This document shows, in pieces, positions 1-64,000 of a stretch of DNA of 64,000 nucleotides (its first letter is position 1; every line of letters starts with the position of its first letter). Under the pieces are notes generated by a model that made no database searches, had not been told where the DNA came from, and was given only the letters and a program-made list of their open reading frames with translations. The stretch comes from Bryocella elongata. Lineage in GTDB: Bacteria > Acidobacteriota > Terriglobia > Terriglobales > Acidobacteriaceae. Made by a program: the position numbers and the translations under genes. The DNA lies in contig NZ_FNVA01000008.1 in assembly GCF_900108185.1 (NCBI RefSeq), positions 1 through 64,000 on the forward strand, read 5' to 3'.

Positions 1-138
1 CCAGTACAACTGGCATCGACCTCATACCAGCCTCGATCGAAAACCTCCCATCAGCCGATCTGGACTCAACGTAAATAACCTGCTGATACACCACATGTAA
101 AGCGCCGTCTTTTCAGGGGCGTCGCACACGATCCAAAA

Positions 139-163
139 CGCAGATTCCCGGCGGGAATGACAA
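139..163. repeat. Short palindromic intergenic repeat, copy 1
   Basis: A perfect 6-bp inverted repeat, ATTCCC-GGC-GGGAAT (144-158), lies in the core CGCAGATTCCCNNCGGGAAT followed by GACAA. The same core occurs at 57858-57882 with loop TTC instead of GGC. The arms are kept and only the loop differs, so this looks like a dispersed REP-type element. It sits downstream of the methyltransferase stop. The rest of 1-196 shows nothing I can support. Confidence 0.6.
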
Positions 164-196
164 ACCAAAGGTAGCTGCAGCCCGGGGAAAAAGGCT

Positions 197-937
197 TTAC
201 GCCTTCCTGCAGAGAAAGATGCAGTCGCCGCGGACGTAGCCGAACTTCACGGAGTCGTCGCCCCCGGCCATGCACTCTTCGTAGGTGAAGCCGGCTGCGA
301 CGAGACGGTCGCGGAAGTCTCGACCGTAGAAGCGGACGTGGTCGGAGGCTCCGAAGTGACGCTCGCGGTCTGCTTCGGTCTTGATGGCGGGGTTTTCGTA
401 GGTCCTGGACCAGGCTTCGATGATGGGAACAGCGGTGATCAGAACGCCATCCGGCGTGAGGATGCGGTGTATCTCGGCGAGCGATTTCCTGTCGTCCACA
501 TGCTCAAGGATGTGAAGCGCGAGCACGAGCTCGGCGGAGCTGTCCGGCAGGTCGATCTTCTCGATGTTGAGGACGCGGCCGCCGCGACCGGGCACGATAT
601 CCGCACTGATGTATTCAGGGACGCGCTTGCGAATGATCTCGCCGACACACCTCTCGGGCGCGAAGTGTACGACGCACTTCACGTTGTCGAGGAGGTTGCG
701 CTGCTCAATGGTGTTGTAGAGCAGGCGATGGCGTTCGCCTGAACGGCAAACGGGGCAAACGGCTCCGGGGCGGACCGGCATGCCTGCGGTGCCGAACTTG
801 CCGGTGTAGCCACAGATGACGCAGCGCTTCTCCCCGCCTGCGTGAGCCGTGGTCTGGAAGACGCTGATCCAATACCGGAGCTGGTGAATCCGCCAACGGA
901 GGGCGTTAGGCACCATGCGTTTGATCTGTTGTCGCAA
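197..937 (-). CDS. SAM-dependent methyltransferase with N-terminal zinc ribbon
   Basis: This is a 246-residue class I methyltransferase. Two CxxC pairs (C39/C42 and C61/C64) form a probable zinc ribbon at the N-terminus. A methyltransferase_11-like core follows, with HILEHVDD near residues 142-149, the usual post-motif II signature. The start is TTG at 937, chosen because GAAGGAG lies 5 nt upstream; ATG at 916 is the alternative. The substrate is unknown. Zinc-ribbon methyltransferases of this layout often modify sugars or rRNA, but nothing here decides. It is transcribed divergently from the VWA gene. Confidence 0.82.
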   Translation of the reverse strand: MRQQIKRMVPNALRWRIHQLRYWISVFQTTAHAGGEKRCVICGYTGKFGTAGMPVRPGAVCPVCRSGERHRLLYNTIEQRNLLDNVKCVVHFAPERCVGEIIRKRVPEYISADIVPGRGGRVLNIEKIDLPDSSAELVLALHILEHVDDRKSLAEIHRILTPDGVLITAVPIIEAWSRTYENPAIKTEADRERHFGASDHVRFYGRDFRDRLVAAGFTYEECMAGGDDSVKFGYVRGDCIFLCRKA

Positions 938-1091
938 TCAGACTCCTTCGAGGCCGCGGATCTGGCTCATGGCAAGCCCGCCGGGGAGGGGATGGATCTG
1001 CTTCCCCCAGTGTACGGTTCGCGGCGCACCTGGCAGCCTGCAGGATGAGCGAAACAGCTTCGGGTGTACCCTCGTCTACTGGAACATGCGG

Positions 1092-2330
1092 ATGAATAGA
1101 TCTTTCCTGGCGGCTGCGGGTGTCCTGCTGATGGCTGCGTCAACCCCCTTGGCAGCACCTGCTCAGCAGAGCGACAAACCGGTGCTGGTGAAGAAGCCGG
1201 AAGCTCCTATTTCGACGATTACCGTCGAGGCGAAGCTGGTCGTGGTTCCGGTGGTGGTGCGCGACAAAAAGGGCGCTATTGAGAACAACCTGAAGCAGGC
1301 AGACTTCGCCTTGCAGGTGACGGGAAAGCCGCAGACGATCAAATACTTCGATCACGACACGGATGTGCCGCTGACGCTGGGGCTGGTGGTGGATGCTTCG
1401 CGCAGCATGCAGGACCACCTGGACGATGAGCGCAAGGCGAGCCAGGTCTTCCTGCAGACGATGCTGCAGCCGGCCAAGGGAACGCGCCCGGCTGACAAGG
1501 CGTTCGTGATCCAGTTTGCTCACCAGATCGAGATGCTGAACGATGTGACGGACTCCGTTCCGCAGCTGGCCGCAGCGCTGCGCGAGCTGGGGACGGAAAG
1601 TTCCACCTTCAAGACGCAGGACAACAGCGGGCAGGTCGACAGCGAAGGGCGCAGGGCGCATGGAGGCGGCACGGCTCTTTATGACGCGGTGTACCTCGCC
1701 GACGACGAGGTGACGGCGAATCAGAAGGGCCGGAAGGCGATCATCCTGCTGACCGATGGAGCGGACAACGGCAGCAAGGAAGGGCTGCCGGATGCGATTG
1801 AGTCGGCGCAGCGCGCGGACACGATCGTGTACGCGATCTATTACAAGGGCGAGCAGAGGCGCGATCAGAATCGTGGGCCCGGCAACGGCGGGCGACGCGG
1901 CGGTATGGGTGGTGGTGGCTGGCCGGGCGGTGGCGGTGGCTACCCTGGCGGCGGTGGGGGCTATCCCGGTGGCGGTGGTTATCCCGGAGGCGGCGGAAAT
2001 GGCGGCGGCAACAATCCCAACGGCGGCAATAACCCCAACGGGGGTGGTGGAGGCTACAAGCCCAACGTCGATGGCCTGAAGGTGCTGGAGCGTCTGTGCG
2101 GAGAGACCGGAGGGCGGGTCTTTGAGGTGTCGAAGAAGGACACGGTGGAGTCGATCTACGCGCAGATCGGTGAGGAGCTGCGCTCGCAGTACCGCCTGGG
2201 CTTTACGCCCACGGACGAGGCTGCCAAAGAGGGCTACCACACGATTGCTCTGACGCTGAACGGCGATGCTGGCAAGAGCAAGCCCCTGATCGAGACGCGG
2301 GATGGGTACTACACGGGGGCGGCGCGGTAA
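1092..2330 (+). CDS. Secreted VWFA-related domain protein with Gly-rich insert
   Basis: This exported protein has a von Willebrand factor A-type domain of the kind common in Acidobacteriota (VWFA-related, TIGR03436-like). A signal peptide (MNRSFLAAAGVLLMAAS, cut near APAQQ) is followed by a beta-rich region and a MIDAS metal-site motif DASRS near residue 101. ILLTDGADNG lies later in the fold. Residues about 262-322 are a low-complexity insert of GGGGYPG and NPNGG units lying between the VWA strands. ATG at 1092 is chosen because GGAAC is 8 nt upstream and the signal peptide starts there; ATG at 1086 is possible. The role is unknown, perhaps adhesion or envelope assembly. Confidence 0.85.
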   Translation: MNRSFLAAAGVLLMAASTPLAAPAQQSDKPVLVKKPEAPISTITVEAKLVVVPVVVRDKKGAIENNLKQADFALQVTGKPQTIKYFDHDTDVPLTLGLVVDASRSMQDHLDDERKASQVFLQTMLQPAKGTRPADKAFVIQFAHQIEMLNDVTDSVPQLAAALRELGTESSTFKTQDNSGQVDSEGRRAHGGGTALYDAVYLADDEVTANQKGRKAIILLTDGADNGSKEGLPDAIESAQRADTIVYAIYYKGEQRRDQNRGPGNGGRRGGMGGGGWPGGGGGYPGGGGGYPGGGGYPGGGGNGGGNNPNGGNNPNGGGGGYKPNVDGLKVLERLCGETGGRVFEVSKKDTVESIYAQIGEELRSQYRLGFTPTDEAAKEGYHTIALTLNGDAGKSKPLIETRDGYYTGAAR

Positions 2331-2346
2331 GCCGCCGCCGGGCCTC

Positions 2347-2646
2347 TCAGGGATGCTGGGAGCTGTTCTCCGAGCTCCAACTCGCATCGGCCATCTCGGC
2401 GTCGTCGCGTGAGGCGCACGGGGCTGGATCGGTAGGATCGGCGAGCTCGAATCCCGGCGCGTCTTTGCCATCGCAGCGAACCCGGTTGCTTTCGGTCTGG
2501 CATGGAATGCGGCCGAACCACACCTGGCCGTTGCCGCGATGGACGAAGGTCGGGACCAGGCTGGTCAGCGCACCCGTCAGAGCGCAAACAAGCATCACCA
2601 CAAGCAGGAAATCGGGAGTGGACGAACCGGTACCGCGATCATTCAT
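2347..2646 (-). CDS. Small single-span membrane protein, hypothetical
   Basis: This 99-residue protein has one hydrophobic segment near residues 13-33 (LLVVMLVCALTGALTSLVP) and a polar, acidic C-terminal tail. I recognise no family. AAGG lies just upstream of the ATG. Only 16 nt separate its stop from the convergent VWA gene, so the pair may share a termination zone. It could also be a chance open frame in high-GC DNA; the membrane segment and spacing are the main support. Confidence 0.45.
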   Translation of the reverse strand: MNDRGTGSSTPDFLLVVMLVCALTGALTSLVPTFVHRGNGQVWFGRIPCQTESNRVRCDGKDAPGFELADPTDPAPCASRDDAEMADASWSSENSSQHP

Positions 2647-2700
2647 GCCCTTTGGGACGGCTTCCTTTTGCAGGGCGTTTCGCGTTGGGACGGGTCGCGC

Positions 2701-3702
2701 CTACTTTTCTGCCGTTGGCGCGGTGAGCCAGCCGTGCAGCTGGAGCCAGTGCTCGACGATCAGGGGATAGACGGCAAGCTCGGGGTACCTGGGCTGATCG
2801 TCGCCCATGTGGGTGCCGTGCGGACCCTGCTGAAAGACGTGTACCTCGGCATCGACGCCGGCCTTCTGCAGCGCATTGAAGAACGAGGTTGCGTTGAGCG
2901 AGTTCACCTTCTCGTCGCGTTCGGTGGCGTAGATGAGGCTCGGTGAGGTTTCCTTCGTGACGTGCAGGACGGGGTTGAGGGCATCGACGAGGACCTGGGG
3001 AGCGTTCTTGCCGGTCAGGGCTTCCATGCCATTGGTGCCGGGGATGGAGGGATCGAGGTCGGTGCGGGCGTAGTTGAGGATGGCGAAGTCGGGACGTGCG
3101 GAGACTTTGTCAATGGCGTCGCTTTGGACCGCTTCCCCATACGTGCCGTCGGCGCGGAAACGCGCGTCGCCATGCGGATCGGCGGTGGCCAGCCATGCTG
3201 CGAGGTGGCCTCCGGCGGAGAAGCCCCACACGCCGATGGCATCGGGACGGAAGCCCCAGTCTTTGGCGTGGAACCGCATCAGCCGCATGGCGCGCTGGCC
3301 ATCGACCATCGCCCAGGGGTACAGATAGCGCGGCGAGAGACGGTACTGCAGCACGCAGGCGCTGATGTTGTGGGTCTGCAGCCAGCGCGCTTCGTGGGCT
3401 CCCTCCTGCTCCATGACGAGGTGGTTGTAGCCTCCGCCGGGAAGCACGACGACGGCGGTGTGCGGTCCGGGGCCGGTGGCGGGATAACAGAACAGCTTCG
3501 GCTGGTCGTCGTCCTCGGCGCCGACGGCCCCGGGAGCTTTGCCGTCCCACAGGGGCTGCATCATGCCGAAGCCGGTGGGCATCTTCGTGTGGACGAGGTT
3601 CGATGCCGCCGGCTGCTGGGCGCCAGCGGAGAAGAGCGAGGCCGCGGTGGCGACGACCGCCAGCAGGGAGCTTGCGCCGGGGAGACGAGGAAGAGATCTC
3701 AT
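2701..3702 (-). CDS. Secreted alpha/beta-hydrolase, probable carbohydrate esterase
   Basis: This 333-residue protein has a signal peptide (residues 1-30, ending AGAQQ). It carries the oxyanion region PGGGYNHL (88-95), the nucleophile elbow GFSAGG (S162), a probable acid D263 and a histidine near 295-298 in PHGTHMG. This layout matches bacterial acetyl-xylan or feruloyl esterase-like hydrolases (BD-FAE/XynB-type). It probably deacylates plant polysaccharides in the periplasm or outside the cell. The start at 3702 is set by the signal peptide; longer upstream reading is not credible. It is divergent from the thioredoxin-like gene. Confidence 0.85.
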   Translation of the reverse strand: MRSLPRLPGASSLLAVVATAASLFSAGAQQPAASNLVHTKMPTGFGMMQPLWDGKAPGAVGAEDDDQPKLFCYPATGPGPHTAVVVLPGGGYNHLVMEQEGAHEARWLQTHNISACVLQYRLSPRYLYPWAMVDGQRAMRLMRFHAKDWGFRPDAIGVWGFSAGGHLAAWLATADPHGDARFRADGTYGEAVQSDAIDKVSARPDFAILNYARTDLDPSIPGTNGMEALTGKNAPQVLVDALNPVLHVTKETSPSLIYATERDEKVNSLNATSFFNALQKAGVDAEVHVFQQGPHGTHMGDDQPRYPELAVYPLIVEHWLQLHGWLTAPTAEK

Positions 3703-3919
3703 GGCCCAACAGCATACCTGTAACCTGTCAGACCGGGCTTGCGTCTCATGGCTGCCCGCAACTTCCAACGTCCGGGAGCATCCAGAAGGTAGACCCTGCG
3801 TGCTCCAGGTCGATGGCGCGTACCGTGCTGTTGGCGGATGATAGGAAGCGACGGTGGGCCGTCGAGTCCCGCTGCAGTTTGATTCCTGCGGGAACGGCGA
3901 GCAACAGAGGAGAAGTTCC

Positions 3920-4453
3920 ATGACCGGGAAGACACATACCCGCAACACACTGCTTCGCGGACTCCGCACCGCGCTGGCGGCCGCAGTGCTGGCGGCACCG
4001 TTGATGTTGGCTGCGCCGATGCAAGCGCAGATCCTGCCGCACGATGCGACCGTTGGTTTGCACCCGCACCACATCTATCCGACGATCGAGGCGGCGAACG
4101 GTGACATTCGCGACGCCCTGGCGGTAGCGCGCAAGACGCACAAGCGCGTAATTCTCGACTTCGGTGGCGACTGGTGCGGCGATTGCCAGGTGCTGTTCCT
4201 GTACTTCCATCAGGCTCCGAACCAGCAGATCATCAACCAGCACTTCATCATCGTGCCGATCAACGTGGGGCACATCGACGCGAACCTGGATATTGCCAAG
4301 CGTTACGGCGTTCCGGCGAAGGGGGTACCGGCGCTGGCGGTGCTGAACGAACATGGCAGGCTGCTTTATTCGCAGGGCAACAACGAGTTCTCCGACATGC
4401 GACACATGGACGCGCAGTCGGTGACGGCGTTTCTGAATAAGTGGAAGCAGTAA
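3920..4453 (+). CDS. Exported thioredoxin-fold protein
   Basis: This 177-residue protein has a signal sequence (about 1-37, ending PMQAQ) and a thioredoxin-like fold with active-site W85-CGDC-89, followed by a conserved GVPALAVL strand that includes the cis-proline. CGDC differs from the CGPC of thioredoxin and resembles DUF953/thioredoxin_7-like periplasmic proteins. It probably acts on disulfides outside the cytoplasm. AGAGGAGAAG lies just upstream of the ATG. A short GCTCAC/GTGAGC stem (4476-4493) follows the gene without a T-run. Confidence 0.85.
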   Translation: MTGKTHTRNTLLRGLRTALAAAVLAAPLMLAAPMQAQILPHDATVGLHPHHIYPTIEAANGDIRDALAVARKTHKRVILDFGGDWCGDCQVLFLYFHQAPNQQIINQHFIIVPINVGHIDANLDIAKRYGVPAKGVPALAVLNEHGRLLYSQGNNEFSDMRHMDAQSVTAFLNKWKQ

Positions 4454-4512
4454 ACGCAGTACTCTGACGAGGACCGCTCACGTTGCTGTGAGCTGCCTCA
4501 AACGCTGACCCT

Positions 4513-5643
4513 ATGGAGCGCGCAGTCGAGACCATTTCGCGCAACGGTTCCAAGACGATCGCCGCGGACCTCCTGAAGAGGTTCGTGGTGACGCCGATGC
4601 ATCGTTGCCTGCGAGGGATCCTGCTGCTGCGCGCGGCGGTGTTCTCGGCGATCGATCACGACGTCTTTACTGTGGGCCAGGCGACAGCGTACTCGAGCAT
4701 CCTGGCGCTGTTCCCGGCGCTGATCGTGACGGCGGCGGTGGTGGGAATGTTGCCGGGCACAGCGCCGCTGCGCTCGCAGCTGGCGGGCTTTTTCGATCGC
4801 GTGCTGCCCTCCAACGTGGCGCCGCTGCTGGATGCGTACTTCTCTCAGTCGCACCAGAATCCACAGACGACCAAGGCTCTCTTCAGCGCGCTGGTGGTGA
4901 GCCTGTTCGGTGCGGCGAATGTCATGTCCACGCTGATGGAGGGCTTTCGCCGTGCGCATGGCCTGCCGGAGATTCACGGCAGCTTCTGGCCGCGGCGAAT
5001 GCGTGCGCTGGTCCTGGTGCCGTTGTCGCTTCTGCCCATGGCGGGAGCTAGTCTGCTCGTCATGTTCGGGCACTTCCTGACGGTGAAGCTCGCCGGGTGG
5101 GTCGCGACCGATCTTCGGGGAACGTTCTATGTGATTGCGGTCCTGCTGCGCTGGACCGTAGCCCTGACGGGCTCTGTCGCGATCCTGGGACTGATCTACC
5201 ACCTTGGGACGGACCCGGACCGGCGGCTCGAACTTCGGCTCGAGCCGTTGATCCGGGAGACGCTGCGGCGTCCGCTCAGCCTGCTGCGTATGGAATGGAC
5301 CTGGCGCGCGAGCCTTCCGGGAGCGGCGCTGGCGACGGGGCTGTGGTTCATCTCCACGCTGATATTCGGACTGTATGTGACGCGATATGCGAACTATTCG
5401 CGGGTCTACGGTTCGCTGGGGGCGGCGATTGCGCTGTTGGTGTGGCTTTACATCATCGCCGTCAGCGTGCTGATGGGAGCTGAGTTTAATGCGCAGCGGG
5501 CGAGGGACTCCCGCAACGCCGCGGAGGGCCGCCCGAGCTTTACCGGGCATCCCCGGGAGCTGCTGGCTGCGCTGCGCTGGCCGCCGGGGTGGAGACGGTC
5601 ACGCTCGAATGCGCGCGGCGCAGGTAGAATGTCAGACGGATAG
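4513..5643 (+). CDS. YihY/BrkB-family inner membrane protein
   Basis: This 376-residue polytopic membrane protein has about six hydrophobic segments. The family pattern is visible: YSSILALFPALIV near residue 60, a central FGAANVMSTLMEGFRRAHG, and a C-terminal RVYGSLGAAIALLVWLYI followed by GAEFNAQ. These are the hallmarks of the YihY/virulence factor BrkB family, whose members have been linked to envelope phospholipid transport. It ends 112 nt before pyk on the same strand, with no terminator visible between them. Confidence 0.88.
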   Translation: MERAVETISRNGSKTIAADLLKRFVVTPMHRCLRGILLLRAAVFSAIDHDVFTVGQATAYSSILALFPALIVTAAVVGMLPGTAPLRSQLAGFFDRVLPSNVAPLLDAYFSQSHQNPQTTKALFSALVVSLFGAANVMSTLMEGFRRAHGLPEIHGSFWPRRMRALVLVPLSLLPMAGASLLVMFGHFLTVKLAGWVATDLRGTFYVIAVLLRWTVALTGSVAILGLIYHLGTDPDRRLELRLEPLIRETLRRPLSLLRMEWTWRASLPGAALATGLWFISTLIFGLYVTRYANYSRVYGSLGAAIALLVWLYIIAVSVLMGAEFNAQRARDSRNAAEGRPSFTGHPRELLAALRWPPGWRRSRSNARGAGRMSDG

Positions 5644-5755
5644 CCGGTAGAAGGTTTGACCGGACTGACAACTAACTGCACATGGAAAGAGCGGGTCCGA
5701 CTGGCGGGCCGCGGGGATGCTGGGTTTGATGGAAGCCACAATCAAGGGTGCGACC

Positions 5756-7183
5756 ATGACGTCGCGCCGCGCCAAAATCGTCGCCACGCTGGGGCCTGCT
5801 TCGAGCACGGAAGAGGTATTTCGGAGCCTGGTACGCGCGGGGCTGGACGTCGCCCGCCTGAACTTTTCGCACGGTTCGCATGAGCAGAAGGCCGAGCTCA
5901 TTGCAATGGTCCGCAAGGTGGCGAAGGAAGAGTGCAAGCCCATCTGCATCCTCGCCGACCTGCAGGGACCGAAGATCCGCACTGGCGTGCTGGTCGACCA
6001 CAAGCCCGTGCTGCTGGAGGCAGGCAAGCGCCTGACCATCACGCCTGTGCAGATGGAAGGCACCGCCGAGCGCGTGAGCACCGTCTTCACGACGCTGGCC
6101 GAGAACCTGAAACCGGGTGACCAGGTGCTGCTGTCGGACGGCCTGATCGAGCTGCGGGTCATCGAGATTCAGGGTGCTGACGTCGTCACCGAGATCATCA
6201 ACGGCGGCATGCTGGGCGAGAAGAAGGGCATCAACCTTCCGGGCGTTGCCATCAAGGTGCCATCGCTGACGGAGAAGGATGAGATTGATCTTGAGTTCGC
6301 GCTGAAGGCAGGCGTGGATTCGATCGCTGTCTCCTTTGTGCAGACCGCGGATGACGTGCGGTATGTGAAGGGCCGCATCGCGGCGCTGGGCTTCGATGCG
6401 TGGGTGATCTCGAAGCTGGAGAAGCCTCAGGCGATCGATCATCTCGACTCGATTCTCGAAGCATCCGACGGCATCATGGTGGCCCGTGGCGACCTGGGCG
6501 TAGAGATGCCGCCCGAAAAGGTTCCGGCGATCCAGAAGCACATCATTCGCCGCTCGCTGGAGTACCGCAAGCCGGTGATCACGGCGACGCAGATGCTGGA
6601 GTCGATGATCGACAACCCGCGCCCGACGAGGGCCGAGGCTTCGGACGTCGCGAACGCGATCTACGATGGCACCGATGCCGTGATGCTTTCGGCGGAGTCT
6701 GCTGCGGGCAAGTATCCGGTCGAAGCGGTCGCGATGATGGCGAAGATTGTGATGGAGACCGAGTCGCAGATCGAGCTCGTCTCCAACCGCGCATTGCGTC
6801 ACAAGCGCCGCACGCTGAGCGTCCCGGAGACGATCTGCGAGTGCATGGCGCACTCGGCGGATGATCTCGATCTCGCAGCGATTGCGATCTTCACCGAGAC
6901 GGGTACGACGGCTCGTCTGCTCTCGAAGTACCGCCCGGACTCGCCGATCTTCGTGCTCTCACCGTTCGAGAGCGTGGTGCATCGCGCGATGCTGCTGTGG
7001 GGCACGCAGCCTATCCAGTGCGAGCGCTTCACTTCCACCGACAAGCTGGTGGAGATGGCGGAGACGATTCTGGAGACGCATGGCCATGTGAAGCCGAAGC
7101 AGATTGTGGGTATCGTGGCGGGCACGGCGACGAAGTCGGGCGCGACGAACTTTATGCGGCTGCATGTGATTGGGGATCGGTAA
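5756..7183 (+). CDS. pyk: Pyruvate kinase
   Basis: This 475-residue enzyme converts phosphoenolpyruvate and ADP to pyruvate and ATP in glycolysis. The sequence begins RRAKIVATLGPASS and holds SKLEKPQAI with the catalytic lysine, the MVARGDLGVE metal-site motif and ATQMLESM, the PK active-site signature. A C-terminal allosteric-type domain includes the ETGTTARLLSKYRP region. Length fits bacterial type II enzymes. ATG at 5756 gives the canonical N-terminus; in-frame ATGs at 5717 and 5729 would add 13 or 9 residues. Confidence 0.97.
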   Translation: MTSRRAKIVATLGPASSTEEVFRSLVRAGLDVARLNFSHGSHEQKAELIAMVRKVAKEECKPICILADLQGPKIRTGVLVDHKPVLLEAGKRLTITPVQMEGTAERVSTVFTTLAENLKPGDQVLLSDGLIELRVIEIQGADVVTEIINGGMLGEKKGINLPGVAIKVPSLTEKDEIDLEFALKAGVDSIAVSFVQTADDVRYVKGRIAALGFDAWVISKLEKPQAIDHLDSILEASDGIMVARGDLGVEMPPEKVPAIQKHIIRRSLEYRKPVITATQMLESMIDNPRPTRAEASDVANAIYDGTDAVMLSAESAAGKYPVEAVAMMAKIVMETESQIELVSNRALRHKRRTLSVPETICECMAHSADDLDLAAIAIFTETGTTARLLSKYRPDSPIFVLSPFESVVHRAMLLWGTQPIQCERFTSTDKLVEMAETILETHGHVKPKQIVGIVAGTATKSGATNFMRLHVIGDR

Positions 7184-7187
7184 GAAG

Positions 7188-7208
7188 ATACGAGATGCGA
7201 GATGCGAA
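7188..7208 (-). repeat. Heptameric repeat array A
   Basis: Three tandem heptamers of the unit ATGCGAG (complement CTCGCAT) begin 4 nt after the pyk stop. The unit recurs inverted at 7379-7410 and 7915-7949, inside the Oar-like gene at 27072-27100, and in shorter form at 44127-44143 and 56952-56972. Arrays A and B are inverted relative to each other, so 7188-7410 could fold into one long hairpin. Confidence 0.75.
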
Positions 7209-7378
7209 GCTGGTCTAAAGTTAGCGGCTGACGAAGGAGACTGCTGGCTCGAACGGAGTCGAAAGATGAGATCCGAGATTCTTAGAACTGGATGCGAAAG
7301 ACGAGAGACTGGGCTGCCATAGATTTCGCGGCTCACGAAGAGAATTCCTGCTAGGGGCCGTCTACAAAGGCGTAGCTT

Positions 7379-7410
7379 TATCTCGCATCTCGCATCTCGC
7401 ATCTCGCATA
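7379..7410 (+). repeat. Heptameric repeat array B
   Basis: Four exact tandem copies of CTCGCAT lie 16 nt upstream of the four-helix-bundle start codon. The array is in direct orientation to array C, which follows that gene, so the gene is bracketed by direct repeats. Confidence 0.8.
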
Positions 7411-7426
7411 AAGGAACCGACGAGCT

Positions 7427-7801
7427 ATGCATCGTTCCTATCTTGATTTCATTGGCTGGCAAAAGGCAATGCAGCTGTCCGTGCAAGTGTATGAGCTAAC
7501 GCGCGGGTTCCCGCGTGAGGAGCTATACGGCATGACCAGCCAGTTGCGTCGCGCAAGCATCTCGATTGTTAGCAACATTGCGGAAGGCCATGGACGGGGA
7601 ACGCGTCCTCAGTTGGCGCATTTTCTCTCCATAGCGAGAGGATCCGCGTTCGAGGTCGAGGCCCAGCTATTGCTTTGCGGACAGGTGGGTCTCGGCGAGC
7701 GAGCTTGTTTGGGTCGCTGTGAGTCTCTTTGCGATGAGGTCAGTCGCATTCTGGCTTCGGCCATTCGGGGTTTGAACGAGCCAGGGGCAGAATCGCTTTA
7801 G
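7427..7801 (+). CDS. Four-helix-bundle protein (S23/Avd-like, TIGR02436 type)
   Basis: This 124-residue, mostly helical protein shows the family pattern: WQKAMQLSVQVYELTRGFPREE, YGMTSQLRRASISIVSNIAEG, then HFLSIARGSAFEVEAQL. Relatives are encoded in intervening sequences of 23S rRNA genes and resemble the Avd accessory protein of diversity-generating retroelements; members form basic pentameric barrels that bind nucleic acid. Here it stands alone between pyk and mutL with AAAGGAAC as ribosome binding site. It is flanked by CTCGYAT arrays at 7379-7410 and 7915-7949, which suggests an independently inserted unit. No reverse transcriptase or rRNA gene is near. Confidence 0.85.
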   Translation: MHRSYLDFIGWQKAMQLSVQVYELTRGFPREELYGMTSQLRRASISIVSNIAEGHGRGTRPQLAHFLSIARGSAFEVEAQLLLCGQVGLGERACLGRCESLCDEVSRILASAIRGLNEPGAESL

Positions 7802-7914
7802 GCGTTGGACTGTCCGCCCAGGTGCCAAGGCCGCTCCCTGACCACTTGCAGCAGGTGATCGCACGGGACGATTTCCGCAGTTTCCTTATCGGCTTCTTTC
7901 AGAAACCACCGTTC

Positions 7915-7949
<35 letters not shown>

Positions 7950-7954
7950 TCTCT

Positions 7955-9976
7955 ATGGGACGCATTCACGTACTTTCCGACCAGGTAGCGAACCAGATTG
8001 CTGCCGGGGAGGTCGTCGAGCGTCCTGCTTCGGTGGTGAAGGAGCTGCTGGAGAACTCCCTCGATGCGGGCGCGACGCGCATTCGGATCGAGGTGGAGGC
8101 GGGCGGCCGCAAGCTGATCCGCATCGTGGACAACGGGCATGGCATGGGGCGCGATGATGCGTTGCTGTGCTTCGAGCGCCACGCGACGTCGAAGCTGCGG
8201 AGTTCCGATGATCTGCTGAAGATTGCGACGCTGGGCTTTCGCGGTGAAGCGTTGCCGTCGATTGCCTCGGTCTCGCGGCTGTCGCTGCAGACGCGTGCGG
8301 CCGACGATGAGGTAGGCACGGCGATTGAGATTGCCGGCGGCAAGATGCTGAGCGTCGAGGACGCGGGGCTGCCTCCGGGGACCACGATTGCGGTGCGGGA
8401 CCTGTTCTTCAATACGCCCGCGCGGCGCAAATTCCTGCGCAGTGAGCAGACGGAGCTGGGCCATGTTGCGGCGCTGGTGACGAACTACGCGCTGGCGCAT
8501 CCGAACAAGCACTTTGAGCTGCACACGTCGACGCAGACGCTGATCTCGGCACCCGCGGTCACCGATGCAGGCGAGCGGCTGTATCAGCTCTTCGGCGGCG
8601 AGACCTACCGGCACATGATTCCCGTCGCGGCGGAGATGGATTACGCGCGGTCGGGACTCCCGGAGCCTCCGCCGTGGAAGCGCGAGGCGGACTATGAGGC
8701 GCCGCCAGCTGGATTCCTGCGGCTGAGCGGATTCATCTCCAAGCCGGAGCTGCAGAAACTCAACCGGAACTCGATCTATGTGTTCGTGAACGGGCGGCTG
8801 ATCCGGGACCGGCTGATGCTGCATGCGTTGAGCGAAGCGTATCGCAACATCATTCCGCCGACGTCGTTTCCTGTGGTGCTGCTGTTCCTGGAGATGCCTC
8901 CGGAAGAGGTCGATGTGAATGTGCATCCGGCGAAGACCGAGGTGCGATTCCGGCAGACGGCGTTTCTGCATGACTTTGTCCGCGACACGGTGCGAACGGG
9001 CCTGATGCGGGCGCGGCCGGCGGCGAACTTTGTGGCGGCGCTGAGCAACGCTCCGACTGCGGGCGCTTCGCTGATGGTGGATGTGAGTCCGATCAGCGGG
9101 CTGGATTCGGCTGTGTTCGATCCTCGGGAACGGGTGGAGGATGGCCGCGATGGGACTGCGGTGCTGGAGCCCGGGCAGGCTATGGGGTTCAGCGAAGGCG
9201 CGCTCGATCCCAGCGAGGCGGAGGCATTTTCGCTCGCGGAGCGACTGGTTCCGCCTTCGCCGGGACGGCTGGGGTTTGAGGGCGCGGGAATTGCGGTGGG
9301 ATACGACATACCTTCCGCGCCGTCTGCCGAAGGGGGAAATCCTGCCTGGAGCAACGTCTGGTCAGCCGACCAACAGCAGCAGCCGACCCTGAACGGGCTG
9401 GCGACGCTACGGCCCCTGGGGCAGTTGCGGGACTCGTTCATCCTCGCGACCAACGAGGAAGGCCTGTGGATTGTAGACCAGCATGTGGCCCACGAGAGGG
9501 TGCTGTTTGAGAAGATTCTGCGCGAGCGGGAGATCGAAAAGGTGCAGCGGCAGCGGTTGCTGATGCCCGTCCTGGTGGAGCTGCAGCCCGCGCAGTTGGT
9601 CACTTTTGCTGAGATTGCGGAGGAATTGGCCCGCAACGGCATTGAGGCGGAGCCGTTTGGCCCGCGGACGCTAGCGGTGAAGGCGACCCCCGTGGGGCTG
9701 GACGGGCGGGAGCTCGAACGGACGCTGGAAGAGGTGCTGGCAGTGACCGAGCGGACGGCCCAGGCGGAGAACGAAGAGGCTCGCCGGACGCGGATTGCGG
9801 CATCGATCGCTTGCCACGCGGCGATCAAGATCAACACGCCGCTGGAACCCTCGAAGATCGACTGGCTGCTCCGGGAGTTGGGAAAAACTGAACATCCTAC
9901 CAGCTGTCCGCATGGCCGCCCCATCGCATTGCGGTATTCTTTAAAAGACATTCAACGGGCGTTCCAGCGCATCTAG
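7955..9976 (+). CDS. mutL: DNA mismatch repair protein MutL
   Basis: This 673-residue protein couples MutS mismatch recognition to strand removal. The N-terminal GHKL ATPase shows AGEVVERPASVVKELLENSLDAG, NGHGMG and LGFRGEAL. A variable linker (about 340-480) leads to a C-terminal dimer/endonuclease domain with DQHVAHERVLFE, ACHAAIK and CPHGRP. These match the endonuclease-type MutL motifs DQHA(x)2E(x)4E, ACxxA and CPHGRP, with Val in place of the first Ala. It is therefore expected to nick DNA. It starts directly after heptamer array C with no clear Shine-Dalgarno sequence. Confidence 0.97.
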   Translation: MGRIHVLSDQVANQIAAGEVVERPASVVKELLENSLDAGATRIRIEVEAGGRKLIRIVDNGHGMGRDDALLCFERHATSKLRSSDDLLKIATLGFRGEALPSIASVSRLSLQTRAADDEVGTAIEIAGGKMLSVEDAGLPPGTTIAVRDLFFNTPARRKFLRSEQTELGHVAALVTNYALAHPNKHFELHTSTQTLISAPAVTDAGERLYQLFGGETYRHMIPVAAEMDYARSGLPEPPPWKREADYEAPPAGFLRLSGFISKPELQKLNRNSIYVFVNGRLIRDRLMLHALSEAYRNIIPPTSFPVVLLFLEMPPEEVDVNVHPAKTEVRFRQTAFLHDFVRDTVRTGLMRARPAANFVAALSNAPTAGASLMVDVSPISGLDSAVFDPRERVEDGRDGTAVLEPGQAMGFSEGALDPSEAEAFSLAERLVPPSPGRLGFEGAGIAVGYDIPSAPSAEGGNPAWSNVWSADQQQQPTLNGLATLRPLGQLRDSFILATNEEGLWIVDQHVAHERVLFEKILREREIEKVQRQRLLMPVLVELQPAQLVTFAEIAEELARNGIEAEPFGPRTLAVKATPVGLDGRELERTLEEVLAVTERTAQAENEEARRTRIAASIACHAAIKINTPLEPSKIDWLLRELGKTEHPTSCPHGRPIALRYSLKDIQRAFQRI

Positions 9977-10121
9977 CTCTAAGGGCTTGCGCGGAGCCTG
10001 TTTTTCCCGTCGGCGCAGCGAGTCCGCGCGCCCGACGTCCATGGTCAAACCGAGCTGCAGTCGACGCGCCCAGCGAAAGCCATGGCGGAGGATGGGACGC
10101 GGCATTGAAGGGATACAAGTT

Positions 10122-12569
10122 TTGAGTTCAACACCGCAATTTTCCCAGGAGCAGCTCACCGCAGCGCGCTCGCACATCTGGCGCCAGGATGGCGATGCTG
10201 CCCTGACCCTCGAGGCTGTCAAAGAGTGGCTTGCGCCGCTTGGCCTGGTCTCGTTTGAGGCCTTCACGAAGGCTCCCGCACCCTCGCTCGTCGAGGCGAC
10301 TCTGGGCGCTGCCAACACCGAGCCCACCCCGGAGCAGATCCACGCGGCGCGCAGCTACATCGCACGCATGGTCAGCGAGGGCGTCGCCGTTCCGCTGAAC
10401 CTGGCGGGTCTTCCGGGCGAGATGCCGGACTTCGTCGTGAGCGCGCAGGTCTTCAGCTACCTGTTCACGCTGCGTGGCGACAAGGGCTACAAGCTTCCGC
10501 CGCAGACGTCGGGATCCTTCACCGTTACTCCGTTGGCCGTGAAGGTCTACGAGGTGCTCGCTGAGCGTGGTGCTCTTTCGGCGGCTGAGGTAGCCAGCGA
10601 GCTGGGCCGCGAGCTGACCGAAGCCGCGGTCATCCGCGCGCTCGTCGAGCTCTGGGGCCAACTTCGCGTGCTGCCGCTGTACGGCCAGAACGCCGAAGTC
10701 ACGCTGTGGGAGCTGACCACCCGCCGCTTCCTGAAGCCGATCAAGGCTGGAGCGAACGCGGGCGTACCGACGGCGCTCTCTGCCATCCTTTCGTTGTACC
10801 TCGCGCAGGCTGTTGCGGCCAGCGAAGAACAGATTGCAGCCTTCCTGTCGAACGTTGCAGCCGGTTCGCGCGTGCACGAGGTGCTGACCGCACTGACCAG
10901 CGCACGTCAGCTCGAGACCGTTGTGATCGAAGGCCAGACGCTGATGTACATCCCCGGTGCGCTGCCTGAGTTTGGCGGCGCCGAGGTTGAAGGTGAAGAG
11001 GGTGCAGCGGTTGAAGGTGAGGCCTCTGAAGGCGCCGAGGGCGAGGATGCCCCGCGCATTCGCAGCTTCTCGTCGGACCGCAGCCATGAGCTTCGCGGCA
11101 AGCCGGTGTCTCGTACAGAGGGCGCGCCACGCCGGGCGCCGAGCGATCGTCCCCGCCGTGAAGGTCCGCCGTCGGATCGCGAACGCCGCCCGTTCAACCG
11201 GAGCGCAGCTGGTGGCTCGGATCGTGCTCCTGGTTCGGATCGGGCTTCGAGCTCGGACCGCAAGCCGTCGTACGGCAGCAAGCCTTCGTACGATCGCAAG
11301 TCATCGTCGGACCGCAAGCCTTCGTTTGGCAGCAAGCCGTCCTACGGCAGCAAGTCCTATGGGGATCGTCCCGCACGTCCGCGTCGCGATGACGGTGGTG
11401 ACCGTCCGGCACGGCCGGCGCGCGCCAACGACAACGCGTTTACGCGCCCGTGGGAAGAGGACAAGTCGGCGAAGCCGAATCCGTTCGCGCGATTTGCCGC
11501 AGCGGACAAGGAAGCTCGCCAGCTTGGACCGCGCGAAGAGAAGGGTCTTCCGCCTGAGAAGCGCCGCTTCGACAAGCCCAAGCCGGTTGAGGATGAGGGA
11601 CGTTCGTTCGAGCGCCGCAGCTTCGACAGCCGTGAGGGCGGAGAGCGCAGCAGCTGGAAGCCATCCCCGCGTTATGGCGGGAACCACGAAGGTTCGGGCG
11701 AGCGCAAGCCATTTGTGAAGAAGGCCTTCGGCGCTCCACGCGTTGGTGGGTTTGGCGACCGCAAGCCGTTTGGGGATCGCAAGCCGTTCGGCGGAGGTGA
11801 TCGCAAGCCGTTTGGAGCGAAGCCTTCGTTCGGTGGCGAGCGCAAGTCCTTTGGTGGCGGCGAGCGTAAGCCGTTCGGTGAGCGCAAGTCCTTCGGCGGT
11901 GGCGACAGGAAGCCTTTCGGCGCAAAGCCTTCGTTTGGCGGCGAGCGCAAGCCGTTCGGAGACCGCGCACCGTCCTTCGGTGGAGAGCGTAAGCCTTTTG
12001 GAGATCGCAAGCCCTTCGGCGCGAAGCCCTCCTTCGGAGGTGAGCGCAAGTCGTTTGGCGACCGCAAGCCCTTCGCAGGTGGAGATCGCAAGCCGTTTGG
12101 CGCGAAGCCTTCGTTTGGTGGTGAGCGGAAATCGTTTGGTGATCGCAAGCCGTTCGCAGGTGGAGATCGCAAACCCTTCGGCGCGAAGCCTTCCTTTGGT
12201 GGTGAGCGTAAATCGTTTGGCGACCGCAAGCCGTTCTCTGGTGGAGATCGCAAGCCGTTAGGCGCGAAGCCGTCGTTTGGTGGCGAGCGTAAGTCGTTTG
12301 GCGACCGCAAGCCGTTCGGAGCGAAGCCTTCGTTTGGCGGTGAGCGTAAATCGTTTGGTGACCGCAAGCCGTTTGGCTCGAAGCCGTCGTTTGGTGGCGA
12401 GCGGAAGTCGTTTGGCGACCGCAAGCCCTTTGGTGCCAAGCCTGGGTTCAGCAAGCCTGCGGGACGATTCGCTGGCAAGCCGAGCGGCGGTTTTGTGGCG
12501 AAGCCGGGAGCGTATCGCCCGACCCGTCCGAGTCGTCCACAGGGCGGTGGCGGACAATCCGAAGAGTAG
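10122..12569 (+). CDS. Winged-helix-like protein with long FG/KPF-repeat disordered tail
   Basis: This protein of about 815 residues has three parts. The first about 290 residues are folded, alpha-helical and winged-helix-like (AEVASELGRELTEAAVIRALVELWG). An acidic linker (EVEGEEGAAVEGEASEG) follows. The last about 480 residues are low-complexity, rich in R, K, G, F, D and S. Residues about 542-776 hold imperfect repeats of the type RKPFGAKPSFGGERKSFGD, with eight copies of KPSFGGERK. The tail is strongly basic and resembles RNA-binding or phase-separating FG-type sequence. TTG at 10122 is favoured because GAAGGGAT lies upstream; ATG at 10092 or 9987 is possible. I recognise no named family. 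cmk follows after 9 nt, so co-transcription is likely. Confidence 0.7.
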   Translation: MSSTPQFSQEQLTAARSHIWRQDGDAALTLEAVKEWLAPLGLVSFEAFTKAPAPSLVEATLGAANTEPTPEQIHAARSYIARMVSEGVAVPLNLAGLPGEMPDFVVSAQVFSYLFTLRGDKGYKLPPQTSGSFTVTPLAVKVYEVLAERGALSAAEVASELGRELTEAAVIRALVELWGQLRVLPLYGQNAEVTLWELTTRRFLKPIKAGANAGVPTALSAILSLYLAQAVAASEEQIAAFLSNVAAGSRVHEVLTALTSARQLETVVIEGQTLMYIPGALPEFGGAEVEGEEGAAVEGEASEGAEGEDAPRIRSFSSDRSHELRGKPVSRTEGAPRRAPSDRPRREGPPSDRERRPFNRSAAGGSDRAPGSDRASSSDRKPSYGSKPSYDRKSSSDRKPSFGSKPSYGSKSYGDRPARPRRDDGGDRPARPARANDNAFTRPWEEDKSAKPNPFARFAAADKEARQLGPREEKGLPPEKRRFDKPKPVEDEGRSFERRSFDSREGGERSSWKPSPRYGGNHEGSGERKPFVKKAFGAPRVGGFGDRKPFGDRKPFGGGDRKPFGAKPSFGGERKSFGGGERKPFGERKSFGGGDRKPFGAKPSFGGERKPFGDRAPSFGGERKPFGDRKPFGAKPSFGGERKSFGDRKPFAGGDRKPFGAKPSFGGERKSFGDRKPFAGGDRKPFGAKPSFGGERKSFGDRKPFSGGDRKPLGAKPSFGGERKSFGDRKPFGAKPSFGGERKSFGDRKPFGSKPSFGGERKSFGDRKPFGAKPGFSKPAGRFAGKPSGGFVAKPGAYRPTRPSRPQGGGGQSEE

Positions 12570-12578
12570 CCCCGACCG

Positions 12579-13307
12579 ATGACGCAGACTGTACCTGGAA
12601 CTGAGACACCGACTGCCACGCGCCGCCGCCCCGTGATTGCTATTGACGGGCCGGCGGGCGCGGGCAAGAGCACGATGGCCGCGCACCTCGCGCGGCGCTT
12701 CGGCTTCCTGAACCTGGAGACGGGTGCGATGTACCGTGCACTGGCGCTCAAGGCCATCGACGCGGACATCGACTTCACCGATGAATCGGCCCTGATGGAA
12801 CTCGCGGAACAGACGCGCATCGGTCTCGAGCCGCAGCGCGAGGGCAACAGGGTATTTCTCGATGGCGTGGATGTCTCACGACGCGTACGCGACACGGACG
12901 TAACAAGTGCCGCGAGCCGGATCAGCGTTCATCCCCGGGTGCGTGCGTGGATGGTTGACCTGCAGCGTGTGATGGGCAAACAGGGTGGCGTTGTCATGGA
13001 AGGCCGAGATATCGGGACGGTTGTATTTCCCGATGCCGAAGTAAAGATCTTCCTCGATGCGGCACCGGAAGTCCGGGGCGGCCGACGCTATCTGCAGGTA
13101 GGTCCGAGCGTAGCCGCGAAGCCTGAAGAGGCAATCATTAAAGAGCTGAAGGAACGTGACGAACGCGACCGGAATCGTGCAGAATCGCCGCTTCGCGCTG
13201 CACCGGATGCGGTGACGCTGGATTCGACGGAACTTACTCTCGATGAGGTGCTGTCTCGCGCGGAAGCCATTGTGAGAGAGCACGTTCCGGAGCCACAGCT
13301 GCACTAG
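12579..13307 (+). CDS. cmk: Cytidylate kinase
   Basis: This 242-residue enzyme phosphorylates CMP and dCMP to the diphosphates. It shows the P-loop GPAGAGKST (about residues 24-32), LETGAMYRALALKAI for nucleotide binding, MEGRDIGTVVFPDAEVKIFLDA and the lid arginine region RDERDRNRAESPL. The length fits the family. A Thr/Pro-rich N-terminal extension of about 17 residues precedes the core. It lies 9 nt after the FG-repeat gene. Confidence 0.95.
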   Translation: MTQTVPGTETPTATRRRPVIAIDGPAGAGKSTMAAHLARRFGFLNLETGAMYRALALKAIDADIDFTDESALMELAEQTRIGLEPQREGNRVFLDGVDVSRRVRDTDVTSAASRISVHPRVRAWMVDLQRVMGKQGGVVMEGRDIGTVVFPDAEVKIFLDAAPEVRGGRRYLQVGPSVAAKPEEAIIKELKERDERDRNRAESPLRAAPDAVTLDSTELTLDEVLSRAEAIVREHVPEPQLH

Positions 13308-13332
13308 CTGCGGTGCAGTCCTTTGGATATTG

Positions 13333-13352
13333 AATTTTTCGCTAGAAAAATT
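13333..13352. terminator. AT-rich palindrome after cmk
   Basis: AATTTTTC-GCTA-GAAAAATT is a perfect 8-bp stem with a 4-nt loop in otherwise GC-rich DNA, 25 nt after the cmk stop and 123 nt before the cold-shock start. It may end the cmk transcript or form part of the cold-shock leader. The weak A-T stem makes the terminator reading uncertain. Confidence 0.4.
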
Positions 13353-13475
13353 TGCCAAGCGTGCTAACATCCTCACATCGTTTGAAACAAGTTGGTTTTC
13401 AGCAGGGTCCTTCCTGGCCGAAGCCCCGATTTGGATTCAGCGTCAAAAGATCAATCACACAAGGATTTGCGAGAC

Positions 13476-13676
13476 ATGGAACAGGGAACAGTGAAGTGGT
13501 TCAACGACGCCAAGGGTTTTGGCTTCATCAGCCGTCAGAACGGTGAAGATGTGTTCGTGCACTACTCGGCCATCATGACCAACGGCTTCAAGAGCCTGCA
13601 GGAAGGCCAGGCTGTTCAGTTCAATGTGGTCAAGGGACCCAAGGGCTGGCAGGCTTCCGACGTTCAGCCTCTGTAG
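13476..13676 (+). CDS. Cold-shock protein, CspA family
   Basis: This 66-residue single CSD-fold protein binds single-stranded RNA and DNA as a chaperone. RNP1 is KGFGFI and RNP2 is VFVHY, both canonical; it begins [20 protein letters not shown] at 13476 has AAGGATTTG upstream. The gene follows a leader of up to 168 nt with an AT-rich palindrome, as is common for csp genes with structured 5' UTRs. A strong terminator follows at 13733-13759. Confidence 0.96.
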
Positions 13677-13732
13677 TCTGTTGCGGAGCGAATCCGCGAC
13701 CAAACCAACAATTTGATGTATTTCTCGCAAGA

Positions 13733-13759
13733 GGGGACAGGTGGGTCTGTTCCCTTTTT
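13733..13759 (+). terminator. Rho-independent terminator of the cold-shock gene
   Basis: GGGGACAG-GTGGGT-CTGTTCCC forms an 8-bp stem with one G-U pair, followed directly by TTTTT. It lies 56 nt after the csp stop and before the convergent exported-protein gene. Confidence 0.88.
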
Positions 13760-13797
13760 GCGTCTTCGGTGCCCCATTCTTTCTGAGGCCTTTCCGG

Positions 13798-14772
13798 CTA
13801 TACCGGAGGTGGCGTCGTCGATGGGGAGGAGCCGCCTGGCTGCTGCGATGCAGGTTGTTCCCGGGTGGGCTGCTCGGGCAGCGGCTCTCCGTCAGGGCCA
13901 ATGAGCCGGTTCGAAGGAATGATGGTCGTCGACGTGCGGAACTTCCGGTAGTCGGAGGTGGTCACGACGACGTGACCGCGTACGTGCGCGAAGATGAGCA
14001 CCCGGGCTGAGCCTTCGCCTTCAATCTTCTGTGGCAGCCACACCTCGTCATTGACCTTGGTGGTGCGGAACTCGAAGTGGAAGCCCGCGTGGATGTCCAC
14101 GAGCAGACCTCCGGCGAGCTTGAAGTCGTTGAGAAACCGGCCCTCGCCACGAACCAGCACGTGATCCTTTTCGTCGATCCACACCTGCCCGACGAGATCC
14201 CGGATGATGCCTTCGAAGCTGTTGCGCGTCTTCGCGCGTGGATCGCCTGCGTAGTCCAACAGAATGGCTGGTCTGCCATCGAGGACGACGTGGCGCGGGT
14301 TGCTGAAGGCACCGAGCTCGAGAATGCGGGAGACGGGCGTGATCTCGTTGCCCTGCGGATCGGTCTCGCGGCCTTTACCATCATTCTTCGCGCGGCGTTC
14401 CTTTGCCTTGGCAACCTGCTTGTCGACGCGTTCGTCTTCCTTCTTCTGCTCGTCCGGCGTGAGGGGATGGCCGTTCTTCGCGACGATCTTGTCGACGCGC
14501 ACGCCATCGATGCTGAGGCTTTCGGAGTCGGTGACGGTGGTCTTCTTCACACGCTCGTGGCCGTCGAAGTCGTCTTCGACCTCGTGCACGTGATAGATGT
14601 AGTCACGTCGCGCGGCCTCGAAGCGACGCTGATTCTGCTCGACCTCGAGCATTAATGCACGCACATCGAGCGCTGGCGGTTGTTGCTGCACCTCATTGCC
14701 GGCGACCTGCGCGGACAGCGGTTGCGCGATGTTCACAAGGACGGAGACCAGTAGCGCGACACGCAACCCCAT
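13798..14772 (-). CDS. Exported protein of unknown function, LolA/outer-membrane-lipoprotein-like region
   Basis: This 324-residue protein has a signal peptide (MGLRVALLVSVLVNIAQPLSAQ). A helical charged stretch (about 35-130, with many K, R, E, D) leads to a beta-rich domain (DEKDHVLVRGEGRFLNDFKLAGGLLVDIHAGFHFEF) like those of MucB/LolA-fold outer-membrane proteins, and a Pro/Gln/Thr-rich end. I do not assign a function. The start at 14772 matches the signal peptide. It converges on csp and is divergent from the MFS carrier, with 93 nt between. Confidence 0.75.
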   Translation of the reverse strand: MGLRVALLVSVLVNIAQPLSAQVAGNEVQQQPPALDVRALMLEVEQNQRRFEAARRDYIYHVHEVEDDFDGHERVKKTTVTDSESLSIDGVRVDKIVAKNGHPLTPDEQKKEDERVDKQVAKAKERRAKNDGKGRETDPQGNEITPVSRILELGAFSNPRHVVLDGRPAILLDYAGDPRAKTRNSFEGIIRDLVGQVWIDEKDHVLVRGEGRFLNDFKLAGGLLVDIHAGFHFEFRTTKVNDEVWLPQKIEGEGSARVLIFAHVRGHVVVTTSDYRKFRTSTTIIPSNRLIGPDGEPLPEQPTREQPASQQPGGSSPSTTPPPV

Positions 14773-14865
14773 GTCTGCGATTCTAGAGTCTGGGGCTTCG
14801 CCGCGCTCGCACCGTGGTTCCTGGAAGCTCCGCGAATCTGCTATCTGAAGGAGCTCCAAGCCAGC

Positions 14866-16566
14866 GTGGGAGAGACAGCACACGTCGATTCAACTGACCT
14901 CGGTACGCCCGCGAGCCCTCCGCCGGACCACTCCGGGGATGCGTTTGGCCCGCTGAGGCTGCCGCTCTTTCGTGATCGCTTCATCGCGGCCACGGTATCG
15001 AACGTCGGCACGTGGATGCAGGATACGGCAGGCACGTGGCTGATGACCGCGCTCACGTCGTCGCCGCTACTAATCGCACTGATGCAGACAGCTGCGAGCC
15101 TTCCTGTGCTGTTTCTCGGCCTGCTTGCCGGCGCCACGGCGGACATCTTCGATCGGCGCAGGCTGCTGCTCATCTGGCAATGGTGGATGCTGGCGACCGT
15201 GGCGCTGCTTGCGGTGCTGACCTTTGCGAACATCATCTCGCCGGTGATGCTGTTGTTTCTCACGTTCCTGCTGAACATCGGTTCGTCGATGAACAACCCC
15301 GCGTGGCAGGCCATTGTGCCGGAGCTTGTGCCGCACGAGGAGCTGCCCAACGCGGTCACGTTGAACGCTGCGAGCAACAATATTGCGCGTGCGTTGGGGC
15401 CGGCGTTCGGTGGCCTGATGGTTGCGGCCTTTACTCATGCGCGTACCGGTGCGGCGTGGGTGTTCGCTCTGAACTCGCTCTCCTTTGCCGGAGTCATCTG
15501 GATTCTATGGAAGTGGAAGCGCAAGCCGCTGTTCAAGTCCGCACTGCCGGCCGAGCGCATTGCGGGTTCGGTGCGTTCGGGGCTGCGGTATCTTCGCTAT
15601 GCGCCGAACGTGCAGGGGCCGTTGATCCGCGCGTTCATCTTTGCGTTCTTCGTGTCGGCGGTGTGGTCGCTGCTGGCGGTGCTGGCGAAGAAGGACCTGC
15701 ATCGCAGCTCGTTGAGCGGGGCGATGGGGTATGGCATCCTCAATGGCTGCCTTGGTCTCGGGGCTGTTGTTGCTGCAGGGACACTGGCGCGTATCCGCAA
15801 GCGCATCGATGCCGATACGCTGCTCGCGATTACCGGCGTGTACTACGTGATTGTCTTCCTGGTGCTCGCTCTGGTGCCGCAGCCGTGGATCATTATCCCT
15901 GTGCTGCTGGGAGCAGGCTTCGCGTGGACTTCGACGATGTCTACGCTCAACGTGAGTGTGCAGCTATCGGTGCCGGGCTGGGTGTATGCGCGCGCGCTGG
16001 GCACGTACATGATGACCTTCCAGGGTGGGCTCGCGCTGGGCAGCGTGACGTGGGGCATGATTGCGGAGCACAGCTCGGTGCGGGTGGCGATGCTGTGCGC
16101 TGCGGTGGGTATGGCGGTGAGCATACCGTTCACGTCGCGCATTCACATCCTCAAAGGCTCGCTGCCGGACCTTACGCCGTACGAGTGGAAGCGTCCTTTG
16201 CCTACGCTGGCAGCGACGCCGCAGCCAGACGATGGCCCGGTGCGCATCTCGGTGCATTACAGGATTCCGCAGGCCAACTACATTGCATTTGCCACAGCGA
16301 TCCATGAGCTGAAGGGCGCGCGCTTGCGTGATGGCGCGGTGCGCTGGGGCATCTATCGCGATGCTGCCAACCCCGAGCACATCAACGAGACCTTCATCAT
16401 GGAGAGCTGGCTGGAGTATCTGCGCTCCCGCGAGCGGACGACTGCGGATGATCAGGGGCTTCGCAAGCGTGTGTGGGAGATGCACGAAGGCGATGAGCCG
16501 CCGCGCGTGTCGCACCAGGTCTGGGTTGCGGAAGTCGGCCCTGCTGACCCACGTGATGAAGCGTAG
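14866..16566 (+). CDS. MFS transporter (PF05977 type) with C-terminal soluble domain
   Basis: This 566-residue carrier has about ten to twelve membrane helices over residues 30-430, with the MFS signature GATADIFDRRR between helices 2 and 3. The family (MFS_3) includes enterobactin-type exporters. The last about 110 residues form a soluble ferredoxin-like domain (VRISVHYRIPQANYIAFATA) like that fused to many members of the family. The start is GTG at 14866 with GAAGGAG 12 nt upstream. It probably exports a small molecule or drug; the substrate is unknown. Confidence 0.88.
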   Translation: MGETAHVDSTDLGTPASPPPDHSGDAFGPLRLPLFRDRFIAATVSNVGTWMQDTAGTWLMTALTSSPLLIALMQTAASLPVLFLGLLAGATADIFDRRRLLLIWQWWMLATVALLAVLTFANIISPVMLLFLTFLLNIGSSMNNPAWQAIVPELVPHEELPNAVTLNAASNNIARALGPAFGGLMVAAFTHARTGAAWVFALNSLSFAGVIWILWKWKRKPLFKSALPAERIAGSVRSGLRYLRYAPNVQGPLIRAFIFAFFVSAVWSLLAVLAKKDLHRSSLSGAMGYGILNGCLGLGAVVAAGTLARIRKRIDADTLLAITGVYYVIVFLVLALVPQPWIIIPVLLGAGFAWTSTMSTLNVSVQLSVPGWVYARALGTYMMTFQGGLALGSVTWGMIAEHSSVRVAMLCAAVGMAVSIPFTSRIHILKGSLPDLTPYEWKRPLPTLAATPQPDDGPVRISVHYRIPQANYIAFATAIHELKGARLRDGAVRWGIYRDAANPEHINETFIMESWLEYLRSRERTTADDQGLRKRVWEMHEGDEPPRVSHQVWVAEVGPADPRDEA

Positions 16567-16582
16567 CGGCAGGCCGACTCGA

Positions 16583-17215
16583 CTAGGATGAGATGCTGCC
16601 CCTAGGCACGCGGACATACTGCATCCCTGCCGCTATCGCGGACGCGATGCCAGCGTCGGCGTCTTCGAAGACGAGGCAATCGGCGGGCGCGATGTTGAGC
16701 TTCTTCGCTGCGGTGAGGAAGGGCTCGGGGTCGGGCTTGCCGTGGGTGTAGTCTTCCGCGCCAACGATGATGTCGAACTCGCCGCCGAGCCCGATGCGCT
16801 CGAGGGTCTGTGCGATCGAGGCACGCGGTGAGCCGGAGACGATGCCCATCGGGATCTTACCGTGCATCGCGTGGACGTGCGCGACGACCGAAGCGATGGG
16901 CTTCAGCTCGGGCAGCATGGCGTAGTAGAGCTGCTCCTTGTGGTGGGCGGTCTCTTCGGGCGGCATGTGCGAGCCGAAGCGCTCATTGAGGATCTCGACG
17001 GTCTTCACAATGGTCACGCCGCCGAGCTCATAAAAGACATCCTCGGGGAAGGTGCCGCCGAAGTCCGCGACGGCCTGCATCCATGCCTTGTAGTGCAGCG
17101 GCATCGAGTCGGCGAGTGTGCCATCGAGGTCGAAGAGGTAGGCCTTGAATGCGCCGGCGGGGATGGGAAGTGGCGCTACGGGAACGTTTGCGGTGATGTC
17201 GCTCATGGGCTCCAT
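16583..17215 (-). CDS. HAD-superfamily phosphatase, beta-phosphoglucomutase-like
   Basis: This 210-residue subfamily IA HAD hydrolase has motif I DLDGT (D29, D31), motif II IVSGSPR, motif III GKPDPEPF and motif IV FEDADAG. A small helical cap follows motif I. It dephosphorylates a phosphosugar or similar metabolite, or acts as a phosphoglucomutase. ATG at 17215 or 17206 could start translation; GGAG precedes the second. It lies downstream of sucA on the same strand beyond a strong hairpin and converges on the MFS gene with 16 nt between. Confidence 0.88.
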   Translation of the reverse strand: MEPMSDITANVPVAPLPIPAGAFKAYLFDLDGTLADSMPLHYKAWMQAVADFGGTFPEDVFYELGGVTIVKTVEILNERFGSHMPPEETAHHKEQLYYAMLPELKPIASVVAHVHAMHGKIPMGIVSGSPRASIAQTLERIGLGGEFDIIVGAEDYTHGKPDPEPFLTAAKKLNIAPADCLVFEDADAGIASAIAAGMQYVRVPRGSISS

Positions 17216-17220
17216 GAAAG

Positions 17221-17250
17221 GTAAGGGCACGGCGGTTGCCGTGCCCTTAC
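17221..17250 (-). terminator. 13-bp perfect hairpin between sucA and the HAD gene
   Basis: GTAAGGGCACGGC-GGTT-GCCGTGCCCTTAC is a perfect 13-bp stem with a 4-nt loop, 21 nt after the sucA stop. No long T-run follows, so it could end sucA transcription or protect its 3' end. It lies only 5 nt upstream of the HAD start codon. Confidence 0.65.
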
Positions 17251-17271
17251 TGTTAGGCAAAGATGAGTTGA

Positions 17272-19821
17272 TTAGTACGCGCTGCCGAGTGCGAGATCGA
17301 TGAGGGTCTTCTCTTCCATCTCGTGGGCCTTGGCGGAGCCTGTTGCGGGGCTTGCGGATGCGGTACGCGTGATCTTGAGCACGGGGCGGCCTCGCGAGAG
17401 GCGCTTGAGGCGCGGCATCACGAAGTTGCATGCGCCCTGGTTGGCAGGCTCTTCCTGCACCCAGACGATCTCCTGGGCGCGGCCGTGCATGTCGAGCGCC
17501 GCCTGCAGCTCAGCCTCGGGCCAGGGATAGAGCTGGTCGATGAAGATGATGGCGACGCGCGGCTTGCCTTCCTGCTTGCCGTCGAGGCCACGCTTGGCGC
17601 GCTCGACGCGGAGGTTGTGGCCGATCTTGCCGGTGCACAGCAGCACGCGCTGCGGCGCGCGGACCACCGTGTCGGGAATGACCATCTGGAACTGGTCGGC
17701 AGCGAGATCAGGCACGGTCGACATCGCGTCGGGATGACGCAGCATCGACTTCGGGGTAAAGACGATGAGCGGCTTGCGCCACTTGCGCAGAGCCTGGCGA
17801 CGCAGCAGGTGGAAGTACTGGGCTGCTGTCGAAGGCTGCGTGACCTGGATGTTGGCTTGCGCGGAGAGCTGAAGATAGCGCTCGATGCGAGCCGAGGAAT
17901 GCTCCGGGCCCTGGCCTTCGTAGCCGTGAGGCAGCAGCATGGTCACGCCCGAGAGCAGGCCCCACTTGGCTTCGCCCGCGGTGATGAACTGGTCGATGAT
18001 GATCTGCGCGCCGTTGGCGAAGTCGCCGAACTGGGCTTCCCACAGCACGAGCGCTTCGGGATAGTCGCGGGCGAAGCCATACTCGAAGCCGAGGCAAGCG
18101 GCCTCGGAGAGCATGGAGTTGTACACCTGCCAGCGGCCCTGTTCAGGAGCGACATTGCTCAAGGGCGACCAGCGGGCTTCGGTCTCCGTGTCGATCAGCA
18201 CCGAGTGGCGCTGGTTGAACGTGCCGCGCTGCGAGTCCTGCCCTGTGAGACGAACGGGGATGCCAGCCTTGAGCAGCGACGAGTAGGCGAGCAGCTCGGC
18301 CATGCCGTAGTCCATGGGCTTCTTGTTGTTGCCCATGTCGACGCGCTGCTCGAGCAGCTTGGCGACCTTGGGGTGAACGTGGAAGCCCTCGGGAGCTGTG
18401 GTGAGAGTCTTCGTGAGGGAGGCAATCTCCTCGGCGCCGATCGCGGTGCTGGGATTGTCTTCCGGACGCAGCGCGCCGCCGTAGAAGCTGTTCCAGTACT
18501 CGGGCAGCTCGTGCAGGTGCGGCTTGACCTTGGCCTGCGAGGCGGCCTTCTGGTCGGTCAGCATCTCCTGCTGCACAGCGGTCGCTTCGGGCGCAGCGTC
18601 AACGCCGATCTTCTCGGCATAGATCTTGTAGAGCGCGGCGTGATCCTTGATGAGAGCGTAGCGGCGGGGCTGCGTGACTGTCGGGTCGTCGACTTCGGAG
18701 TGGCCGTGACGACGATAGCCGATGAGGTCGATGACGACGTCGGAGCCGAAGGCGTGACGGTACTCTGCCGCGAGCATGGCGATGCGCAGCACGGCATCGG
18801 GGTCTTCCGCGTTGACGTGGAAGATCGGGATGGGCAGGCGCTTGGCGAGATCCGACGAGAAGCGCGAGGAGTTGGACTCCTCGGGGTTGGCCGTGAAGCC
18901 GAGCAGGTTGTTGGTGATGATCTGCAGCGTGCCGCCGACGTTGTAGCCATCGAGCGAGGCAAGGTTCAGCGTCTCGGCGGTGATGCCCTGGCCGGCGAAG
19001 GCAGCGTCGCCGTGGATGACGAGCGGCAGCACCTGCTTCGTGCCCTCGGCACCGATACGTTCCTGCCAGGCACGCGCGCGGCCGATGATGACGGGGTTTG
19101 TGGCCTCGAGGTGCGAGGGATTCGACGCAAGGTGCAGGCTGACGGTCTTGCCCGAGGGCGTGACCAGGTCGCCGGTTGCGCCCTTGTGGTACTTCACGTC
19201 GCCGCCACCCATGATGGAGCGCGGATCGACGTCCTCGAAGTTGGTGAAGATCTCTTCCGCGGTGCGGCCGATGGTGTTCACCATCACGTTGAGGCGGCCA
19301 CGATGCGCCATCGCAAAGAGGGCGCGTGTGACGCCGAGCTCTGCCGACGTGACGAAGATCTGATCGAGGAAAGGAATCAGCGAGGTCAGGCCTTCCAGCG
19401 AGAAGCGCTTGGTGCCGAGGTAGCGCTGCTGTGCTACCTGCTCGAAGAGATCGGCCTTAATCAGCAGAGAGAGCGTGCGCTTCTGATCGACCTCAGGCTG
19501 CGGGCCTTCGAGGCGCTGCTGAATCCAGGCACGCTTCTCAGGCGAAGCGATGTGCATGAACTCGGCGCCGATGGAGCCGCAGTAGACGCGACGCGCTTCA
19601 GCGGCGACGGCTTCAAACTCGGGACCATCGGGGATGGAGAGCGGAAAAGGCTCGGGTGCGAGGTACTGGCCGAGAGGATCGAGCGACGCCTGCAGGAAGC
19701 CCCAACGGCGGAAGACGTCGAACACTGTCTCGCGTACGAGGTCGTCTCTCAGGGACTCCGCTCGCTGCGGGGAAGGCTTGGAAGGTCGTGTGGCGGACGA
19801 GGTAGCCATAGCATCTCTCAT
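17272..19821 (-). CDS. sucA: 2-oxoglutarate dehydrogenase E1 component
   Basis: This 849-residue thiamine-diphosphate enzyme decarboxylates 2-oxoglutarate in the TCA cycle. Visible motifs include MAHRGRLNVM, GDVKYHKG, SLHLASNPSHLEATNPV, HGDAAFAGQG and YRRHGHSEVDDPT, then QFGDFANGAQIIIDQF in the transketolase-like half. The length is about 80 residues shorter than the E. coli protein, with the loss mainly at the N-terminus. ATG at 19821 (AGGAC upstream) is chosen; ATG at 19809 is possible. No sucB or lpd gene is adjacent. Confidence 0.96.
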   Translation of the reverse strand: MRDAMATSSATRPSKPSPQRAESLRDDLVRETVFDVFRRWGFLQASLDPLGQYLAPEPFPLSIPDGPEFEAVAAEARRVYCGSIGAEFMHIASPEKRAWIQQRLEGPQPEVDQKRTLSLLIKADLFEQVAQQRYLGTKRFSLEGLTSLIPFLDQIFVTSAELGVTRALFAMAHRGRLNVMVNTIGRTAEEIFTNFEDVDPRSIMGGGDVKYHKGATGDLVTPSGKTVSLHLASNPSHLEATNPVIIGRARAWQERIGAEGTKQVLPLVIHGDAAFAGQGITAETLNLASLDGYNVGGTLQIITNNLLGFTANPEESNSSRFSSDLAKRLPIPIFHVNAEDPDAVLRIAMLAAEYRHAFGSDVVIDLIGYRRHGHSEVDDPTVTQPRRYALIKDHAALYKIYAEKIGVDAAPEATAVQQEMLTDQKAASQAKVKPHLHELPEYWNSFYGGALRPEDNPSTAIGAEEIASLTKTLTTAPEGFHVHPKVAKLLEQRVDMGNNKKPMDYGMAELLAYSSLLKAGIPVRLTGQDSQRGTFNQRHSVLIDTETEARWSPLSNVAPEQGRWQVYNSMLSEAACLGFEYGFARDYPEALVLWEAQFGDFANGAQIIIDQFITAGEAKWGLLSGVTMLLPHGYEGQGPEHSSARIERYLQLSAQANIQVTQPSTAAQYFHLLRRQALRKWRKPLIVFTPKSMLRHPDAMSTVPDLAADQFQMVIPDTVVRAPQRVLLCTGKIGHNLRVERAKRGLDGKQEGKPRVAIIFIDQLYPWPEAELQAALDMHGRAQEIVWVQEEPANQGACNFVMPRLKRLSRGRPVLKITRTASASPATGSAKAHEMEEKTLIDLALGSAY

Positions 19822-20083
19822 GTTAGTCCTGCATACATGGTGTTTTCGAGTGTCGTCCGATATTCGGGCGAGATAGTGGCATTTCCGCACACTCAAACTG
19901 GCCTCGAAATCACGCCCGAAGGCACGACAAGACGAAGCTGGTTTGTGCCATTTGGCCGCAGAAACGGCCGCAGAATTGTTCGCGAAGGGACGAAGCGCTG
20001 AAAACGGTAGGGTTACGGTGCGCGGCTGTGAGGTCCTTGCAAGGCAAACGAACACGGAGCAGGTAGACTGCTCGCACCTCATC

Positions 20084-20833
20084 GTGGCGACGATCTTCCA
20101 TCCCGCGTTGCACCCGCTTTTTGAGTCGCTGGGGTATGCGGCGGGCTTTGCAGTGTATCGCGGGTTGCGGTCGCGGCAAGGGGACGCTCTCGACGATGAG
20201 CGCCGCTGGATGGTGATTGCGGCGGCGGCGGTCGGTGGACTGGTTGGCAGCCGGGTGCTGGGCGTGGCCGAGCAGGCTCCTGCCATGGGGCTTCATCTGG
20301 CCATGTTCTTTGCCTCGGGAGGCAAGACCATCGTTGGCGGTCTGCTGGGTGGATGGGCAGGCGTGGAGCTTGCGAAGTTTGCGATGAAGATGAAGCGCCG
20401 CACTGGCGACCTCTTTGCGATCCCGCTGTGTGTTGGCATCGCGGTGGGGCGGCTGGGCTGCTTCTTCGCCGGGCTTGCCGACGATACGTATGGCACACCG
20501 ACGTCGCTGCCGTGGGGCGTGAACTTTGGCGATGGTGCGCGGCGTCATCCTACGCAGCTGTATGAGTTTTTTTCCCTCGCCATCCTCGCTGCGGTTCTGT
20601 GGTGGATGAAGCGGAGGCCGCATCGTGAGGGGCAGCTCTTCCGCATCTTCATGGCAGCCTATCTTGCGTGGAGGCTGGCGATTGATTTCATTAAGCCGCA
20701 GCCGCTGATTGGTGGGATGAATGTCATCCAGTGGGCGTGTGCTGCGGGGATTTGCGTGATCGCGTGCGGCGCAATTCGAACCGGGGTGTGGCGGCTTCGC
20801 GCTGAGGATACGGCGCGAGCCGGAGGAACGTGA
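20084..20833 (+). CDS. Lgt-like membrane diacylglyceryl transferase family protein, non-canonical
   Basis: This multi-span membrane protein of about 250 residues has prolipoprotein diacylglyceryl transferase hallmarks: GGKTIVGGLLGGWAGVE, GRLGCFFAG and RHPTQLYE. In E. coli Lgt the second motif reads GRIGNFxNGE; here Asn is replaced by Cys and the following Glu by Leu, so normal lipoprotein modification is doubtful. The family takes a diacylglycerol moiety from phosphatidylglycerol. The start is uncertain: GTG at 20084 or 20018, or ATG at 19943, are all in frame. Its last 4 nt overlap the next gene (GTGA), so translation is coupled. It heads an operon ending in a Tes-like radical SAM enzyme. 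Confidence 0.8.
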   Translation: MATIFHPALHPLFESLGYAAGFAVYRGLRSRQGDALDDERRWMVIAAAAVGGLVGSRVLGVAEQAPAMGLHLAMFFASGGKTIVGGLLGGWAGVELAKFAMKMKRRTGDLFAIPLCVGIAVGRLGCFFAGLADDTYGTPTSLPWGVNFGDGARRHPTQLYEFFSLAILAAVLWWMKRRPHREGQLFRIFMAAYLAWRLAIDFIKPQPLIGGMNVIQWACAAGICVIACGAIRTGVWRLRAEDTARAGGT

Positions 20834-21063
20834 GCATGGCAGACGGAAGACGAACGTGGGGCGCGAAGATCCTGGTAGCGGCGGCGTTATCTCTGCTGCT
20901 GAGCTTTGGAATGTGCGGAGCAGCGCTGCTCAATCCGGCGAAGACGGAGAGCGCCCGCGGGTATCTATTTGTGGCGGGTATCGCTTGCCTCGGACTGGTT
21001 GCGGTGCTGGTGATCGTGGGGATGATTGTGCTCATCGTGGAATCGCAGCGAAACTCGGAGTAG
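20830..21063 (+). CDS. Small two-span membrane protein, paralogue 1
   Basis: This 77-residue protein has two hydrophobic helices (about 12-33 and 43-68) and a GxKILVAAALSL-type first helix. It resembles the next gene in length, topology and start of helix 1 (W-G-A-K-I-L versus W-I-G-P-K-I-L), so the two look like a tandem duplication. GTG at 20830 overlaps the Lgt-like stop; ATG at 20836 is the alternative. No known family. It may be a subunit or scaffold for the flanking lipid enzymes. Confidence 0.72.
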   Translation: MSMADGRRTWGAKILVAAALSLLLSFGMCGAALLNPAKTESARGYLFVAGIACLGLVAVLVIVGMIVLIVESQRNSE

Positions 21064-21070
21064 GTGAGCC

Positions 21071-21337
21071 ATGTTCGATCAGTTTCAAAACCGTAACAAC
21101 CGCCCCGGCGAACCTCGCTGGATTGGACCGAAGATTCTTGCAGGCGCGGCGGTCGGGTTGCTGGTCGCTGCGGGCTTGTGTGGTGCGGGATCGTTGCAGG
21201 GGCGCGGCAACGAGGAGTTCGGCGGCCCAATGAGCATGATCGGCTTCGGGGTCTTCCTGTTGACGGTGGTGGTGCTGCTCATCGGGGGCCTGGTGTTTGT
21301 GGTGGAGTTGATTCTCAGCGCAAGGCGAAGGGGCTAA
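21071..21337 (+). CDS. Small two-span membrane protein, paralogue 2
   Basis: This 88-residue protein has an Asn/Arg/Pro-rich N-terminus, then two hydrophobic helices (about 20-41 and 57-81) ending in RRRG. GGTGAG lies just upstream of the ATG. It follows paralogue 1 by 7 nt and precedes the radical SAM gene by 6 nt. Function is unknown; position suggests a membrane partner of the radical SAM enzyme. Confidence 0.75.
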   Translation: MFDQFQNRNNRPGEPRWIGPKILAGAAVGLLVAAGLCGAGSLQGRGNEEFGGPMSMIGFGVFLLTVVVLLIGGLVFVVELILSARRRG

Positions 21338-21343
21338 ACATCG

Positions 21344-22756
21344 ATGGCAAAGACACGGGACTATCTCTTCTACGACACGGCAGTCTCGTTGTGCACCACG
21401 TGCTTTCAGCGTGTGGACGCAAAGATCGTCTTTGAGGACGGCAACGTCTGGATGCTGAAGCGCTGTCCGCAGCATGGGTTCGAGCGTGTGCTGATGGCGG
21501 ATGATGTGGATTACTATCGCCGCTGCCGCGAGCTGTTTCTGAAGAAGCCGGAGATGCCTCAGCAGTACAACACTCCCATCAAGTATGGCTGTCCGTATGA
21601 CTGCGGTCTGTGCCCGGACCATGAGCAGCACTCGTGCCTGACGCTGATCGAGATCTGCGATGCCTGCAACCTGAATTGCCCGGTCTGCTACGCGGAGAGC
21701 GGAACGCATCGCACCACCTTCCGCACGATGGAAGAGATCGAGCGGATGCTCGACGCTGTGGTGCGCAACGAGATGGAGCCGGACGTGGTGCAGATCTCAG
21801 GCGGCGAGCCAACGATCCATCCGCAGTTCTTCGAGGTACTCGACGCAGCGAAGAAGCGGCCCATCAAGCACCTGATGGTGAACACGAACGGTGTGCGCAT
21901 CGCCACGGAAGACGGCTTCGCGGAGCGGTTGGCGGAGTACATGCCGCACCTGGAACTCTATCTGCAGTTCGACTCGCTGGGGCGAGAAGCGTTGATGCAG
22001 CTGCGGGGGGCGGACCTGCGCAGTGTGCGGTTGAAGGCTCTCGAAAGGCTGAACAAACTCAACCTGTCGACGACGCTCGTGGTGACGGTGGAACGTGGCG
22101 TCAATGACAACGAGATGGGAGCCATCGTGGACTTCGCGCTGCAGCAGCCCTGTGTTCGCGGCGTGACGTTCCAGCCGGTGCAGCAGGCGGGAAGGCTTGC
22201 GGGCTACGATCGCGAGCAGCACCGGCTAACGTTGAGTGAGGTGAGGCGGCGTATCCTCGAGCAGACGAACGTCTTTCGGCCTGAGGACCTGATCCCGGTG
22301 CCGTGTCATCCGGACAGCCTGGCAATGGCGTATGCGATGAAGCTCGAGGGCAAGGTGGTGCCGCTGACGGGGATGATCGAGCCGGATGTGCTGATCAACG
22401 CAGGGCGCAACACGATTGTGTACGAGCAGGACGAAGCGATTCGCGGGCACCTGTTCAAGCTCTTCGCGACGAACCACTCGCCGATGTCGCAGGCGAGCAC
22501 GCTGCGGGAGCTGCTGTGTTGCCTGCCGCAGGTGCTGGCGCCGCGCAAGCTGGGCTACAACAACCTGTTCCGCATCCTGATCGTGCAGTTCATCGATGCG
22601 CAGAGCTTCGATCTGCGGTCGATCAAGAAGACGTGTGTGCACATCGCGCATCCGGATGGGAAGCGACTGATACCGTTCGACACGTACAACATGTTCTATC
22701 GCGATGAGCTGGAGGAGAAGCGTCTAGGGCCTTTGCGGGAGCGGGTGATGGCGTAG
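21344..22756 (+). CDS. Radical SAM enzyme of the MJ0619/tetraether-synthase (Tes) type
   Basis: This 470-residue protein has an N-terminal cysteine-rich region (C17xxC20, C41PQHG, then C83PYDCGLCPDH with C83, C87, C90 and C98). The radical SAM triad C108NLNCPVC115 binds the 4Fe-4S cluster that cleaves SAM, and ISGGEPTIHP is the SAM-binding GGE motif. The CPxDCGLCPxH...CL block just before the triad is the pattern I associate with MJ0619-like proteins, which include archaeal tetraether synthase and bacterial membrane-spanning lipid synthase candidates. It would join lipid tails through C-C bonds, a reaction known in Acidobacteriota that make iso-diabolic acid or branched tetraethers. It is last in a four-gene operon with an Lgt-like protein. 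The exact substrate is inference. Confidence 0.82.
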   Translation: MAKTRDYLFYDTAVSLCTTCFQRVDAKIVFEDGNVWMLKRCPQHGFERVLMADDVDYYRRCRELFLKKPEMPQQYNTPIKYGCPYDCGLCPDHEQHSCLTLIEICDACNLNCPVCYAESGTHRTTFRTMEEIERMLDAVVRNEMEPDVVQISGGEPTIHPQFFEVLDAAKKRPIKHLMVNTNGVRIATEDGFAERLAEYMPHLELYLQFDSLGREALMQLRGADLRSVRLKALERLNKLNLSTTLVVTVERGVNDNEMGAIVDFALQQPCVRGVTFQPVQQAGRLAGYDREQHRLTLSEVRRRILEQTNVFRPEDLIPVPCHPDSLAMAYAMKLEGKVVPLTGMIEPDVLINAGRNTIVYEQDEAIRGHLFKLFATNHSPMSQASTLRELLCCLPQVLAPRKLGYNNLFRILIVQFIDAQSFDLRSIKKTCVHIAHPDGKRLIPFDTYNMFYRDELEEKRLGPLRERVMA

Positions 22757-22766
22757 TCGCTGGTGG

Positions 22767-24281
22767 TCAGTGGCTCAAGGGTGCATCAAAGGGAAGGAAG
22801 ACCGCGAAGACCGTCCCGTGGTGCGTTGGGCTGGTGCTGGATCGCACACGGAGGCTGCCCTGGTGGCGTTCCATGATGCCAGCGGAGATCCAGAGTCCAA
22901 GTCCTGTGCCGGACATTCCCTTGGTGGTGAAGAAGGCCTCGAAGATCCGCTTGAGGGTCATGGCATCGATGCCGCAGCCAGTGTCCGCCACGGTAAGGAC
23001 GAGGCCTTTGCGTGGCGCGCTGCCATCGCGTCCGGAAGCCCAGTCCGTGGCTTCGCGAGAACGCAGCAGCAGGCGTCCTCCTGTCGGCATGGCGTCGATC
23101 GCATTGCTGACGAGGTTGTGGAGCACCTGGCGAATGTCGCCTTCAAAGCAGACGACGCGGCGTTCGGCCCGGCGACGCCTTTCCACACGAATGGCTGAGT
23201 GCCGCAGACGGCCTTCGTAAAGGCTTACGACGGTGTTATAGAGATCGTCGGAGTCGACGGCGCGGGGCGCCGAGGGCTGCTTGTGGAAGCGCAGCGTCTG
23301 GTTGGCGATGATGGATACCCGCCGCAACTCGCGGTCGGCGATCTCCAGGTATTCGCGGACGACGGGGTTGTTGCTCTCAGACTTCGCGAGAAAAAGCAGG
23401 TTGGTGACTGACTCCAGCGGGTTGTTGATCTCGTGGGCGATCGATGCAGCGAGGCGCCCGACCGCGGCGAGCTTTTCTGACTGCATCAATGCGAGGTCGC
23501 TCTTCTTCTGGTGCGTGACCTCGATGGTGGCTGTAGCCACGGCGCGGACCTCGCCATCTTCGCCGAATACCGGCGTGTAGTTCGCGGTCCAATGGCGATG
23601 CTCCTCCGGCCGACGGGCAAGGGCTCCTTCAAGGGACATATTGAGGATGCGCTCTCCTTCGGCAGCCCGGCGCATGTAGGTAATTCCGGTGGGCACACCT
23701 TCGACGAGATCCTCGAAGCGCATGCCAACGGCGCGCTTCGCATCGACATCGAAGATCTCCGCCTGGCGGTCGTTGATTCGCAGCAGGCGCAGGTTCTTCG
23801 CGTCGTAAAGGGCCATGCCGATGGGGGCTCCGCGATAGACCGCTTCCGCCTCCTGCCGTTGACGATCGATCTCCCGAGTGGCTGCATCGCGAGCCTCCTC
23901 AGCTTTGTGCGCGTCGGTGACATCGCGGTAGTAGAGAGCGATGCCGCCGTCAACGGGGAAGATGTGGATGGTCTCCCAGAGATCGAAGGGCTCGTAATGA
24001 AACGCAGGCAGCGTCTGCGGCTTCCGGGAAAACATCACCTCGTGGTATGCCGTTTCGATCAGGCTACCGATGGTGTCGGGATAGAGCTCCCAATGCGTGG
24101 GGCCGTTGAGGTCTTCGTCACGCAGGCGGCTGATGCGCCTCGCCTCACGGTTGGCGTAGACGATGCGCCAGTCCCGATCCATGATGACGAGTCCATCCGG
24201 AAGCGATTCGGCAAGCTCCATGAGCATGCTGACCGTCTCCGGATGGAGGCTTGTGTTGGCGAGTTCGGGAGGCGGCTTCAC
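22767..24281 (-). CDS. PAS-domain sensor histidine kinase
   Basis: This 504-residue protein has two PAS-like domains (about 20-140, DGLVIMDRDWRIVYANREA, and 150-275) with a short coiled coil between them. The HisKA dimer helix IAHEINNPLESV follows near residue 290. The ATPase domain shows NLVSNAIDAM, DTGCGI and GTGLGLWIS. No membrane span is seen, so it is cytoplasmic. The start is GTG at 24281, with CTGGAG 5 nt upstream. No response regulator is adjacent, so it is an orphan kinase. It is divergent from the RNase II-type gene and converges on the radical SAM gene with 10 nt between. Confidence 0.9.
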   Translation of the reverse strand: MKPPPELANTSLHPETVSMLMELAESLPDGLVIMDRDWRIVYANREARRISRLRDEDLNGPTHWELYPDTIGSLIETAYHEVMFSRKPQTLPAFHYEPFDLWETIHIFPVDGGIALYYRDVTDAHKAEEARDAATREIDRQRQEAEAVYRGAPIGMALYDAKNLRLLRINDRQAEIFDVDAKRAVGMRFEDLVEGVPTGITYMRRAAEGERILNMSLEGALARRPEEHRHWTANYTPVFGEDGEVRAVATATIEVTHQKKSDLALMQSEKLAAVGRLAASIAHEINNPLESVTNLLFLAKSESNNPVVREYLEIADRELRRVSIIANQTLRFHKQPSAPRAVDSDDLYNTVVSLYEGRLRHSAIRVERRRRAERRVVCFEGDIRQVLHNLVSNAIDAMPTGGRLLLRSREATDWASGRDGSAPRKGLVLTVADTGCGIDAMTLKRIFEAFFTTKGMSGTGLGLWISAGIMERHQGSLRVRSSTSPTHHGTVFAVFLPFDAPLSH

Positions 24282-24441
24282 GGAACTCCAGGGCAGGCAG
24301 TCTGAAATCGGGAGTATTCCATCTCGCCGGGCACCGATCAAACCAGGGTTGAGGACTTTTGATAGGACGCAAAATGTGCCTGAATCGTTGGCCGGGCAAC
24401 CGGTTATCCGATGGTTCTCTCTGCGTGGTAGTCTGCGGGGC

Positions 24442-26208
24442 ATGTCTGGAAGCTCCCCGATCGATCACCGGCCTGCGTCTTCGTCCCACTCCCAGGAACC
24501 CCAACACGAGAATCACGGCCCGGCGCACGGCCGGCACGAACACCACGGTTCGCACGGATCGTCGCATGGAGGAGCAGGGCAGCACTTCGGCGGTTCGCCG
24601 TCGCACCAGTCTCCTGAACGTGACGCCCAGGTGGCACACCACTTCGACCTGACGCAGGCTGCCCTGGATGAGATGCACGAGGCAGGGTTCAAGCCCGAGT
24701 TTGGCCCTGGCGTCGCGGAGCAGGTCGCAGAGATTCAAGCGCGTCTCGCTACGTTTGAACCGCCGCCGGGTGTGGACGATCTGCGAGGCCAGGGGTGGTC
24801 GTCGATTGACAACGATACCTCTCGCGATCTGGATCAGATTGAGTATGCCGAGCGTGTGGACAAGGGTATTCGTCTGCACATTGCTATTGGCGACGTGGCG
24901 GATGCGGTTGAGCAGGGAAGTCCCATCGACAAGCATGCGCAAGATCAGACGCAGACGATCTATACCGCGGTGAAGAACTTCCCGATGCTGCCGCTGGAGC
25001 TCTCGACCGGGCTCACGAGCCTGAACGAGAACGCCGACCGCTTTGCAGTGATGATGAGCTTTACGGTGACGCCCGAAGGCGAGACGGTGGATGAGGTGAT
25101 CTCGCGGGCAGTGGTGCGCAACCGCGCGCAGCTGGCGTACTCGCGCGTGGGGCCTTGGCTGGACAAGACGGCTTCCGGCGCCATCGACGCAGACGAACTT
25201 TCGCTGCGGTCCGACTCTGCGCGCGAGCATGAGCCTGACCCGACGTTGATTGGTGTGGGCGAGCTGGATCAGAAGCCGGAGCCCACGAGCGGGCCATTGG
25301 TCAAGGGCTGGCTTGCGGCTCAGCTCAAGCTGCAGGACGAGGCGGCGCAGTGGCTGCATGCGGCCCGTGTGGCTAAGGGCGCGCTGGAGTTCCACAAGGC
25401 GGAGGCCGATCCGGTGGTCGTCGATGGTCGTGTCATCGATGTGCAGGACGCGACGCAGAATCGAGCGATGCTGCTGATCGAAGACCTGATGGTGGCTGCG
25501 AATGGCGTGATGGCGCGTGCGCTGCGCAAAGGGGGCCGCTCGGGCCTGCAGCGCGTGGTCGTCGTGCCGCAGCGCTGGGACCGCATCGTATCGCTGGCCA
25601 AGGACCGCGGTTTCGATCTGCCGATCAATCCTGACTCACGCGCGTTGAACGATGTGCTGGAGACGCTGCGCAAGCGCGATCCCGATCACTATCCGGATGT
25701 CGCCTTGACGGTGATCAAGCTGATGGGGCCAGGGCAGTACATGCTGCTGCGTCCTGATGATGACCCGACGGGGCACTTTGGCCTGGCAGCTCGCGACTAC
25801 ACGCACTCGACGGCGCCCAACCGGCGCTTCCCGGACATTGTGACGCAGCGCGTGCTGCATGCGATGGTCAACAACCAGCCCGCGCCGTATACGGATGATG
25901 ATCTGACCGCGATTGCCGCGCACTGCAACGTTGCGGACAAGGCGCTGCACAAGATCGAACGCAACATGCAAAAGCGTGTTGCGGCGGTGGCGATGGCCGA
26001 CCGCATCGGCCAGATCTTTGCTGGCGTGGTGACGGGAGCGAGCGATAAGGGTGTGTACGTGCGCGTGATTCGTCCGCCGTTCGAGGGCCGCGTGGTGCAT
26101 GGCGGCGAAGGACTGGATGTGGGCGACAAGGTGAATGTGAAGCTGATCCACACGGACCCGGAGCATGCGTTTATTGATTTTGCGATGGTGGGGCGTCGGG
26201 CGAGTTAG
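24442..26208 (+). CDS. RNB-domain exoribonuclease (RNase II/R type) with His-rich N-terminus
   Basis: This 588-residue protein has a catalytic RNB domain: SIDNDTSRDLDQIEYAE holds the metal-binding aspartates, and DYTHSTAPNRRFPDIVTQR is the C-terminal RNB signature. An S1-like domain ends it (FAGVVTGASDKGVYVRVIRPP). It degrades RNA 3' to 5'. The usual N-terminal cold-shock domains are missing; in their place is a leader of about 50 residues rich in His, Gly and Ser (HGRHEHHGSHGSSHGG). Length is shorter than RNase R. ATG at 24442 has a weak ribosome binding site. Confidence 0.88.
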   Translation: MSGSSPIDHRPASSSHSQEPQHENHGPAHGRHEHHGSHGSSHGGAGQHFGGSPSHQSPERDAQVAHHFDLTQAALDEMHEAGFKPEFGPGVAEQVAEIQARLATFEPPPGVDDLRGQGWSSIDNDTSRDLDQIEYAERVDKGIRLHIAIGDVADAVEQGSPIDKHAQDQTQTIYTAVKNFPMLPLELSTGLTSLNENADRFAVMMSFTVTPEGETVDEVISRAVVRNRAQLAYSRVGPWLDKTASGAIDADELSLRSDSAREHEPDPTLIGVGELDQKPEPTSGPLVKGWLAAQLKLQDEAAQWLHAARVAKGALEFHKAEADPVVVDGRVIDVQDATQNRAMLLIEDLMVAANGVMARALRKGGRSGLQRVVVVPQRWDRIVSLAKDRGFDLPINPDSRALNDVLETLRKRDPDHYPDVALTVIKLMGPGQYMLLRPDDDPTGHFGLAARDYTHSTAPNRRFPDIVTQRVLHAMVNNQPAPYTDDDLTAIAAHCNVADKALHKIERNMQKRVAAVAMADRIGQIFAGVVTGASDKGVYVRVIRPPFEGRVVHGGEGLDVGDKVNVKLIHTDPEHAFIDFAMVGRRAS

Positions 26209-26519
26209 GTCATGTGGCGCAGGAGCGTTGCCGAAAGCCATCCCGCCAAGGCAACGCCTGCAATCTCCCACAGTAGGCAGAGGATTCCTGCGAGCGTGAG
26301 TAGCCAGTTCATTCGAGGATTTTTCGGCCCTCGCGCTGCTCGCTCGCAGCGCATGAGAAACGTTTGCACACTCACGATCCAGATGACGCCGATGGTCAAT
26401 CCGAGGATTGAGGCGACGACATGACCCCACAAGTCGACTCGTCCATGCGCCGCGACACCAAGAGCAATGGTGATCTGGAAGACAAAGAACATCACCTCGA
26501 ACAGCACAGTGAGGGTCAC
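26205..26519 (-). CDS. Small three-span membrane protein
   Basis: This 104-residue protein has three hydrophobic helices (about 3-24, 31-52 and 72-95) and a basic loop (RCERAARGPKNPR). No named family is recognised. The start is GTG at 26519. Its ribosome binding site, AGGAG (26527-26531), lies inside the 3' arm of a perfect 22-bp hairpin, so translation may be held back when upstream RNA is present. The last codon overlaps the end of the convergent RNB gene by 4 nt. Confidence 0.72.
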   Translation of the reverse strand: MTLTVLFEVMFFVFQITIALGVAAHGRVDLWGHVVASILGLTIGVIWIVSVQTFLMRCERAARGPKNPRMNWLLTLAGILCLLWEIAGVALAGWLSATLLRHMT

Positions 26520-26520
26520 T

Positions 26521-26575
26521 TCGAGACTCCTGGATTCGCGTCTTGTCCTCTTGGACGCGAATCCAGGAGTCTCGA
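26521..26575 (-). repeat. 22-bp perfect inverted repeat covering a ribosome binding site
   Basis: Arms 26521-26542 and 26554-26575 are perfect complements over 22 nt, with an 11-nt loop. The element starts 9 nt after the Oar-like stop codon and ends 1 nt before the GTG of the next gene on the same strand. Its 3' arm contains the AGGAG of that gene. No T-run follows, so a plain terminator is less likely than RNA-level control or a repeat element. Confidence 0.75.
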
Positions 26576-26584
26576 TAGCTGGTT

Positions 26585-29500
26585 CTAGAACAGCACCTTC
26601 ACCCCCAGCTGGATTTGGCGGCTTGTTCCTGCGGTTGAGGTGATGACGCCGGGTGTCCCCAATGCAGTGGCGCTGGAGAAGACGACCTCGTTGGGCAGCG
26701 CGAGGTTGGTGTGATTGACCACGTTGAAGAACTCCGCGCGAAACTCTGCTCGTGTGCCTTCGATGATGCGAGTGGATTTGAGCAGGGAGAGGTCCCAGTC
26801 CGCATAGCCGGGGCCGACGAGGGAGTCACGTGAGGCGTTGCCAACGTAGCCGGTGGCTGGCGCAAGGAACGCTGCGGAGTTGAAGTACTGTGCGACGCGC
26901 TGCGAGGTGCTGCCACCGGGGTAGAGCTTGCCGTTGAAGTTCGGGTTCACGTCGGGGCGTACGGGGTTGCGCGAATCGCCGCTGTTGGTGGGGTTATAGC
27001 CGAGCTGCGGAGAGAACGGGAAGCCTGAGTTGAGGCTTGCGATGGTGGAGAGCGACCAGCCGTCGATGAGGGAAGATTCGAGATGCGAGATGCGAGATAC
27101 GGAAAAGACTTCTCGTAGGGGAATGTTCCAGGTTGCATTGATGGAGGCGGTGTTGCGGAGGTCGGTGGCGGCGCGGCCGTAGTCGAGATGCGGGAGCTGC
27201 GGCACGGAGACGAACGCTGGTGTGTTGGCTGAGACCGAGGTGTTCCAGGCCGAGCCATCATCGAGGTTCTTCGACCAGGTGTAGTTGCCGCGCAGTTGGA
27301 GACCATGCGCGAGCTGCTGGCGAAGATCGACGACCAGCGCGTTGTAGTTACCCGAACCGCCAGACCACCACGAGGTCGTGTTGGCGAGCGCGGGGTTGGC
27401 CTTGGGGTTGTTGGTCTGGGGATAGAAGACGCGGCCATTGACCAGCGTGAAGGCGGGTTCGTTGAGATCGCCGGAGAGGATCTGGTGGTAGCTGTGCGAG
27501 CCGTCATAGCCTACGGTCAGTGAGGTGTGCGGAGCGATCTGTTGCTCGAGCTTCAGCGCATAGGCGATGAGCGCGGGCGTGCGGATGTCGGTCGCAACTG
27601 TTGAAGGCGAGATGGCCTTGCTGCCACTCAGCGGCGAAGCGATGGTGCCGCCGGTGTAGGTGTAGACGGTGTTGTAGGGCGCGGCCTGATCGAGGCGATA
27701 GTCGAGCGCGTCCAGCAGGGAATGATGTAGACCACCGGAGGCGCGGATACTCGTGCGGCCGTTGCCGAAGACATCCCAGGCTACGCCGAGGCGCGGCTCT
27801 ACGAGCAGCAGAGCATGGTTGTCGGTGATGGCATTCGAGACGACGGTGGGGTTGGTGCTGATGACGCCGGCAGGGCTTCCATTGCTGCTCGCGCTGAAGG
27901 TGTAGATGCCCGCGCGGCCCTGCGATTCGCTCCAGCCTGTCGATGACTCGGTGCGCAGACCGGCGCGCACTTCGAGACGCGGCGCGAGGTGGAAGGTGTC
28001 TTCGAGATAGCCCGAGACGAAGAGCGAACGCCAGCCCAGCGGCGTGACCTGCGGTGCATAGGTGAAGGTCTTGATGGTGCCCGCGAGGAAGGTTGCGAGC
28101 GAAGCGAACGAGGCCTGCCCGTATTGATCCTGCGCGAGGTTGTCGTTGGACTGCAGCCTCTGCAGCCACACGCCGCCTTCAATCTGATGACGGCCCAGCG
28201 TGTAGAAGATGTGGTCGTCGAAGGTGAAGAGGTTGCGCGTGATGGCGTTGTTGGAGCCGACGTTCGCGCCCGCAGTGGTGATCGCTGAGGCGCCGTTGGA
28301 TGCCGTGGAACCTGAGATCACGATGGCTCCGGTGGGCAGGCCGGGGATGAAGGTGGGCGTGTTGGCCTGCACGTCGGCGGGCACGGAGCCGAGGAAGAGG
28401 AAGCTGGCTCGCGAGTATCCGAAGCGGGCCGTGTTCAGCAGGCGCGGGGAGAAGACATGCTGCTCCTGCGCGCTGAGGACCTGCTCACGCAACCGCTCGT
28501 CGACGACGGAGTAGGGATCGGATGAGGGGGTGTGCGCAGTGGAATCATCGACGGTGTAGACGGCGAAGAAGAGGTCGTTGGGCGTGAGGTTTGCGTCGAA
28601 GCGCGTGGTGCCGAAGTCTTCGCGGATGTGCTGTGGGCTGGTGCCGATCCATTCGCTGATGCCGGGCTGCACATCGGTGGCGATGTTCTGCACGGGCCAG
28701 AGGTTGAGGTATGGCTTGACCGAGGCCACGGCGGCGGCGCGGGATGCGTTGTCTGGCACCAGCGTCACCAGCGAGAGGCCGAGGTTCTGGCGGTAGCCCT
28801 CGTAGTTGCCGAAGAGGAAGTACTTGTCCCTGCGCAGTGGGCCGCCGAGAGAAGCGCCGTAATCATTGCGCTGGAACTCGGGGATGCGTGCCGCGTCGAA
28901 GTAGTTGCGCGCGTCGAAGAAGCTGTTGCGCAGGAACTCATACGCGGAGCCATGCACGTGGTTGGTGCCCTGCTGCGTCACGATGGAGATCTGCGCGCCA
29001 TCGCGCTTGCCGTAGCTGGCCGAGTAGGTGTCGCTGACGACGTTGAACTCGTGGATGCCATCGATGCCGAGGAGCTGGCCCGAGGTGCCACCGGGAGTGA
29101 CGTTGATGAGCGAAGCTCCGGTGTACTCGACACCGTTGAGCAGGTAGAGATTGTCCTGCGGGCGGCGGCCTGAGACGGAGAACATGCTGCCGACGGAGCT
29201 GTTCGAGGAGCCTGTGCCACCGGAGCGCTGGTTGGTGTAGTTGACGGTGCCGGGGTTCAGCAGGATGAGCTGATCGTAGCTGCGGCCGTTGAGCGGGAGC
29301 TCCTTGACCTGGCGCGAGTCGACGAGGCCGGAGCTTTGTTCGGTGGAGGTGTTGACCGGGCTGAGGTCATTGCCATCGACGGTGATGGAGGCTGCGCCGG
29401 CGGGATGCAGTGCAAGCGTGAGCGGCAACGATTCGCCCACCGTCAGCACGATGTCTTTGCGCTCATAGTGCGCGAAGCCCTGTACGTCGGTCGAGACGTT

Positions 29501-29794
29501 GTACGGGCCGACGGGGATGGAGGGCGCGATGAACGATCCCGAACCATTGGTCTTGAGAATGCGCTGGGTGCCGGTGTCTTCGTTGCGCACGATGACGGTG
29601 GCGTTGGGGATCACGGCGCCGGAGGAGTCGGTGACGACGCCGGAGATGGTGCCTCCGACGACCTGGGCGTGGGCGATTGGTGCGAGTAGAAGAGACGCCG
29701 CAGCTGCAAGGTACGCAAGCGATCGATGTCGAACGCGTGCTGAAGGCGCATTTGAGGATGCGTACGAAACTGGCGAGGCGGACAAGTGCTTCAT
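26585..29794 (-). CDS. Oar-like TonB-dependent outer membrane receptor
   Basis: This 1069-residue protein has a signal peptide (ending IAHA), a carboxypeptidase-regulatory-like domain (GGTISGVVTDSSGAVIPNATVIV, about 46-130), a plug (about 140-290, GTGSSNSSVGSMFSVSGRRPQDN) and a long beta-barrel ending QIQLGVKVLF with a C-terminal Phe. This is the Oar/CarbO-dependent receptor type expanded in Acidobacteriota, thought to import glycans. CGGAG precedes ATG 29794. A CTCGYAT heptamer array lies in frame at 27072-27100 and encodes VSRISHLES, which looks like an insertion between two barrel strands. Confidence 0.92.
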   Translation of the reverse strand: MKHLSASPVSYASSNAPSARVRHRSLAYLAAAASLLLAPIAHAQVVGGTISGVVTDSSGAVIPNATVIVRNEDTGTQRILKTNGSGSFIAPSIPVGPYNVSTDVQGFAHYERKDIVLTVGESLPLTLALHPAGAASITVDGNDLSPVNTSTEQSSGLVDSRQVKELPLNGRSYDQLILLNPGTVNYTNQRSGGTGSSNSSVGSMFSVSGRRPQDNLYLLNGVEYTGASLINVTPGGTSGQLLGIDGIHEFNVVSDTYSASYGKRDGAQISIVTQQGTNHVHGSAYEFLRNSFFDARNYFDAARIPEFQRNDYGASLGGPLRRDKYFLFGNYEGYRQNLGLSLVTLVPDNASRAAAVASVKPYLNLWPVQNIATDVQPGISEWIGTSPQHIREDFGTTRFDANLTPNDLFFAVYTVDDSTAHTPSSDPYSVVDERLREQVLSAQEQHVFSPRLLNTARFGYSRASFLFLGSVPADVQANTPTFIPGLPTGAIVISGSTASNGASAITTAGANVGSNNAITRNLFTFDDHIFYTLGRHQIEGGVWLQRLQSNDNLAQDQYGQASFASLATFLAGTIKTFTYAPQVTPLGWRSLFVSGYLEDTFHLAPRLEVRAGLRTESSTGWSESQGRAGIYTFSASSNGSPAGVISTNPTVVSNAITDNHALLLVEPRLGVAWDVFGNGRTSIRASGGLHHSLLDALDYRLDQAAPYNTVYTYTGGTIASPLSGSKAISPSTVATDIRTPALIAYALKLEQQIAPHTSLTVGYDGSHSYHQILSGDLNEPAFTLVNGRVFYPQTNNPKANPALANTTSWWSGGSGNYNALVVDLRQQLAHGLQLRGNYTWSKNLDDGSAWNTSVSANTPAFVSVPQLPHLDYGRAATDLRNTASINATWNIPLREVFSVSRISHLESSLIDGWSLSTIASLNSGFPFSPQLGYNPTNSGDSRNPVRPDVNPNFNGKLYPGGSTSQRVAQYFNSAAFLAPATGYVGNASRDSLVGPGYADWDLSLLKSTRIIEGTRAEFRAEFFNVVNHTNLALPNEVVFSSATALGTPGVITSTAGTSRQIQLGVKVLF
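27072..27100 (-). repeat. Heptameric repeat array D inside the Oar-like gene
   Basis: Tandem units of the same heptamer that flanks the four-helix-bundle gene lie inside this reading frame. On the coding strand the stretch reads GTATCTCGCATCTCGCATCTCG followed by AATC, and the reading frame stays open. Confidence 0.75.
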
Positions 29795-29959
29795 TGGATC
29801 TCCGGAAGGGTGTGCAGCTCCGCGCTTGCACGCATTCTCTTCGCAGGACTACAGCTCTACGGCACGAAGGGCGCACGAGTTCGCGGATCGGTTTCCCGAG
29901 GTAGCTGCTTAGGGTTGTTGGGGGGAGTGAGTGCGGGGTGCGCTTACGTCAGCGAATGA

Positions 29960-30166
29960 CTAGCGGCGACAACAACCTGTAACGGAGCTACAGGTGGAAC
30001 CGGTGCCTGCGGCAAGGCGGCGCATCGCAGAGCGGCGGCCACGAATTGTCATGAAGGCGACGAGGGCGGCGAGGAAGACGCCGAGAACAATCATCGCGAG
30101 CGTGGCCAGGTCACCGGCTTCGCTCGTGAGGAATACCATCAGCAGCGCAGGGAGTGCATGCATCAT
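29960..30166 (-). CDS. Small membrane protein with Cys-rich end, YeiH operon
   Basis: This 68-residue protein has one or two hydrophobic segments (LPALLMVFLTSEAGDLATLAMIVLG and onward) and a basic tail ending TCSSVTGCCRR. GGAGG lies 6 nt upstream of the ATG. Its ATGA start overlaps the stop of the YeiH gene, so translation is coupled. Together with the Cys-rich leader upstream, the three terminal cysteines suggest a role in sulfur handling, but this is inference. Confidence 0.65.
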   Translation of the reverse strand: MMHALPALLMVFLTSEAGDLATLAMIVLGVFLAALVAFMTIRGRRSAMRRLAAGTGSTCSSVTGCCRR

Positions 30167-31209
30167 GGTCTGCCTCCATGATAGCCAAAAAATACCAGCG
30201 CGAGCGTCACCAAAGCGATAAAGATCTCTCCCAGCACGCCTACCAATATTGGCCGCCAGCCCTGATTGACGAGGTCCTTGAGCTGGGTTCGGAGGCCGAC
30301 CCCGGCAAATGCGGGAAGAAAGGCCCACTTGGAGAGGTTGGCGAGGGAGGTGAGCTGGCCTGCGGAGAAGAAGCCGGCGGTGGCCAGGACCGAGATCGCC
30401 ATGAAGCCCAGGATGAACTTGGGGAACTTCTGCCACAGGAAAAGTGGTTTATTTTCAACGCGGGCGGCCTGTCCCTGGGAGGCCCAGTAGACGGCGTATC
30501 CCAGTACGACAAAACCGATGAAGGCCGAACGGGCGGTCTTGGCGAGGATGGCGAAGCGTCCGGCGACGTCACCGTAGAGCGCGCCGGTGACGGTGGCCTC
30601 GGCGGTATTGTCGACGGCGAGGCCGGTCCAGATGCCGTAAGACTGCTGCCCCATGCCGAGGGCGTGGCCGATCATCGGGAAGGTGAAGAGGGCGATGGCG
30701 CCGAGGGTGAGGATGGCGGCGATGGCGGTGGAGGTGTCTTCCTCGTCGGGATCGATGGCGCCCTGTGCGGCCATGATGGCGGTGACGCCGCAGATGGAGC
30801 TGCCGATGGCGAGCAGCGAGGTGAGCTTGGGCGGCAGCTTGAAAAGCTTGCCCAGCAAGGTCATCACCGTGAGCGAAAGGGCGAGCTCTACGAAGACTAA
30901 AGCCAGCGAGAGGCCACCGAGCCGGAGGACATCGGAGAAGACGAACTTGGCGCCGACGAGCACGATGCCCAGCTTGAGCCAAAGCTCATAGGTGGCGATG
31001 CCGGGACGGAAGATCTGCGGCACGGTTCCGAGGTTCGAGACGAGCAAGCCCAGGATGATGGCCCACAGCACGTACTCCATGTGCGGGAAGTAGTGGTGAT
31101 GCGCTTTCATCCAGATGCCGAAGGACTCCATGCCCTTGCCGGCGATGCCGATGCCGAAGAGCAGCGCGGTGCCGGGAAGCAGGCCTGCGAGCTCGCGCGG
31201 GCTGGGCAC
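30163..31209 (-). CDS. YeiH/UPF0324-family putative sulfate or sulfur-compound exporter
   Basis: This 348-residue membrane protein has about ten spans. The family pattern is visible: LWLKLGIVLVGAKF, LLAIGSSICGVTAIMAAQGAI, then DNTAEATVTGAL, a feature of PF03601. Members are annotated as putative sulfate exporters and are often controlled by LysR regulators or sulfur signals. The start is taken as GTG at 31209, although the frame stays open about 80 nt upstream. A 44-residue membrane protein precedes it and a 68-residue one overlaps its end. A cysteine-leader/hairpin arrangement upstream suggests regulation by cysteine supply. Confidence 0.87.
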   Translation of the reverse strand: MPSPRELAGLLPGTALLFGIGIAGKGMESFGIWMKAHHHYFPHMEYVLWAIILGLLVSNLGTVPQIFRPGIATYELWLKLGIVLVGAKFVFSDVLRLGGLSLALVFVELALSLTVMTLLGKLFKLPPKLTSLLAIGSSICGVTAIMAAQGAIDPDEEDTSTAIAAILTLGAIALFTFPMIGHALGMGQQSYGIWTGLAVDNTAEATVTGALYGDVAGRFAILAKTARSAFIGFVVLGYAVYWASQGQAARVENKPLFLWQKFPKFILGFMAISVLATAGFFSAGQLTSLANLSKWAFLPAFAGVGLRTQLKDLVNQGWRPILVGVLGEIFIALVTLALVFFGYHGGRP

Positions 31210-31290
31210 GTGGCGCGTTGGGGTCTTGCTGAGCGGGATGGTTGCGGTCGACAGGATGATCGTCTCGGGTGCTGGTAGGGCGGAAGCGGC

Positions 31291-31425
31291 TTACCAGCCG
31301 ATGCGGTGGATGATGTTCAGGCGGATGAGCGCGGCGAGCGAAAGCGCAATGGCGATGGCTGCTGCGTCAGCGTTGAAGATGAGCTTGTGGGAGGCGGCCT
31401 TGGCGGTCTTTACCGGGTGAACCAT
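31291..31425 (-). CDS. Small membrane protein, first gene of the YeiH operon
   Basis: This 44-residue protein has a basic N-terminus (MVHPVKTAKAASHK) and one hydrophobic helix (ADAAAIAIALSLAALIRL). GAGGAGATCCTC before the ATG gives a strong ribosome binding site. It lies 81 nt before the YeiH start and downstream of the Cys-rich leader. No family is recognised. It may be a subunit or stabiliser of the exporter. Confidence 0.65.
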   Translation of the reverse strand: MVHPVKTAKAASHKLIFNADAAAIAIALSLAALIRLNIIHRIGW

Positions 31426-31487
31426 GAGGATCTCCTCGTGCTGCAACTTGCGTTGTTGTGAAGGGGAAGGTGCGGCGAGGGCTCCAG

Positions 31488-31531
31488 AAGCACAAAACCC
31501 GCGCTGCCTTTCGGCTGTTGCGCGGGTGCTT
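31488..31531 (-). terminator. Attenuator-like hairpin in the YeiH operon leader
   Basis: On the minus strand, ACCCGCGC pairs with GCGCGGGT (8 bp), and the loop holds GCC-GAAA-GGC, a small stem with a GNRA tetraloop. GGGTTTTG follows the stem, so the T-run is short. The hairpin lies 33 nt after the stop of a Cys-rich leader peptide and about 60 nt before the first operon gene, the position of an attenuation terminator. Confidence 0.6.
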
Positions 31532-31564
31532 TTGGAGGCTTGCGAGTCGGCTTGGGAGCGGACC

Positions 31565-31612
31565 TTAGAGCGTACAAACACCGGCGCGACAGCGCAGCAT
31601 GCAACAACACAT
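31565..31612 (-). CDS. Cys-rich leader peptide of the YeiH operon
   Basis: This 15-codon reading frame reads MCCCMLRCRAGVCTL and holds five cysteines, three in a row at codons 2-4. It precedes a hairpin and the YeiH operon on the same strand. In ribosome-mediated attenuation, shortage of the encoded amino acid stalls the ribosome and prevents terminator folding; here cysteine limitation would raise or tune expression. No strong Shine-Dalgarno sequence is visible, which is the main weakness. Confidence 0.55.
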   Translation of the reverse strand: MCCCMLRCRAGVCTL

Positions 31613-31879
31613 GCAACAGGTCGCGGAGGTGTGAGACAGCTTCATCAGGTTTGAGCCTATCGGGCGGGATTCTCTATGTCAAGAAACCCGCACCGAAATT
31701 GGATGCATGCTGCGCCCTCGGCGACGCAGCGAGTTCACCTTATCGGCCACGTGTTTCCGCATGTTGAACGCGAGGCCATGCTGCGATGGTGGTCTTGAGA
31801 GGGATTGCGAAGCGCTGACGTACACTCATTCGCGGAGCGGGCCTGGGTCGACCAGGAGCTTGCGAAAGGCAGATACGGC
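31613..31879. other. Intergenic region between the YeiH leader and the SGNH esterase
   Basis: These 267 nt separate two divergently transcribed units and should hold both promoters. I see no further gene. The open frames here overlap on both strands and lack ribosome binding sites. Confidence 0.5.
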
Positions 31880-33376
31880 ATGTGGATCGCGCGTTGGCAG
31901 AGGGCTGGAGTACTGACGGGGATGATGTTCGGGTGCGTATCTCTCGCGCTGGCGCAGGGCGATCCGGCGCGGGCCTTCGATCCCGCGATCGCAGCGACGC
32001 GCAGACCGGGTACCGCGATTCGCGTGGACCTGGTGGGCGACTCCACGCAGACGCAGAACGCGGGCTATGGCCGGGGCTTCTGCGCCAACCTCTCCGCTAA
32101 GGTCGACTGCCTCGACATGGCCAAGGGCGGCGCGAGCACCAAGACCTTCCGCGCCGATGGCCTGTGGGCCCGGGTGCTCGCCACAAAGCCGGATTACATC
32201 CTGATCCAGTTCGGGCACAACGATGCAGTGTCGCCAGAACATCTTCCGCGGCAGGTGCCGCTTCCGGACTACATCGACAACCTGAAGCGCTATGTGGGGG
32301 AGGCGCGCGCGGCGCACATCACGCCGGTGCTGGTGACTCCGTTGACGCGCCGCTACTTTGAAGCGGACGGCAAGATTCACTCCGACCTGACGGCGTACAG
32401 CGATGGCATGCGCGGGGTGGCGAAGGAGATGCATGTCCCGCTGATCGAGTTGCAGAACGAGAGCATTGCGTATCTCGACAAGGTGGGCGAAGCTGAGGGC
32501 AACAAGCTCGGCATCACGAAGAAGGATGCGGACGGAAAGACGATCTTCGACAAGACGCACCTGAACTGGCAGGGCAGCTACGTCTTCGGCCGCATGGTGG
32601 CTGTCGGGCTTGGACATGCGGAGCCGAAGCTCGCGAAGTATGTGCGCAAGGACGCAGCGGCGCTTCCGCCCGAGGGCGTGAAGGCGATGAAGGTCATCAA
32701 CGGCGGGCCGGTGAAGATCATCCTCATCGGCGACTCGACCGTGGCGAGCGAGGGCGGCTGGGGGCCTGGCTTCTGCGCGGTGATGACGCCCAACGTGACG
32801 TGCATCGACGATGGGAAGAACGGGCGCAGCACCAAGAGCTTCTTCGATGAAGGGCTGTGGACGAAGGCCATCGCCGAGCATGGCGACTACTACTTGATCC
32901 AGTTTGGCCACAACGATCAGAAGGTGAACAGCCCGAAGGTGTATGCGAGTATCCCGGACTACATCGCGAACCTGAAGCGCATGGTCGCGGAGGTGCGTGC
33001 GATCGGCGGCGTGCCGGTGATCGTGACGTCGCTGAGCCGGAGGACGTTTGTCGATGGCAAGGTGAAGGAAGACCTCACCGAGTATGTCGCGGCAGCGCGC
33101 AAGGTGGCAGCGGAGGAGGACCTGACCTGCGTCGATCTCAACAGCATGTCGACGAAGCTGCTGAACACGATGACGCAGGAGCAGGCGGATGGATTCGATA
33201 TGCAGGGGCACCCGGATGCGAAGGCAGAGAACGCAACCAAGGCGCAGCCGGCGCTCGACCGTACGCACCTGAACCCGCATGGGCAGCAGGTGTTTGGGCG
33301 CATGGTGGCGAATGATCTCATCCGCACGGCGGTGGAACTGGGGCCGGATGTGGTGGGCAGCAGCGCTTCGCGTTAG
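31880..33376 (+). CDS. Secreted double-SGNH rhamnogalacturonan acetylesterase
   Basis: This 498-residue protein has a signal peptide (ending LALAQG) and two SGNH/GDSL hydrolase domains in tandem (about 45-260 and 275-490). Each shows block I GDST (LVGDSTQTQ and LIGDSTVAS), a block III-type GHND (LIQFGHND in both) and a late histidine in DKTHLNWQG and DRTHLNPHG. Such CE12-type enzymes remove acetyl groups from rhamnogalacturonan. Two full sites in one chain point to internal duplication. ATG at 31880 has GAAAGGC upstream. A GH105 hydrolase for the same polymer lies 11 kb away. Confidence 0.9.
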   Translation: MWIARWQRAGVLTGMMFGCVSLALAQGDPARAFDPAIAATRRPGTAIRVDLVGDSTQTQNAGYGRGFCANLSAKVDCLDMAKGGASTKTFRADGLWARVLATKPDYILIQFGHNDAVSPEHLPRQVPLPDYIDNLKRYVGEARAAHITPVLVTPLTRRYFEADGKIHSDLTAYSDGMRGVAKEMHVPLIELQNESIAYLDKVGEAEGNKLGITKKDADGKTIFDKTHLNWQGSYVFGRMVAVGLGHAEPKLAKYVRKDAAALPPEGVKAMKVINGGPVKIILIGDSTVASEGGWGPGFCAVMTPNVTCIDDGKNGRSTKSFFDEGLWTKAIAEHGDYYLIQFGHNDQKVNSPKVYASIPDYIANLKRMVAEVRAIGGVPVIVTSLSRRTFVDGKVKEDLTEYVAAARKVAAEEDLTCVDLNSMSTKLLNTMTQEQADGFDMQGHPDAKAENATKAQPALDRTHLNPHGQQVFGRMVANDLIRTAVELGPDVVGSSASR

Positions 33377-33412
33377 CGGGGGTAGCGCTTCGCGTTGGCG
33401 TGCTTCGCACGT

Positions 33413-33528
33413 TAGAGCATTTCTCCTGTTGATGGGGTCCCCGAAAGTGGCGTGCAGCGGCGTTTTCATTGGGGAAAACGCCCATCGGTGTCGAATCTCT
33501 GGTCTACACCTACAGGAGAAATGCTCTA
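33413..33528. repeat. MITE-like inverted repeat element
   Basis: TAGAGCATTTCTCCTGT (33413-33429) and its exact complement (33512-33528) form 17-bp terminal arms around 82 nt. The interior has a second hairpin, GCGTTTTC pairing with GAAAACGC, and a GGGGTCCCC palindrome. No reading frame is inside. It sits just upstream of the orphan Imm53 gene. The layout fits a small non-autonomous mobile or structured RNA element. Confidence 0.75.
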
Positions 33529-33571
33529 GCGAGTCAGCGAGTTAGCATGCACATTGATCGAAGGGATATCT

Positions 33572-33871
33572 ATGGCGGAACCCGATCTGCTTGTGAAGTT
33601 GTCCGAGTGGTACGCAGAGCAATGCAACGGCGACTGGGAGCATGGCTCCGGAGTCAGCATTGATACCGTGGACAACCCCGGCTGGCATGTAACGGTCAAT
33701 CTCCGCGAAACCGCGCTTGAACACGTCTCTTTCGAGCCTATTGATATTGCCAATGGCGACTCGGATTGGATGTTTTGTTTCAAGCGGGATAACGAGTTCC
33801 ATGGTGCTGGCGATCCTGCCAAACTTCATTCAATCGTCGAGCACTTTCTGAAATTCGCGGGCAAGCTGTAA
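33572..33871 (+). CDS. Imm53-family immunity protein, orphan
   Basis: This 99-residue protein matches the Imm53 pattern: LSEWYAEQCNGDWEHGSGVSIDTVDNPGW, then a late DWMFCF. Such proteins protect cells against polymorphic toxins delivered by neighbours. GAAGGGATATCT precedes the ATG at 33572; an in-frame ATG at 33554 is less likely. No toxin gene lies nearby. Base content is lower in GC than its neighbours, which hints at transfer. It follows a MITE-like element. Confidence 0.85.
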   Translation: MAEPDLLVKLSEWYAEQCNGDWEHGSGVSIDTVDNPGWHVTVNLRETALEHVSFEPIDIANGDSDWMFCFKRDNEFHGAGDPAKLHSIVEHFLKFAGKL

Positions 33872-33886
33872 GTCCAGCGCTTCGCG

Positions 33887-34405
33887 TTAGTCGTCGGGGT
33901 GCAGCAGCTCTTCGGCGATCTCTTCGACGCGCTCCAGCGTGATGCCTTCGCGCTGTTCGCGGGCCAGCGGGTGGTCCGCATCCTTGACGAAGAAGTGCGG
34001 GCGGCGGCCCACGATCTGCGTCTGCACATCGACCTGAAGGTTGAGGGTGTTGCCGAAGACGGGGATGATCGAGTTGAGATAGCCGGGGAAGGCGGGCTCG
34101 AACTCGCGGCCGGGAGCGTTCCACATCTCCTGCGTGCGGAGGAAGTTCTTGGGGCTCACCTCGGCCCACACGCCCCAGATGAAGGGCTCGTCCGAGCCGT
34201 GCACCGGAACGAGAATGCGGCCGCGCAGGAAGAGGTCGCGCTGGTCGAGGACGCACTGATCCTTGGTGACGATGACGCGCGATTCGATCTCGGCGGGCGG
34301 AACGTTCGCGACGGCGAGTGGGGCCTGGAAGCTGTAGCTGAAGGGAAGGTCGTGGCGCTCGCCACAGACGCGGCAGACAAAGCCGCGGAGTACATCAGTT
34401 GCCAT
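33887..34405 (-). CDS. DUF2199 domain-containing protein
   Basis: This 172-residue soluble protein starts with a zinc-knuckle-like FVCRVCGERHDLPFSY, then a core with PVHGSDEPFIWGVWAEVS and a late REGITLERVEEIAEELLHPDD helix. This layout is DUF2199, of unknown function and often found near immunity genes. It follows the UPF0175 gene by 4 nt and converges on Imm53 with 15 nt between, so the block looks like a small defence or antitoxin-type cluster. Confidence 0.82.
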   Translation of the reverse strand: MATDVLRGFVCRVCGERHDLPFSYSFQAPLAVANVPPAEIESRVIVTKDQCVLDQRDLFLRGRILVPVHGSDEPFIWGVWAEVSPKNFLRTQEMWNAPGREFEPAFPGYLNSIIPVFGNTLNLQVDVQTQIVGRRPHFFVKDADHPLAREQREGITLERVEEIAEELLHPDD

Positions 34406-34409
34406 GCCG

Positions 34410-34727
34410 CTATTGTTTCATGCTAGGCAGCGCGGTTCCACACTTGCACCGCGCGCCGGAGGCTCGCTGGGCAAGCGGCTGTTCCGAGGCCTGGATGTCC
34501 AGAGCGAGATGCTCCGGCGAGTAGTGCAAAGGCACACCGTGCGCCTTGAGAAGGGCATGAACCTGCATCCGGGTTCCGTAGCCCAGCATGCGGCGTATCT
34601 GGGACTCGGTCAGCTTTTGGGTACGGTATGCATCGATCGCGATGGCTTCTAAAGCGACACGCGTGGGATCCTTGCCGGCGAGATAGCTCTCGGCGACTTC
34701 GTCCGGGATGGTGAGCGTCACCTGCAT
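34410..34727 (-). CDS. UPF0175-family small protein (antitoxin-like)
   Basis: This 105-residue protein shows the family core: a beta strand VTLTIPDEVAESYL, then ALEAIAIDAYRTQKLTESQIRRMLGYGTRMQVHALLKAHGVPLHYS. The helical part is ribbon-helix-like and HTH-like. Members often pair with PIN-type toxins, but none is adjacent. A Cys pair near the end (ARCKCG) is unusual. It is 4 nt before DUF2199, suggesting one transcript. Confidence 0.82.
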   Translation of the reverse strand: MQVTLTIPDEVAESYLAGKDPTRVALEAIAIDAYRTQKLTESQIRRMLGYGTRMQVHALLKAHGVPLHYSPEHLALDIQASEQPLAQRASGARCKCGTALPSMKQ

Positions 34728-34815
34728 GGGGCTAGGGTAGCACTTTGGCGCGTGGCGGGGGGCTACTACCCATGTCTAAGAGTAGACACATGGGCAGCAG
34801 CCAATCTCATACGGC

Positions 34816-36489
34816 TTATGCAATCGCCGCTGCGACGAGTGCCTTGGCCTCTTCCTGAATCTTCTTCAGGTGGTCGGCGCCGAGGAAGCTCTCGGCGTAG
34901 ATCTTGTAGACGTCTTCGGTGCCGGAGGGGCGGGCGGCGAACCAGCCGTTTTCCGTGGCTACCTTGAGGCCTCCGATAGGGGCGTGGTTGCCGGGAGCTT
35001 CTGTGAGGATGGCGGTGATGGGCTCGCCGGCGAGTTCCTTGGCGGTGACCTGCGCGGCGGAGAGCTTTGCAAGCTTGGCCTTCTGCTCCTTGGTGGCTTC
35101 GGCGTCGATGCGCTGATACACGGGGTTGCCGTAGCGGGCGGTGATGTCGGCATAGAGCAGGCCGGGGTCCTTGCCTGTCACGGCGGTCATCTCTGCCGCG
35201 AGCAGGCCGGGGATGAGGCCATCCTTGTCGGTGGTCCACACCTGGCCGTTGCGGCGCAGGAAGGTCGCGCCCGCGCTCTCTTCGCCGACGAATCCGAGGG
35301 TGCCGCCGATGAGACCATCGACGAACCACTTGAAGCCTACGGGCACCTCGAGCATGGGGCGGTTGAGGCCCTTGGCCACGCGATCGATGATGGAGGAGCT
35401 GACGAGGGTCTTGCCGATGCCGACCTTGTCGGACCAGCCGGGACGATGCGTGAAGAGGTACTCGATGCAGACGGCGAGGTAGTGGTTGGGATTGAGCAGG
35501 CCTGTGCTCGCGGTGACGATGCCATGGCGATCGTGGTCGGTATCGCAGGCCCATGCTACGTCGTACTTGGCTTTATTCGAAATCATGGATGCCATGGCGT
35601 ACGGCGAGCTGCAATCCATGCGGATGCGCGAGTCCCAGTCGAGCGTCATGAAACGGAAGGTGGGATCGACGTAGGGGTTCAGCACCTCAAGGTCGAGACC
35701 CATCTGCGTGAAGAGGTCAGCGATGCGCGGCCAGTAGGCCACGCCCGCGCCTCCGAGCGGATCGACCGCATACTTCAGCTTCGAGCCCTTCAGCGCTTCG
35801 AGATCGATGATGTTGGAGAGATCGCCCACGTAGGCGCTGATGTAGTCGTAGCGCTGTGTGGTGTCGGCCTTGAGGGCCTTGGCGTAGGAGAGGCGCTTGA
35901 CGCCCTGGAGCTTTGCTGCGATCAGCTCATTGGCGCGGTTCTCAATCCACTTGGTCGCAGTCGTATCGGCGGGGCCGCCCGATGGTGGGTTGTACTTGAA
36001 GCCGCCATCGTCGGGAGGATTGTGCGAGGGCGTGATGACGATGCCGTCGGCGAGCGGCTTGCCTGCGTTGGTCGCGTTGTAGGTGAGGATGGCGTGCGAG
36101 AGCGCAGGCGTGGGCGTATAGCCGAGGTCCTTGTCGATGAAGACCGTGACCTCATTCGCAGCAAGCACCTCGAGTGCAGTGACGAAGGCGGGCTCAGAGA
36201 GCGCGTGGGTGTCCATCGCGAGGAAGAGCGGGCCGGTGGTGTCCTGCTCGGCGCGATACTCGCAGATGGCCTGGGTGATGCCGAGGATGTGCGCGTAGTT
36301 GAAGCTGGAGTGCAGCGACGATCCGCGATGACCCGAGGTGCCGAAGCTCACACGCTCCGCGGGGTTGGCCGGATCGGGATGGTTCGCGTAGTAGGCGGTC
36401 ACCAGCCGGGGAAGGTTCGTGAGCTTGTCCGGCGAGGCGAGGTGGCCGGGGGTATTCAGCAGCGGGTCGTTGAGCGTATCGATCGACAT
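34816..36489 (-). CDS. pgm: Phosphoglucomutase, alpha-D-glucose-phosphate specific
   Basis: This 557-residue enzyme interconverts glucose-1-phosphate and glucose-6-phosphate. It has SFGTSGHRG near the N-terminus, the phosphoserine loop ITPSHNPPDDGG, the metal loop DTDHDRHG, the sugar loop GEESAG and the phosphate loop RPSGTED. The length matches the E. coli Pgm type. ATG at 36489 removes a proline-rich extension that has no family match. The ribosome binding site is weak. The APC permease gene lies 92 nt upstream on the same strand. Confidence 0.96.
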   Translation of the reverse strand: MSIDTLNDPLLNTPGHLASPDKLTNLPRLVTAYYANHPDPANPAERVSFGTSGHRGSSLHSSFNYAHILGITQAICEYRAEQDTTGPLFLAMDTHALSEPAFVTALEVLAANEVTVFIDKDLGYTPTPALSHAILTYNATNAGKPLADGIVITPSHNPPDDGGFKYNPPSGGPADTTATKWIENRANELIAAKLQGVKRLSYAKALKADTTQRYDYISAYVGDLSNIIDLEALKGSKLKYAVDPLGGAGVAYWPRIADLFTQMGLDLEVLNPYVDPTFRFMTLDWDSRIRMDCSSPYAMASMISNKAKYDVAWACDTDHDRHGIVTASTGLLNPNHYLAVCIEYLFTHRPGWSDKVGIGKTLVSSSIIDRVAKGLNRPMLEVPVGFKWFVDGLIGGTLGFVGEESAGATFLRRNGQVWTTDKDGLIPGLLAAEMTAVTGKDPGLLYADITARYGNPVYQRIDAEATKEQKAKLAKLSAAQVTAKELAGEPITAILTEAPGNHAPIGGLKVATENGWFAARPSGTEDVYKIYAESFLGADHLKKIQEEAKALVAAAIA

Positions 36490-36580
36490 GGGGGAAGGGT
36501 AATACACCTCGTGGAGTTTGGCAGCCAATCGTGGGGGACGAAGGCGCTGCGCCATGAGATGCTTCCCCATGTCGGAGGGA

Positions 36581-38032
36581 TCAGAGCACTGCGACCCGTC
36601 GCGTGTTGCGGATCCGATAGAACCCGTAGCCCAGAGCGTTGAGCGCGAGGGTTGTGAGCACGATCTTGATCGCGAAGACCATCGGGTTGGGGACGTCGAG
36701 GAAGGGGTAGGCCTGCAGGCAGACGGCGAAGACCATCGCCACGACGCCGGGGATCATGACCCACTTGACCCATCGGGGGATCTGGCTGCGGATCGCGATC
36801 GCGCCGGCGATGGGGATGAGGAACATTGCGACGTAGGCCAGCGAGTAGCAGGCGTTGGACGCGTTGTTGAGCAGGGCGAAGGCCTCCGACGCGTGGGAGC
36901 CCGCGTAGCTGAGCAGAAGCAGTCCTGCGACGGCGAAGGCTCCCACGAGGATCGCATTCGAGGGCGTGCGGAAGCGGGGATGCAGATGTGCGAGCCAGCC
37001 GGGGACGAGGTGGTCCCAGCCAGCGGTCATGGGCAGGCGGGTGACCCCGGCGAACATGAAGTTGGCTGCGCCGAGGATGCGAATCTGCAGCAGCAGGATG
37101 GCGAGCCGCGAGAGCAACGAGCCGACACCGTGGTCGCCGAAGGCCAGCATCAGGGTCTGCGGGATAGGCGCGACGAAGTTGATGGCTGTTCCGGTGTACT
37201 CGTGGAAGGCGAGGACTGACGATGTGCCCAGCACGAACATCGCGATGATGATGGGCGAAGCCAGGACTACCGAGCGGCTGATGTTGCGCTGAGGATGGTG
37301 TGTCTCGCCGGCGAGGATCGCCAGGTACTCCAGGCCGCTGGAGGCGATCAGCGTCTGGCTGATCAGCGCGAGGTTGGTAGCCGTCGCAGCGGGCAGGTGC
37401 AGCTCCACCGGATGGTAGGGCATCGGCACGCCGTGCAGCTTGACCCAGATGGGAGCGGCGATCAGCAGAGCGAAGGCGAGGATCATCGCTGCCGAAGAGA
37501 GGTTGTGGATCCACTTGCCGAGACCGAGGCCGAGCAGAGCTGCGACGGCCATGACGACGACGATCAGCATCAGCGCAGTGAGAACGACCGCGTGATTCTC
37601 CGGCAGCCACGCCATCCTCCTGCCGACCATGAAGGCAAACTCGCTGGGCAGCTGCGAGAAGATCGTCGCGATATCCAGCAGGGCGTAGGTCCAGACGTTC
37701 CATGCCACCAGAAAGCCGATGGTGTCACCAAAGCCGCGCCGGGCCCAGGTATAGAGTCCGCCTTCCAGAGGCATCGCTCGGTTCAGGTAGTACACCGCGA
37801 CGGCCATGGGCAGATAGAAGCAGGCCATGGAGACCAGCCAGACGAATGTCTGCGCGTGGCCGAGGGCGGCGGCGATGCCGACCCAGGCACTGCCGACGAC
37901 GGAGAGCACCTGCGCAAAGATGAGGTCGCCGAGGCCAAGCTGGCGGCGCAGGCCATGCTCGGACTGCTCTGACGTCGCTGGGGTGGAGGCTGCTTCCGTT
38001 GGAAGGGCAGGCATTGTGAGCCATCGTCTCAT
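36581..38032 (-). CDS. APC-family amino acid or polyamine permease
   Basis: This 483-residue carrier has about 12 hydrophobic helices. The N-terminal LGLGDLIFAQVLSVVGSAWVG and the MPLEGGLYTWARRGFGDTIGFLVAWN motif are typical of APC permeases. ETHHPQRNISRSVVLASP marks the central conserved loop. The substrate cannot be assigned. ATG at 38032 or 38014 are both possible. It is divergent from the collagen-like gene. Confidence 0.87.
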   Translation of the reverse strand: MRRWLTMPALPTEAASTPATSEQSEHGLRRQLGLGDLIFAQVLSVVGSAWVGIAAALGHAQTFVWLVSMACFYLPMAVAVYYLNRAMPLEGGLYTWARRGFGDTIGFLVAWNVWTYALLDIATIFSQLPSEFAFMVGRRMAWLPENHAVVLTALMLIVVVMAVAALLGLGLGKWIHNLSSAAMILAFALLIAAPIWVKLHGVPMPYHPVELHLPAATATNLALISQTLIASSGLEYLAILAGETHHPQRNISRSVVLASPIIIAMFVLGTSSVLAFHEYTGTAINFVAPIPQTLMLAFGDHGVGSLLSRLAILLLQIRILGAANFMFAGVTRLPMTAGWDHLVPGWLAHLHPRFRTPSNAILVGAFAVAGLLLLSYAGSHASEAFALLNNASNACYSLAYVAMFLIPIAGAIAIRSQIPRWVKWVMIPGVVAMVFAVCLQAYPFLDVPNPMVFAIKIVLTTLALNALGYGFYRIRNTRRVAVL

Positions 38033-38238
38033 GGCGAAGGGGAACCTGGCCGCTGTTCCGAAATGGGAACGCGATTCTGACTTTGGAACTGAGCTGGGCG
38101 TCGGGTGAGGGATGACAGGCGACAATTCGGTCAACGAATCACGCGAACCTTCCGAAGCCTGGGCGGCCCCAATCGGCAGCAAAGAACATTTGTTGCTGTG
38201 ACAGCCTGGGTTTTGAGGCCATGTAGAGCAGGGATCTG

Positions 38239-41200
38239 GTGCTGAGGAGAGTGTTGAGGCGGTCCCCAGGGACGCGTCCGGGGATGTCGGTGCAGACCCG
38301 TCTTTGGCGGGGCGTCGTCGCGTTTGCGCTGGCGGTTTTACCCGCGTGCCTGCAGTCGCAGCAGGCCACCCTTGTGGGCGATGCCCACGTGTCGAGCGCC
38401 CAGCCGGGGGTGAATGCAGGCAGCCTCAGCAACCTGAACGTGGGTGGTGGATATACCGCGCTGGTGCAGTTTGACCTTGGCGTTTTGCCCCCCGGGACGA
38501 CGGCGAGCCAGATCACGCGTGCGACCTTGAAGCTCTACCTGAACCGCGCGGACACGGCGGGAGCGATCTCCGTCGCTCCGCTGCTGGGAGCGTGGAGCGA
38601 GTCCACGGTGAACTACGGGACTCTGCCGAACGCCGGCAGCGTGGTCCAGACGGCGCAAGCAGCGACGCCGGGGCAGTTCGTCACCTTCGACGTCACGGGG
38701 ACGGTGCAGCAGTGGCTCAGCTCGCCGAGCAGCAACTATGGTGTGGCGCTGACCTCCAGCACGGCGATGGTGCAGTTCGACAGCAAGGAGAACGACGAGA
38801 CCTCTCACGAGCCGCAGCTGGTGATTGCGCTCGCGACGGGCGGCTCGGCGGCGGTCGGAGCTACGGGAGCCACCGGCGCTACCGGTGCGGCAGGGGCGAC
38901 AGGAGCCACAGGGGCAACCGGGCCTCAAGGGCTCACAGGACTGGCGGGCTCTGCAGGAATCGCAGGCACCACGGGCGCGACAGGGCCTGCGGGTCAGGTG
39001 GGTGCTACCGGAGCGACGGGGGCTCAGGGGATCGCGGGAATTACAGGGACGGCAGGTGCGGCCGGGCCGATGGGCGTTGCGGGAGCTACGGGCGCCGTCG
39101 GACCGCAGGGAGCGACCGGTGCTACAGGGGCCACGGGAGCGGCGGGAGCGGACGGTGCGGCGGGGACGAAGCTGACCTACCAGGGGACCTACGACTCGAC
39201 GATCAACTATGCGCTGGGGGACGTGGTGACGTGGCAGGGCTCGAGCTATCTCTCGCTGACGGCTGCAAACCACGGCAATACTCCAAGTCTGCCGACGGGG
39301 TCGTGGGGGCTGATGGCGGTGGGCGGAGCCACGGGTGCGACAGGCGCTGTCGGGCCAGCGGGGCCTGCGGGAGCTTCCGGAGTCAACGGCCTTCAGGGCG
39401 TCACCGGGGCGACGGGTGCGATGGGTGTCGCCGGAGCGACGGGGGCTCCAGGGCTGATCTATCAAGGCGCATACGACTCGGGGGCGAACTACGACCTGGG
39501 CGATGTGGTGGTTTGGCAGGGGGCGAGCTATGCGTCGCTGACTGCATCGAACCATGGCCAGACGCCCGGGGTGAATCCTGCTGCGTGGGGTCTGCTGGCG
39601 GCCCAGGGAGGTGTTGGCGTTGCGGGACCGTCGGGTGCCACAGGCGCGACGGGAGCCATGGGACCTGCAGGAGCGCAGGGGCCCGTGGGGCCGCTCGGGG
39701 CGCAGGGTGTGCAGGGTCCCCAGGGCCCAGCGGGGGCGCAAGGGCTTACCGGAGCGACCGGAGCGGTGGGGCCGCAAGGTGTGCAGGGACTTCAAGGGGT
39801 CGCGGGAACTGCGGGGGCGCAGGGCGTTCCGGGAGTGATGGGAGCGACTGGAGTGGTTGGGCCAACCGGTGCCACCGGGGCCGCAGGCCCGGTCGGGCTC
39901 AACTTCCGCGGCGCTTATGACTCGACGATCAACTACGGAGCGAACGATGGCGTGCTCTGGCAGGGGGCCGGGTGGGTGTCCCAGCACGATTCCAACCACG
40001 GCAACACTCCGGGCACCACAGTGGGCGACTGGACGATGTTTGCTGCGGCTGGGGCAACAGGAGCGATCGGTCCCCAGGGCGAGATTGGACTGAGCGGCGC
40101 GACGGGAGCGACTGGCGCGGCAGGAAGCAACGGGCTCAGCGGGGCAACCGGCGCAACCGGAGTGGCGGGTTCTCCGGGGCTGGTCTACCAGGGGGCGTAC
40201 GACTCGACCGTGAACTACAACCTCGGAGACGTGGTGCAGTGGCAGGGCGCGAGCTGGGCCTCCCTCGGGGGCTCCAATCACGGCCAGACGCCGGGAGTGA
40301 ATCCGGCGGCGTGGGGCATGCTGGCGGCGCAGGGTGGGACGGGGCCCGCTGGGGCTACGGGCCCCCAGGGAGTTGTTGGGCCCGTCGGACCGGCCGGAGC
40401 TACAGGTGCGGCGGGTTTGCAGGGCGTCACCGGCCCGCAGGGATCTACGGGCGCTACCGGATCTGTGGGACCAGCCGGAGCAGTGGGGGCGGCCGGCCCG
40501 GCGGGGCCAGTCGGGGCGACGGGTCCGCAGGGACTCGCAGGTACCGCAGGTGCGCAGGGTGTTCCGGGGGTGATGGGGGCTGTCGGCCCGCAGGGGCCCG
40601 TTGGGGCGACGGGCGCGGCTGGGCCCGCCGGCATGAGCTTCCGTGGCAGCTACAACTCGGCTACGAATTACGCACAGGGAGACGGCGTGCTCTGGCAGAG
40701 CGCCGGCTGGGTGTCGCTGGTGAACAGCAATGTGGGCAACACGCCCGGCCAGTCGCCCGCGGACTGGGTCATGTTTGCGGCCGGTGGCGCTACCGGGGCT
40801 ACTGGCGCGGCTGGACTGGCTTACCAGGGAGCCTACGACTCGACGCTCAACTACAACGTCGGCGATGTGGTGGTGTGGCAGGGAGCGAGTTACGCGTCGC
40901 TGACGGCCTCGAACCATGGCCAGACGCCGGGGGTGAATCCCGCAGCGTGGGGGCTGCTGGCGGCGCAGGGCGGCGCTGGTCCAGCAGGCGCGACGGGCCC
41001 ACAGGGCTCTGTGGGCTCTACCGGGCTCCAAGGGTTGTTGGGACCAGCCGGGCCGCAGGGCGCACAAGGGGTACAGGGGCCGGAAGGTCCTGCTGGAGCA
41101 CAAGGGCTAACGGGCGCCACTGGTGCGGTCGGAGCGAATGGAGCAACGGGGCCGCAGGGACTGGCCGGCACTGCGGGAGTGCAGGGCGTGCCGGGCATCA

Positions 41201-44106
41201 CCGGAGCTACGGGCCCGGCGGGCTCGCAAGGCGCGGTGGGTCCTGCGGGGCCAGTGGGACTGAGCTTCCGCGGGGCTTACGACTCGACGGTGAACTACGC
41301 GCTGGGCGATGGCGTGCAGTGGCAGGGCGCTGGCTGGGTGTCGATCGCCGATTCCAACCAGGGCAATAGGCCGGACCTGTCACCTGCGGCATGGTCGATG
41401 TTTGCCGCTGCGGGGGCAAGCGGAGCGACCGGAGCGGCAGGAACCGCTGGCTCGACGGGGCCGCAGGGGCCAGCCGGAGCGATCGGCCCCGTCGGCGCCA
41501 CGGGAGCGACCGGGGCGACAGGATCTGCGGGCGTTCCGGGGCTGGTCTATCGCGGGGCTTATGACTCGACTGCGAACTATGCCAGCGGTGACGTCGTCGT
41601 ATGGAACGGCTCAAGCTATGCGTCGTTGGCTGCTTCGAATGTGGGGCTGGCACCGGACGTGAACCCAGGAGCGTGGGGGCTCCTGAGCGCACAGGGAGCA
41701 GTGGGTGCTACGGGTTCGCCGGGGCCGCAGGGTGTCGCCGGTGTTGCCGGGGCTACAGGACCCGCAGGTCCGCAGGGCAGCCAAGGTGTGCAGGGCGTGC
41801 CGGGACCGCAGGGGCCGGTGGGGGCGCAGGGGTTGAGCGGACCCTCCGGGGCGGTGGGAGCGACGGGCGCGACAGGGCCGCAGGGATTGGCCGGGACTGC
41901 GGGCGCGCAGGGTGTTCCGGGGGTGACCGGCTCCACGGGGCCGCAAGGGGCGGCCGGCGCTACCGGTGCGGCCGGTGCGGTGGGCCTCAACTTTCGGGGA
42001 GCGTATGACGCCACGGCTACGTATGCCCAGGGGGATGGCGTCCTGTGGCAGGGGGCGGGCTACGTGTCACTGGCAGACTCGAATACGGGCAACACGCCCT
42101 CGAACTCACCTGGGAACTGGACGCTCTTCGCTGCGGCCGGCGCGACGGGTTCGCCGGGTGCGATCGGACTGCAGGGCTCGACTGGAGCTACAGGAGCACA
42201 GGGCACCACCGGCCCTGCCGGAGTTGCCGGAGCGACGGGCGCGACTGGGGCTACAGGATCTGCCGGAGTCAACTTTGCCGGTGGCTACTCGCCTACAACG
42301 TCGTACAACTTCGGCGACGCGGTGGTTTACGGCGGCTCAAGCTACGTGTCGCTCGCGACTGGCAACGTGGGGCAGAACCCGGCGTCGAGCGCGAGCTGGG
42401 GGATTCTCGCAGCGCAGGGAGCTACCGGGGCCGCGGGCCCGCAAGGGCCCACCGGCGCGGTTGGGAACACAGGCGCGCCGGGCGCGACCGGGGCGACAGG
42501 AGCGCAGGGTGCCCCGATGAGCTTCGCGGGCGGGTGGTCGACCTCGCAGGCCTACAACGTGGGCGATGCGGTGAGCTATGGCGGCTCCAGCTATATCGCG
42601 ATCGCAAGCAATTCAGGTCGCGAGCCGGACGCGAGTCCGGCCTACTGGTCGTTGCTGGCGGCATCCGGCGCTATCGGCCCTTCCGGCGCCATGGGGCCCA
42701 CCGGACTGCAGGGGCCGCTGGGCTATCCCGGGGCCACCGGCCCGCAAGGTGACGCCGGGCCGCAGGGTGTTGCGGGGCCGATCGGTCCTGCGGGAGCGAC
42801 CGGAAGCACTGGGGTGGCAGGTCCGCAGGGTGTTGCCGGTGCAACGGGCGCTGCAGGGATCAACTGGCAGGGGCCGTACGTGCCCGCCTCGGTCTACAAC
42901 GTGGGAGATGCGGTTAGCTATGCGGGGTCGGCGTACCTCTCGCTGGTCGCGGGCAACACCGGTCAGCGGCCGGACGTTGCCACCACGAGCTGGGCGGTGC
43001 TGGCCTCAGCTGGAGCCAACGGCGGCCAGGGTGCGATCGGTACGACCGGCAGCACCGGGGCCGCAGGTGCTACAGGTGCTGTGGGAGCTACCGGGGCGAC
43101 GGGAGCCACCGGCGCGAACGGCGTGAACGGCACGCCGGGATTGACCTGGAGGGCGGTGTGGTCGGGCGCGACAACGTACTCCGCGAACGATGCTGTGCTG
43201 TACAACGGCTCGGCGTACCTTTCGCTCTCAGGGAACAACTCCGGCAACAACCCTGCGAGCTCGGCTGCAAACTGGTCATTGTTGGCGGCTGCCGGGACGG
43301 CAGGGACGACCGGCGCTGCGGGGGCGCAGGGGGCAACGGGAGCGACGGGTGCAGCAGGGCCAGCGGGGGCAACAGGCCCCACCGGGGCGACGGGCTCCAC
43401 TGGTGCGGCCGGGATAAACTTCCGCGGCGGGTGGACGTCCGGCACCTTCTACAACGTGAACGATGCCGTGACGTATGCAGGCTCGAGCTACCTTGCGACG
43501 GCAGCGGGTTCCAACTTCGAGCCTGATCTTTACCCCGGCTTCTGGGAGGTTATCGCGCAGGCCGGAGGTGCAGGGCCGACTGGTCCTTCAGGGGCAGCAG
43601 CAAGCGTGACGCTGGGGTCGGTCACGACGCTCGCGGCGGGTTCCGCGGCAACGGTGACCAACAGCGGGACGGCACAGAATGCGGTGCTGAACTTCGGCAT
43701 ACCGCAGGGGGCTGCAGGCGCAGCGGGGTCCGGAGGCTCGAGTTCGACCGCCAGCGGCACCTTCGCGGCGATGTACCACTCGGTGAACTACCTGACGACG
43801 TACTATGCCGTGAACACGCCAAACTCCTCTGCGTCCGAGGGCGATTCGGTGCTGGCGTGGGTACCCAACGGCTGCACCGCAAGCTCGCTCGGAGTTTACT
43901 CGAGGCAGTCGAACAACATCACCGTGACTCTTCGCCTGGGCGTTCCAGGATCGATGAGCAGTACGGCGATCAGCTGCACGACCTCCAGCGGTCAGTGCAC
44001 CGGCAGCGGTTCGGTGGCGATCGCACCGGGACAGTTCATCGATCTGCAGATCAGTGGAGCCTCCGGCACGGCTGCGGGCGTCTGGACATCGCTGTCCTGC
44101 CAATAG
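38239..44106 (+). CDS. Giant secreted collagen-like protein with 14 chitin-binding-like modules
   Basis: This protein of about 1955 residues has a signal sequence (ending LPACLQSQQ, a possible but weak lipobox) and an N-terminal DNRLRE-type beta domain (about 40-205). Long Gly-X-Y collagen-like stretches ([20 protein letters not shown]) follow. Between them sit 14 modules of about 48 residues of the form YxGxYDSTxNYxxGDxVxWQGxSYxSL...W, which resemble CBM5/12 chitin-binding domains. The C-terminal 130 residues form a beta-rich globular end with cysteine pairs, like trimerising tips of collagen-like surface proteins. The start is uncertain: GTG 38239, GTG 38251, TTG 38254 or ATG 38284. It is probably a surface fibre or matrix protein. 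Confidence 0.88.
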
Positions 44107-44126
44107 ATTTGCCGGCCTCGCCGGGG

Positions 44127-44143
44127 CATCTCGTATCTCGCAT
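44127..44143 (+). repeat. Heptameric repeat, short copy E
   Basis: CATCTCGTATCTCGCAT holds two and a half CTCGYAT units, 20 nt after the collagen-like stop and 40 nt before the GH105 start. Just upstream, TGCCGGC and GCCGGGGCA can form an imperfect stem. Confidence 0.55.
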
Positions 44144-44183
44144 CCGGTTCGCTCACGTATTCTGTTGCGGTCGAGGTGTGCTC

Positions 44184-46193
44184 ATGCAGGTTCAGGTTCT
44201 GCGCCGGATTGCGGTTGCGGCGATGGTGGTAGTGACGGCGGCTGTCTCCGGTGCGCAGGCCCAGAGCGGCGCCCCCCGCAATGATGGCGCGACGCGAGCG
44301 CTTCCGATTCCGGTTCTCCTGCCGCCCTCGGGGCCGTACCCTGTCCTCGAGCACGCGATGACGTTGTGGCCGGACGGACGGATCGGCAACAACCGGGACT
44401 GGAGCTATGAAGAAGGCACGCTGCTCGATGGCGTCCTTGCGATGTGGCGGGCCACCGGCGACCCGCGTTACTTCGAGTTTGTGAAGAAGGCCGTCGATCG
44501 CGCAGTGGACGCTCAAGGCGTCATTCACCTGACGCCCGAAAAGACCTTTCCCGCCGACGAACACACGCTGGACGACATCGAGATGGGCCGCAGCGTACTT
44601 GCCGTGTACCGCGTGTTGCAGAAGCCGCAGTACTACACCGCCATCCAGTTCCTGCACGACAAGGTGCTGGCGATGCCGAAGAACTCGGCAGGCGGCTACT
44701 GGCATAAGCAGATCTATCCAAACCAGATGTGGGCCGATGGAGCGTACATGGCCGGCCCGTTCATGGCTGGCTACGCTACGACTTTTCAGGACCAGTCCGC
44801 GATGGACTCCGAGGTGGCGCAGCTGCTGCTGATGGACGCGAAGCTGAGCGACTCCACAGGCCTGTTGCATCACGGCTGGGACGCCAGCATGCAGATGCCG
44901 TGGGCCAACAAGAAGGACGGCAAGAGCCCCGAGATCTGGGGCCGCGGTGTCGGCTGGTACGCGGTCGCTCTGGTCGAGGTGCTGGAGCATATGTCTCCCA
45001 CCGACCCGCAGCGTGCTGCGGTGCAGGCCGTTGCGCAGCGGCTGTTCGCTTCGGTGATGCGCTACCAGGACCCTGCCACGGGCCTGTGGTGGCAGGTAAT
45101 GGACAAGGGCGGCGAGAAGGGCAACTACCTGGAGACCTCGGCGAGCTGCATGTTTGTCTATGCGCTTGCGAAGGCTGCGCGGCTCGGCATCGTGGGCCTC
45201 AACGCAGAGCCTGCCGTGACACGCGGCTGGGAGGGCATCCAGAAGCGCTTCGTGAAGCCCGATGGCACACTGACCGGAACGGTGAAGGTCGCTGGTCTCG
45301 GCGGCACGCCGTATCGCAGCGGAACCTATGAGTACTACGCGAACGATCCCGTGGGTGACGATGATGCCAAGGGCATGGGCGCGTACCTGATGGCGCTCAG
45401 CGAGATCGTGCAGCGCGATCGCGCCGCCGACCTGATGCGGAAGGCGCATCGCAAGGTCGTGCTGGGCGATGGCTGGTTCAACTCGCAGCGGCGCAAGCTG
45501 CCGAATGGCAAGGACGAGCTCTTCCACTACAAGTGGACCGATGAAGCGAACAGCGGTTACAGCGTCTGGGGACGCATGTTCCGGCAGTACGGCATGGTCA
45601 CCGAGACGCTCGAGCATGCACCGCGCGCCGAAGACCTGAAGGGCGTGTCGATCTACATGATTGTGTCGCCGGATATCCCTGCCCTCAATCCGAATCCGCA
45701 CTATATGGACAAGGAGAGCGCGGATGCGATCGAGGCCTGGGTGAAGGCTGGCGGTACGCTCGTCGTCATGGAGAACGACTCCGAACATGCCGACCAGCAG
45801 CATCTCGACGTATTGATGGATCGCTTCGGCATCCACTACAACACGGTCACCCGCAATCGCGAGCTGGATAACGTCTACGACAACACCGTGGTGAATATCC
45901 CTGCCGGCACAGGTGGCATCTTCCACCACGCCCACAAGGCCATCATGAAGGAGACCTGCACGATTACAGTCTCCGGCGCCGCGAAGACGGTGCTTACGGA
46001 CAAAGGCACCGCAGAGGCAAAGGGCGATGTCTTCATGGCGGTCGCGCATGCGGGCAAGGGGCTCGTATACGCCAACGTCGATCCGTGGATCTACAACGAG
46101 TACACCGATGGCAGGAAGCTGCCGCTGGGCGAGGATAACTTTGCTGGTGGCCTGGAACTGACGCACTGGCTCGTGGGCGAAGCTACGAAGTAA
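44184..46193 (+). CDS. Secreted GH105 unsaturated rhamnogalacturonyl hydrolase with C-terminal domain
   Basis: This 669-residue protein has a signal peptide (ending SGAQAQ). A GH105 (alpha/alpha)6 domain (about 50-400) shows DDIEMGRSVLAVYRVL, ADGAYMAGPFMAGYA and IWGRGVGWYAVALVEVLEH, the family fingerprints. It cleaves the 4,5-unsaturated uronate from rhamnogalacturonan products. The last about 240 residues form a Rossmann-like or glutamine-amidotransferase-like domain (KGVSIYMIVSPDIPALNP, GGTLVVMENDSEH) of the DUF4350 type. GAGGTG precedes the ATG. Confidence 0.9.
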   Translation: MQVQVLRRIAVAAMVVVTAAVSGAQAQSGAPRNDGATRALPIPVLLPPSGPYPVLEHAMTLWPDGRIGNNRDWSYEEGTLLDGVLAMWRATGDPRYFEFVKKAVDRAVDAQGVIHLTPEKTFPADEHTLDDIEMGRSVLAVYRVLQKPQYYTAIQFLHDKVLAMPKNSAGGYWHKQIYPNQMWADGAYMAGPFMAGYATTFQDQSAMDSEVAQLLLMDAKLSDSTGLLHHGWDASMQMPWANKKDGKSPEIWGRGVGWYAVALVEVLEHMSPTDPQRAAVQAVAQRLFASVMRYQDPATGLWWQVMDKGGEKGNYLETSASCMFVYALAKAARLGIVGLNAEPAVTRGWEGIQKRFVKPDGTLTGTVKVAGLGGTPYRSGTYEYYANDPVGDDDAKGMGAYLMALSEIVQRDRAADLMRKAHRKVVLGDGWFNSQRRKLPNGKDELFHYKWTDEANSGYSVWGRMFRQYGMVTETLEHAPRAEDLKGVSIYMIVSPDIPALNPNPHYMDKESADAIEAWVKAGGTLVVMENDSEHADQQHLDVLMDRFGIHYNTVTRNRELDNVYDNTVVNIPAGTGGIFHHAHKAIMKETCTITVSGAAKTVLTDKGTAEAKGDVFMAVAHAGKGLVYANVDPWIYNEYTDGRKLPLGEDNFAGGLELTHWLVGEATK

Positions 46194-46291
46194 AGCTTGA
46201 CCGGATTGCTGGCTCGAGCGGCTTCAACGCTGCGCGGGCCAGCGGACCGAGAGACTGAAGTTCCAGCGATCGCAGCTGACGGCTCTGGTTG

Positions 46292-46615
46292 TTACAGGCC
46301 GAGGGTCTCGCGGAGTGCCTTGGTCAGGTCGTGCATCTCCACCGCGTTGATGTCGTCAGGGCCCGCGAGTGCATGCTCCAGATGGCGTGCGAGGTCCGTG
46401 CCTTCCGCGTAGCCGTACATCCCGAGGGAACCCGCCAGCTTGTGGGCCGTGCTTGCCGCCTCGGAACGCAACTCGGGGGCGAGCGAACCCTCTTCGACCG
46501 CCAAAGTCGCGCGGTCCAACAGGTCCAACCGCTCGCGCATGAGAGGCAGATTGCGCTCCCAGATCGCCATCATCATGATGCGAAGCTGGTCCTGCGTTTC
46601 TGTGGGGACAGTCAC
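46292..46615 (-). CDS. Histidine phosphotransfer (HPt) protein
   Basis: This 107-residue helical protein has the HPt motif TAHKLAGSLGMYG with phosphorylatable H58. It would relay phosphate between a hybrid kinase and a receiver. It is the last of three separate phosphorelay genes on this strand, with a receiver protein 148 nt upstream and a hybrid kinase beyond. No output domain is present. Confidence 0.88.
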   Translation of the reverse strand: MTVPTETQDQLRIMMMAIWERNLPLMRERLDLLDRATLAVEEGSLAPELRSEAASTAHKLAGSLGMYGYAEGTDLARHLEHALAGPDDINAVEMHDLTKALRETLGL

Positions 46616-46763
46616 GAGATCAGGGTACCGCGACCGTCTCTACCACGTAGCGCGATACTTAGGAAAAGTGGTCAATATTCGGCAGGCCTATGCAAGGCCG
46701 GCCACGCTGGCTGCACTTCAGCGAATGGTTGTCTAAAGATGAGACAGAATGCGGTGGTACCGC

Positions 46764-47135
46764 TCAGTTCCAACCCAGCGCTACGGACATCTGTTCGGCC
46801 AGCGTGAGGGGATCGAATGGCTTGAAGAGCACGGCGGCGACACCGAGGCCGGCAAAGCGGCGCTGGTCGACTCCCTGCACCTTCGCCGTCAGCAGGATCA
46901 CGGGGATCTGCGCCAGCTCCGGAGACTTCTGCATCTCCTTGAAGGTCGTTGGTCCATCCATAGCGGGCATCATCACGTCCATCAGGATCGCATCCGGGCG
47001 GTCCGCGAGTGCGGCCTTGATACCGTCCGCGCCCGAGGACGCGGTCTTCACGCTCCAGCCGGCGATGGACTCAAGCGAAAGTGCCGCAACCTCGCGGATG
47101 TCTTCCTCGTCGTCGATGATCAGGATGCGTCGCAC
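46764..47135 (-). CDS. Single-domain response regulator
   Basis: This 123-residue CheY-like receiver has acidic residues D8, D9 and E10, phosphoacceptor D53 (LMDVMMPAMDG), the T/K switch region LLTAK, and K105 in LFKPFDP. It has no output domain, so it acts through protein contacts or as a phosphate sink. It lies between the hybrid kinase and HPt genes. Confidence 0.93.
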   Translation of the reverse strand: MRRILIIDDEEDIREVAALSLESIAGWSVKTASSGADGIKAALADRPDAILMDVMMPAMDGPTTFKEMQKSPELAQIPVILLTAKVQGVDQRRFAGLGVAAVLFKPFDPLTLAEQMSVALGWN

Positions 47136-47303
47136 TGGCCGGTACCTTGCTCTTGGAGTGAAGCCATGAACGCTTCGAAGCTCATTCTACGCTGCACGAT
47201 CGTTGCGAACCTATGCCACCTTCGGAGCGTATCTGCCAATGCACTTACCGAAACGAGACATGGCTGGAATCGAGAAACCTGCCGCAGGAGAAGTGTCCTC
47301 TGC

Positions 47304-48668
47304 TTAGCTGAGCCGCGAGCTTGGGGCATATGTGAAGCTCTTGGCGAGGAGCGGAACGCGGCCATGGGTAAGGTCCAGGACGCGGGCCAGCTCAGTCAGC
47401 AGCAGGCCTTCGTTGAGCGGCTTCTTCACCCAACCCTCCGTGGCTGCCATCAGTGGCAGCTCTTCGCCGGAGTCAGTGGGGCTTACCACGCTGATGACGA
47501 CGACGGGGATGGCCGCTGTGGCTTCGGTGTGCTTCAGGCGCTCGATCGTCTGCCAGCCGCTCATACCGGGCATGTAGAGGTCGAGGAGGATGAGGTCGAT
47601 GCGCTGGTTGGCCGCGATGGCGAGAGCCTCGGCGCCAGTGGAGGCTTCCTGCACCTGGTAGCCATGACGGCGGAGGAGCTCCACCACGGTGCGGCGCGAG
47701 GCGTCGTCATCGTCCACGACGAGGACGGTGGATTCTATCCGGCCCTGGAGCTTTGCAGGAGCCGAGGCCGCAGCAGAGGTCATGCGCGGAATGCGGAGGG
47801 TGAAGGTCGTGCCCTGGCGACCGCTGCCGTGAGCATCGTTGCGCTCCGCCCAGATGCTGCCCGCATGCTGCGTGATGATGGAGCGGCAGATGGCAAGTCC
47901 CAGACCGGTGCCACCCTTCTGGCGCGCGTCCGAGGCTTCGACCTGGCTGAAGCGGTCGAAGATGGTCTCGATCTTCTCTGGCGGAACGCCGCGTCCCTGG
48001 TCCTCCACGCGGAGGACAAGGAACTCGCCGTCGGATCCGGTCAGGACGCGGACCGAAGAGAGAGCCGGGGAGAACTTGATCGCATTCGAGAGCAGGTTGC
48101 AGAGCACCTGCTGGAAGCGATCGGGGTCGCCGTCAAAGGTGATGGGGTCGCCGGCGGGCTCGGGAACGATGTCCAGGCGAACCTCTCCGGCCTCTGCGAG
48201 TGCGGTCATGGTATCGACCGCGTGCTCGACGAGCTCATGCAGGACGCACCGCCGGATGTGCAGCGGGGCGCGGCCGGAGTCCATGCGCTCCAGGTCGAGG
48301 ATGTCGTTGATGAGCCGTACGAGGCGGTCGGTGTTGGAGCTGGCGATGCGGAGGAGGTTCGCGGCCTTGTCGTCCAGCTTGCCCATCACGCCGGAGCTCA
48401 GCAGGCCGAGAGCGCCACGGATGCTGGTGAGCGGAGTGCGGAGCTCGTGGGAGACGGTGGAGATGAACTCGTCTTTGATGGTGTCGAGTTCGCGGCGCTC
48501 TTTGAGCACCGTCTGCTGGTGGAGCGCCTCGCGCAGGGCGGTTGCCAACTCGCGGTTCAGCCGGTCACACACCTGGCGTGTGCGAGCGTGGGCGATGCCC
48601 AGTGCAATCGAGCACACCGAGAGCACAACCACCAGGACCGCAAGGACCGTGATGACAAACGTAATCAT
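47304..48668 (-). CDS. Hybrid sensor histidine kinase with C-terminal receiver
   Basis: This 454-residue protein has one membrane helix (about 2-24), HisKA with H74 (VSHELRTPLTSI), an ATPase domain (NLLSNAIKFSP, DQGRGVP, GTGLGLAICRSI) and a C-terminal receiver (VLVVDDDDASRR, LLDLYMPGMSG, VKKPLN). It has no periplasmic sensor, so it probably senses cytoplasmic or membrane signals. ATG at 48668 is chosen for the membrane helix. It passes phosphate to the HPt and receiver genes downstream. Confidence 0.92.
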   Translation of the reverse strand: MITFVITVLAVLVVVLSVCSIALGIAHARTRQVCDRLNRELATALREALHQQTVLKERRELDTIKDEFISTVSHELRTPLTSIRGALGLLSSGVMGKLDDKAANLLRIASSNTDRLVRLINDILDLERMDSGRAPLHIRRCVLHELVEHAVDTMTALAEAGEVRLDIVPEPAGDPITFDGDPDRFQQVLCNLLSNAIKFSPALSSVRVLTGSDGEFLVLRVEDQGRGVPPEKIETIFDRFSQVEASDARQKGGTGLGLAICRSIITQHAGSIWAERNDAHGSGRQGTTFTLRIPRMTSAAASAPAKLQGRIESTVLVVDDDDASRRTVVELLRRHGYQVQEASTGAEALAIAANQRIDLILLDLYMPGMSGWQTIERLKHTEATAAIPVVVISVVSPTDSGEELPLMAATEGWVKKPLNEGLLLTELARVLDLTHGRVPLLAKSFTYAPSSRLS

Positions 48669-48800
48669 GCGAGGCCGAAACTCTATGCTATCGCACCGAA
48701 GCCGCGGAAATGGGTGATTCTTCGCCCAGAGATGCACCAAGGTAGCTGCATCGCCATCTTTGGTGATGAGCCTGCATCCGGCGGCCGCAACTTCGACGGG

Positions 48801-49592
48801 CTAGACGACAGAAGCTGTGGGGCCGGTGCGATCTGCAGTGGTACCACTAAGTTCCAGCACGATAGCGTGCGCGATGACCGCTGCGATCTTGCGGTCCTCG
48901 TAGGCCTCGGGCGGGAAGTCGATGGCGTGGCCGGCGAAGACGATGTGGACGTCCAGTCGCTCGAGGCCGACGAGACTCCAGACCATGTTCGGAAGCGAGC
49001 GCTCGCCGAGGTACACATCCTCGCGCGGGGTGCGGCCGGCAGCGATATCACCCGGCGTGAGCTCGTAGCGGATGAAGCTCGGGGTCACCTTCGCCTGCGC
49101 TGCCAGAGATTCTGCCAGCAGGCCGCTTCGGAACGGCATCACGGGCTCGTCGCCCATGAAGGTGCCGCCTTCGGGGAAGAAGGTGACCGGGAGGCCATCG
49201 CGAAAGCCCTTGGCCATGCCCTGGGCGGCTTTCTGGGCGCTGCCGCCGCCGCCGCGCACGACATACACCGTGCCCGCCATCATGCTGATCCAGCCGATCA
49301 GCGGAACCTCGCGCAATTCGGCCTTGGAGACGAAGACGCAAGGCCGCAGCGCCGAGTGCGAGAGGATGTCCACGATGGTGAGGTGGTTGGAGATGACCGC
49401 GCCCTCCGTCGGGATCGGTCCGGTGGCATGGATGTGGATGCTGGTTGCACGAAGGACGCGGCCGCAGAACCTGGTGAGCCACGCAGCACGCTCAGGACGT
49501 GACTTGGGGCGTGTGATGAGCAACTCGGCGATCGAGTAGACGAACATCCAGCCGATGGCGACCAGGCGGAAGATGCGGCGGAAGAAGATCAA
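48801..49592 (-). CDS. 1-acyl-glycerol-3-phosphate acyltransferase family protein
   Basis: This 263-residue protein has a hydrophobic N-terminus (LIFFRRIFRLVAIGWMFVYSIAELL) and PlsC-type motifs NHLTIVD (block I, HxxxxD) and FPEGGTF (block III). It transfers acyl groups to lysophosphatidate or a similar lipid. The start is TTG at 49592 with AGAGGG upstream; a frame extending to 49781 lacks credible sequence. It is divergent from a DUF2062 membrane protein, which may also act on lipids. Confidence 0.85.
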   Translation of the reverse strand: MIFFRRIFRLVAIGWMFVYSIAELLITRPKSRPERAAWLTRFCGRVLRATSIHIHATGPIPTEGAVISNHLTIVDILSHSALRPCVFVSKAELREVPLIGWISMMAGTVYVVRGGGGSAQKAAQGMAKGFRDGLPVTFFPEGGTFMGDEPVMPFRSGLLAESLAAQAKVTPSFIRYELTPGDIAAGRTPREDVYLGERSLPNMVWSLVGLERLDVHIVFAGHAIDFPPEAYEDRKIAAVIAHAIVLELSGTTADRTGPTASVV

Positions 49593-49848
49593 GCGTAGGC
49601 CCTCTGCGGTGTTTGCCGCTTGGCGTTCGCTCCAGAGTGTAGCAAGGGGTTGTGGCAGTTCAATGCACGAAATGAACGGTTGCCGGGTTGCCCGTTGACG
49701 AGCTCGACGCGGATCGCGAAGCATGGGGGCTGGAAGCGCATCCAATTCCGAAGGTACCAAGATGGGATCGAGCCGCTCCACGCCGAATTCACGAAAGCAT
49801 CATCGCCACCGGAGCCCAGCGCAGCGCGGGCGGTTATCCTTGGCATGG

Positions 49849-50343
49849 ATGCGAACGTTCTTTCACCGGCGGGTGGTTCACCCGCTGCTGGATCTTCTGC
49901 GGATGGGGGCTACGCCCGAAGCGCTGGCCTGGTCGCTGGCGATCGGTGTCGTTGTCGGCGTAAATCCGCTGCTGGGCTCGACCACGCTGCTCGCTCTGGC
50001 GCTTGCAGGCATCTTCCGCTTGAACCTCGTGGCCTCACAGATTGGCAACCACATCATGTATCCGGTGCAGCTTGCGCTGTTCCCGGTGTGGGTCCGGCTG
50101 GGGACGCTGCTCTTCCATACGCCGGGACTTCCCATGGGGAAGCGAGCCTTGATCGAAGCCGTGACGCATCATCCCTGGGACACGACCCGCATTCTGTGGA
50201 CATGGGAGTGGCACGCGCTCGTTGTGTGGGGAGTCGCCTCGGTGGTCGCAGCACCTGCGCTGAAGCTGCTGCTGACGCCGCTGATGCGGAAGCTCGCGCG
50301 GCATCTGCATCATCCGGCTGTTGCCAGCGGGACAGCTGATTAG
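49849..50343 (+). CDS. DUF2062 membrane protein
   Basis: This 164-residue protein has three to four membrane helices and the family core SLAIGVVVGVNPLLGSTTLLALALAGIFRLN, then GNHIMYPVQLALFPVWVRLG. DUF2062 proteins occur with lipid and exopolysaccharide genes, but their function is unknown. The start is probably ATG 49849, since the upstream frame shows only chance sequence. Its stop lies in the left arm of an inverted repeat (50333-50354). Confidence 0.82.
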   Translation: MRTFFHRRVVHPLLDLLRMGATPEALAWSLAIGVVVGVNPLLGSTTLLALALAGIFRLNLVASQIGNHIMYPVQLALFPVWVRLGTLLFHTPGLPMGKRALIEAVTHHPWDTTRILWTWEWHALVVWGVASVVAAPALKLLLTPLMRKLARHLHHPAVASGTAD

Positions 50344-50476
50344 CAGAACAGCAGAACAGCAGAACAGCGGAACAGACGCTTCGCGGTGCAATGGGCTGGC
50401 AGCTTGCTCGTGTAAGTTGACTGCAAAAGGTAACGGACCAGCTTCGCTGGTCCGCTGCTGTTCTGCTCATCAGCTG
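50333..50476. repeat. Inverted repeat element with internal hairpin
   Basis: CAGCTGATTAGCAGAACAGCAG (50333-50354) and CTGCTGTTCTGCTCATCAGCTG (50455-50476) pair at 21 of 22 positions. Tandem AGCAGAAC units follow the left arm. Inside lies a perfect hairpin GGACCAGC-TTC-GCTGGTCC (50435-50453). The left arm contains the DUF2062 stop codon. It may end both converging transcripts. Confidence 0.7.
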
Positions 50477-50486
50477 TTCTGCTGCC

Positions 50487-51470
50487 CTACTGGGGTCCGT
50501 TGTAGGCCTTGACGGGGTCTGCCGAGTGCACCCACGCGGAGTAGATCAGGTCGCGCAGCTCGATGGCTCCCGCGGCCATGCGTTCTTCCGTGAAGGCCTT
50601 GGCCTCGGCGGTGCCGGAGTCGGTGAAGCCGCCGGCCTTCTCCAGCTGATAGGTCTTCTCGACGAGTGAGTTGGTGTGATCGAGATATTGCATGACTTCG
50701 ACCCACTCATCGTTGATGACGTGCGGCTGGGCTGCTGCAACCAGCGGGGTCAGATCCTTCATCTTGATGTTGTTCGAGACGAACGTGGTTTCGAACTGCG
50801 AATGGATATGGTGCTCGGTGGTGTAGTGGTTCGGGTTCTCGCCGGTCCAGCCGTTGAACTGGATGGTGGCGTGCAGCGGCTGCGAACCATCCGCGACGTA
50901 ATGGCCAAGCCAGCCCGCGTAAAAGAGGATCGCCTCTTCCACCGGCTTGGTCTCCTTGTGCTGCTCCTTCAACTCGCGATAGCCACGCATCGCGCTCTTC
51001 AGGCGTTGCCAGACTTCTTCCACCTGCCAGGGCAGCATGCCCACGCCTTCGGGAGTGAGCTTGGCCATCTCCGGATGTGCCGCCTGCGCCTTGGCCAGCG
51101 CGCGGATGAAGTCATAGCGGCGGCGCGGGAGGCGATGGCCATCGACGCAGTCCTTGCCATCGGTGCAGGTGTCCGCTGCCAGGTAGGCCCACTCCATGTC
51201 GATGAAGTGATCGGGAGACTGGGTGACGACCAGCTCGGGCTCGGCGTCGTACTGCTTCCAGCGATCGGGCTCAGGGCCAAGGTAGGCCATCTCTTCGAGC
51301 GCTGCTTTGTCGCGCAGGAAGTCGGGCACGCTGGTGGGCAGGGCGGCGGCGGCGAGTTCGTTGATCATCATGTGGCCATCGCGGCCCCAGGCAAAGGCTG
51401 GTTGTGCGGCGATCAGGGGAAGCAGCGCAGCGGCCACGGCGAAGCGGGTGAGGGAAGCGGTGCGGAACAT
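50487..51470 (-). CDS. Secreted S1/P1-type nuclease (zinc-dependent)
   Basis: This 327-residue protein has a signal peptide cut before W28 (PAFA-WGRDGH). Mature Trp1 and His6 are zinc ligands in this family, and both are present. Later ligands lie in DHFIDMEWA and HYVADGSQPLHAT, with ENPNHYTTEHHIHSQF near the third zinc site. It degrades single-stranded nucleic acids or acts as a phospholipase-like phosphatase. ATG at 51470 gives the signal peptide. It is divergent from the fucosidase. Confidence 0.85.
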   Translation of the reverse strand: MFRTASLTRFAVAAALLPLIAAQPAFAWGRDGHMMINELAAAALPTSVPDFLRDKAALEEMAYLGPEPDRWKQYDAEPELVVTQSPDHFIDMEWAYLAADTCTDGKDCVDGHRLPRRRYDFIRALAKAQAAHPEMAKLTPEGVGMLPWQVEEVWQRLKSAMRGYRELKEQHKETKPVEEAILFYAGWLGHYVADGSQPLHATIQFNGWTGENPNHYTTEHHIHSQFETTFVSNNIKMKDLTPLVAAAQPHVINDEWVEVMQYLDHTNSLVEKTYQLEKAGGFTDSGTAEAKAFTEERMAAGAIELRDLIYSAWVHSADPVKAYNGPQ

Positions 51471-51692
51471 ACCGGGAGTATACGAGGCCCAACGCAAAGC
51501 GACGTATACGTGGCACCAATCCTTAGAACTTCCCCGGCGAGTGCGCACACACCGAGCTGATAACGCAGCGTCTTCCATAGAAACAGGAGGGCTGGATTGA
51601 CCTACTCTGCGAGCTCCGGGTAGAGTGCGTGCGAGGCGAAAGTTAGCGTTTCAGTTTTCCGGAAACGCAGCCGCCCCCAGGAGCTTTTCCCT

Positions 51693-53417
51693 ATGCCGAT
51701 CTCCCGCCGCAGCTTTGCGAAACACAGTGCTGCCCTGGCCGCTGCAGGACTTCTGCCACGCTTCGATGCGCGTGCCCTGGCACAGAGCCGCGCGATGCCC
51801 AAGGGCAGACTCGCCACCAGCGCGGAGCGAGAGATTGCGCCGGGGCCGTTTCAGCCCACGTGGGAGTCGCTGCGCGGGGGCTATCAGCCGCCTGACTGGT
51901 TTCGCGATGCGAAGTTCGGCATGTGGGCGCACTGGAGCGCGCAGTGCGTCCCCGAGCAGGGCGATTGGTACGCGCGCAGGATGTACATGCAAGGCGACGC
52001 GGCGAACAAGTTCCACGTCGAGCACTACGGCCACCCGTCGAAGGTGGGCTTCAAGGACATCGACTGCCGGTGGAACGTCGATGCATGGCGGCCGGATGAA
52101 TTGCTGGACCTGTATCAGAAGACCGGGGCGAAGTACTTCATGGCGCTCGCGGTGCACCATGACAACTTCGACTGCTGGAACTCGCGCTTCCACGATTGGA
52201 ATGCTGCGCGGCTGGGGCCTAAGCGTGACATCGTGGGCACGTGGCGCAAGCTGGTGCGCGAGCGTGGCATGCGATTCAGCGTGAGCAACCATTCGTCGCA
52301 CGCGTGGCACTGGCTGCAGACGAGCTATGGCTACGATCCCGAAGGACCGATGGCTGGCGTGCGCTATGACGCGTACCAGCTGCAGGGCAAGGGACGGGTT
52401 GCGGGCAATGGCACGAAGTGGTCCGGCCATGATGCGGATGAGCTTTACGTGGGACCAACCTATGCGCTGCCCGATGGCATCAAGACCATCGCCGAGGCCA
52501 ACAAGTGGCATGAGGCCCATGATCGCGTGTGGGATGAAGGCGCTCCGCCACTGCATCCTGAGTTTGTGAACTCGTGGTATCTGCGCTGCAAGGATCTTGT
52601 CGATACGTATGAGCCGGACATGCTGTACTTCGACGACGATGAACTCCCGCTGGGGCAGGCGGGACTCGACGTTACAGCGCATTACTACAACCGCAGCGTG
52701 GCCAAGCATGGGCATGCGGATGTGGTGGTCACGGGCAAACACATTCGTCCGGAGTACAAGGGCGCGATCGTGCTGGATCTCGAGCGAGGACGAACGGATC
52801 GTGTGCTGGACGAGCCGTGGCAGGTGGATACCTGCATTGGCGACTGGCACTACAGGCGCTCGCTGTATGAAGAGAACAAGTACAAGACGCCGACGTTCGT
52901 CATCCACACGCTGCTGGATGCGGTGAGCAAGAACGGCAACCTGTGCCTCAACATTCCGGTGCGCGGCGATGGCTCCATCGATGACAAGGAGCGGGCGGTT
53001 GTCGAAGGGGTTGGCGCGTGGATTCGGCCCAATGCCGAGGGCATCTTCGGGTCGCGGCCGTTCAGCTTGTATGGCGAGGGTCGCGTAGCCGAGGCGAAGG
53101 CTTCGGGCTTCGACGAAGAGAAGCGCAGGCCATTCGATGCGACGGACATCCGCTTTACGACCAATGGCGGGAAGCTGTATGCGTATGCGCTGGGCTGGCC
53201 TGCGGATGGAAAGCTGCGTATCCGGTCACTCGCCGCTGAGAATGCGACGGCGGTGAAGAAGGTCGCTCGCGTGGAGATGATGGGCTCGAGCGAGCCGTTG
53301 CGCTTTGAGCAGACGAGAGACGAACTGGTGGTCACGCTGCCGGAACAGAGGACCAGTGAGATCGCGGTGGGGCTGCGCATCGCGTCGGCGAATGGGCCGC
53401 TGAAGGGGAGTGTGTAA
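51693..53417 (+). CDS. Secreted alpha-L-fucosidase, GH29
   Basis: This 574-residue protein has a twin-arginine signal (MPISRRSFAKHSAALAAAGL). The GH29 barrel shows WFRDAKFGMWAHWSAQCVPE near residue 68, YFMALAVHHDNFDCW and LYFDDDELPLG, where the nucleophile aspartate is expected. It removes L-fucose from plant or microbial glycans. A beta-sandwich follows (about 470-574). The Tat signal means it folds before export. CCCAGGAG lies upstream of the ATG. Confidence 0.92.
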   Translation: MPISRRSFAKHSAALAAAGLLPRFDARALAQSRAMPKGRLATSAEREIAPGPFQPTWESLRGGYQPPDWFRDAKFGMWAHWSAQCVPEQGDWYARRMYMQGDAANKFHVEHYGHPSKVGFKDIDCRWNVDAWRPDELLDLYQKTGAKYFMALAVHHDNFDCWNSRFHDWNAARLGPKRDIVGTWRKLVRERGMRFSVSNHSSHAWHWLQTSYGYDPEGPMAGVRYDAYQLQGKGRVAGNGTKWSGHDADELYVGPTYALPDGIKTIAEANKWHEAHDRVWDEGAPPLHPEFVNSWYLRCKDLVDTYEPDMLYFDDDELPLGQAGLDVTAHYYNRSVAKHGHADVVVTGKHIRPEYKGAIVLDLERGRTDRVLDEPWQVDTCIGDWHYRRSLYEENKYKTPTFVIHTLLDAVSKNGNLCLNIPVRGDGSIDDKERAVVEGVGAWIRPNAEGIFGSRPFSLYGEGRVAEAKASGFDEEKRRPFDATDIRFTTNGGKLYAYALGWPADGKLRIRSLAAENATAVKKVARVEMMGSSEPLRFEQTRDELVVTLPEQRTSEIAVGLRIASANGPLKGSV

Positions 53418-53446
53418 GGCAGCGGCTTCGCCGTTAGTCGTTCTGC

Positions 53447-54262
53447 TTAGCCGAATAGCGATCCCTGTCCGCCATCATCGTTCTTCTTTGGGTGTTTTGC
53501 GGGCTTTGGCTTGGTGAGCTTTGGCTGTTCCGCGGCTTGCTCCTCCTCGCATGCGATCTCGTCGGCGGAGATCTCTTCCAGCAGGTCGGCTTCGGTATTG
53601 CGGACGTTGCCTACCTTGTCTCCGACGCGCCAGGCGGTCATCTCTTCGGCGGGGAAGGGGCGGAGGAGGTCGAGCGGAAGGCGGTCGTCTTCACTTGTCT
53701 CGGAGCCTAGCCAGCGGTCGTAATCCCGGCGCGGGATGATGACGGGCATGCGGTTGTGGATGGGCTCCATCAGCTCGTTGGGGTCGGTGGTGATGATGGT
53801 GAAGGTCTCGAGCCACTCGCCCTCGTCGTCGCCGTGGCCGGGCTCCTTCCAGCGATCCCACAGGCCGGCGAAGGCATAGAGCGAGCCGTCGCGCATGGCG
53901 ATGGCGTGGGGATACTTGGACTTTGGGCCGAGCTTCTGCCACTCATAGAAGGCGTCCGCGGGAACGAGGCAGCGGCGCTTGCGGAGTGCCTCGCGGAAGC
54001 TGGGCGTGGTGGCGAGGTCTTCGGCGCGGGCGTTGAAGCGCATCGCGCCTTCCCGGCTGGACTTGGCCCAGATGGGGATGAGTCCCCAGCGGAGCATCAC
54101 GACCTCGTGCTCTCCGGTGGTGGGAGACAAACGCACTACGGGCTGGAAGGTCTGCGGGGCGACGTTGAAGTTCGCGCCGAACGGAGGTAGCGAGTCTTCA
54201 TCGACGCCGAACCAGGCAGCGATGGCCTTGCGCGAGGATTTGAGGGCGTAGCGGCCGCACAT
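53447..54262 (-). CDS. SRAP (SOS response-associated peptidase, YedK/HMCES-like)
   Basis: This 271-residue protein begins MCGRYALKSS, with catalytic Cys2 that forms a thiazolidine link to abasic sites. NFNVAPQTFQPV, RFNARAE, CLVPADAFYEW and HNRMPVIIP are the SRAP signature blocks. It protects abasic sites in single-stranded DNA. A Lys/Pro-rich tail follows (about 245-271). A copy of its first 68 nt lies 393 nt upstream, with a Phd-like gene between (see the pseudogene entry). The start codon is 2 nt after the antitoxin stop. Confidence 0.93.
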   Translation of the reverse strand: MCGRYALKSSRKAIAAWFGVDEDSLPPFGANFNVAPQTFQPVVRLSPTTGEHEVVMLRWGLIPIWAKSSREGAMRFNARAEDLATTPSFREALRKRRCLVPADAFYEWQKLGPKSKYPHAIAMRDGSLYAFAGLWDRWKEPGHGDDEGEWLETFTIITTDPNELMEPIHNRMPVIIPRRDYDRWLGSETSEDDRLPLDLLRPFPAEEMTAWRVGDKVGNVRNTEADLLEEISADEIACEEEQAAEQPKLTKPKPAKHPKKNDDGGQGSLFG

Positions 54263-54264
54263 GG

Positions 54265-54543
54265 TCAGTTGTGGAGGATCATGGACGAATCGAGGGACTC
54301 GCGGTGTAACGCGATGCCAGCGGCTACATCCTCCGCGAAGGTCTCGTCCTGCACGGCCTGTTCCTTCGATTCGAGGAGGGCGATGCATTCCGCCAGCGAG
54401 CGGGGCTCGGGCGTCGGGGATGTGAGGACGGCGACGGGCACTGAATCTCGCTCGATTACGACGGAGGTGTCACTTGTAAGGCGGGACAACACCGTACGAA
54501 GATCCCGCACGGCCTCGTCGATCGGGATGTGTATCGTCGCCAT
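54265..54543 (-). CDS. Phd/YefM-type antitoxin-like protein, orphan
   Basis: This 92-residue protein has a Phd/YefM-like core: HIPIDEAVRDLRTVLSRLTSDTSVVIERDSVPVAVLTSP. Such proteins bind DNA as dimers and neutralise a partner toxin. No toxin gene is next to it. It sits between an intact SRAP gene and a duplicated SRAP 5' end, so it seems to have been placed there by a duplication or insertion. It is probably translated together with SRAP. Confidence 0.78.
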   Translation of the reverse strand: MATIHIPIDEAVRDLRTVLSRLTSDTSVVIERDSVPVAVLTSPTPEPRSLAECIALLESKEQAVQDETFAEDVAAGIALHRESLDSSMILHN

Positions 54544-54588
54544 GGTGCGATTGTAGCGCTGAGGATGCGTGGTGTGGAGGCGGATCGC

Positions 54589-54656
54589 CTTCATTGACGC
54601 CGAACCAGGCAGCGATGGCCTTGCGCGAGGACTTGAGAGCGTAGCGGCCGCACATG
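54589..54656 (-). pseudogene. Duplicated 5' fragment of the SRAP gene
   Basis: These 68 nt match 54196-54263 with three differences and encode MCGRYALKSSRKAIAAWFGV. After about 23 codons the frame departs from SRAP. The two copies flank the Phd-like gene as direct repeats, like a target or tandem duplication scar. Confidence 0.85.
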
Positions 54657-54728
54657 CACTCAGGAGATCAGAGCGACCATAGAACCGCAAGCTGCGACCG
54701 AGTCTGAAGTCAGAGTAGACTGCTGCGC

Positions 54729-55502
54729 ATGGCTCGCAGGGTGTTTGTTCGCCGCTTCTTCCTTGTTTCCGCTGTCGCGTTGGTTTCGGTGCTTTCAGGT
54801 TCACTGTCCTCCGCCGAGGGCTTCGATAAGCCGGTGCGGAAGGTGGTGCTTGACCTTGGGCCATCGCCGAATCAGCCCGATTATCCGAATCTCCACGTGA
54901 GGGTCTCCTGCTACTACTACCCAACGTTCATGGTGAAGGAGTGGGATGACGACGGCAACAAGGGGTCGATGCGCGTCTCCGTGCTTCACGTGTCGTCGGA
55001 GCATGCTCCTGCCTGCGCGCGAGCGCTTCGACGCGAGGAGAAGGTGGTTGCCGCAGAGGGATTCGGCTACTGGGGAACGAAGGGAGAGCTTCTTTTCCTC
55101 CTCGCACCGGATGGTGAAGGCGCCGGGATTCTCTTCGACGCCTTTGATTTGGTGAGCAAGAGAAAGATCTATGCGGACGCTTTGCGGTTCAACGTTGAGC
55201 CCGCATTCGGGAAGTTGCCGGATGGACGAGTGTCGATGCGCTATGAGCGCATCTACTTCGCGAAGTGCTCGCTGATGGATACGGGGCCGAATGGCGGCGC
55301 GTCGTGTTTGCGTCAGGTGAAGCTAAGAACTGGCTTGGGGAATGTGCCGATGCCGAAGTGCAAGGGTTACGGACAGGATGGCGATCTGTTCAATGACGCG
55401 AAGGACCCCTCGCTCATCGGGTATCCGGTTGAGGTGGTCCTGTCGCCGAAGTCGCAGAGGAAGATTCTGGCGGGACCGGTCCATTGCTTCGCGGCGCAGT
55501 GA
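54729..55502 (+). CDS. Exported protein of unknown function
   Basis: This 257-residue protein has a signal peptide (basic MARRVFVRR, then FFLVSAVALVSVLSG). The mature part is beta-rich with cysteines near residues 61, 97, 178, 193, 211 and 253, which could form disulfides. No family is recognised. The gene lies alone between SRAP and pncB. Confidence 0.72.
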   Translation: MARRVFVRRFFLVSAVALVSVLSGSLSSAEGFDKPVRKVVLDLGPSPNQPDYPNLHVRVSCYYYPTFMVKEWDDDGNKGSMRVSVLHVSSEHAPACARALRREEKVVAAEGFGYWGTKGELLFLLAPDGEGAGILFDAFDLVSKRKIYADALRFNVEPAFGKLPDGRVSMRYERIYFAKCSLMDTGPNGGASCLRQVKLRTGLGNVPMPKCKGYGQDGDLFNDAKDPSLIGYPVEVVLSPKSQRKILAGPVHCFAAQ

Positions 55503-55549
55503 GGCGGATGTGTCGCGCCTTCAGCGCTCAGATTTCTGGCGCGTGCATA

Positions 55550-55604
55550 CCCAGGCCTTCGGCCTGGGCTGGTATGTTGTCGGGCCTGTGGCCCTCATAC
55601 CAGC
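55550..55604. repeat. Double-hairpin REP-like element at a convergent gene end
   Basis: CCCAGGCC-TTC-GGCCTGGG (55550-55568) is followed by GCTGGTATG (55568-55576) pairing with CATACCAGC (55596-55604), with GGGCC-TGT-GGCCC inside the second stem. All stems are perfect. The right arm supplies the last codons and stop of pncB. The element fills the gap between two convergent genes and could stop both transcripts. Confidence 0.75.
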
Positions 55605-56938
55605 ACCGGCGTCTCTTCCAGCACGGGTGAGCCGAAGACTCGGCGGTAGCGGGCGATGTAGTTCGCGGGGCCGGTGGATTTGCTGGGGTTGTCGGAGAGC
55701 TTGACGGTGGGGATGCCGTCTGCGCTGGTGACCTTGCAGACGAGGGAGATGGGTTCGAGGGTGTCTTCGCCTCTGGGGTGGCAGTCGCGGAAGTCGTTGG
55801 TCAGGAGAGTACCCCAACCTGCCGAAAAGCGGATGCGGTTGCGGAAGTAGTCGTGCAGTTTGACGATGGTGTCGGCGTCGAGGCCGTCGGAGGCGATGAG
55901 GCGTTTGGCGCGTGGGTCCTGGCCGCGTTTCAGGAGCCAGGCGATGTACTCGTCGCCGGCCTCGAAGGGGTCTTTGGAGTCGACGCGTTCGCCGGTCCAG
56001 TTGGCGACCCAGGCTGGGGCGTTGTCGAGGAACTGGGTGGTGCCGAAGGTGTCGGGCAGCATGATGAGGAGCGCGCCGCCGTAGCTCTGCTGCCAGAGCT
56101 CTAGGACCTTGTACTGGCTCGCGCGTAGCTCATCGTCGGAGCCGCGCGATGCCATCGCGGCCATCGCCATCTGCAGCTCGTGCGCGTTGGTGCCGATGGC
56201 TTCGAGATCGTGTTTGTAGGCGAGCGCGGTGTTGGAGGTGCCGGTGAAGCGCTCCTCGCCGGGGGAGTCGGTGGCGCCGCGGCCGTGGTTGAGCGTGGCC
56301 TTGAGAGCCTGGACGCAGTACTCCTGCCAGAGGAAGCTGTGGCGGCGTCGGGTGCCGAAGTCGGAGAGGCGGAGGCCTTCGACGTGCTGGAGCTTCTCGA
56401 TCTTGTCCCAGAGGCGGGTCTTGGCGCGGGCGTAGAGGACGTCGAGCTCGAGCTCATTGAGGGTGGAGAGCGCGGAGCGGGTCTTCATCTCGCTGACGAT
56501 GGCGAGGGCGTAGACCTCCCACATGGTGACCTCGGTCCAGAGGCCGGAGAAGCGGACGATGAGCTGCCCGTCGGCTTCGGTGATGGTGTAGTCGGAGAGG
56601 CGGAAGTCGCGCTCCAGCCATTCGAGGAAGGCGGGCGAGAAGATCTGGCGGACGCCGTAGAAGGTGTTGCCGGCCAGCCATACGAGCTCGGACTTGCGGA
56701 GGCGGAGGCCGCGGACGTGCTCCATCTGGTCGCGGAGGGCCTGGGCACCGATGCGGTCGGCGAGGCGGACCTTGATGGTGCGGTTGTGGATCTCGCTGGT
56801 CACCGGAACATTGGGGAAGTTCTTCCAGATGAACTGCAGCATGAGGAGCTTGTAGAAGTCGGTGTCGAGCAGGGAACGCACGATGGGGTCGAGCTTCCAG
56901 TTGTGGTTGTGCGCGCGCTCGGCGAAGTTGACGTTCAT
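55595..56938 (-). CDS. pncB: Nicotinate phosphoribosyltransferase
   Basis: This 447-residue enzyme makes nicotinate mononucleotide in NAD salvage. It has LLDTDFYKLLMLQF at the start, FSGLWTEVTMWEVYALAI, FGTRRRHSFLWQEYCVQAL with the phosphorylated histidine, and HDYFRNRIRFSAGWGTLLTND. Length and motifs fit bacterial PncB. ATG at 56938 is chosen; a weaker frame extends to 57097. A heptamer copy (56952-56972) lies just upstream. The 3' end falls in a REP-like element. Confidence 0.95.
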   Translation of the reverse strand: MNVNFAERAHNHNWKLDPIVRSLLDTDFYKLLMLQFIWKNFPNVPVTSEIHNRTIKVRLADRIGAQALRDQMEHVRGLRLRKSELVWLAGNTFYGVRQIFSPAFLEWLERDFRLSDYTITEADGQLIVRFSGLWTEVTMWEVYALAIVSEMKTRSALSTLNELELDVLYARAKTRLWDKIEKLQHVEGLRLSDFGTRRRHSFLWQEYCVQALKATLNHGRGATDSPGEERFTGTSNTALAYKHDLEAIGTNAHELQMAMAAMASRGSDDELRASQYKVLELWQQSYGGALLIMLPDTFGTTQFLDNAPAWVANWTGERVDSKDPFEAGDEYIAWLLKRGQDPRAKRLIASDGLDADTIVKLHDYFRNRIRFSAGWGTLLTNDFRDCHPRGEDTLEPISLVCKVTSADGIPTVKLSDNPSKSTGPANYIARYRRVFGSPVLEETPVLV

Positions 56939-56951
56939 GAAAACCGATTCT

Positions 56952-56972
56952 AGATGCTCGATGCGAGATGCG
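56952..56972 (-). repeat. Heptameric repeat, copy F
   Basis: AGATGCTCGATGCGAGATGCG holds about three imperfect ATGCGAG units, 14 nt upstream of the pncB start codon. Confidence 0.6.
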
Positions 56973-57073
56973 TGGTCCTGCCGGACGGGCCCACTGCGCG
57001 TGGGGCGGGTGCTTCGCACCTTCATTCGGCTTCGCTTGGCCCTCCCGTTGGTCGGGATTCGAGTCTTATTTTG

Positions 57074-57125
57074 TGACAAGGGTACTTGACATGACAAGCG
57101 ACCTTGACGTAAAGTTTGCTTGTCA
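57074..57125 (+). promoter_or_regulatory. Promoter and likely autoregulatory operator of the XRE operon
   Basis: TTGACA (57086-57091) and TAAAGT (57110-57115) are 18 nt apart and form a sigma70-type promoter. TGACAAG occurs at 57074-57080 and 57092-57098, and its complement CTTGTCA at 57119-57125; CTTGACATGACAAG is nearly palindromic. The sites surround the promoter and would suit repression by the HTH protein of the same operon. Confidence 0.6.
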
Positions 57126-57147
57126 GTGAATGATTCTGGAGGCGGGT

Positions 57148-57582
57148 ATGTTGCGGTGGTGGATGGGGAGATGTTCGGCGACGCCGGCGGCGAAGCGGTA
57201 TCAGCGGAGTGTGGTGCAGTTCCTGGTGGCGTATGCGGTGGTGCTGCTGTGTGCGTCGTGGTTTGTGAAGCATGACGGGCACGAGCGGTTCTTCCTCTAC
57301 TTCTGGTCGGTGATTCCGGCGGTGCCGATCATCGGGATCATTGTGCGGATGGGCCGTTATCTGAGCGAAGAGACAGACGAGTTTCTGAAGCTGCAGAAGA
57401 TGCATGCTCTGCTGGTGGGGTTAGGGGCGCTGCTGGGGGCGCTGGTGGTCGACGACTTTCTGCGTGCGTTTGCGCATGCACAGGGCTTTGGGCCGTTCGT
57501 GTTGTTCACCATCTTCGCGGTGGCGAATGGGCTGGCGCAGCTGGTGCAGTACCTGATGAACAGGACGCAGAGCGATGAATAA
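57148..57582 (+). CDS. Four-span membrane protein next to XRE regulator
   Basis: This 144-residue protein has about four hydrophobic helices (near 24-42, 52-70, 88-106 and 115-135). No named family is certain, but this membrane protein plus small XRE pair is common in bacteria. GGAGGCGGGT precedes ATG 57148. Its last 8 nt overlap the regulator gene, so the two are translationally coupled. It may be the protein that the regulator controls. Confidence 0.82.
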   Translation: MLRWWMGRCSATPAAKRYQRSVVQFLVAYAVVLLCASWFVKHDGHERFFLYFWSVIPAVPIIGIIVRMGRYLSEETDEFLKLQKMHALLVGLGALLGALVVDDFLRAFAHAQGFGPFVLFTIFAVANGLAQLVQYLMNRTQSDE

Positions 57583-57766
57583 CCGGCTGAAGGATCTGCG
57601 GGCGGAGCGCGGGTGGTCGCAGGCGTTTCTCGCGGAGAAGCTGGAGGTCTCGCGGCAGAGCGTGAACGCGATTGAGACGGGGAGGTACGATCCGTCGCTG
57701 CCGCTGGCGTTCAAGATCGCGAAGCTGTTCGGGATGCCGATTGAGGCGATCTTTCGGGAAGAGTAG
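57575..57766 (+). CDS. Small XRE-family transcriptional regulator
   Basis: This 63-residue protein is a single HTH: LKDLRAERGWSQAFLAEKLEVSRQSVNAIETGRYDPSLPLAFKIAKLF. It has no sensing domain. It overlaps the membrane protein by 8 nt. Repeated TGACAAG/CTTGTCA sites around the operon promoter suggest autoregulation. Confidence 0.93.
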   Translation: MNNRLKDLRAERGWSQAFLAEKLEVSRQSVNAIETGRYDPSLPLAFKIAKLFGMPIEAIFREE

Positions 57767-57857
57767 CGGGGCCTTGCGGTGCGTGCGTGAGGGAGAGCTG
57801 GTACAGAAGCAGATCCTCTCCGAGAAGGACAGCAAGAACGGCAACGGTAAGGGCAGA

Positions 57858-57882
57858 CGCAGATTCCCTTCGGGAATGACAA
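57858..57882. repeat. Short palindromic intergenic repeat, copy 2
   Basis: ATTCCC-TTC-GGGAAT (57863-57877) lies in the same core as 139-163. The surrounding AAGAACGGCAACGG and AACAAGAAAGACAAG runs are purine-rich and low in complexity. It sits between the XRE gene and the next small gene. Confidence 0.6.
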
Positions 57883-57929
57883 CAAGAAAGACAAGAGCAA
57901 CGGCAAAGGCAAGGGTGAGGAGGCTGGTG

Positions 57930-58115
57930 ATGAAGTTCTTTTGCAGGGATCGACGGAATGTTGGGGCGTGGGTAGCGGTGAGCGTGGGGATATTGAGTGC
58001 TACGCACTCCGCTCATACTGGGCACCACCTCAGCGGATGGTGGTGCGCTGGGCTGGCGGTGGGGATGCTGATTGCGGCGGGCGTCGGATTGTTGCTGCGG
58101 CGGCGTTGCGCGTGA
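57930..58115 (+). CDS. Small two-span membrane protein
   Basis: This 61-residue protein has two hydrophobic helices (about 14-30 and 37-55), a basic start (MKFFCRDRR) and end (LLRRRCA), and histidines between the helices. GAGGAGG precedes the ATG. No family is recognised. It lies downstream of the XRE operon and upstream of an alpha/beta hydrolase. Confidence 0.6.
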   Translation: MKFFCRDRRNVGAWVAVSVGILSATHSAHTGHHLSGWWCAGLAVGMLIAAGVGLLLRRRCA

Positions 58116-58207
58116 CAAGTGTCATGCGCGTTAGGTGGCAAAGATCCATGGTGCAGCGCGCGAGGCCGCGCGAGCATGAAGTACATCGAGGGTTGAAGGA
58201 GCGAGGC

Positions 58208-59134
58208 GTGACGAAGTTTCTGCAGATTCTGGCGACGATTGCGTTTGTGGTGGGAGGCATCATGCTGTTGTGCGCTCCGGCGCCGGCGCAGACGGCTGTG
58301 GTGATGAAGGCGTCGAGCGGAGAGTTCACGCCGACGCGCTTTACGGTGGTGGATGAGGGCAAGGCGGGCGCGCCCGATGTGGTTTTGATTCCGGGGCTAT
58401 CGAGCTCGCGCGCTGTGTGGGACGCCGAGGCGAAGCTGCTGGCGCCGAACTATCGGCTGCACCTGGTGCAGGTGAACGGCTTTGCTGGGCAGGCTGCGGG
58501 GCCGAACGCTACGGGCGAGATCCTGCCGGCAATTGTTGACGAGCTGCACGGTTACATCGCTGCGGCAGGGATGCATCCGGTGGTGATGGGGCACTCGCTG
58601 GGCGGGCTGCTGACGCTGATGCTGGCAGCGAGGTATCCGGGAGACGTGCGGAAGCTGGTGATTGTGGATACGCTGCCGTTTTATGCGCTGCTGTTCGGCT
58701 CGCAGGCGACGGTGGAGACGGTTCGGCCGCAGGCGGAGGCGATGAAGCAGCAGATGCTGTCCATTCCGGACGAGCAGCTTGCGATGGTTGCCCCGATGAT
58801 GGCGCACCAGCTGGTGAAGGATGCCGATGGAGCGAAGATTGTGGGCGCGTGGTCGGTGTCGAGCGACCGCAAGGTGGTGGCGAACGCGATGGTCGAAGAC
58901 ATGCTGACGGACATGCGGCCGGTGCTGGGGTCGATCAAGACGCCTGCGCTGGTGCTGTACGAGCATGATCCGACGTTGACCATGCCGAATGCGGACAGGT
59001 ACGAAGCGCTGATGAAGTCGAGCTATCAGCCGATGCCGAATGCCACGCTGGTGCGGGTGGATGACTCGCGGCACTTCATCATGTACGACCAGCCGGCGAA
59101 GTTCGATGCGGTCGTGGAAGGGTTTCTGAAGTAA
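58208..59134 (+). CDS. Exported alpha/beta-hydrolase
   Basis: This 308-residue protein has a signal peptide (ending APAPAQ) and an alpha/beta-hydrolase fold: PGLSSSRAVWD for the oxyanion region, the nucleophile elbow GHSLGG, and a late DDSRHFIMYDQP where H is the catalytic base. The acid is probably in YEHDPT. Substrate unknown. The start is GTG at 58208 with GAAGGAG upstream. Confidence 0.87.
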   Translation: MTKFLQILATIAFVVGGIMLLCAPAPAQTAVVMKASSGEFTPTRFTVVDEGKAGAPDVVLIPGLSSSRAVWDAEAKLLAPNYRLHLVQVNGFAGQAAGPNATGEILPAIVDELHGYIAAAGMHPVVMGHSLGGLLTLMLAARYPGDVRKLVIVDTLPFYALLFGSQATVETVRPQAEAMKQQMLSIPDEQLAMVAPMMAHQLVKDADGAKIVGAWSVSSDRKVVANAMVEDMLTDMRPVLGSIKTPALVLYEHDPTLTMPNADRYEALMKSSYQPMPNATLVRVDDSRHFIMYDQPAKFDAVVEGFLK

Positions 59135-59243
59135 GCGGGGAACGGGGTGAGCTTCCTGCCAGCTCCCTCTGCAGCTCGCGCCTCCGATCTCTCAGCGGAC
59201 GGAAGACGTGGTCCCTTGTGACGGATGGGCGAAGAGGGAGCGG

Positions 59244-59984
59244 TTAAGCCAAGAGGGGGTTGGGGTTCGGAATGGACGGCTGGGGCAGGCACTCGAAGCC
59301 GGGTTGGGCGAAGAGGTATCCCTGAAACAGGCGGACTCCGTGTTCCGCGAACCAGGCATATTCGTCGAGGGTTTCGACGCCCTCGGCGATCATGTCGATT
59401 CCGAGATCGTGGCAGACGCCGAGGATGGCGCGGACGATCGACTGGCGCGGTCCAAGGGATGCGATGTTGCGCACCAGTGTCATATCGAGCTTGAGCTGGT
59501 CGGGTTGGAGGTCAGCGAGGAGGTTCAAGCCGGAGTGGCCGGCCCCGAAGTCGTCGATGGAGATTTTGATTCCGAGACCACGGTACTCGTCAAGCAGCTG
59601 GGCGAAGTGGGCGTGATCGTCGATGACCTCTCCTTCTGTGACCTCGAGGGTGATGCGATCGAGGGCGAGATGGTTGAGGTTAGCGGCCTGAATGGTCGAG
59701 AGGATGGCTTCTGGAGACGAAAACAGGCTCCGGGGAAGCAGGTTGAGATTCAGGTCGCAAGGGAGGCCGAGGTGGCATGCCAATTCGATGGCTGCGACAC
59801 GACAGCTGGCATCGAAGGAGTGGAGATTGACGGCTTCGACTCGCTGAAAGACTTTGAACGCGGACTCATTGGCCCGGCCGCGCACCAGAGCTTCATACGA
59901 GACTGTCTTCCGATCAACGACATCAACGATGGGCTGATACGCGAAGGTGATGTCTGCATGGTGCGGTGACGGATTGGGGGTCAT
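59244..59984 (-). CDS. EAL-domain c-di-GMP phosphodiesterase
   Basis: This 246-residue single-domain protein hydrolyses cyclic di-GMP. Key residues are present: E31-A-L-V-R, N79 (NLNLLP), E114, D144-D145 (IDDFGAG), K165, E201 (EGVET) and Q221 (FQGYLFAQP). The set looks catalytically complete. Its ATG overlaps the stop of the BLUF gene (ATGA), so the two are coupled and probably act as a light-controlled pair. Confidence 0.92.
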   Translation of the reverse strand: MTPNPSPHHADITFAYQPIVDVVDRKTVSYEALVRGRANESAFKVFQRVEAVNLHSFDASCRVAAIELACHLGLPCDLNLNLLPRSLFSSPEAILSTIQAANLNHLALDRITLEVTEGEVIDDHAHFAQLLDEYRGLGIKISIDDFGAGHSGLNLLADLQPDQLKLDMTLVRNIASLGPRQSIVRAILGVCHDLGIDMIAEGVETLDEYAWFAEHGVRLFQGYLFAQPGFECLPQPSIPNPNPLLA

Positions 59985-60448
59985 GCCGACATTTTGAACA
60001 GTTGCTGAGGAGCGGGCAGTTTTGTGCGCCAGCGTCCCTCGCAGAAGGCTTCCAGAAGCTTGCGGGCACGGCCGTTCACGATGGGCTGAATGGATTGAGT
60101 GCGGTCGGAGAAATCCCGGGCGCCGAGCATATCCGCGAGTTGCTGCTGAGAGAGGCTCAGGAAACCCATGGACCAATCGCTGAAGGCACGACGGTGGATG
60201 GACTCCGAGATGATGCGGGTCACCCGTGTGTGGCGGGAGTCCTGGCTGATTTTTTCGTAGGTGTGAATTACGTCGGCGGGGCGGCCTTCCAGCACCTGAA
60301 AGAAGTTACCTTCCACATACAGAAGGACGCCTGTGACGCCGCAGCGCTGGTTGTTCTGTTGCGAGCGCTGGAGCAGCTTTGCAAGTTCCACCGTGGTGTA
60401 ATCGTGCACTGCTGCGCTCGCATAGATGCAATGCATAAGTTCGCTCAT
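59981..60448 (-). CDS. BLUF-domain blue-light photoreceptor
   Basis: This 155-residue protein has a BLUF domain (about 3-97): Y9 (IYASAA), N32/N33 (QQNNQRCGVTGVLLY), Q51 (FFQVLEG), W92 and M94 (DWSMGF) are the flavin-pocket residues. A helical C-terminal extension (about 100-155) may pass the signal on. It binds FAD and responds to blue light. Directly coupled to an EAL gene, it resembles a split form of BLUF-EAL proteins such as BlrP1. Confidence 0.93.
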   Translation of the reverse strand: MSELMHCIYASAAVHDYTTVELAKLLQRSQQNNQRCGVTGVLLYVEGNFFQVLEGRPADVIHTYEKISQDSRHTRVTRIISESIHRRAFSDWSMGFLSLSQQQLADMLGARDFSDRTQSIQPIVNGRARKLLEAFCEGRWRTKLPAPQQLFKMSA

Positions 60449-60578
60449 CGCAGGCCCCTCATTACATCTCGAGAATACCTGTTGGGCCGGGATTCAGGGT
60501 GCCCTGTCCCTACAACCTTGGTCGAGGGGCACCGATGTTGTGTGTGCAAAGTTCGGAATGACGACGGCCCTGGTCTCG

Positions 60579-61703
60579 CTAGTGCGCTGTGGTCTCGTCA
60601 TACAGGGGATCGGGATAGAGGACGCGGACGATCTCACCGATGACTTTGGGGCCATTGTCTCCGTTGGTGAAGATGACGGCTCCGATCTGTTTGCCGGGGA
60701 CGAAGAAGGCGAGGGTGTGGAAGCCACTGTCGGAGCCGGAGTGGTCGACGATGGTGACGCCGTTGTGATCGAAGACCTGCCAGCCGAGGCCCATGCCGGC
60801 GGAGAAGTGGCAGGGCGTGTTGGAGGCTTCGAGCTTGCAGAGGGCTTCGGAGTCCTTCGCGGGGACCCAGTTGCGGCTCATGGTCAGGCGCTGCTTCGCG
60901 AGCTCAGGGGTGACGCCATCGTTGTGCATGACGCTGACGACGAATTTGGCGTAGTCGCCGACGGTGGTGCGGACGAGATCGGCGGCGTTCCAGGTGGAGG
61001 TGAGCTGGGGCTCGAAGTAGCCGTCCTGGCCCGATGGAAGGTGGCCGTAAGGCGCGGCGATCCTGCCGGTGAACCACGGCTGCGTGGTGTAGGCGGTGTC
61101 CTTCATGCCGATGGGGCCGAAGACGTTCTCCTGCGCGAGCTGGTCGAAGGGCTTCTGCAGCTTGTTCTGGGTGAAGCGCGCGACGTAGAAGTAGCCTTCG
61201 CCGGAGTAGCCGGTCTGGGTGCCTGGCTCGAACTTGAAGGTGAGGACCTTGTTGGTCATGCGCCGCCAGTTGGCGAAGCCGGTCTGGTGGGTGAGGCAGA
61301 GCCGGGGCGTGAGTTCCTTGGTCCAGGGATTGTCCTTGATGTCGGGATCGACCCAGTAGGGAGAGATGGGCTCGTCGAGCGTGAGCTGGTTCTTCGAGGC
61401 GAGGCGCAGGATGGTTTCGGCGGTGATTGGCTTGGTGAGCGATGCGATGTTGTAGAGGGTCTGGCCGGTGGCGGGGATGCCTGGGCTTTGTTCGCCGGAG
61501 ACGACGGTCCAGGCGACCTTGCCATCGGCGATGTAGGCGACGGCGGCGCTGGGGACATTGTTGGCCTTGAGCCATTCAGGAAGGCGTTGCTGGAGCTGGG
61601 TGCGAAGGTCTCCGGCGGAGGGAGATGCGGACTGGGCGACGCTGTGAAGTGTCAGCTGGGCAAGAGTCACGAGTGTTGCGATGCCTGCGGTTCTGATGCG
61701 CAT
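60579..61703 (-). CDS. Secreted serine hydrolase, class C beta-lactamase fold
   Basis: This 374-residue protein has a signal peptide (ending HSVAQS). The catalytic SxxK is in IASLTK, the YxN-type motif is YSGEG near residue 170, and a late HSGSDSG replaces KTG. This is the pattern of beta-lactamase-family esterases and D-amino acid peptidases rather than a true resistance enzyme. GAGAGGAAAG precedes ATG 61703. It is divergent from a chemoreceptor. Confidence 0.87.
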   Translation of the reverse strand: MRIRTAGIATLVTLAQLTLHSVAQSASPSAGDLRTQLQQRLPEWLKANNVPSAAVAYIADGKVAWTVVSGEQSPGIPATGQTLYNIASLTKPITAETILRLASKNQLTLDEPISPYWVDPDIKDNPWTKELTPRLCLTHQTGFANWRRMTNKVLTFKFEPGTQTGYSGEGYFYVARFTQNKLQKPFDQLAQENVFGPIGMKDTAYTTQPWFTGRIAAPYGHLPSGQDGYFEPQLTSTWNAADLVRTTVGDYAKFVVSVMHNDGVTPELAKQRLTMSRNWVPAKDSEALCKLEASNTPCHFSAGMGLGWQVFDHNGVTIVDHSGSDSGFHTLAFFVPGKQIGAVIFTNGDNGPKVIGEIVRVLYPDPLYDETTAH

Positions 61704-61918
61704 GAACTTTCCTCTCCGAGGTGCTCCAGCTGATACGCGGAACGGTGGAGGGATGTTCCGGATGTCTGTCATAACACGACGGCTAAGTACCACGGGTAGC
61801 AGGTTCCGGGGACGGACGATGCGGGGCCTGGCACAGAATTCGGGGATCTTCATGGGGCTGGCCGTTCATCGGACTTCCATGAGAGAAAGGATTCCCGCAG
61901 TGAGTCGATAGGTTAAGG

Positions 61919-63424
61919 GTGAAAACCTGGCCTATTTCCCGGAAGATATCAGTCGGCTTTGCCGGATTGCTGGCGTTGATGGCTTATCTTGCGTTGATGT
62001 CCAGCGTGACGATGCGCAACGTGATGCAGGGAGAAGGTGCGCAGTCCAGGAGTTATGTACCGGCACAGCAGGAGGCGACGAACTTTGAGCGCGACATCCT
62101 GAATGCGCGCATCTTTTACATCTATTACGTCACGATCCAAAAGCCTGGAGCGATCGACAAGGGCGAAGAGAGGTTTCGGACAGCTCATCAGGATCTTGCC
62201 AAGCTGGCGGAGCTCGTGCAAAGTGAGGCGGCTCTTGCGGAGGTTCGGCCGGCGGTTGCAGAGCTGCAACGGGCGATGACGGCGTATGAGGAGGTTTTGC
62301 GGCCGACGCTGGCCATGGTGGCTCGCGGAGAGCGCAGCGGACCCGGTTACGACGCGCAGGTGAAGGAATGGGCTGCCCGGGGTGCGGCATTGATCGCTGC
62401 CGCCGAGGCGGTGGAGGGCGAGAGTGCGGGACTCGGGCAGCGGTCGCGCTCCTCCATGGTCGACAGCCTGTCGCACGCGGTTCTATTGGGCGGCGTGAGC
62501 TTTACGGTTGGGCTGCTGGTGGCGATTGTCTTTGCGATCTGGCTGACGCGCGGCATCAATGGCAGCCTGAATTCGATCAGCGCGGAGCTTCGGGTGGGCG
62601 CCGGCCAGGTCTCGCTGGCGGCTGCGGGCGTCTCGGACGCGAGCCGTGCGCTGGCGCGGGAGACCTCGGAGCAGGCGGCGATGATCGAGGAGACCTCTGC
62701 TTCGACGGAAGAGATCAACGCGATGGCGAGGAGGAACGTTACGAGTTCCGGCAATGCTGCGGGGCTGGTGAAGAGCGCAACGGCGAGTTCGGACGAGGCC
62801 AGCATGGCGATGCAGGAGTGTGTCGCCGCGATGGACGCGATTGGGCAGTCGAGCCAAAGCATTGCGAAGACGCTGCAGGTGATCGACCAGATTGCGTTCC
62901 AGACGAACATCCTGGCGCTGAACGCCGCGGTGGAGGCGGCCCGTGCGGGCGAGGCGGGAAAGGGGTTCGCCGTGGTGGCGGAGGAGGTTCGCAACCTCGC
63001 ACAGCGCTCGGCGAAGGCGGCGGAGGAGATCTCGGAGCTGACGACGCTTTCGGCGAGCAACTCCCATGTGGGCAGCACGAAGATTGCGGCGTTGGTGGAG
63101 TCAGGGCAGAAGGCGAACTCGGCGTTTGCGTCGGTGCGTGGGTTGGTGGAACAGATCTTTCAAGGAAGCACGGAGCAGGGCCGGGGGATCGAGCAGATTG
63201 GGCGGGCGATCCAGAAGATGGAAGGCGTGACGCAGAAGAGTGCGGCCAGTGCGGAGGAGAGTGCGGCGGCAGCGACGCAGTTGACGGCGCAGGCAGAGAT
63301 GCTCGAGGTGCTGGCGGCGCGGCTGGATGAGATGGTGCAGGGGACGCAGGCCGATGGCGGTCAGGTAGGACAGCCGATACGTCGTTCTTTGAGGGCGTTG
63401 ACTCCGGAACCTAGAATGCGCTGA
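61919..63424 (+). CDS. Methyl-accepting chemotaxis protein
   Basis: This 501-residue receptor has two membrane helices (about 9-29 and 190-212), a periplasmic four-helix-bundle sensor between them, and a cytoplasmic signalling hairpin with [27 protein letters not shown], the core contact for CheA and CheW. Glutamate and glutamine pairs in the long helices are methylation sites. The start is GTG at 61919. No che genes are in this window. It can form a light- or nutrient-linked behaviour unit with neighbours, but this is a guess. Confidence 0.94.
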
Positions 63425-63477
63425 AGATCGATGCGATAGGCGCGAGCTTTAAGCTCGTCCAGAAGCGATCAGCAACT

Positions 63478-63708
63478 TCAAGCGGCTGGTAGCGTGACTT
63501 CGCGCTCCTCCACCCGCCAGGCGGCGAAGCGCAGGGCCTGAGTGATGTCTTCGCGTTCGAGATAGGGATATTCAACGAGGAGAGCTTCGGGCGAGTGTCC
63601 CGCGGCGATCTGTCCGACGATCATGCCGACGGTGACCCGCTGGCCGCGAATGCAGGGGCGACCGCCCATGACCTCGGGATTCTGGGTGATGCGATCGAAT
63701 GGGGTCAT
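63478..63708 (-). CDS. DUF433 small DNA-binding-like protein
   Basis: This 76-residue protein shows DUF433 features: ITQNPEVMGGRPCIRGQRVTVGMIVGQIAAGHSPEALLVEYPYLEREDI, an HTH-like fold. Members usually act as antitoxins to a DUF5615 PIN-like toxin, encoded directly downstream; here only the MCP end follows, so it is an orphan. TGGAGG lies upstream of the ATG. Confidence 0.88.
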   Translation of the reverse strand: MTPFDRITQNPEVMGGRPCIRGQRVTVGMIVGQIAAGHSPEALLVEYPYLEREDITQALRFAAWRVEEREVTLPAA

Positions 63709-63778
63709 GACGAACCTCCAGAGGTGCCGGTGGGACGTGGGTAGTGTATCGGAACGGGAGTATCGGCGCGGTAGTCGA

Positions 63779-63985
63779 TCAGTGGGGTACGGCAACGATT
63801 ACAGGGTGACGCATGGAGTGGACGATAGCCGTCTGTGCAGCGCCTTGCCGGAAGGGCTCCGTTGGGCAAACGGTGAAGGTGGCGAAGAGATCGTTGTTTC
63901 CAGCGGCACCTGCGCTCTCGGCCCCGTTCTTTAAACGGTCGACAACTCTATCCCACGAAGGATCGTCGAAGCGGTAGTCCGGCAT
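63779..63985 (-). CDS. Hypothetical protein, probably continues past the window edge
   Basis: A 68-residue frame from ATG 63985 (DYRFDDPSWDRVVDRL...) stays open upstream to the window edge for five more codons. Codon use looks coding-like. No family is recognised. It may be the 3' part of a longer gene. Confidence 0.4.
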   Translation of the reverse strand: MPDYRFDDPSWDRVVDRLKNGAESAGAAGNNDLFATFTVCPTEPFRQGAAQTAIVHSMRHPVIVAVPH

Positions 63986-64000
63986 GAACTCGTGGTGCGT

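Follow-up and report, generated by a model that had tools for sequence, protein, structure and literature searches.

The window analysed here, a stretch of 64,000 nucleotides from Bryocella elongata (contig NZ_FNVA01000008.1), carries a compact unit of four forward-strand genes (Table 1). All four were confirmed at these positions in the list of open reading frames (ORFs), and the spacing of 7 nt or less given in the first-pass annotation was borne out: the gene for an Lgt-like membrane enzyme overlaps that of the first small membrane protein by 4 nt, the two small-protein genes lie 7 nt apart, and a gap of 6 nt precedes the radical SAM gene. For small protein 1, an alternative ATG at 20836 would give a product of 75 aa. 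The Lgt-like protein begins VATIFHPALHPLFE, and its closest named relative, from locus L079, begins MATIFHPEWHPLFE. A simple sigma-70 consensus scan found no promoter in 19700-23000, and the Rfam and tRNA scans gave no lead. Flanking genes were ruled out as members of the unit by clustering of ORFs of at least 60 aa around 21 acidobacterial loci: besides the two enzymes and overlapping shadow ORFs, no gene occurred in more than 4 of the 21.

Table 1. Features of the four-gene unit, in positions of the window
Feature	Positions	Strand	Basis
Lgt-like (prolipoprotein diacylglyceryl transferase superfamily) membrane enzyme, 249 aa, GTG start	20084..20833	+	PF01790, motif residues
Small membrane protein 1, two TM, 77 aa, Cys at TM1 end	20830..21063	+	ORF
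Cys codon of small protein 1, proposed acceptor	20914..20916	+	16 residues past a Lys; motif SLLLSFGM-C-G
Small membrane protein 2, two TM, 88 aa	21071..21337	+	ORF; 34% identical to small protein 1
Cys codon of small protein 2, proposed acceptor	21179..21181	+	Motif GLLVAAGL-C-G; Lys/Arg-to-Cys spacing 16
Tes-fold radical SAM protein, 470 aa, clade distinct from Tes	21344..22756	+	Profiles, alignment, tree, fold
N-terminal rubredoxin/zinc-ribbon-type domain (C17, C20, C41, H44)	21368..21499	+	PF23545, 67.6 bits; spacing as in C9X2C12X20C33X2H36 of Tes
N-terminal auxiliary cluster block, C83-X3-C87-X2-C90-X2-H93	21590..21622	+	Invariant in 54/54 rows; Tes equivalent C73, C77, C80 and a His
Radical SAM CX3CX2C (C108, C112, C115)	21665..21688	+	Alignment
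LCCLP motif	22514..22528	+	C392, C393 pair; retained in 45/45 Lgt-linked rows examined, missing from one five-member Lgt-less clade

The product of the first gene had been placed in a family that takes diacylglycerol from phosphatidylglycerol, and its profile match and motif residues uphold it as a predicted Lgt homologue. It reached 100.3 bits against Pfam PF01790 (LGT; gathering cut-off 24.9), which assigns it to the superfamily, and it carries the GRxG and RHPxQLYE motifs; in the motif alignment, its R123, Y193 and R197 correspond to R143, Y235 and R239 of E. coli Lgt and do not vary in any of the 50 rows. A review names four active-site residues of Lgt as crucial, and these three are among them and are retained. 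However, the protein falls below the cut-off of the Lgt equivalog model TIGR00544 (56.1 against 118.9 bits), and its family differs from Lgt at further positions: the column of E. coli His103 holds Val, Ile or Leu and that of Asn146 holds Cys in all 50 rows, and E95, K98, D109, D150 and K204 are family-specific. Three PF01790 matches in the genome rule out that this gene is its sole Lgt; a second, higher-scoring Lgt, on contig 4, has Tyr at the His103 position and Cys at the Asn146 position. The AlphaFold model of the Lgt-like protein had a pLDDT of 94.8, and no Lgt structure appeared among the best 50 of its 276 Foldseek matches (best E value among those listed, 0.19).

The Cys blocks of the radical SAM protein (C17-X2-C20...C41-X2-H44; C83-X3-C87-X2-C90-X2-H93...C98; C108-X3-C112-X2-C115) contain the CPxDCGLCPxH...C block ahead of CNLNCPVC that had been noticed earlier. 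Because C17, C20, C41, C83, C87, C90, H93, C98, C108, C112 and C115 are invariant in all 54 aligned rows (the window and 53 relatives), these blocks are not a product of chance. Pfam reported Radical_SAM and HMPTM zinc-ribbon domains; a recognition domain of the PqqD type was absent from its matches at E ≤ 1. By sequence, Tes (MJ0619, also GDGT-MAS) is the nearest solved structure (E 4.8e-70), and structure comparison likewise revealed a common fold, with a TM score of 0.82 to 7tom and 7tol, followed by the peptide maturases SkfB and SuiB at 0.39. The alignment used for the structure work and for the LCCLP count (A4) comprised 53 loci of an 80-locus family set and the window; a second alignment (A5) comprised 49 and the window.

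The first-pass annotation had associated the protein with MJ0619-type tetraether synthases, and of this association the fold stands but the identity does not. The two share the rubredoxin-type domain, the N-terminal auxiliary cluster block and the radical SAM CX3CX2C, at 28-33% identity. However, the protein scored 278.1 bits against the Tes model NF045702 (cut-off 450; best stretch, profile positions 3-318 of 486), lacks two C-terminal Cys residues, and has C98 and LCCLP of its own. At the columns of Tes Met439 and Tyr459, this protein has Val and Ile, while Met and Tyr are retained by three acidobacterial Tes sequences and by a 708-aa Tes-like protein of the same genome. According to Lloyd et al., both residues are completely conserved in 1000 archaeal Tes homologues; as the M439A variant of Tes is reported to be active in vitro and Met439 hence dispensable, its loss alone is not decisive against Tes identity. 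In a rapid, midpoint-rooted tree of 77 sequences, built without bootstrapping, a branch of length 1.44 with an SH-aLRT of 100 separates the protein from all Tes rows (a side of 18 rows: 10 archaeal, 7 bacterial and the 708-aa protein), so the Tes placement was not sustained by phylogeny. On score, missing residues and tree position together, we ruled out that the protein is Tes.

The best-scoring curated model was that of TrsS, a radical SAM (seleno)protein (NF045646), at 312.7 bits over profile positions 3-432 of 441, well under its cut-off of 490, and this identity was ruled out as well; four family members of other groups reached 308-337 bits, none of 140 genomes exceeded the cut-off, and the family was compared with TrsS by model score. 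Mss, the bacterial membrane-spanning lipid synthase, was reportedly described by Sahonero-Canavesi et al. in 2022. A later paper (PMC13274423) gives it a catalytic architecture in common with Tes and activity on PG-bearing lipids; the presumed likeness to Mss lies in that Tes-type architecture. Thermotoga maritima, a reported maker of diabolic acid, was among 14 control genomes and had no match to the Tes (E 1e-40), TrsS (1e-60) or HMPTM-zinc-ribbon (1e-5) models.

These comparisons bear on the earlier proposal that precursors of iso-diabolic acid or brGDGTs arise when the radical SAM protein joins a pair of fatty-acyl tails (iso-C15), with the Lgt-like enzyme feeding the reaction; we now consider this proposal quite improbable. 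The Tes fold and the sequence match to Tes speak for it, as do the acidobacterial Tes homologues listed by Zeng et al. (2022), including one from E. aggregans, which makes brGDGTs, at 32% identity; the idea of brGDGT synthesis by such homologues was thereby already in print. Solibacter usitatus, which has two Tes homologues and makes brGDGTs yet no iso-diabolic acid, is a known exception, which implies that gene and lipid need not match simply. Besides the missed Tes cut-off, the replaced residues and the separate clade, distribution counts against tail coupling: the introduction of PMC13274423 puts iso-diabolic acid at 20-40% of the fatty acids in 17 subdivision 1 and 3 cultures, and most such cultures are said to produce it, whereas the radical SAM gene is patchy: of 44 genomes listed for the family, six carry it. 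The anticipated refutation, a gene missing from iso-diabolic acid makers, thus holds in part. Among the six carriers, G233 matches from residue 59 on, with no Lgt gene seen, and G084 matches in two pieces. Furthermore, none of ten gene-carrying genomes of other groups had a Tes above the cut-off. The 708-aa protein (313 bits, also below 450) aligns to almost all of the Tes profile and retains Met439 and Tyr459 as well as the C-terminal Cys; of 60 genomes in the family, 51 have it at E ≤ 1e-100. We therefore name it, on sequence grounds, as a better iso-diabolic-acid candidate in this genome and in the Acidobacteriaceae, and the operon is probably not the long-sought membrane-spanning-lipid synthase (further literature drawn on: PMC8941075, PMC9433317, PMC11868695, PMC10087280, PMC11354219, PMC8788747, PMC8689077, PMC13188914).

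The two small membrane proteins are present as described earlier, but the helper role given to them is open to revision: with a conserved Cys, 1 to 3 copies per locus and no convincing Pfam or NCBIfam family, they may instead be substrates. Small protein 1 had no Pfam match above cut-off, neither Pfam nor NCBIfam gave one at E 0.01, and scans of 47 small proteins against both collections returned scattered weak matches, at most two members per model. A Cys-motif rule, drawn up from the window and the 80-locus set once that set had been viewed, captured 61 of 69 adjacent small ORFs versus 8 of 53 distant ones; applied unchanged to further loci, it captured 13 of 19 (some ORFs with over-long starts being missed) and 22 of 31. 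Removal of repeated motif stretches reduced the 61 motif proteins to 57, in which the nearest charge upstream of the Cys is Lys or Arg in 51 and lies 16-25 residues away in 54 (16 in both window proteins); the -2 residue, a position partly selected by the rule, is Gly, Ala or Ser in 55, and the -1 residue is Leu in 20 and Thr in 11. By the positive-inside rule, the Cys is predicted to lie at the outer face of the membrane. A Lys or Arg, a hydrophobic stretch and a Cys at the outer helix end recall the lipoprotein signal peptide, for which the review gives a K/R start, an h-region and a lipobox over 16-26 residues. In contrast, the window motifs FGM-C and AGL-C do not fit the [LV][ASTVI][GAS]C lipobox consensus of that review.

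A survey of gene order, proposed earlier for Acidobacteriota, showed that the unit recurs far outside this phylum: six or more bacterial phyla, and MG-II archaea, have records that contain it. Outside the window, an Lgt-type gene adjoins the radical SAM gene in 115 of 134 family loci from three partly overlapping sets with mechanically found ORFs (66/80, 18/20 and 31/34). The Cys-motif protein, small and multi-TM, accompanies the radical SAM gene in 86 of the 134 (54/80, 12/20 and 20/34), and 84 of these 86 loci also have the Lgt gene. The 36 control loci with Tes and other paralogs, 16 of them archaeal with about 1.5 kb of flank or less, held one Lgt-type gene and no Cys small protein. The family loci are related, L052/L093 and L050/L091 being, by length, the same contigs (L052 and L093 are 99.6% alike in the Lgt gene), and L097, which has no clean radical SAM ORF, was counted in these linkage totals and left out of a series of other scripted counts. 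A search of plasmids returned two records at E 1e-60, of which one was 56% identical. Judged by gene content, the unit is a single copy of a three-component membrane module that is widespread but patchily distributed.

This module, for which the titles and abstract starts of the CC-licensed PMC literature yielded no description, is probably an unstudied membrane-lipid modification system. It consists of an Lgt paralog with the phosphatidylglycerol-site arginines, one or more small multi-TM Cys proteins and a Tes-fold radical SAM enzyme of its own clade. The reading that we favour, tentatively and with less than even confidence, is that the Lgt paralog loads diacylglycerol onto the small protein and the radical SAM enzyme then modifies the lipid. 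Specifically, the paralog would take diacylglycerol from phosphatidylglycerol, the acceptor would most likely be the Cys thiol and the product an uncleaved S-diacylglyceryl proteolipid. The radical SAM enzyme would then act from the inner side on the lipid tail of this proteolipid or of a neighbouring phospholipid. The linkage of the Lgt-like gene with the Cys protein, the lack of such a protein in the control loci, the signal-peptide-like Cys geometry and the invariant Lgt residues all argue for a proteolipid. A lipid-acting radical SAM step is supported by the known binding of two phospholipids to Tes through their tails, and the lipid context by five betaproteobacterial loci of the 80, whose upstream gene clusters with one resembling a phospholipid O-acyltransferase/LplT fusion (L142 being the locus scanned). 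Several points count against the proteolipid: the missing His103, proposed as catalytic in Lgt, and the exchanged Asn146; the non-canonical lipobox; and the absence of Lgt from the listed Foldseek matches. Moreover, the two enzymes would work on opposite sides of the membrane, Lgt outside and radical SAM enzymes inside, and both steps would need a lipid within reach of either side.

In a second explanation, which we hold to be only slightly less likely, an acceptor that is a small thiol or a head group receives diacylglycerol from the Lgt-like enzyme, the radical SAM enzyme makes or changes that head group, and the Cys protein is a membrane scaffold for the cytosolic enzyme. Mean column identity is 64% for the radical SAM proteins, 43% for the Lgt-like proteins and 12% for the small proteins, which align too poorly for covariation tests; no motif protein was found near 31 of the 115 Lgt-bearing loci, including the two loci of the 80 that come from MG-II archaea and several complete loci from Acidobacteriota. 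Both observations weaken the proteolipid reading and suit this second explanation. It is also in keeping with the Lgt-less clade L113/L116/L121/L128/L146 and its other downstream genes (four members have a DUF547-type ORF, two of them scanned, and four an ORF that by eye looks methyltransferase-like). However, a scaffold would have no need of the recurring Cys at the outer helix end. The same small, divergent and sometimes tandem proteins could also be ribosomal precursors whose Cys or backbone the radical SAM enzyme bonds, with the Lgt paralog anchoring the product. SkfB and SuiB, as next structural neighbours, lend this some support, but Tes is a far better structural match, the Cys is predicted on the side away from the cytosolic enzyme and no PqqD-like domain was found, and we regard such peptide maturation as unlikely. 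An extension of the proteolipid reading, in which the Tes-fold enzyme welds the tail of the Cys-bound diacylglycerol to that of an inner-leaflet phospholipid and a mobile cassette in many bacterial phyla thereby makes a membrane-spanning proteolipid, is a very long shot.

The presence of the cassette in several phyla, with no Tes above cut-off in the ten genomes checked, points to a lipid or proteolipid modification absent from the literature found. Homologue searches with thresholds of 30% identity and E 1e-30, such as two papers used, could miscount such genes as marks of tetraether or brGDGT makers, and such miscounting is relevant to climate-proxy work.

The Lgt-like, small-protein and radical SAM genes almost certainly constitute a functional module. 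As the first-pass annotation had stated, the four genes are closely packed in the window, a stretch of contig 16 from a genome of 5.67 Mb. They lie on one strand, with an overlap of 4 nt followed by gaps of 7 and 6 nt (see table). When ORFs from 21 acidobacterial loci were clustered, the Lgt-like gene was the sole common neighbour of the radical SAM gene and every other gene occurred in four loci or fewer. In the final count, an Lgt-like gene was nearby in 66/80, 18/20 and 31/34 loci of three sets, which share at least two loci between the first and second and include several Lgt-negative loci truncated at contig ends. Among 36 control loci, of which 20 hold Tes or other paralogs from Acidobacteriota and 16 hold archaeal Tes, it was nearby in one, L061, a long-branch row that the tree placed with the window clade. 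Two further arrangements were observed. In L133, L144 and L153, the Lgt-like gene is separated from the radical SAM gene by an ORF whose start resembles a lipoprotein signal (GTGC or LQAC), and five betaproteobacterial loci (L142, L135, L139, L143 and L153) carry an upstream gene; in L142, the one scanned, it encodes an MFS and acyltransferase fusion that resembles acyl-ACP phospholipid O-acyltransferase.

Coordinates of the features discussed in the text
Feature	Location	Position	Strand	Description
Four-gene unit	window	20084-22756	+	
Gene 1	window	20084-20833	+	Lgt-superfamily protein
Gene 2	window	20830-21063	+	small two-TM protein
Gene 3	window	21071-21337	+	small two-TM protein
Gene 4	window	21344-22756	+	radical SAM protein with HMPTM-type zinc ribbon
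Tes-like radical SAM protein	contig 7 of the window's genome	386975-389101 (L005:6976-9102)		708 aa
Third Lgt-superfamily protein	contig 15 of the window's genome (L009)	40030-40728		more degenerate

The small multi-TM proteins are about 60-160 aa long and occur in one to three copies per locus. Their genes stand between the two enzyme genes in Terriglobia and follow the radical SAM gene in many Bacillota, Bacteroidota and cyanobacteria; some betaproteobacteria have them upstream. They are highly divergent (12% mean identity in an alignment of 47; 34% between genes 2 and 3 of the window), and Pfam and NCBIfam scans returned no convincing family match. Their common feature is a Cys close to the outer end of a helix, within GLCG or SLCG in Terriglobia and betaproteobacteria, LLNAACFG in Bacillota and IGFSTC in Bacteroidota. 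A motif rule devised on the window together with the set of 80 loci fitted 61/69 adjacent small ORFs versus 8/53 small two-TM ORFs from other parts of these loci; when residues were shuffled within TM segments, the number of fits averaged 21.5 and never exceeded 30 in 200 trials. Applied unaltered to other loci, the rule fitted 13/19 ORFs in one set and 22/31 in another. After improved start choice, a motif protein was present in 54/80, 12/20 and 20/34 loci; none was found in the 36 control loci, nor near 31 of the 115 Lgt-bearing loci. In the distinct motifs, the charged residue nearest to the Cys on its N-terminal side is K or R (51/57), the distance between the two is 16-25 residues (54/57), and the 12 residues preceding the hydrophobic run are net positive (50/57); by the positive-inside rule, these charges would place the Cys at the outer face of the membrane. 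Lipoprotein signal peptides, as outlined in a review excerpt, combine positive charge at the start with a hydrophobic stretch and, close to the outer surface, a lipobox Cys, and average 16-26 residues. The motifs of the window's small proteins are not canonical lipoboxes.

The Lgt-like protein scores over the superfamily cut-off and under the Lgt equivalog cut-off. For E. coli Lgt, the same review excerpt puts Arg143, Tyr235 and Arg239 in the active site together with PG. Motif alignment equates these residues with R123, Y193 and R197, which are invariant in 50/50 rows; His103 is replaced and Asn146 is Cys in all 50. The family also has invariant residues of its own (E95, K98, D109 and D150). 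Although the structure model is confident (pLDDT 94.8), no Lgt structure was among the 50 of 276 Foldseek matches listed, of which the best had an E value of 0.19. The third Lgt-superfamily protein of the genome scores 66.5 bits and has no GRxG arginine.

The radical SAM protein had been likened in motif layout to MJ0619-type tetraether synthases. Its model (pLDDT 86.3; below 50 at residues 347-382 and 387-399) matches Tes crystal structures with a TM score of 0.82, the next-best match being 0.39, and the rubredoxin-type motif, N-terminal cluster motif and CX3CX2C are common to both. Met439, Tyr459 and two C-terminal Cys of Tes (numbering mapped through the chain alignment) are replaced by V, I, T and D, and in a quick 77-row tree a branch with SH-aLRT 100 splits 17 Tes rows and the 708-aa protein, a long-branch row of unsure placement, from the window family. 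Because the M439A variant of Tes is active according to the part of Lloyd et al. (2022) concerned, these replacements are a family marker rather than proof of function loss. The window and the 44 further Lgt-bearing rows in the alignment all have the Cys pair of an LCCLP motif (C392, C393), and 5/9 Lgt-less rows, which form one clade (L113, L116, L121, L128 and L146), lack it; judged from this clade, the pair, in a low-confidence loop of the model, may serve the Lgt-linked reaction. No Lgt-like gene lies near the radical SAM gene in that clade, some of whose contigs end close upstream; in 4/5 of its loci, a DUF547-type ORF (two scanned) and in 4/5 a methyltransferase-like ORF (by eye) follow. 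Relatives of the radical SAM protein at about 38-42% in L059, L060 and L062 form a group of their own near a methyltransferase; the one in L060 reaches 131.9 bits against NF045667 (DVU_1556 family), under the cut-off of 155. This neighbourhood resembles those of TrsS genes.

The three components, their linkage, the conserved motifs and the fold emerged directly from the analysis. From the protein families, PG would be the lipid donor, the small-protein Cys the acceptor and a lipid tail the substrate of the radical SAM protein; we advance this full mechanism tentatively. In the CC-licensed PMC literature, no paper was found on an Lgt/radical SAM unit. Bacterial Tes homologues, including named acidobacterial ones, have been proposed as brGDGT makers (Zeng et al. 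2022, in part), and IPR034474 homologues occur in bacteria without known biphytanyl chains (Lloyd et al. 2022, in part).

Querying one genome from each of 84,980 species with 18 aligned acidobacterial sequences gave at least 577 relatives at E <= 1e-3, some perhaps outside the window clade. The best 80 of these (identity 58-86%) span Acidobacteriota, Bacillota (Paenibacillus, Brevibacillus, Aeribacillus, Fictibacillus and Bacillus), Pseudomonadota, Bacteroidota, Cyanobacteriota and Planctomycetota; Omnitrophota, Elusimicrobia and Myxococcota are represented by one member each, and MG-II archaea by two. The closest named relatives among them are Granulicella sapmiensis (MAG, 86%) and Paracidobacterium acidisoli (82%), which most likely puts the window's genome in the Acidobacteriaceae. 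In evenly drawn phylum samples (E <= 1e-120, seed genome counted), the gene occurred in 18/247 genomes of the Mucilaginibacter phylum, 2/299 of the Paenibacillus phylum, 10/349 of the Pelomonas phylum and 8/194 of the Cylindrospermum phylum; in Acidobacteriota, 22/396 carried it at >=60% identity, plus one fragment. A distribution so thin and wide, yet with high identity, suggests horizontal transfer. Both MG-II loci (L132, Thalassarchaeaceae; L149, Poseidoniales) contain the Lgt/radical SAM pair, and both genomes are without a Tes that passes the cut-off.

The window's radical SAM protein is probably not the iso-diabolic acid synthase. The gene was found at >=60% identity in 6 of the 44 family genomes listed with any match, and two of the three genomes of its own genus lack it, whereas excerpts of a 2026 paper (PMC13274423) report iso-diabolic acid as 20-40% of fatty acids in 17 subdivision 1 and 3 cultures. 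Part of an Edaphobacter description gives 11.8-30.4% in six strains; Solibacter usitatus, with brGDGTs and without iso-diabolic acid, is cited as an exception. The 708-aa protein would be the better candidate: it aligns to positions 2 to 483 of 486 of the Tes model (313 bits, under the cut-off of 450), keeps Met439/Tyr459 and the C-terminal Cys but lacks the N-terminal cluster Cys, and occurs in 51/60 family genomes (E <= 1e-100) and 42/48 of the good genomes. Three of the 44 family genomes listed (G073, G121 and G265) have an additional match at roughly 34% identity. Of these matches L075 was scanned and passes the Tes cut-off; L068, which comes from a different acidobacterium, passes it too.
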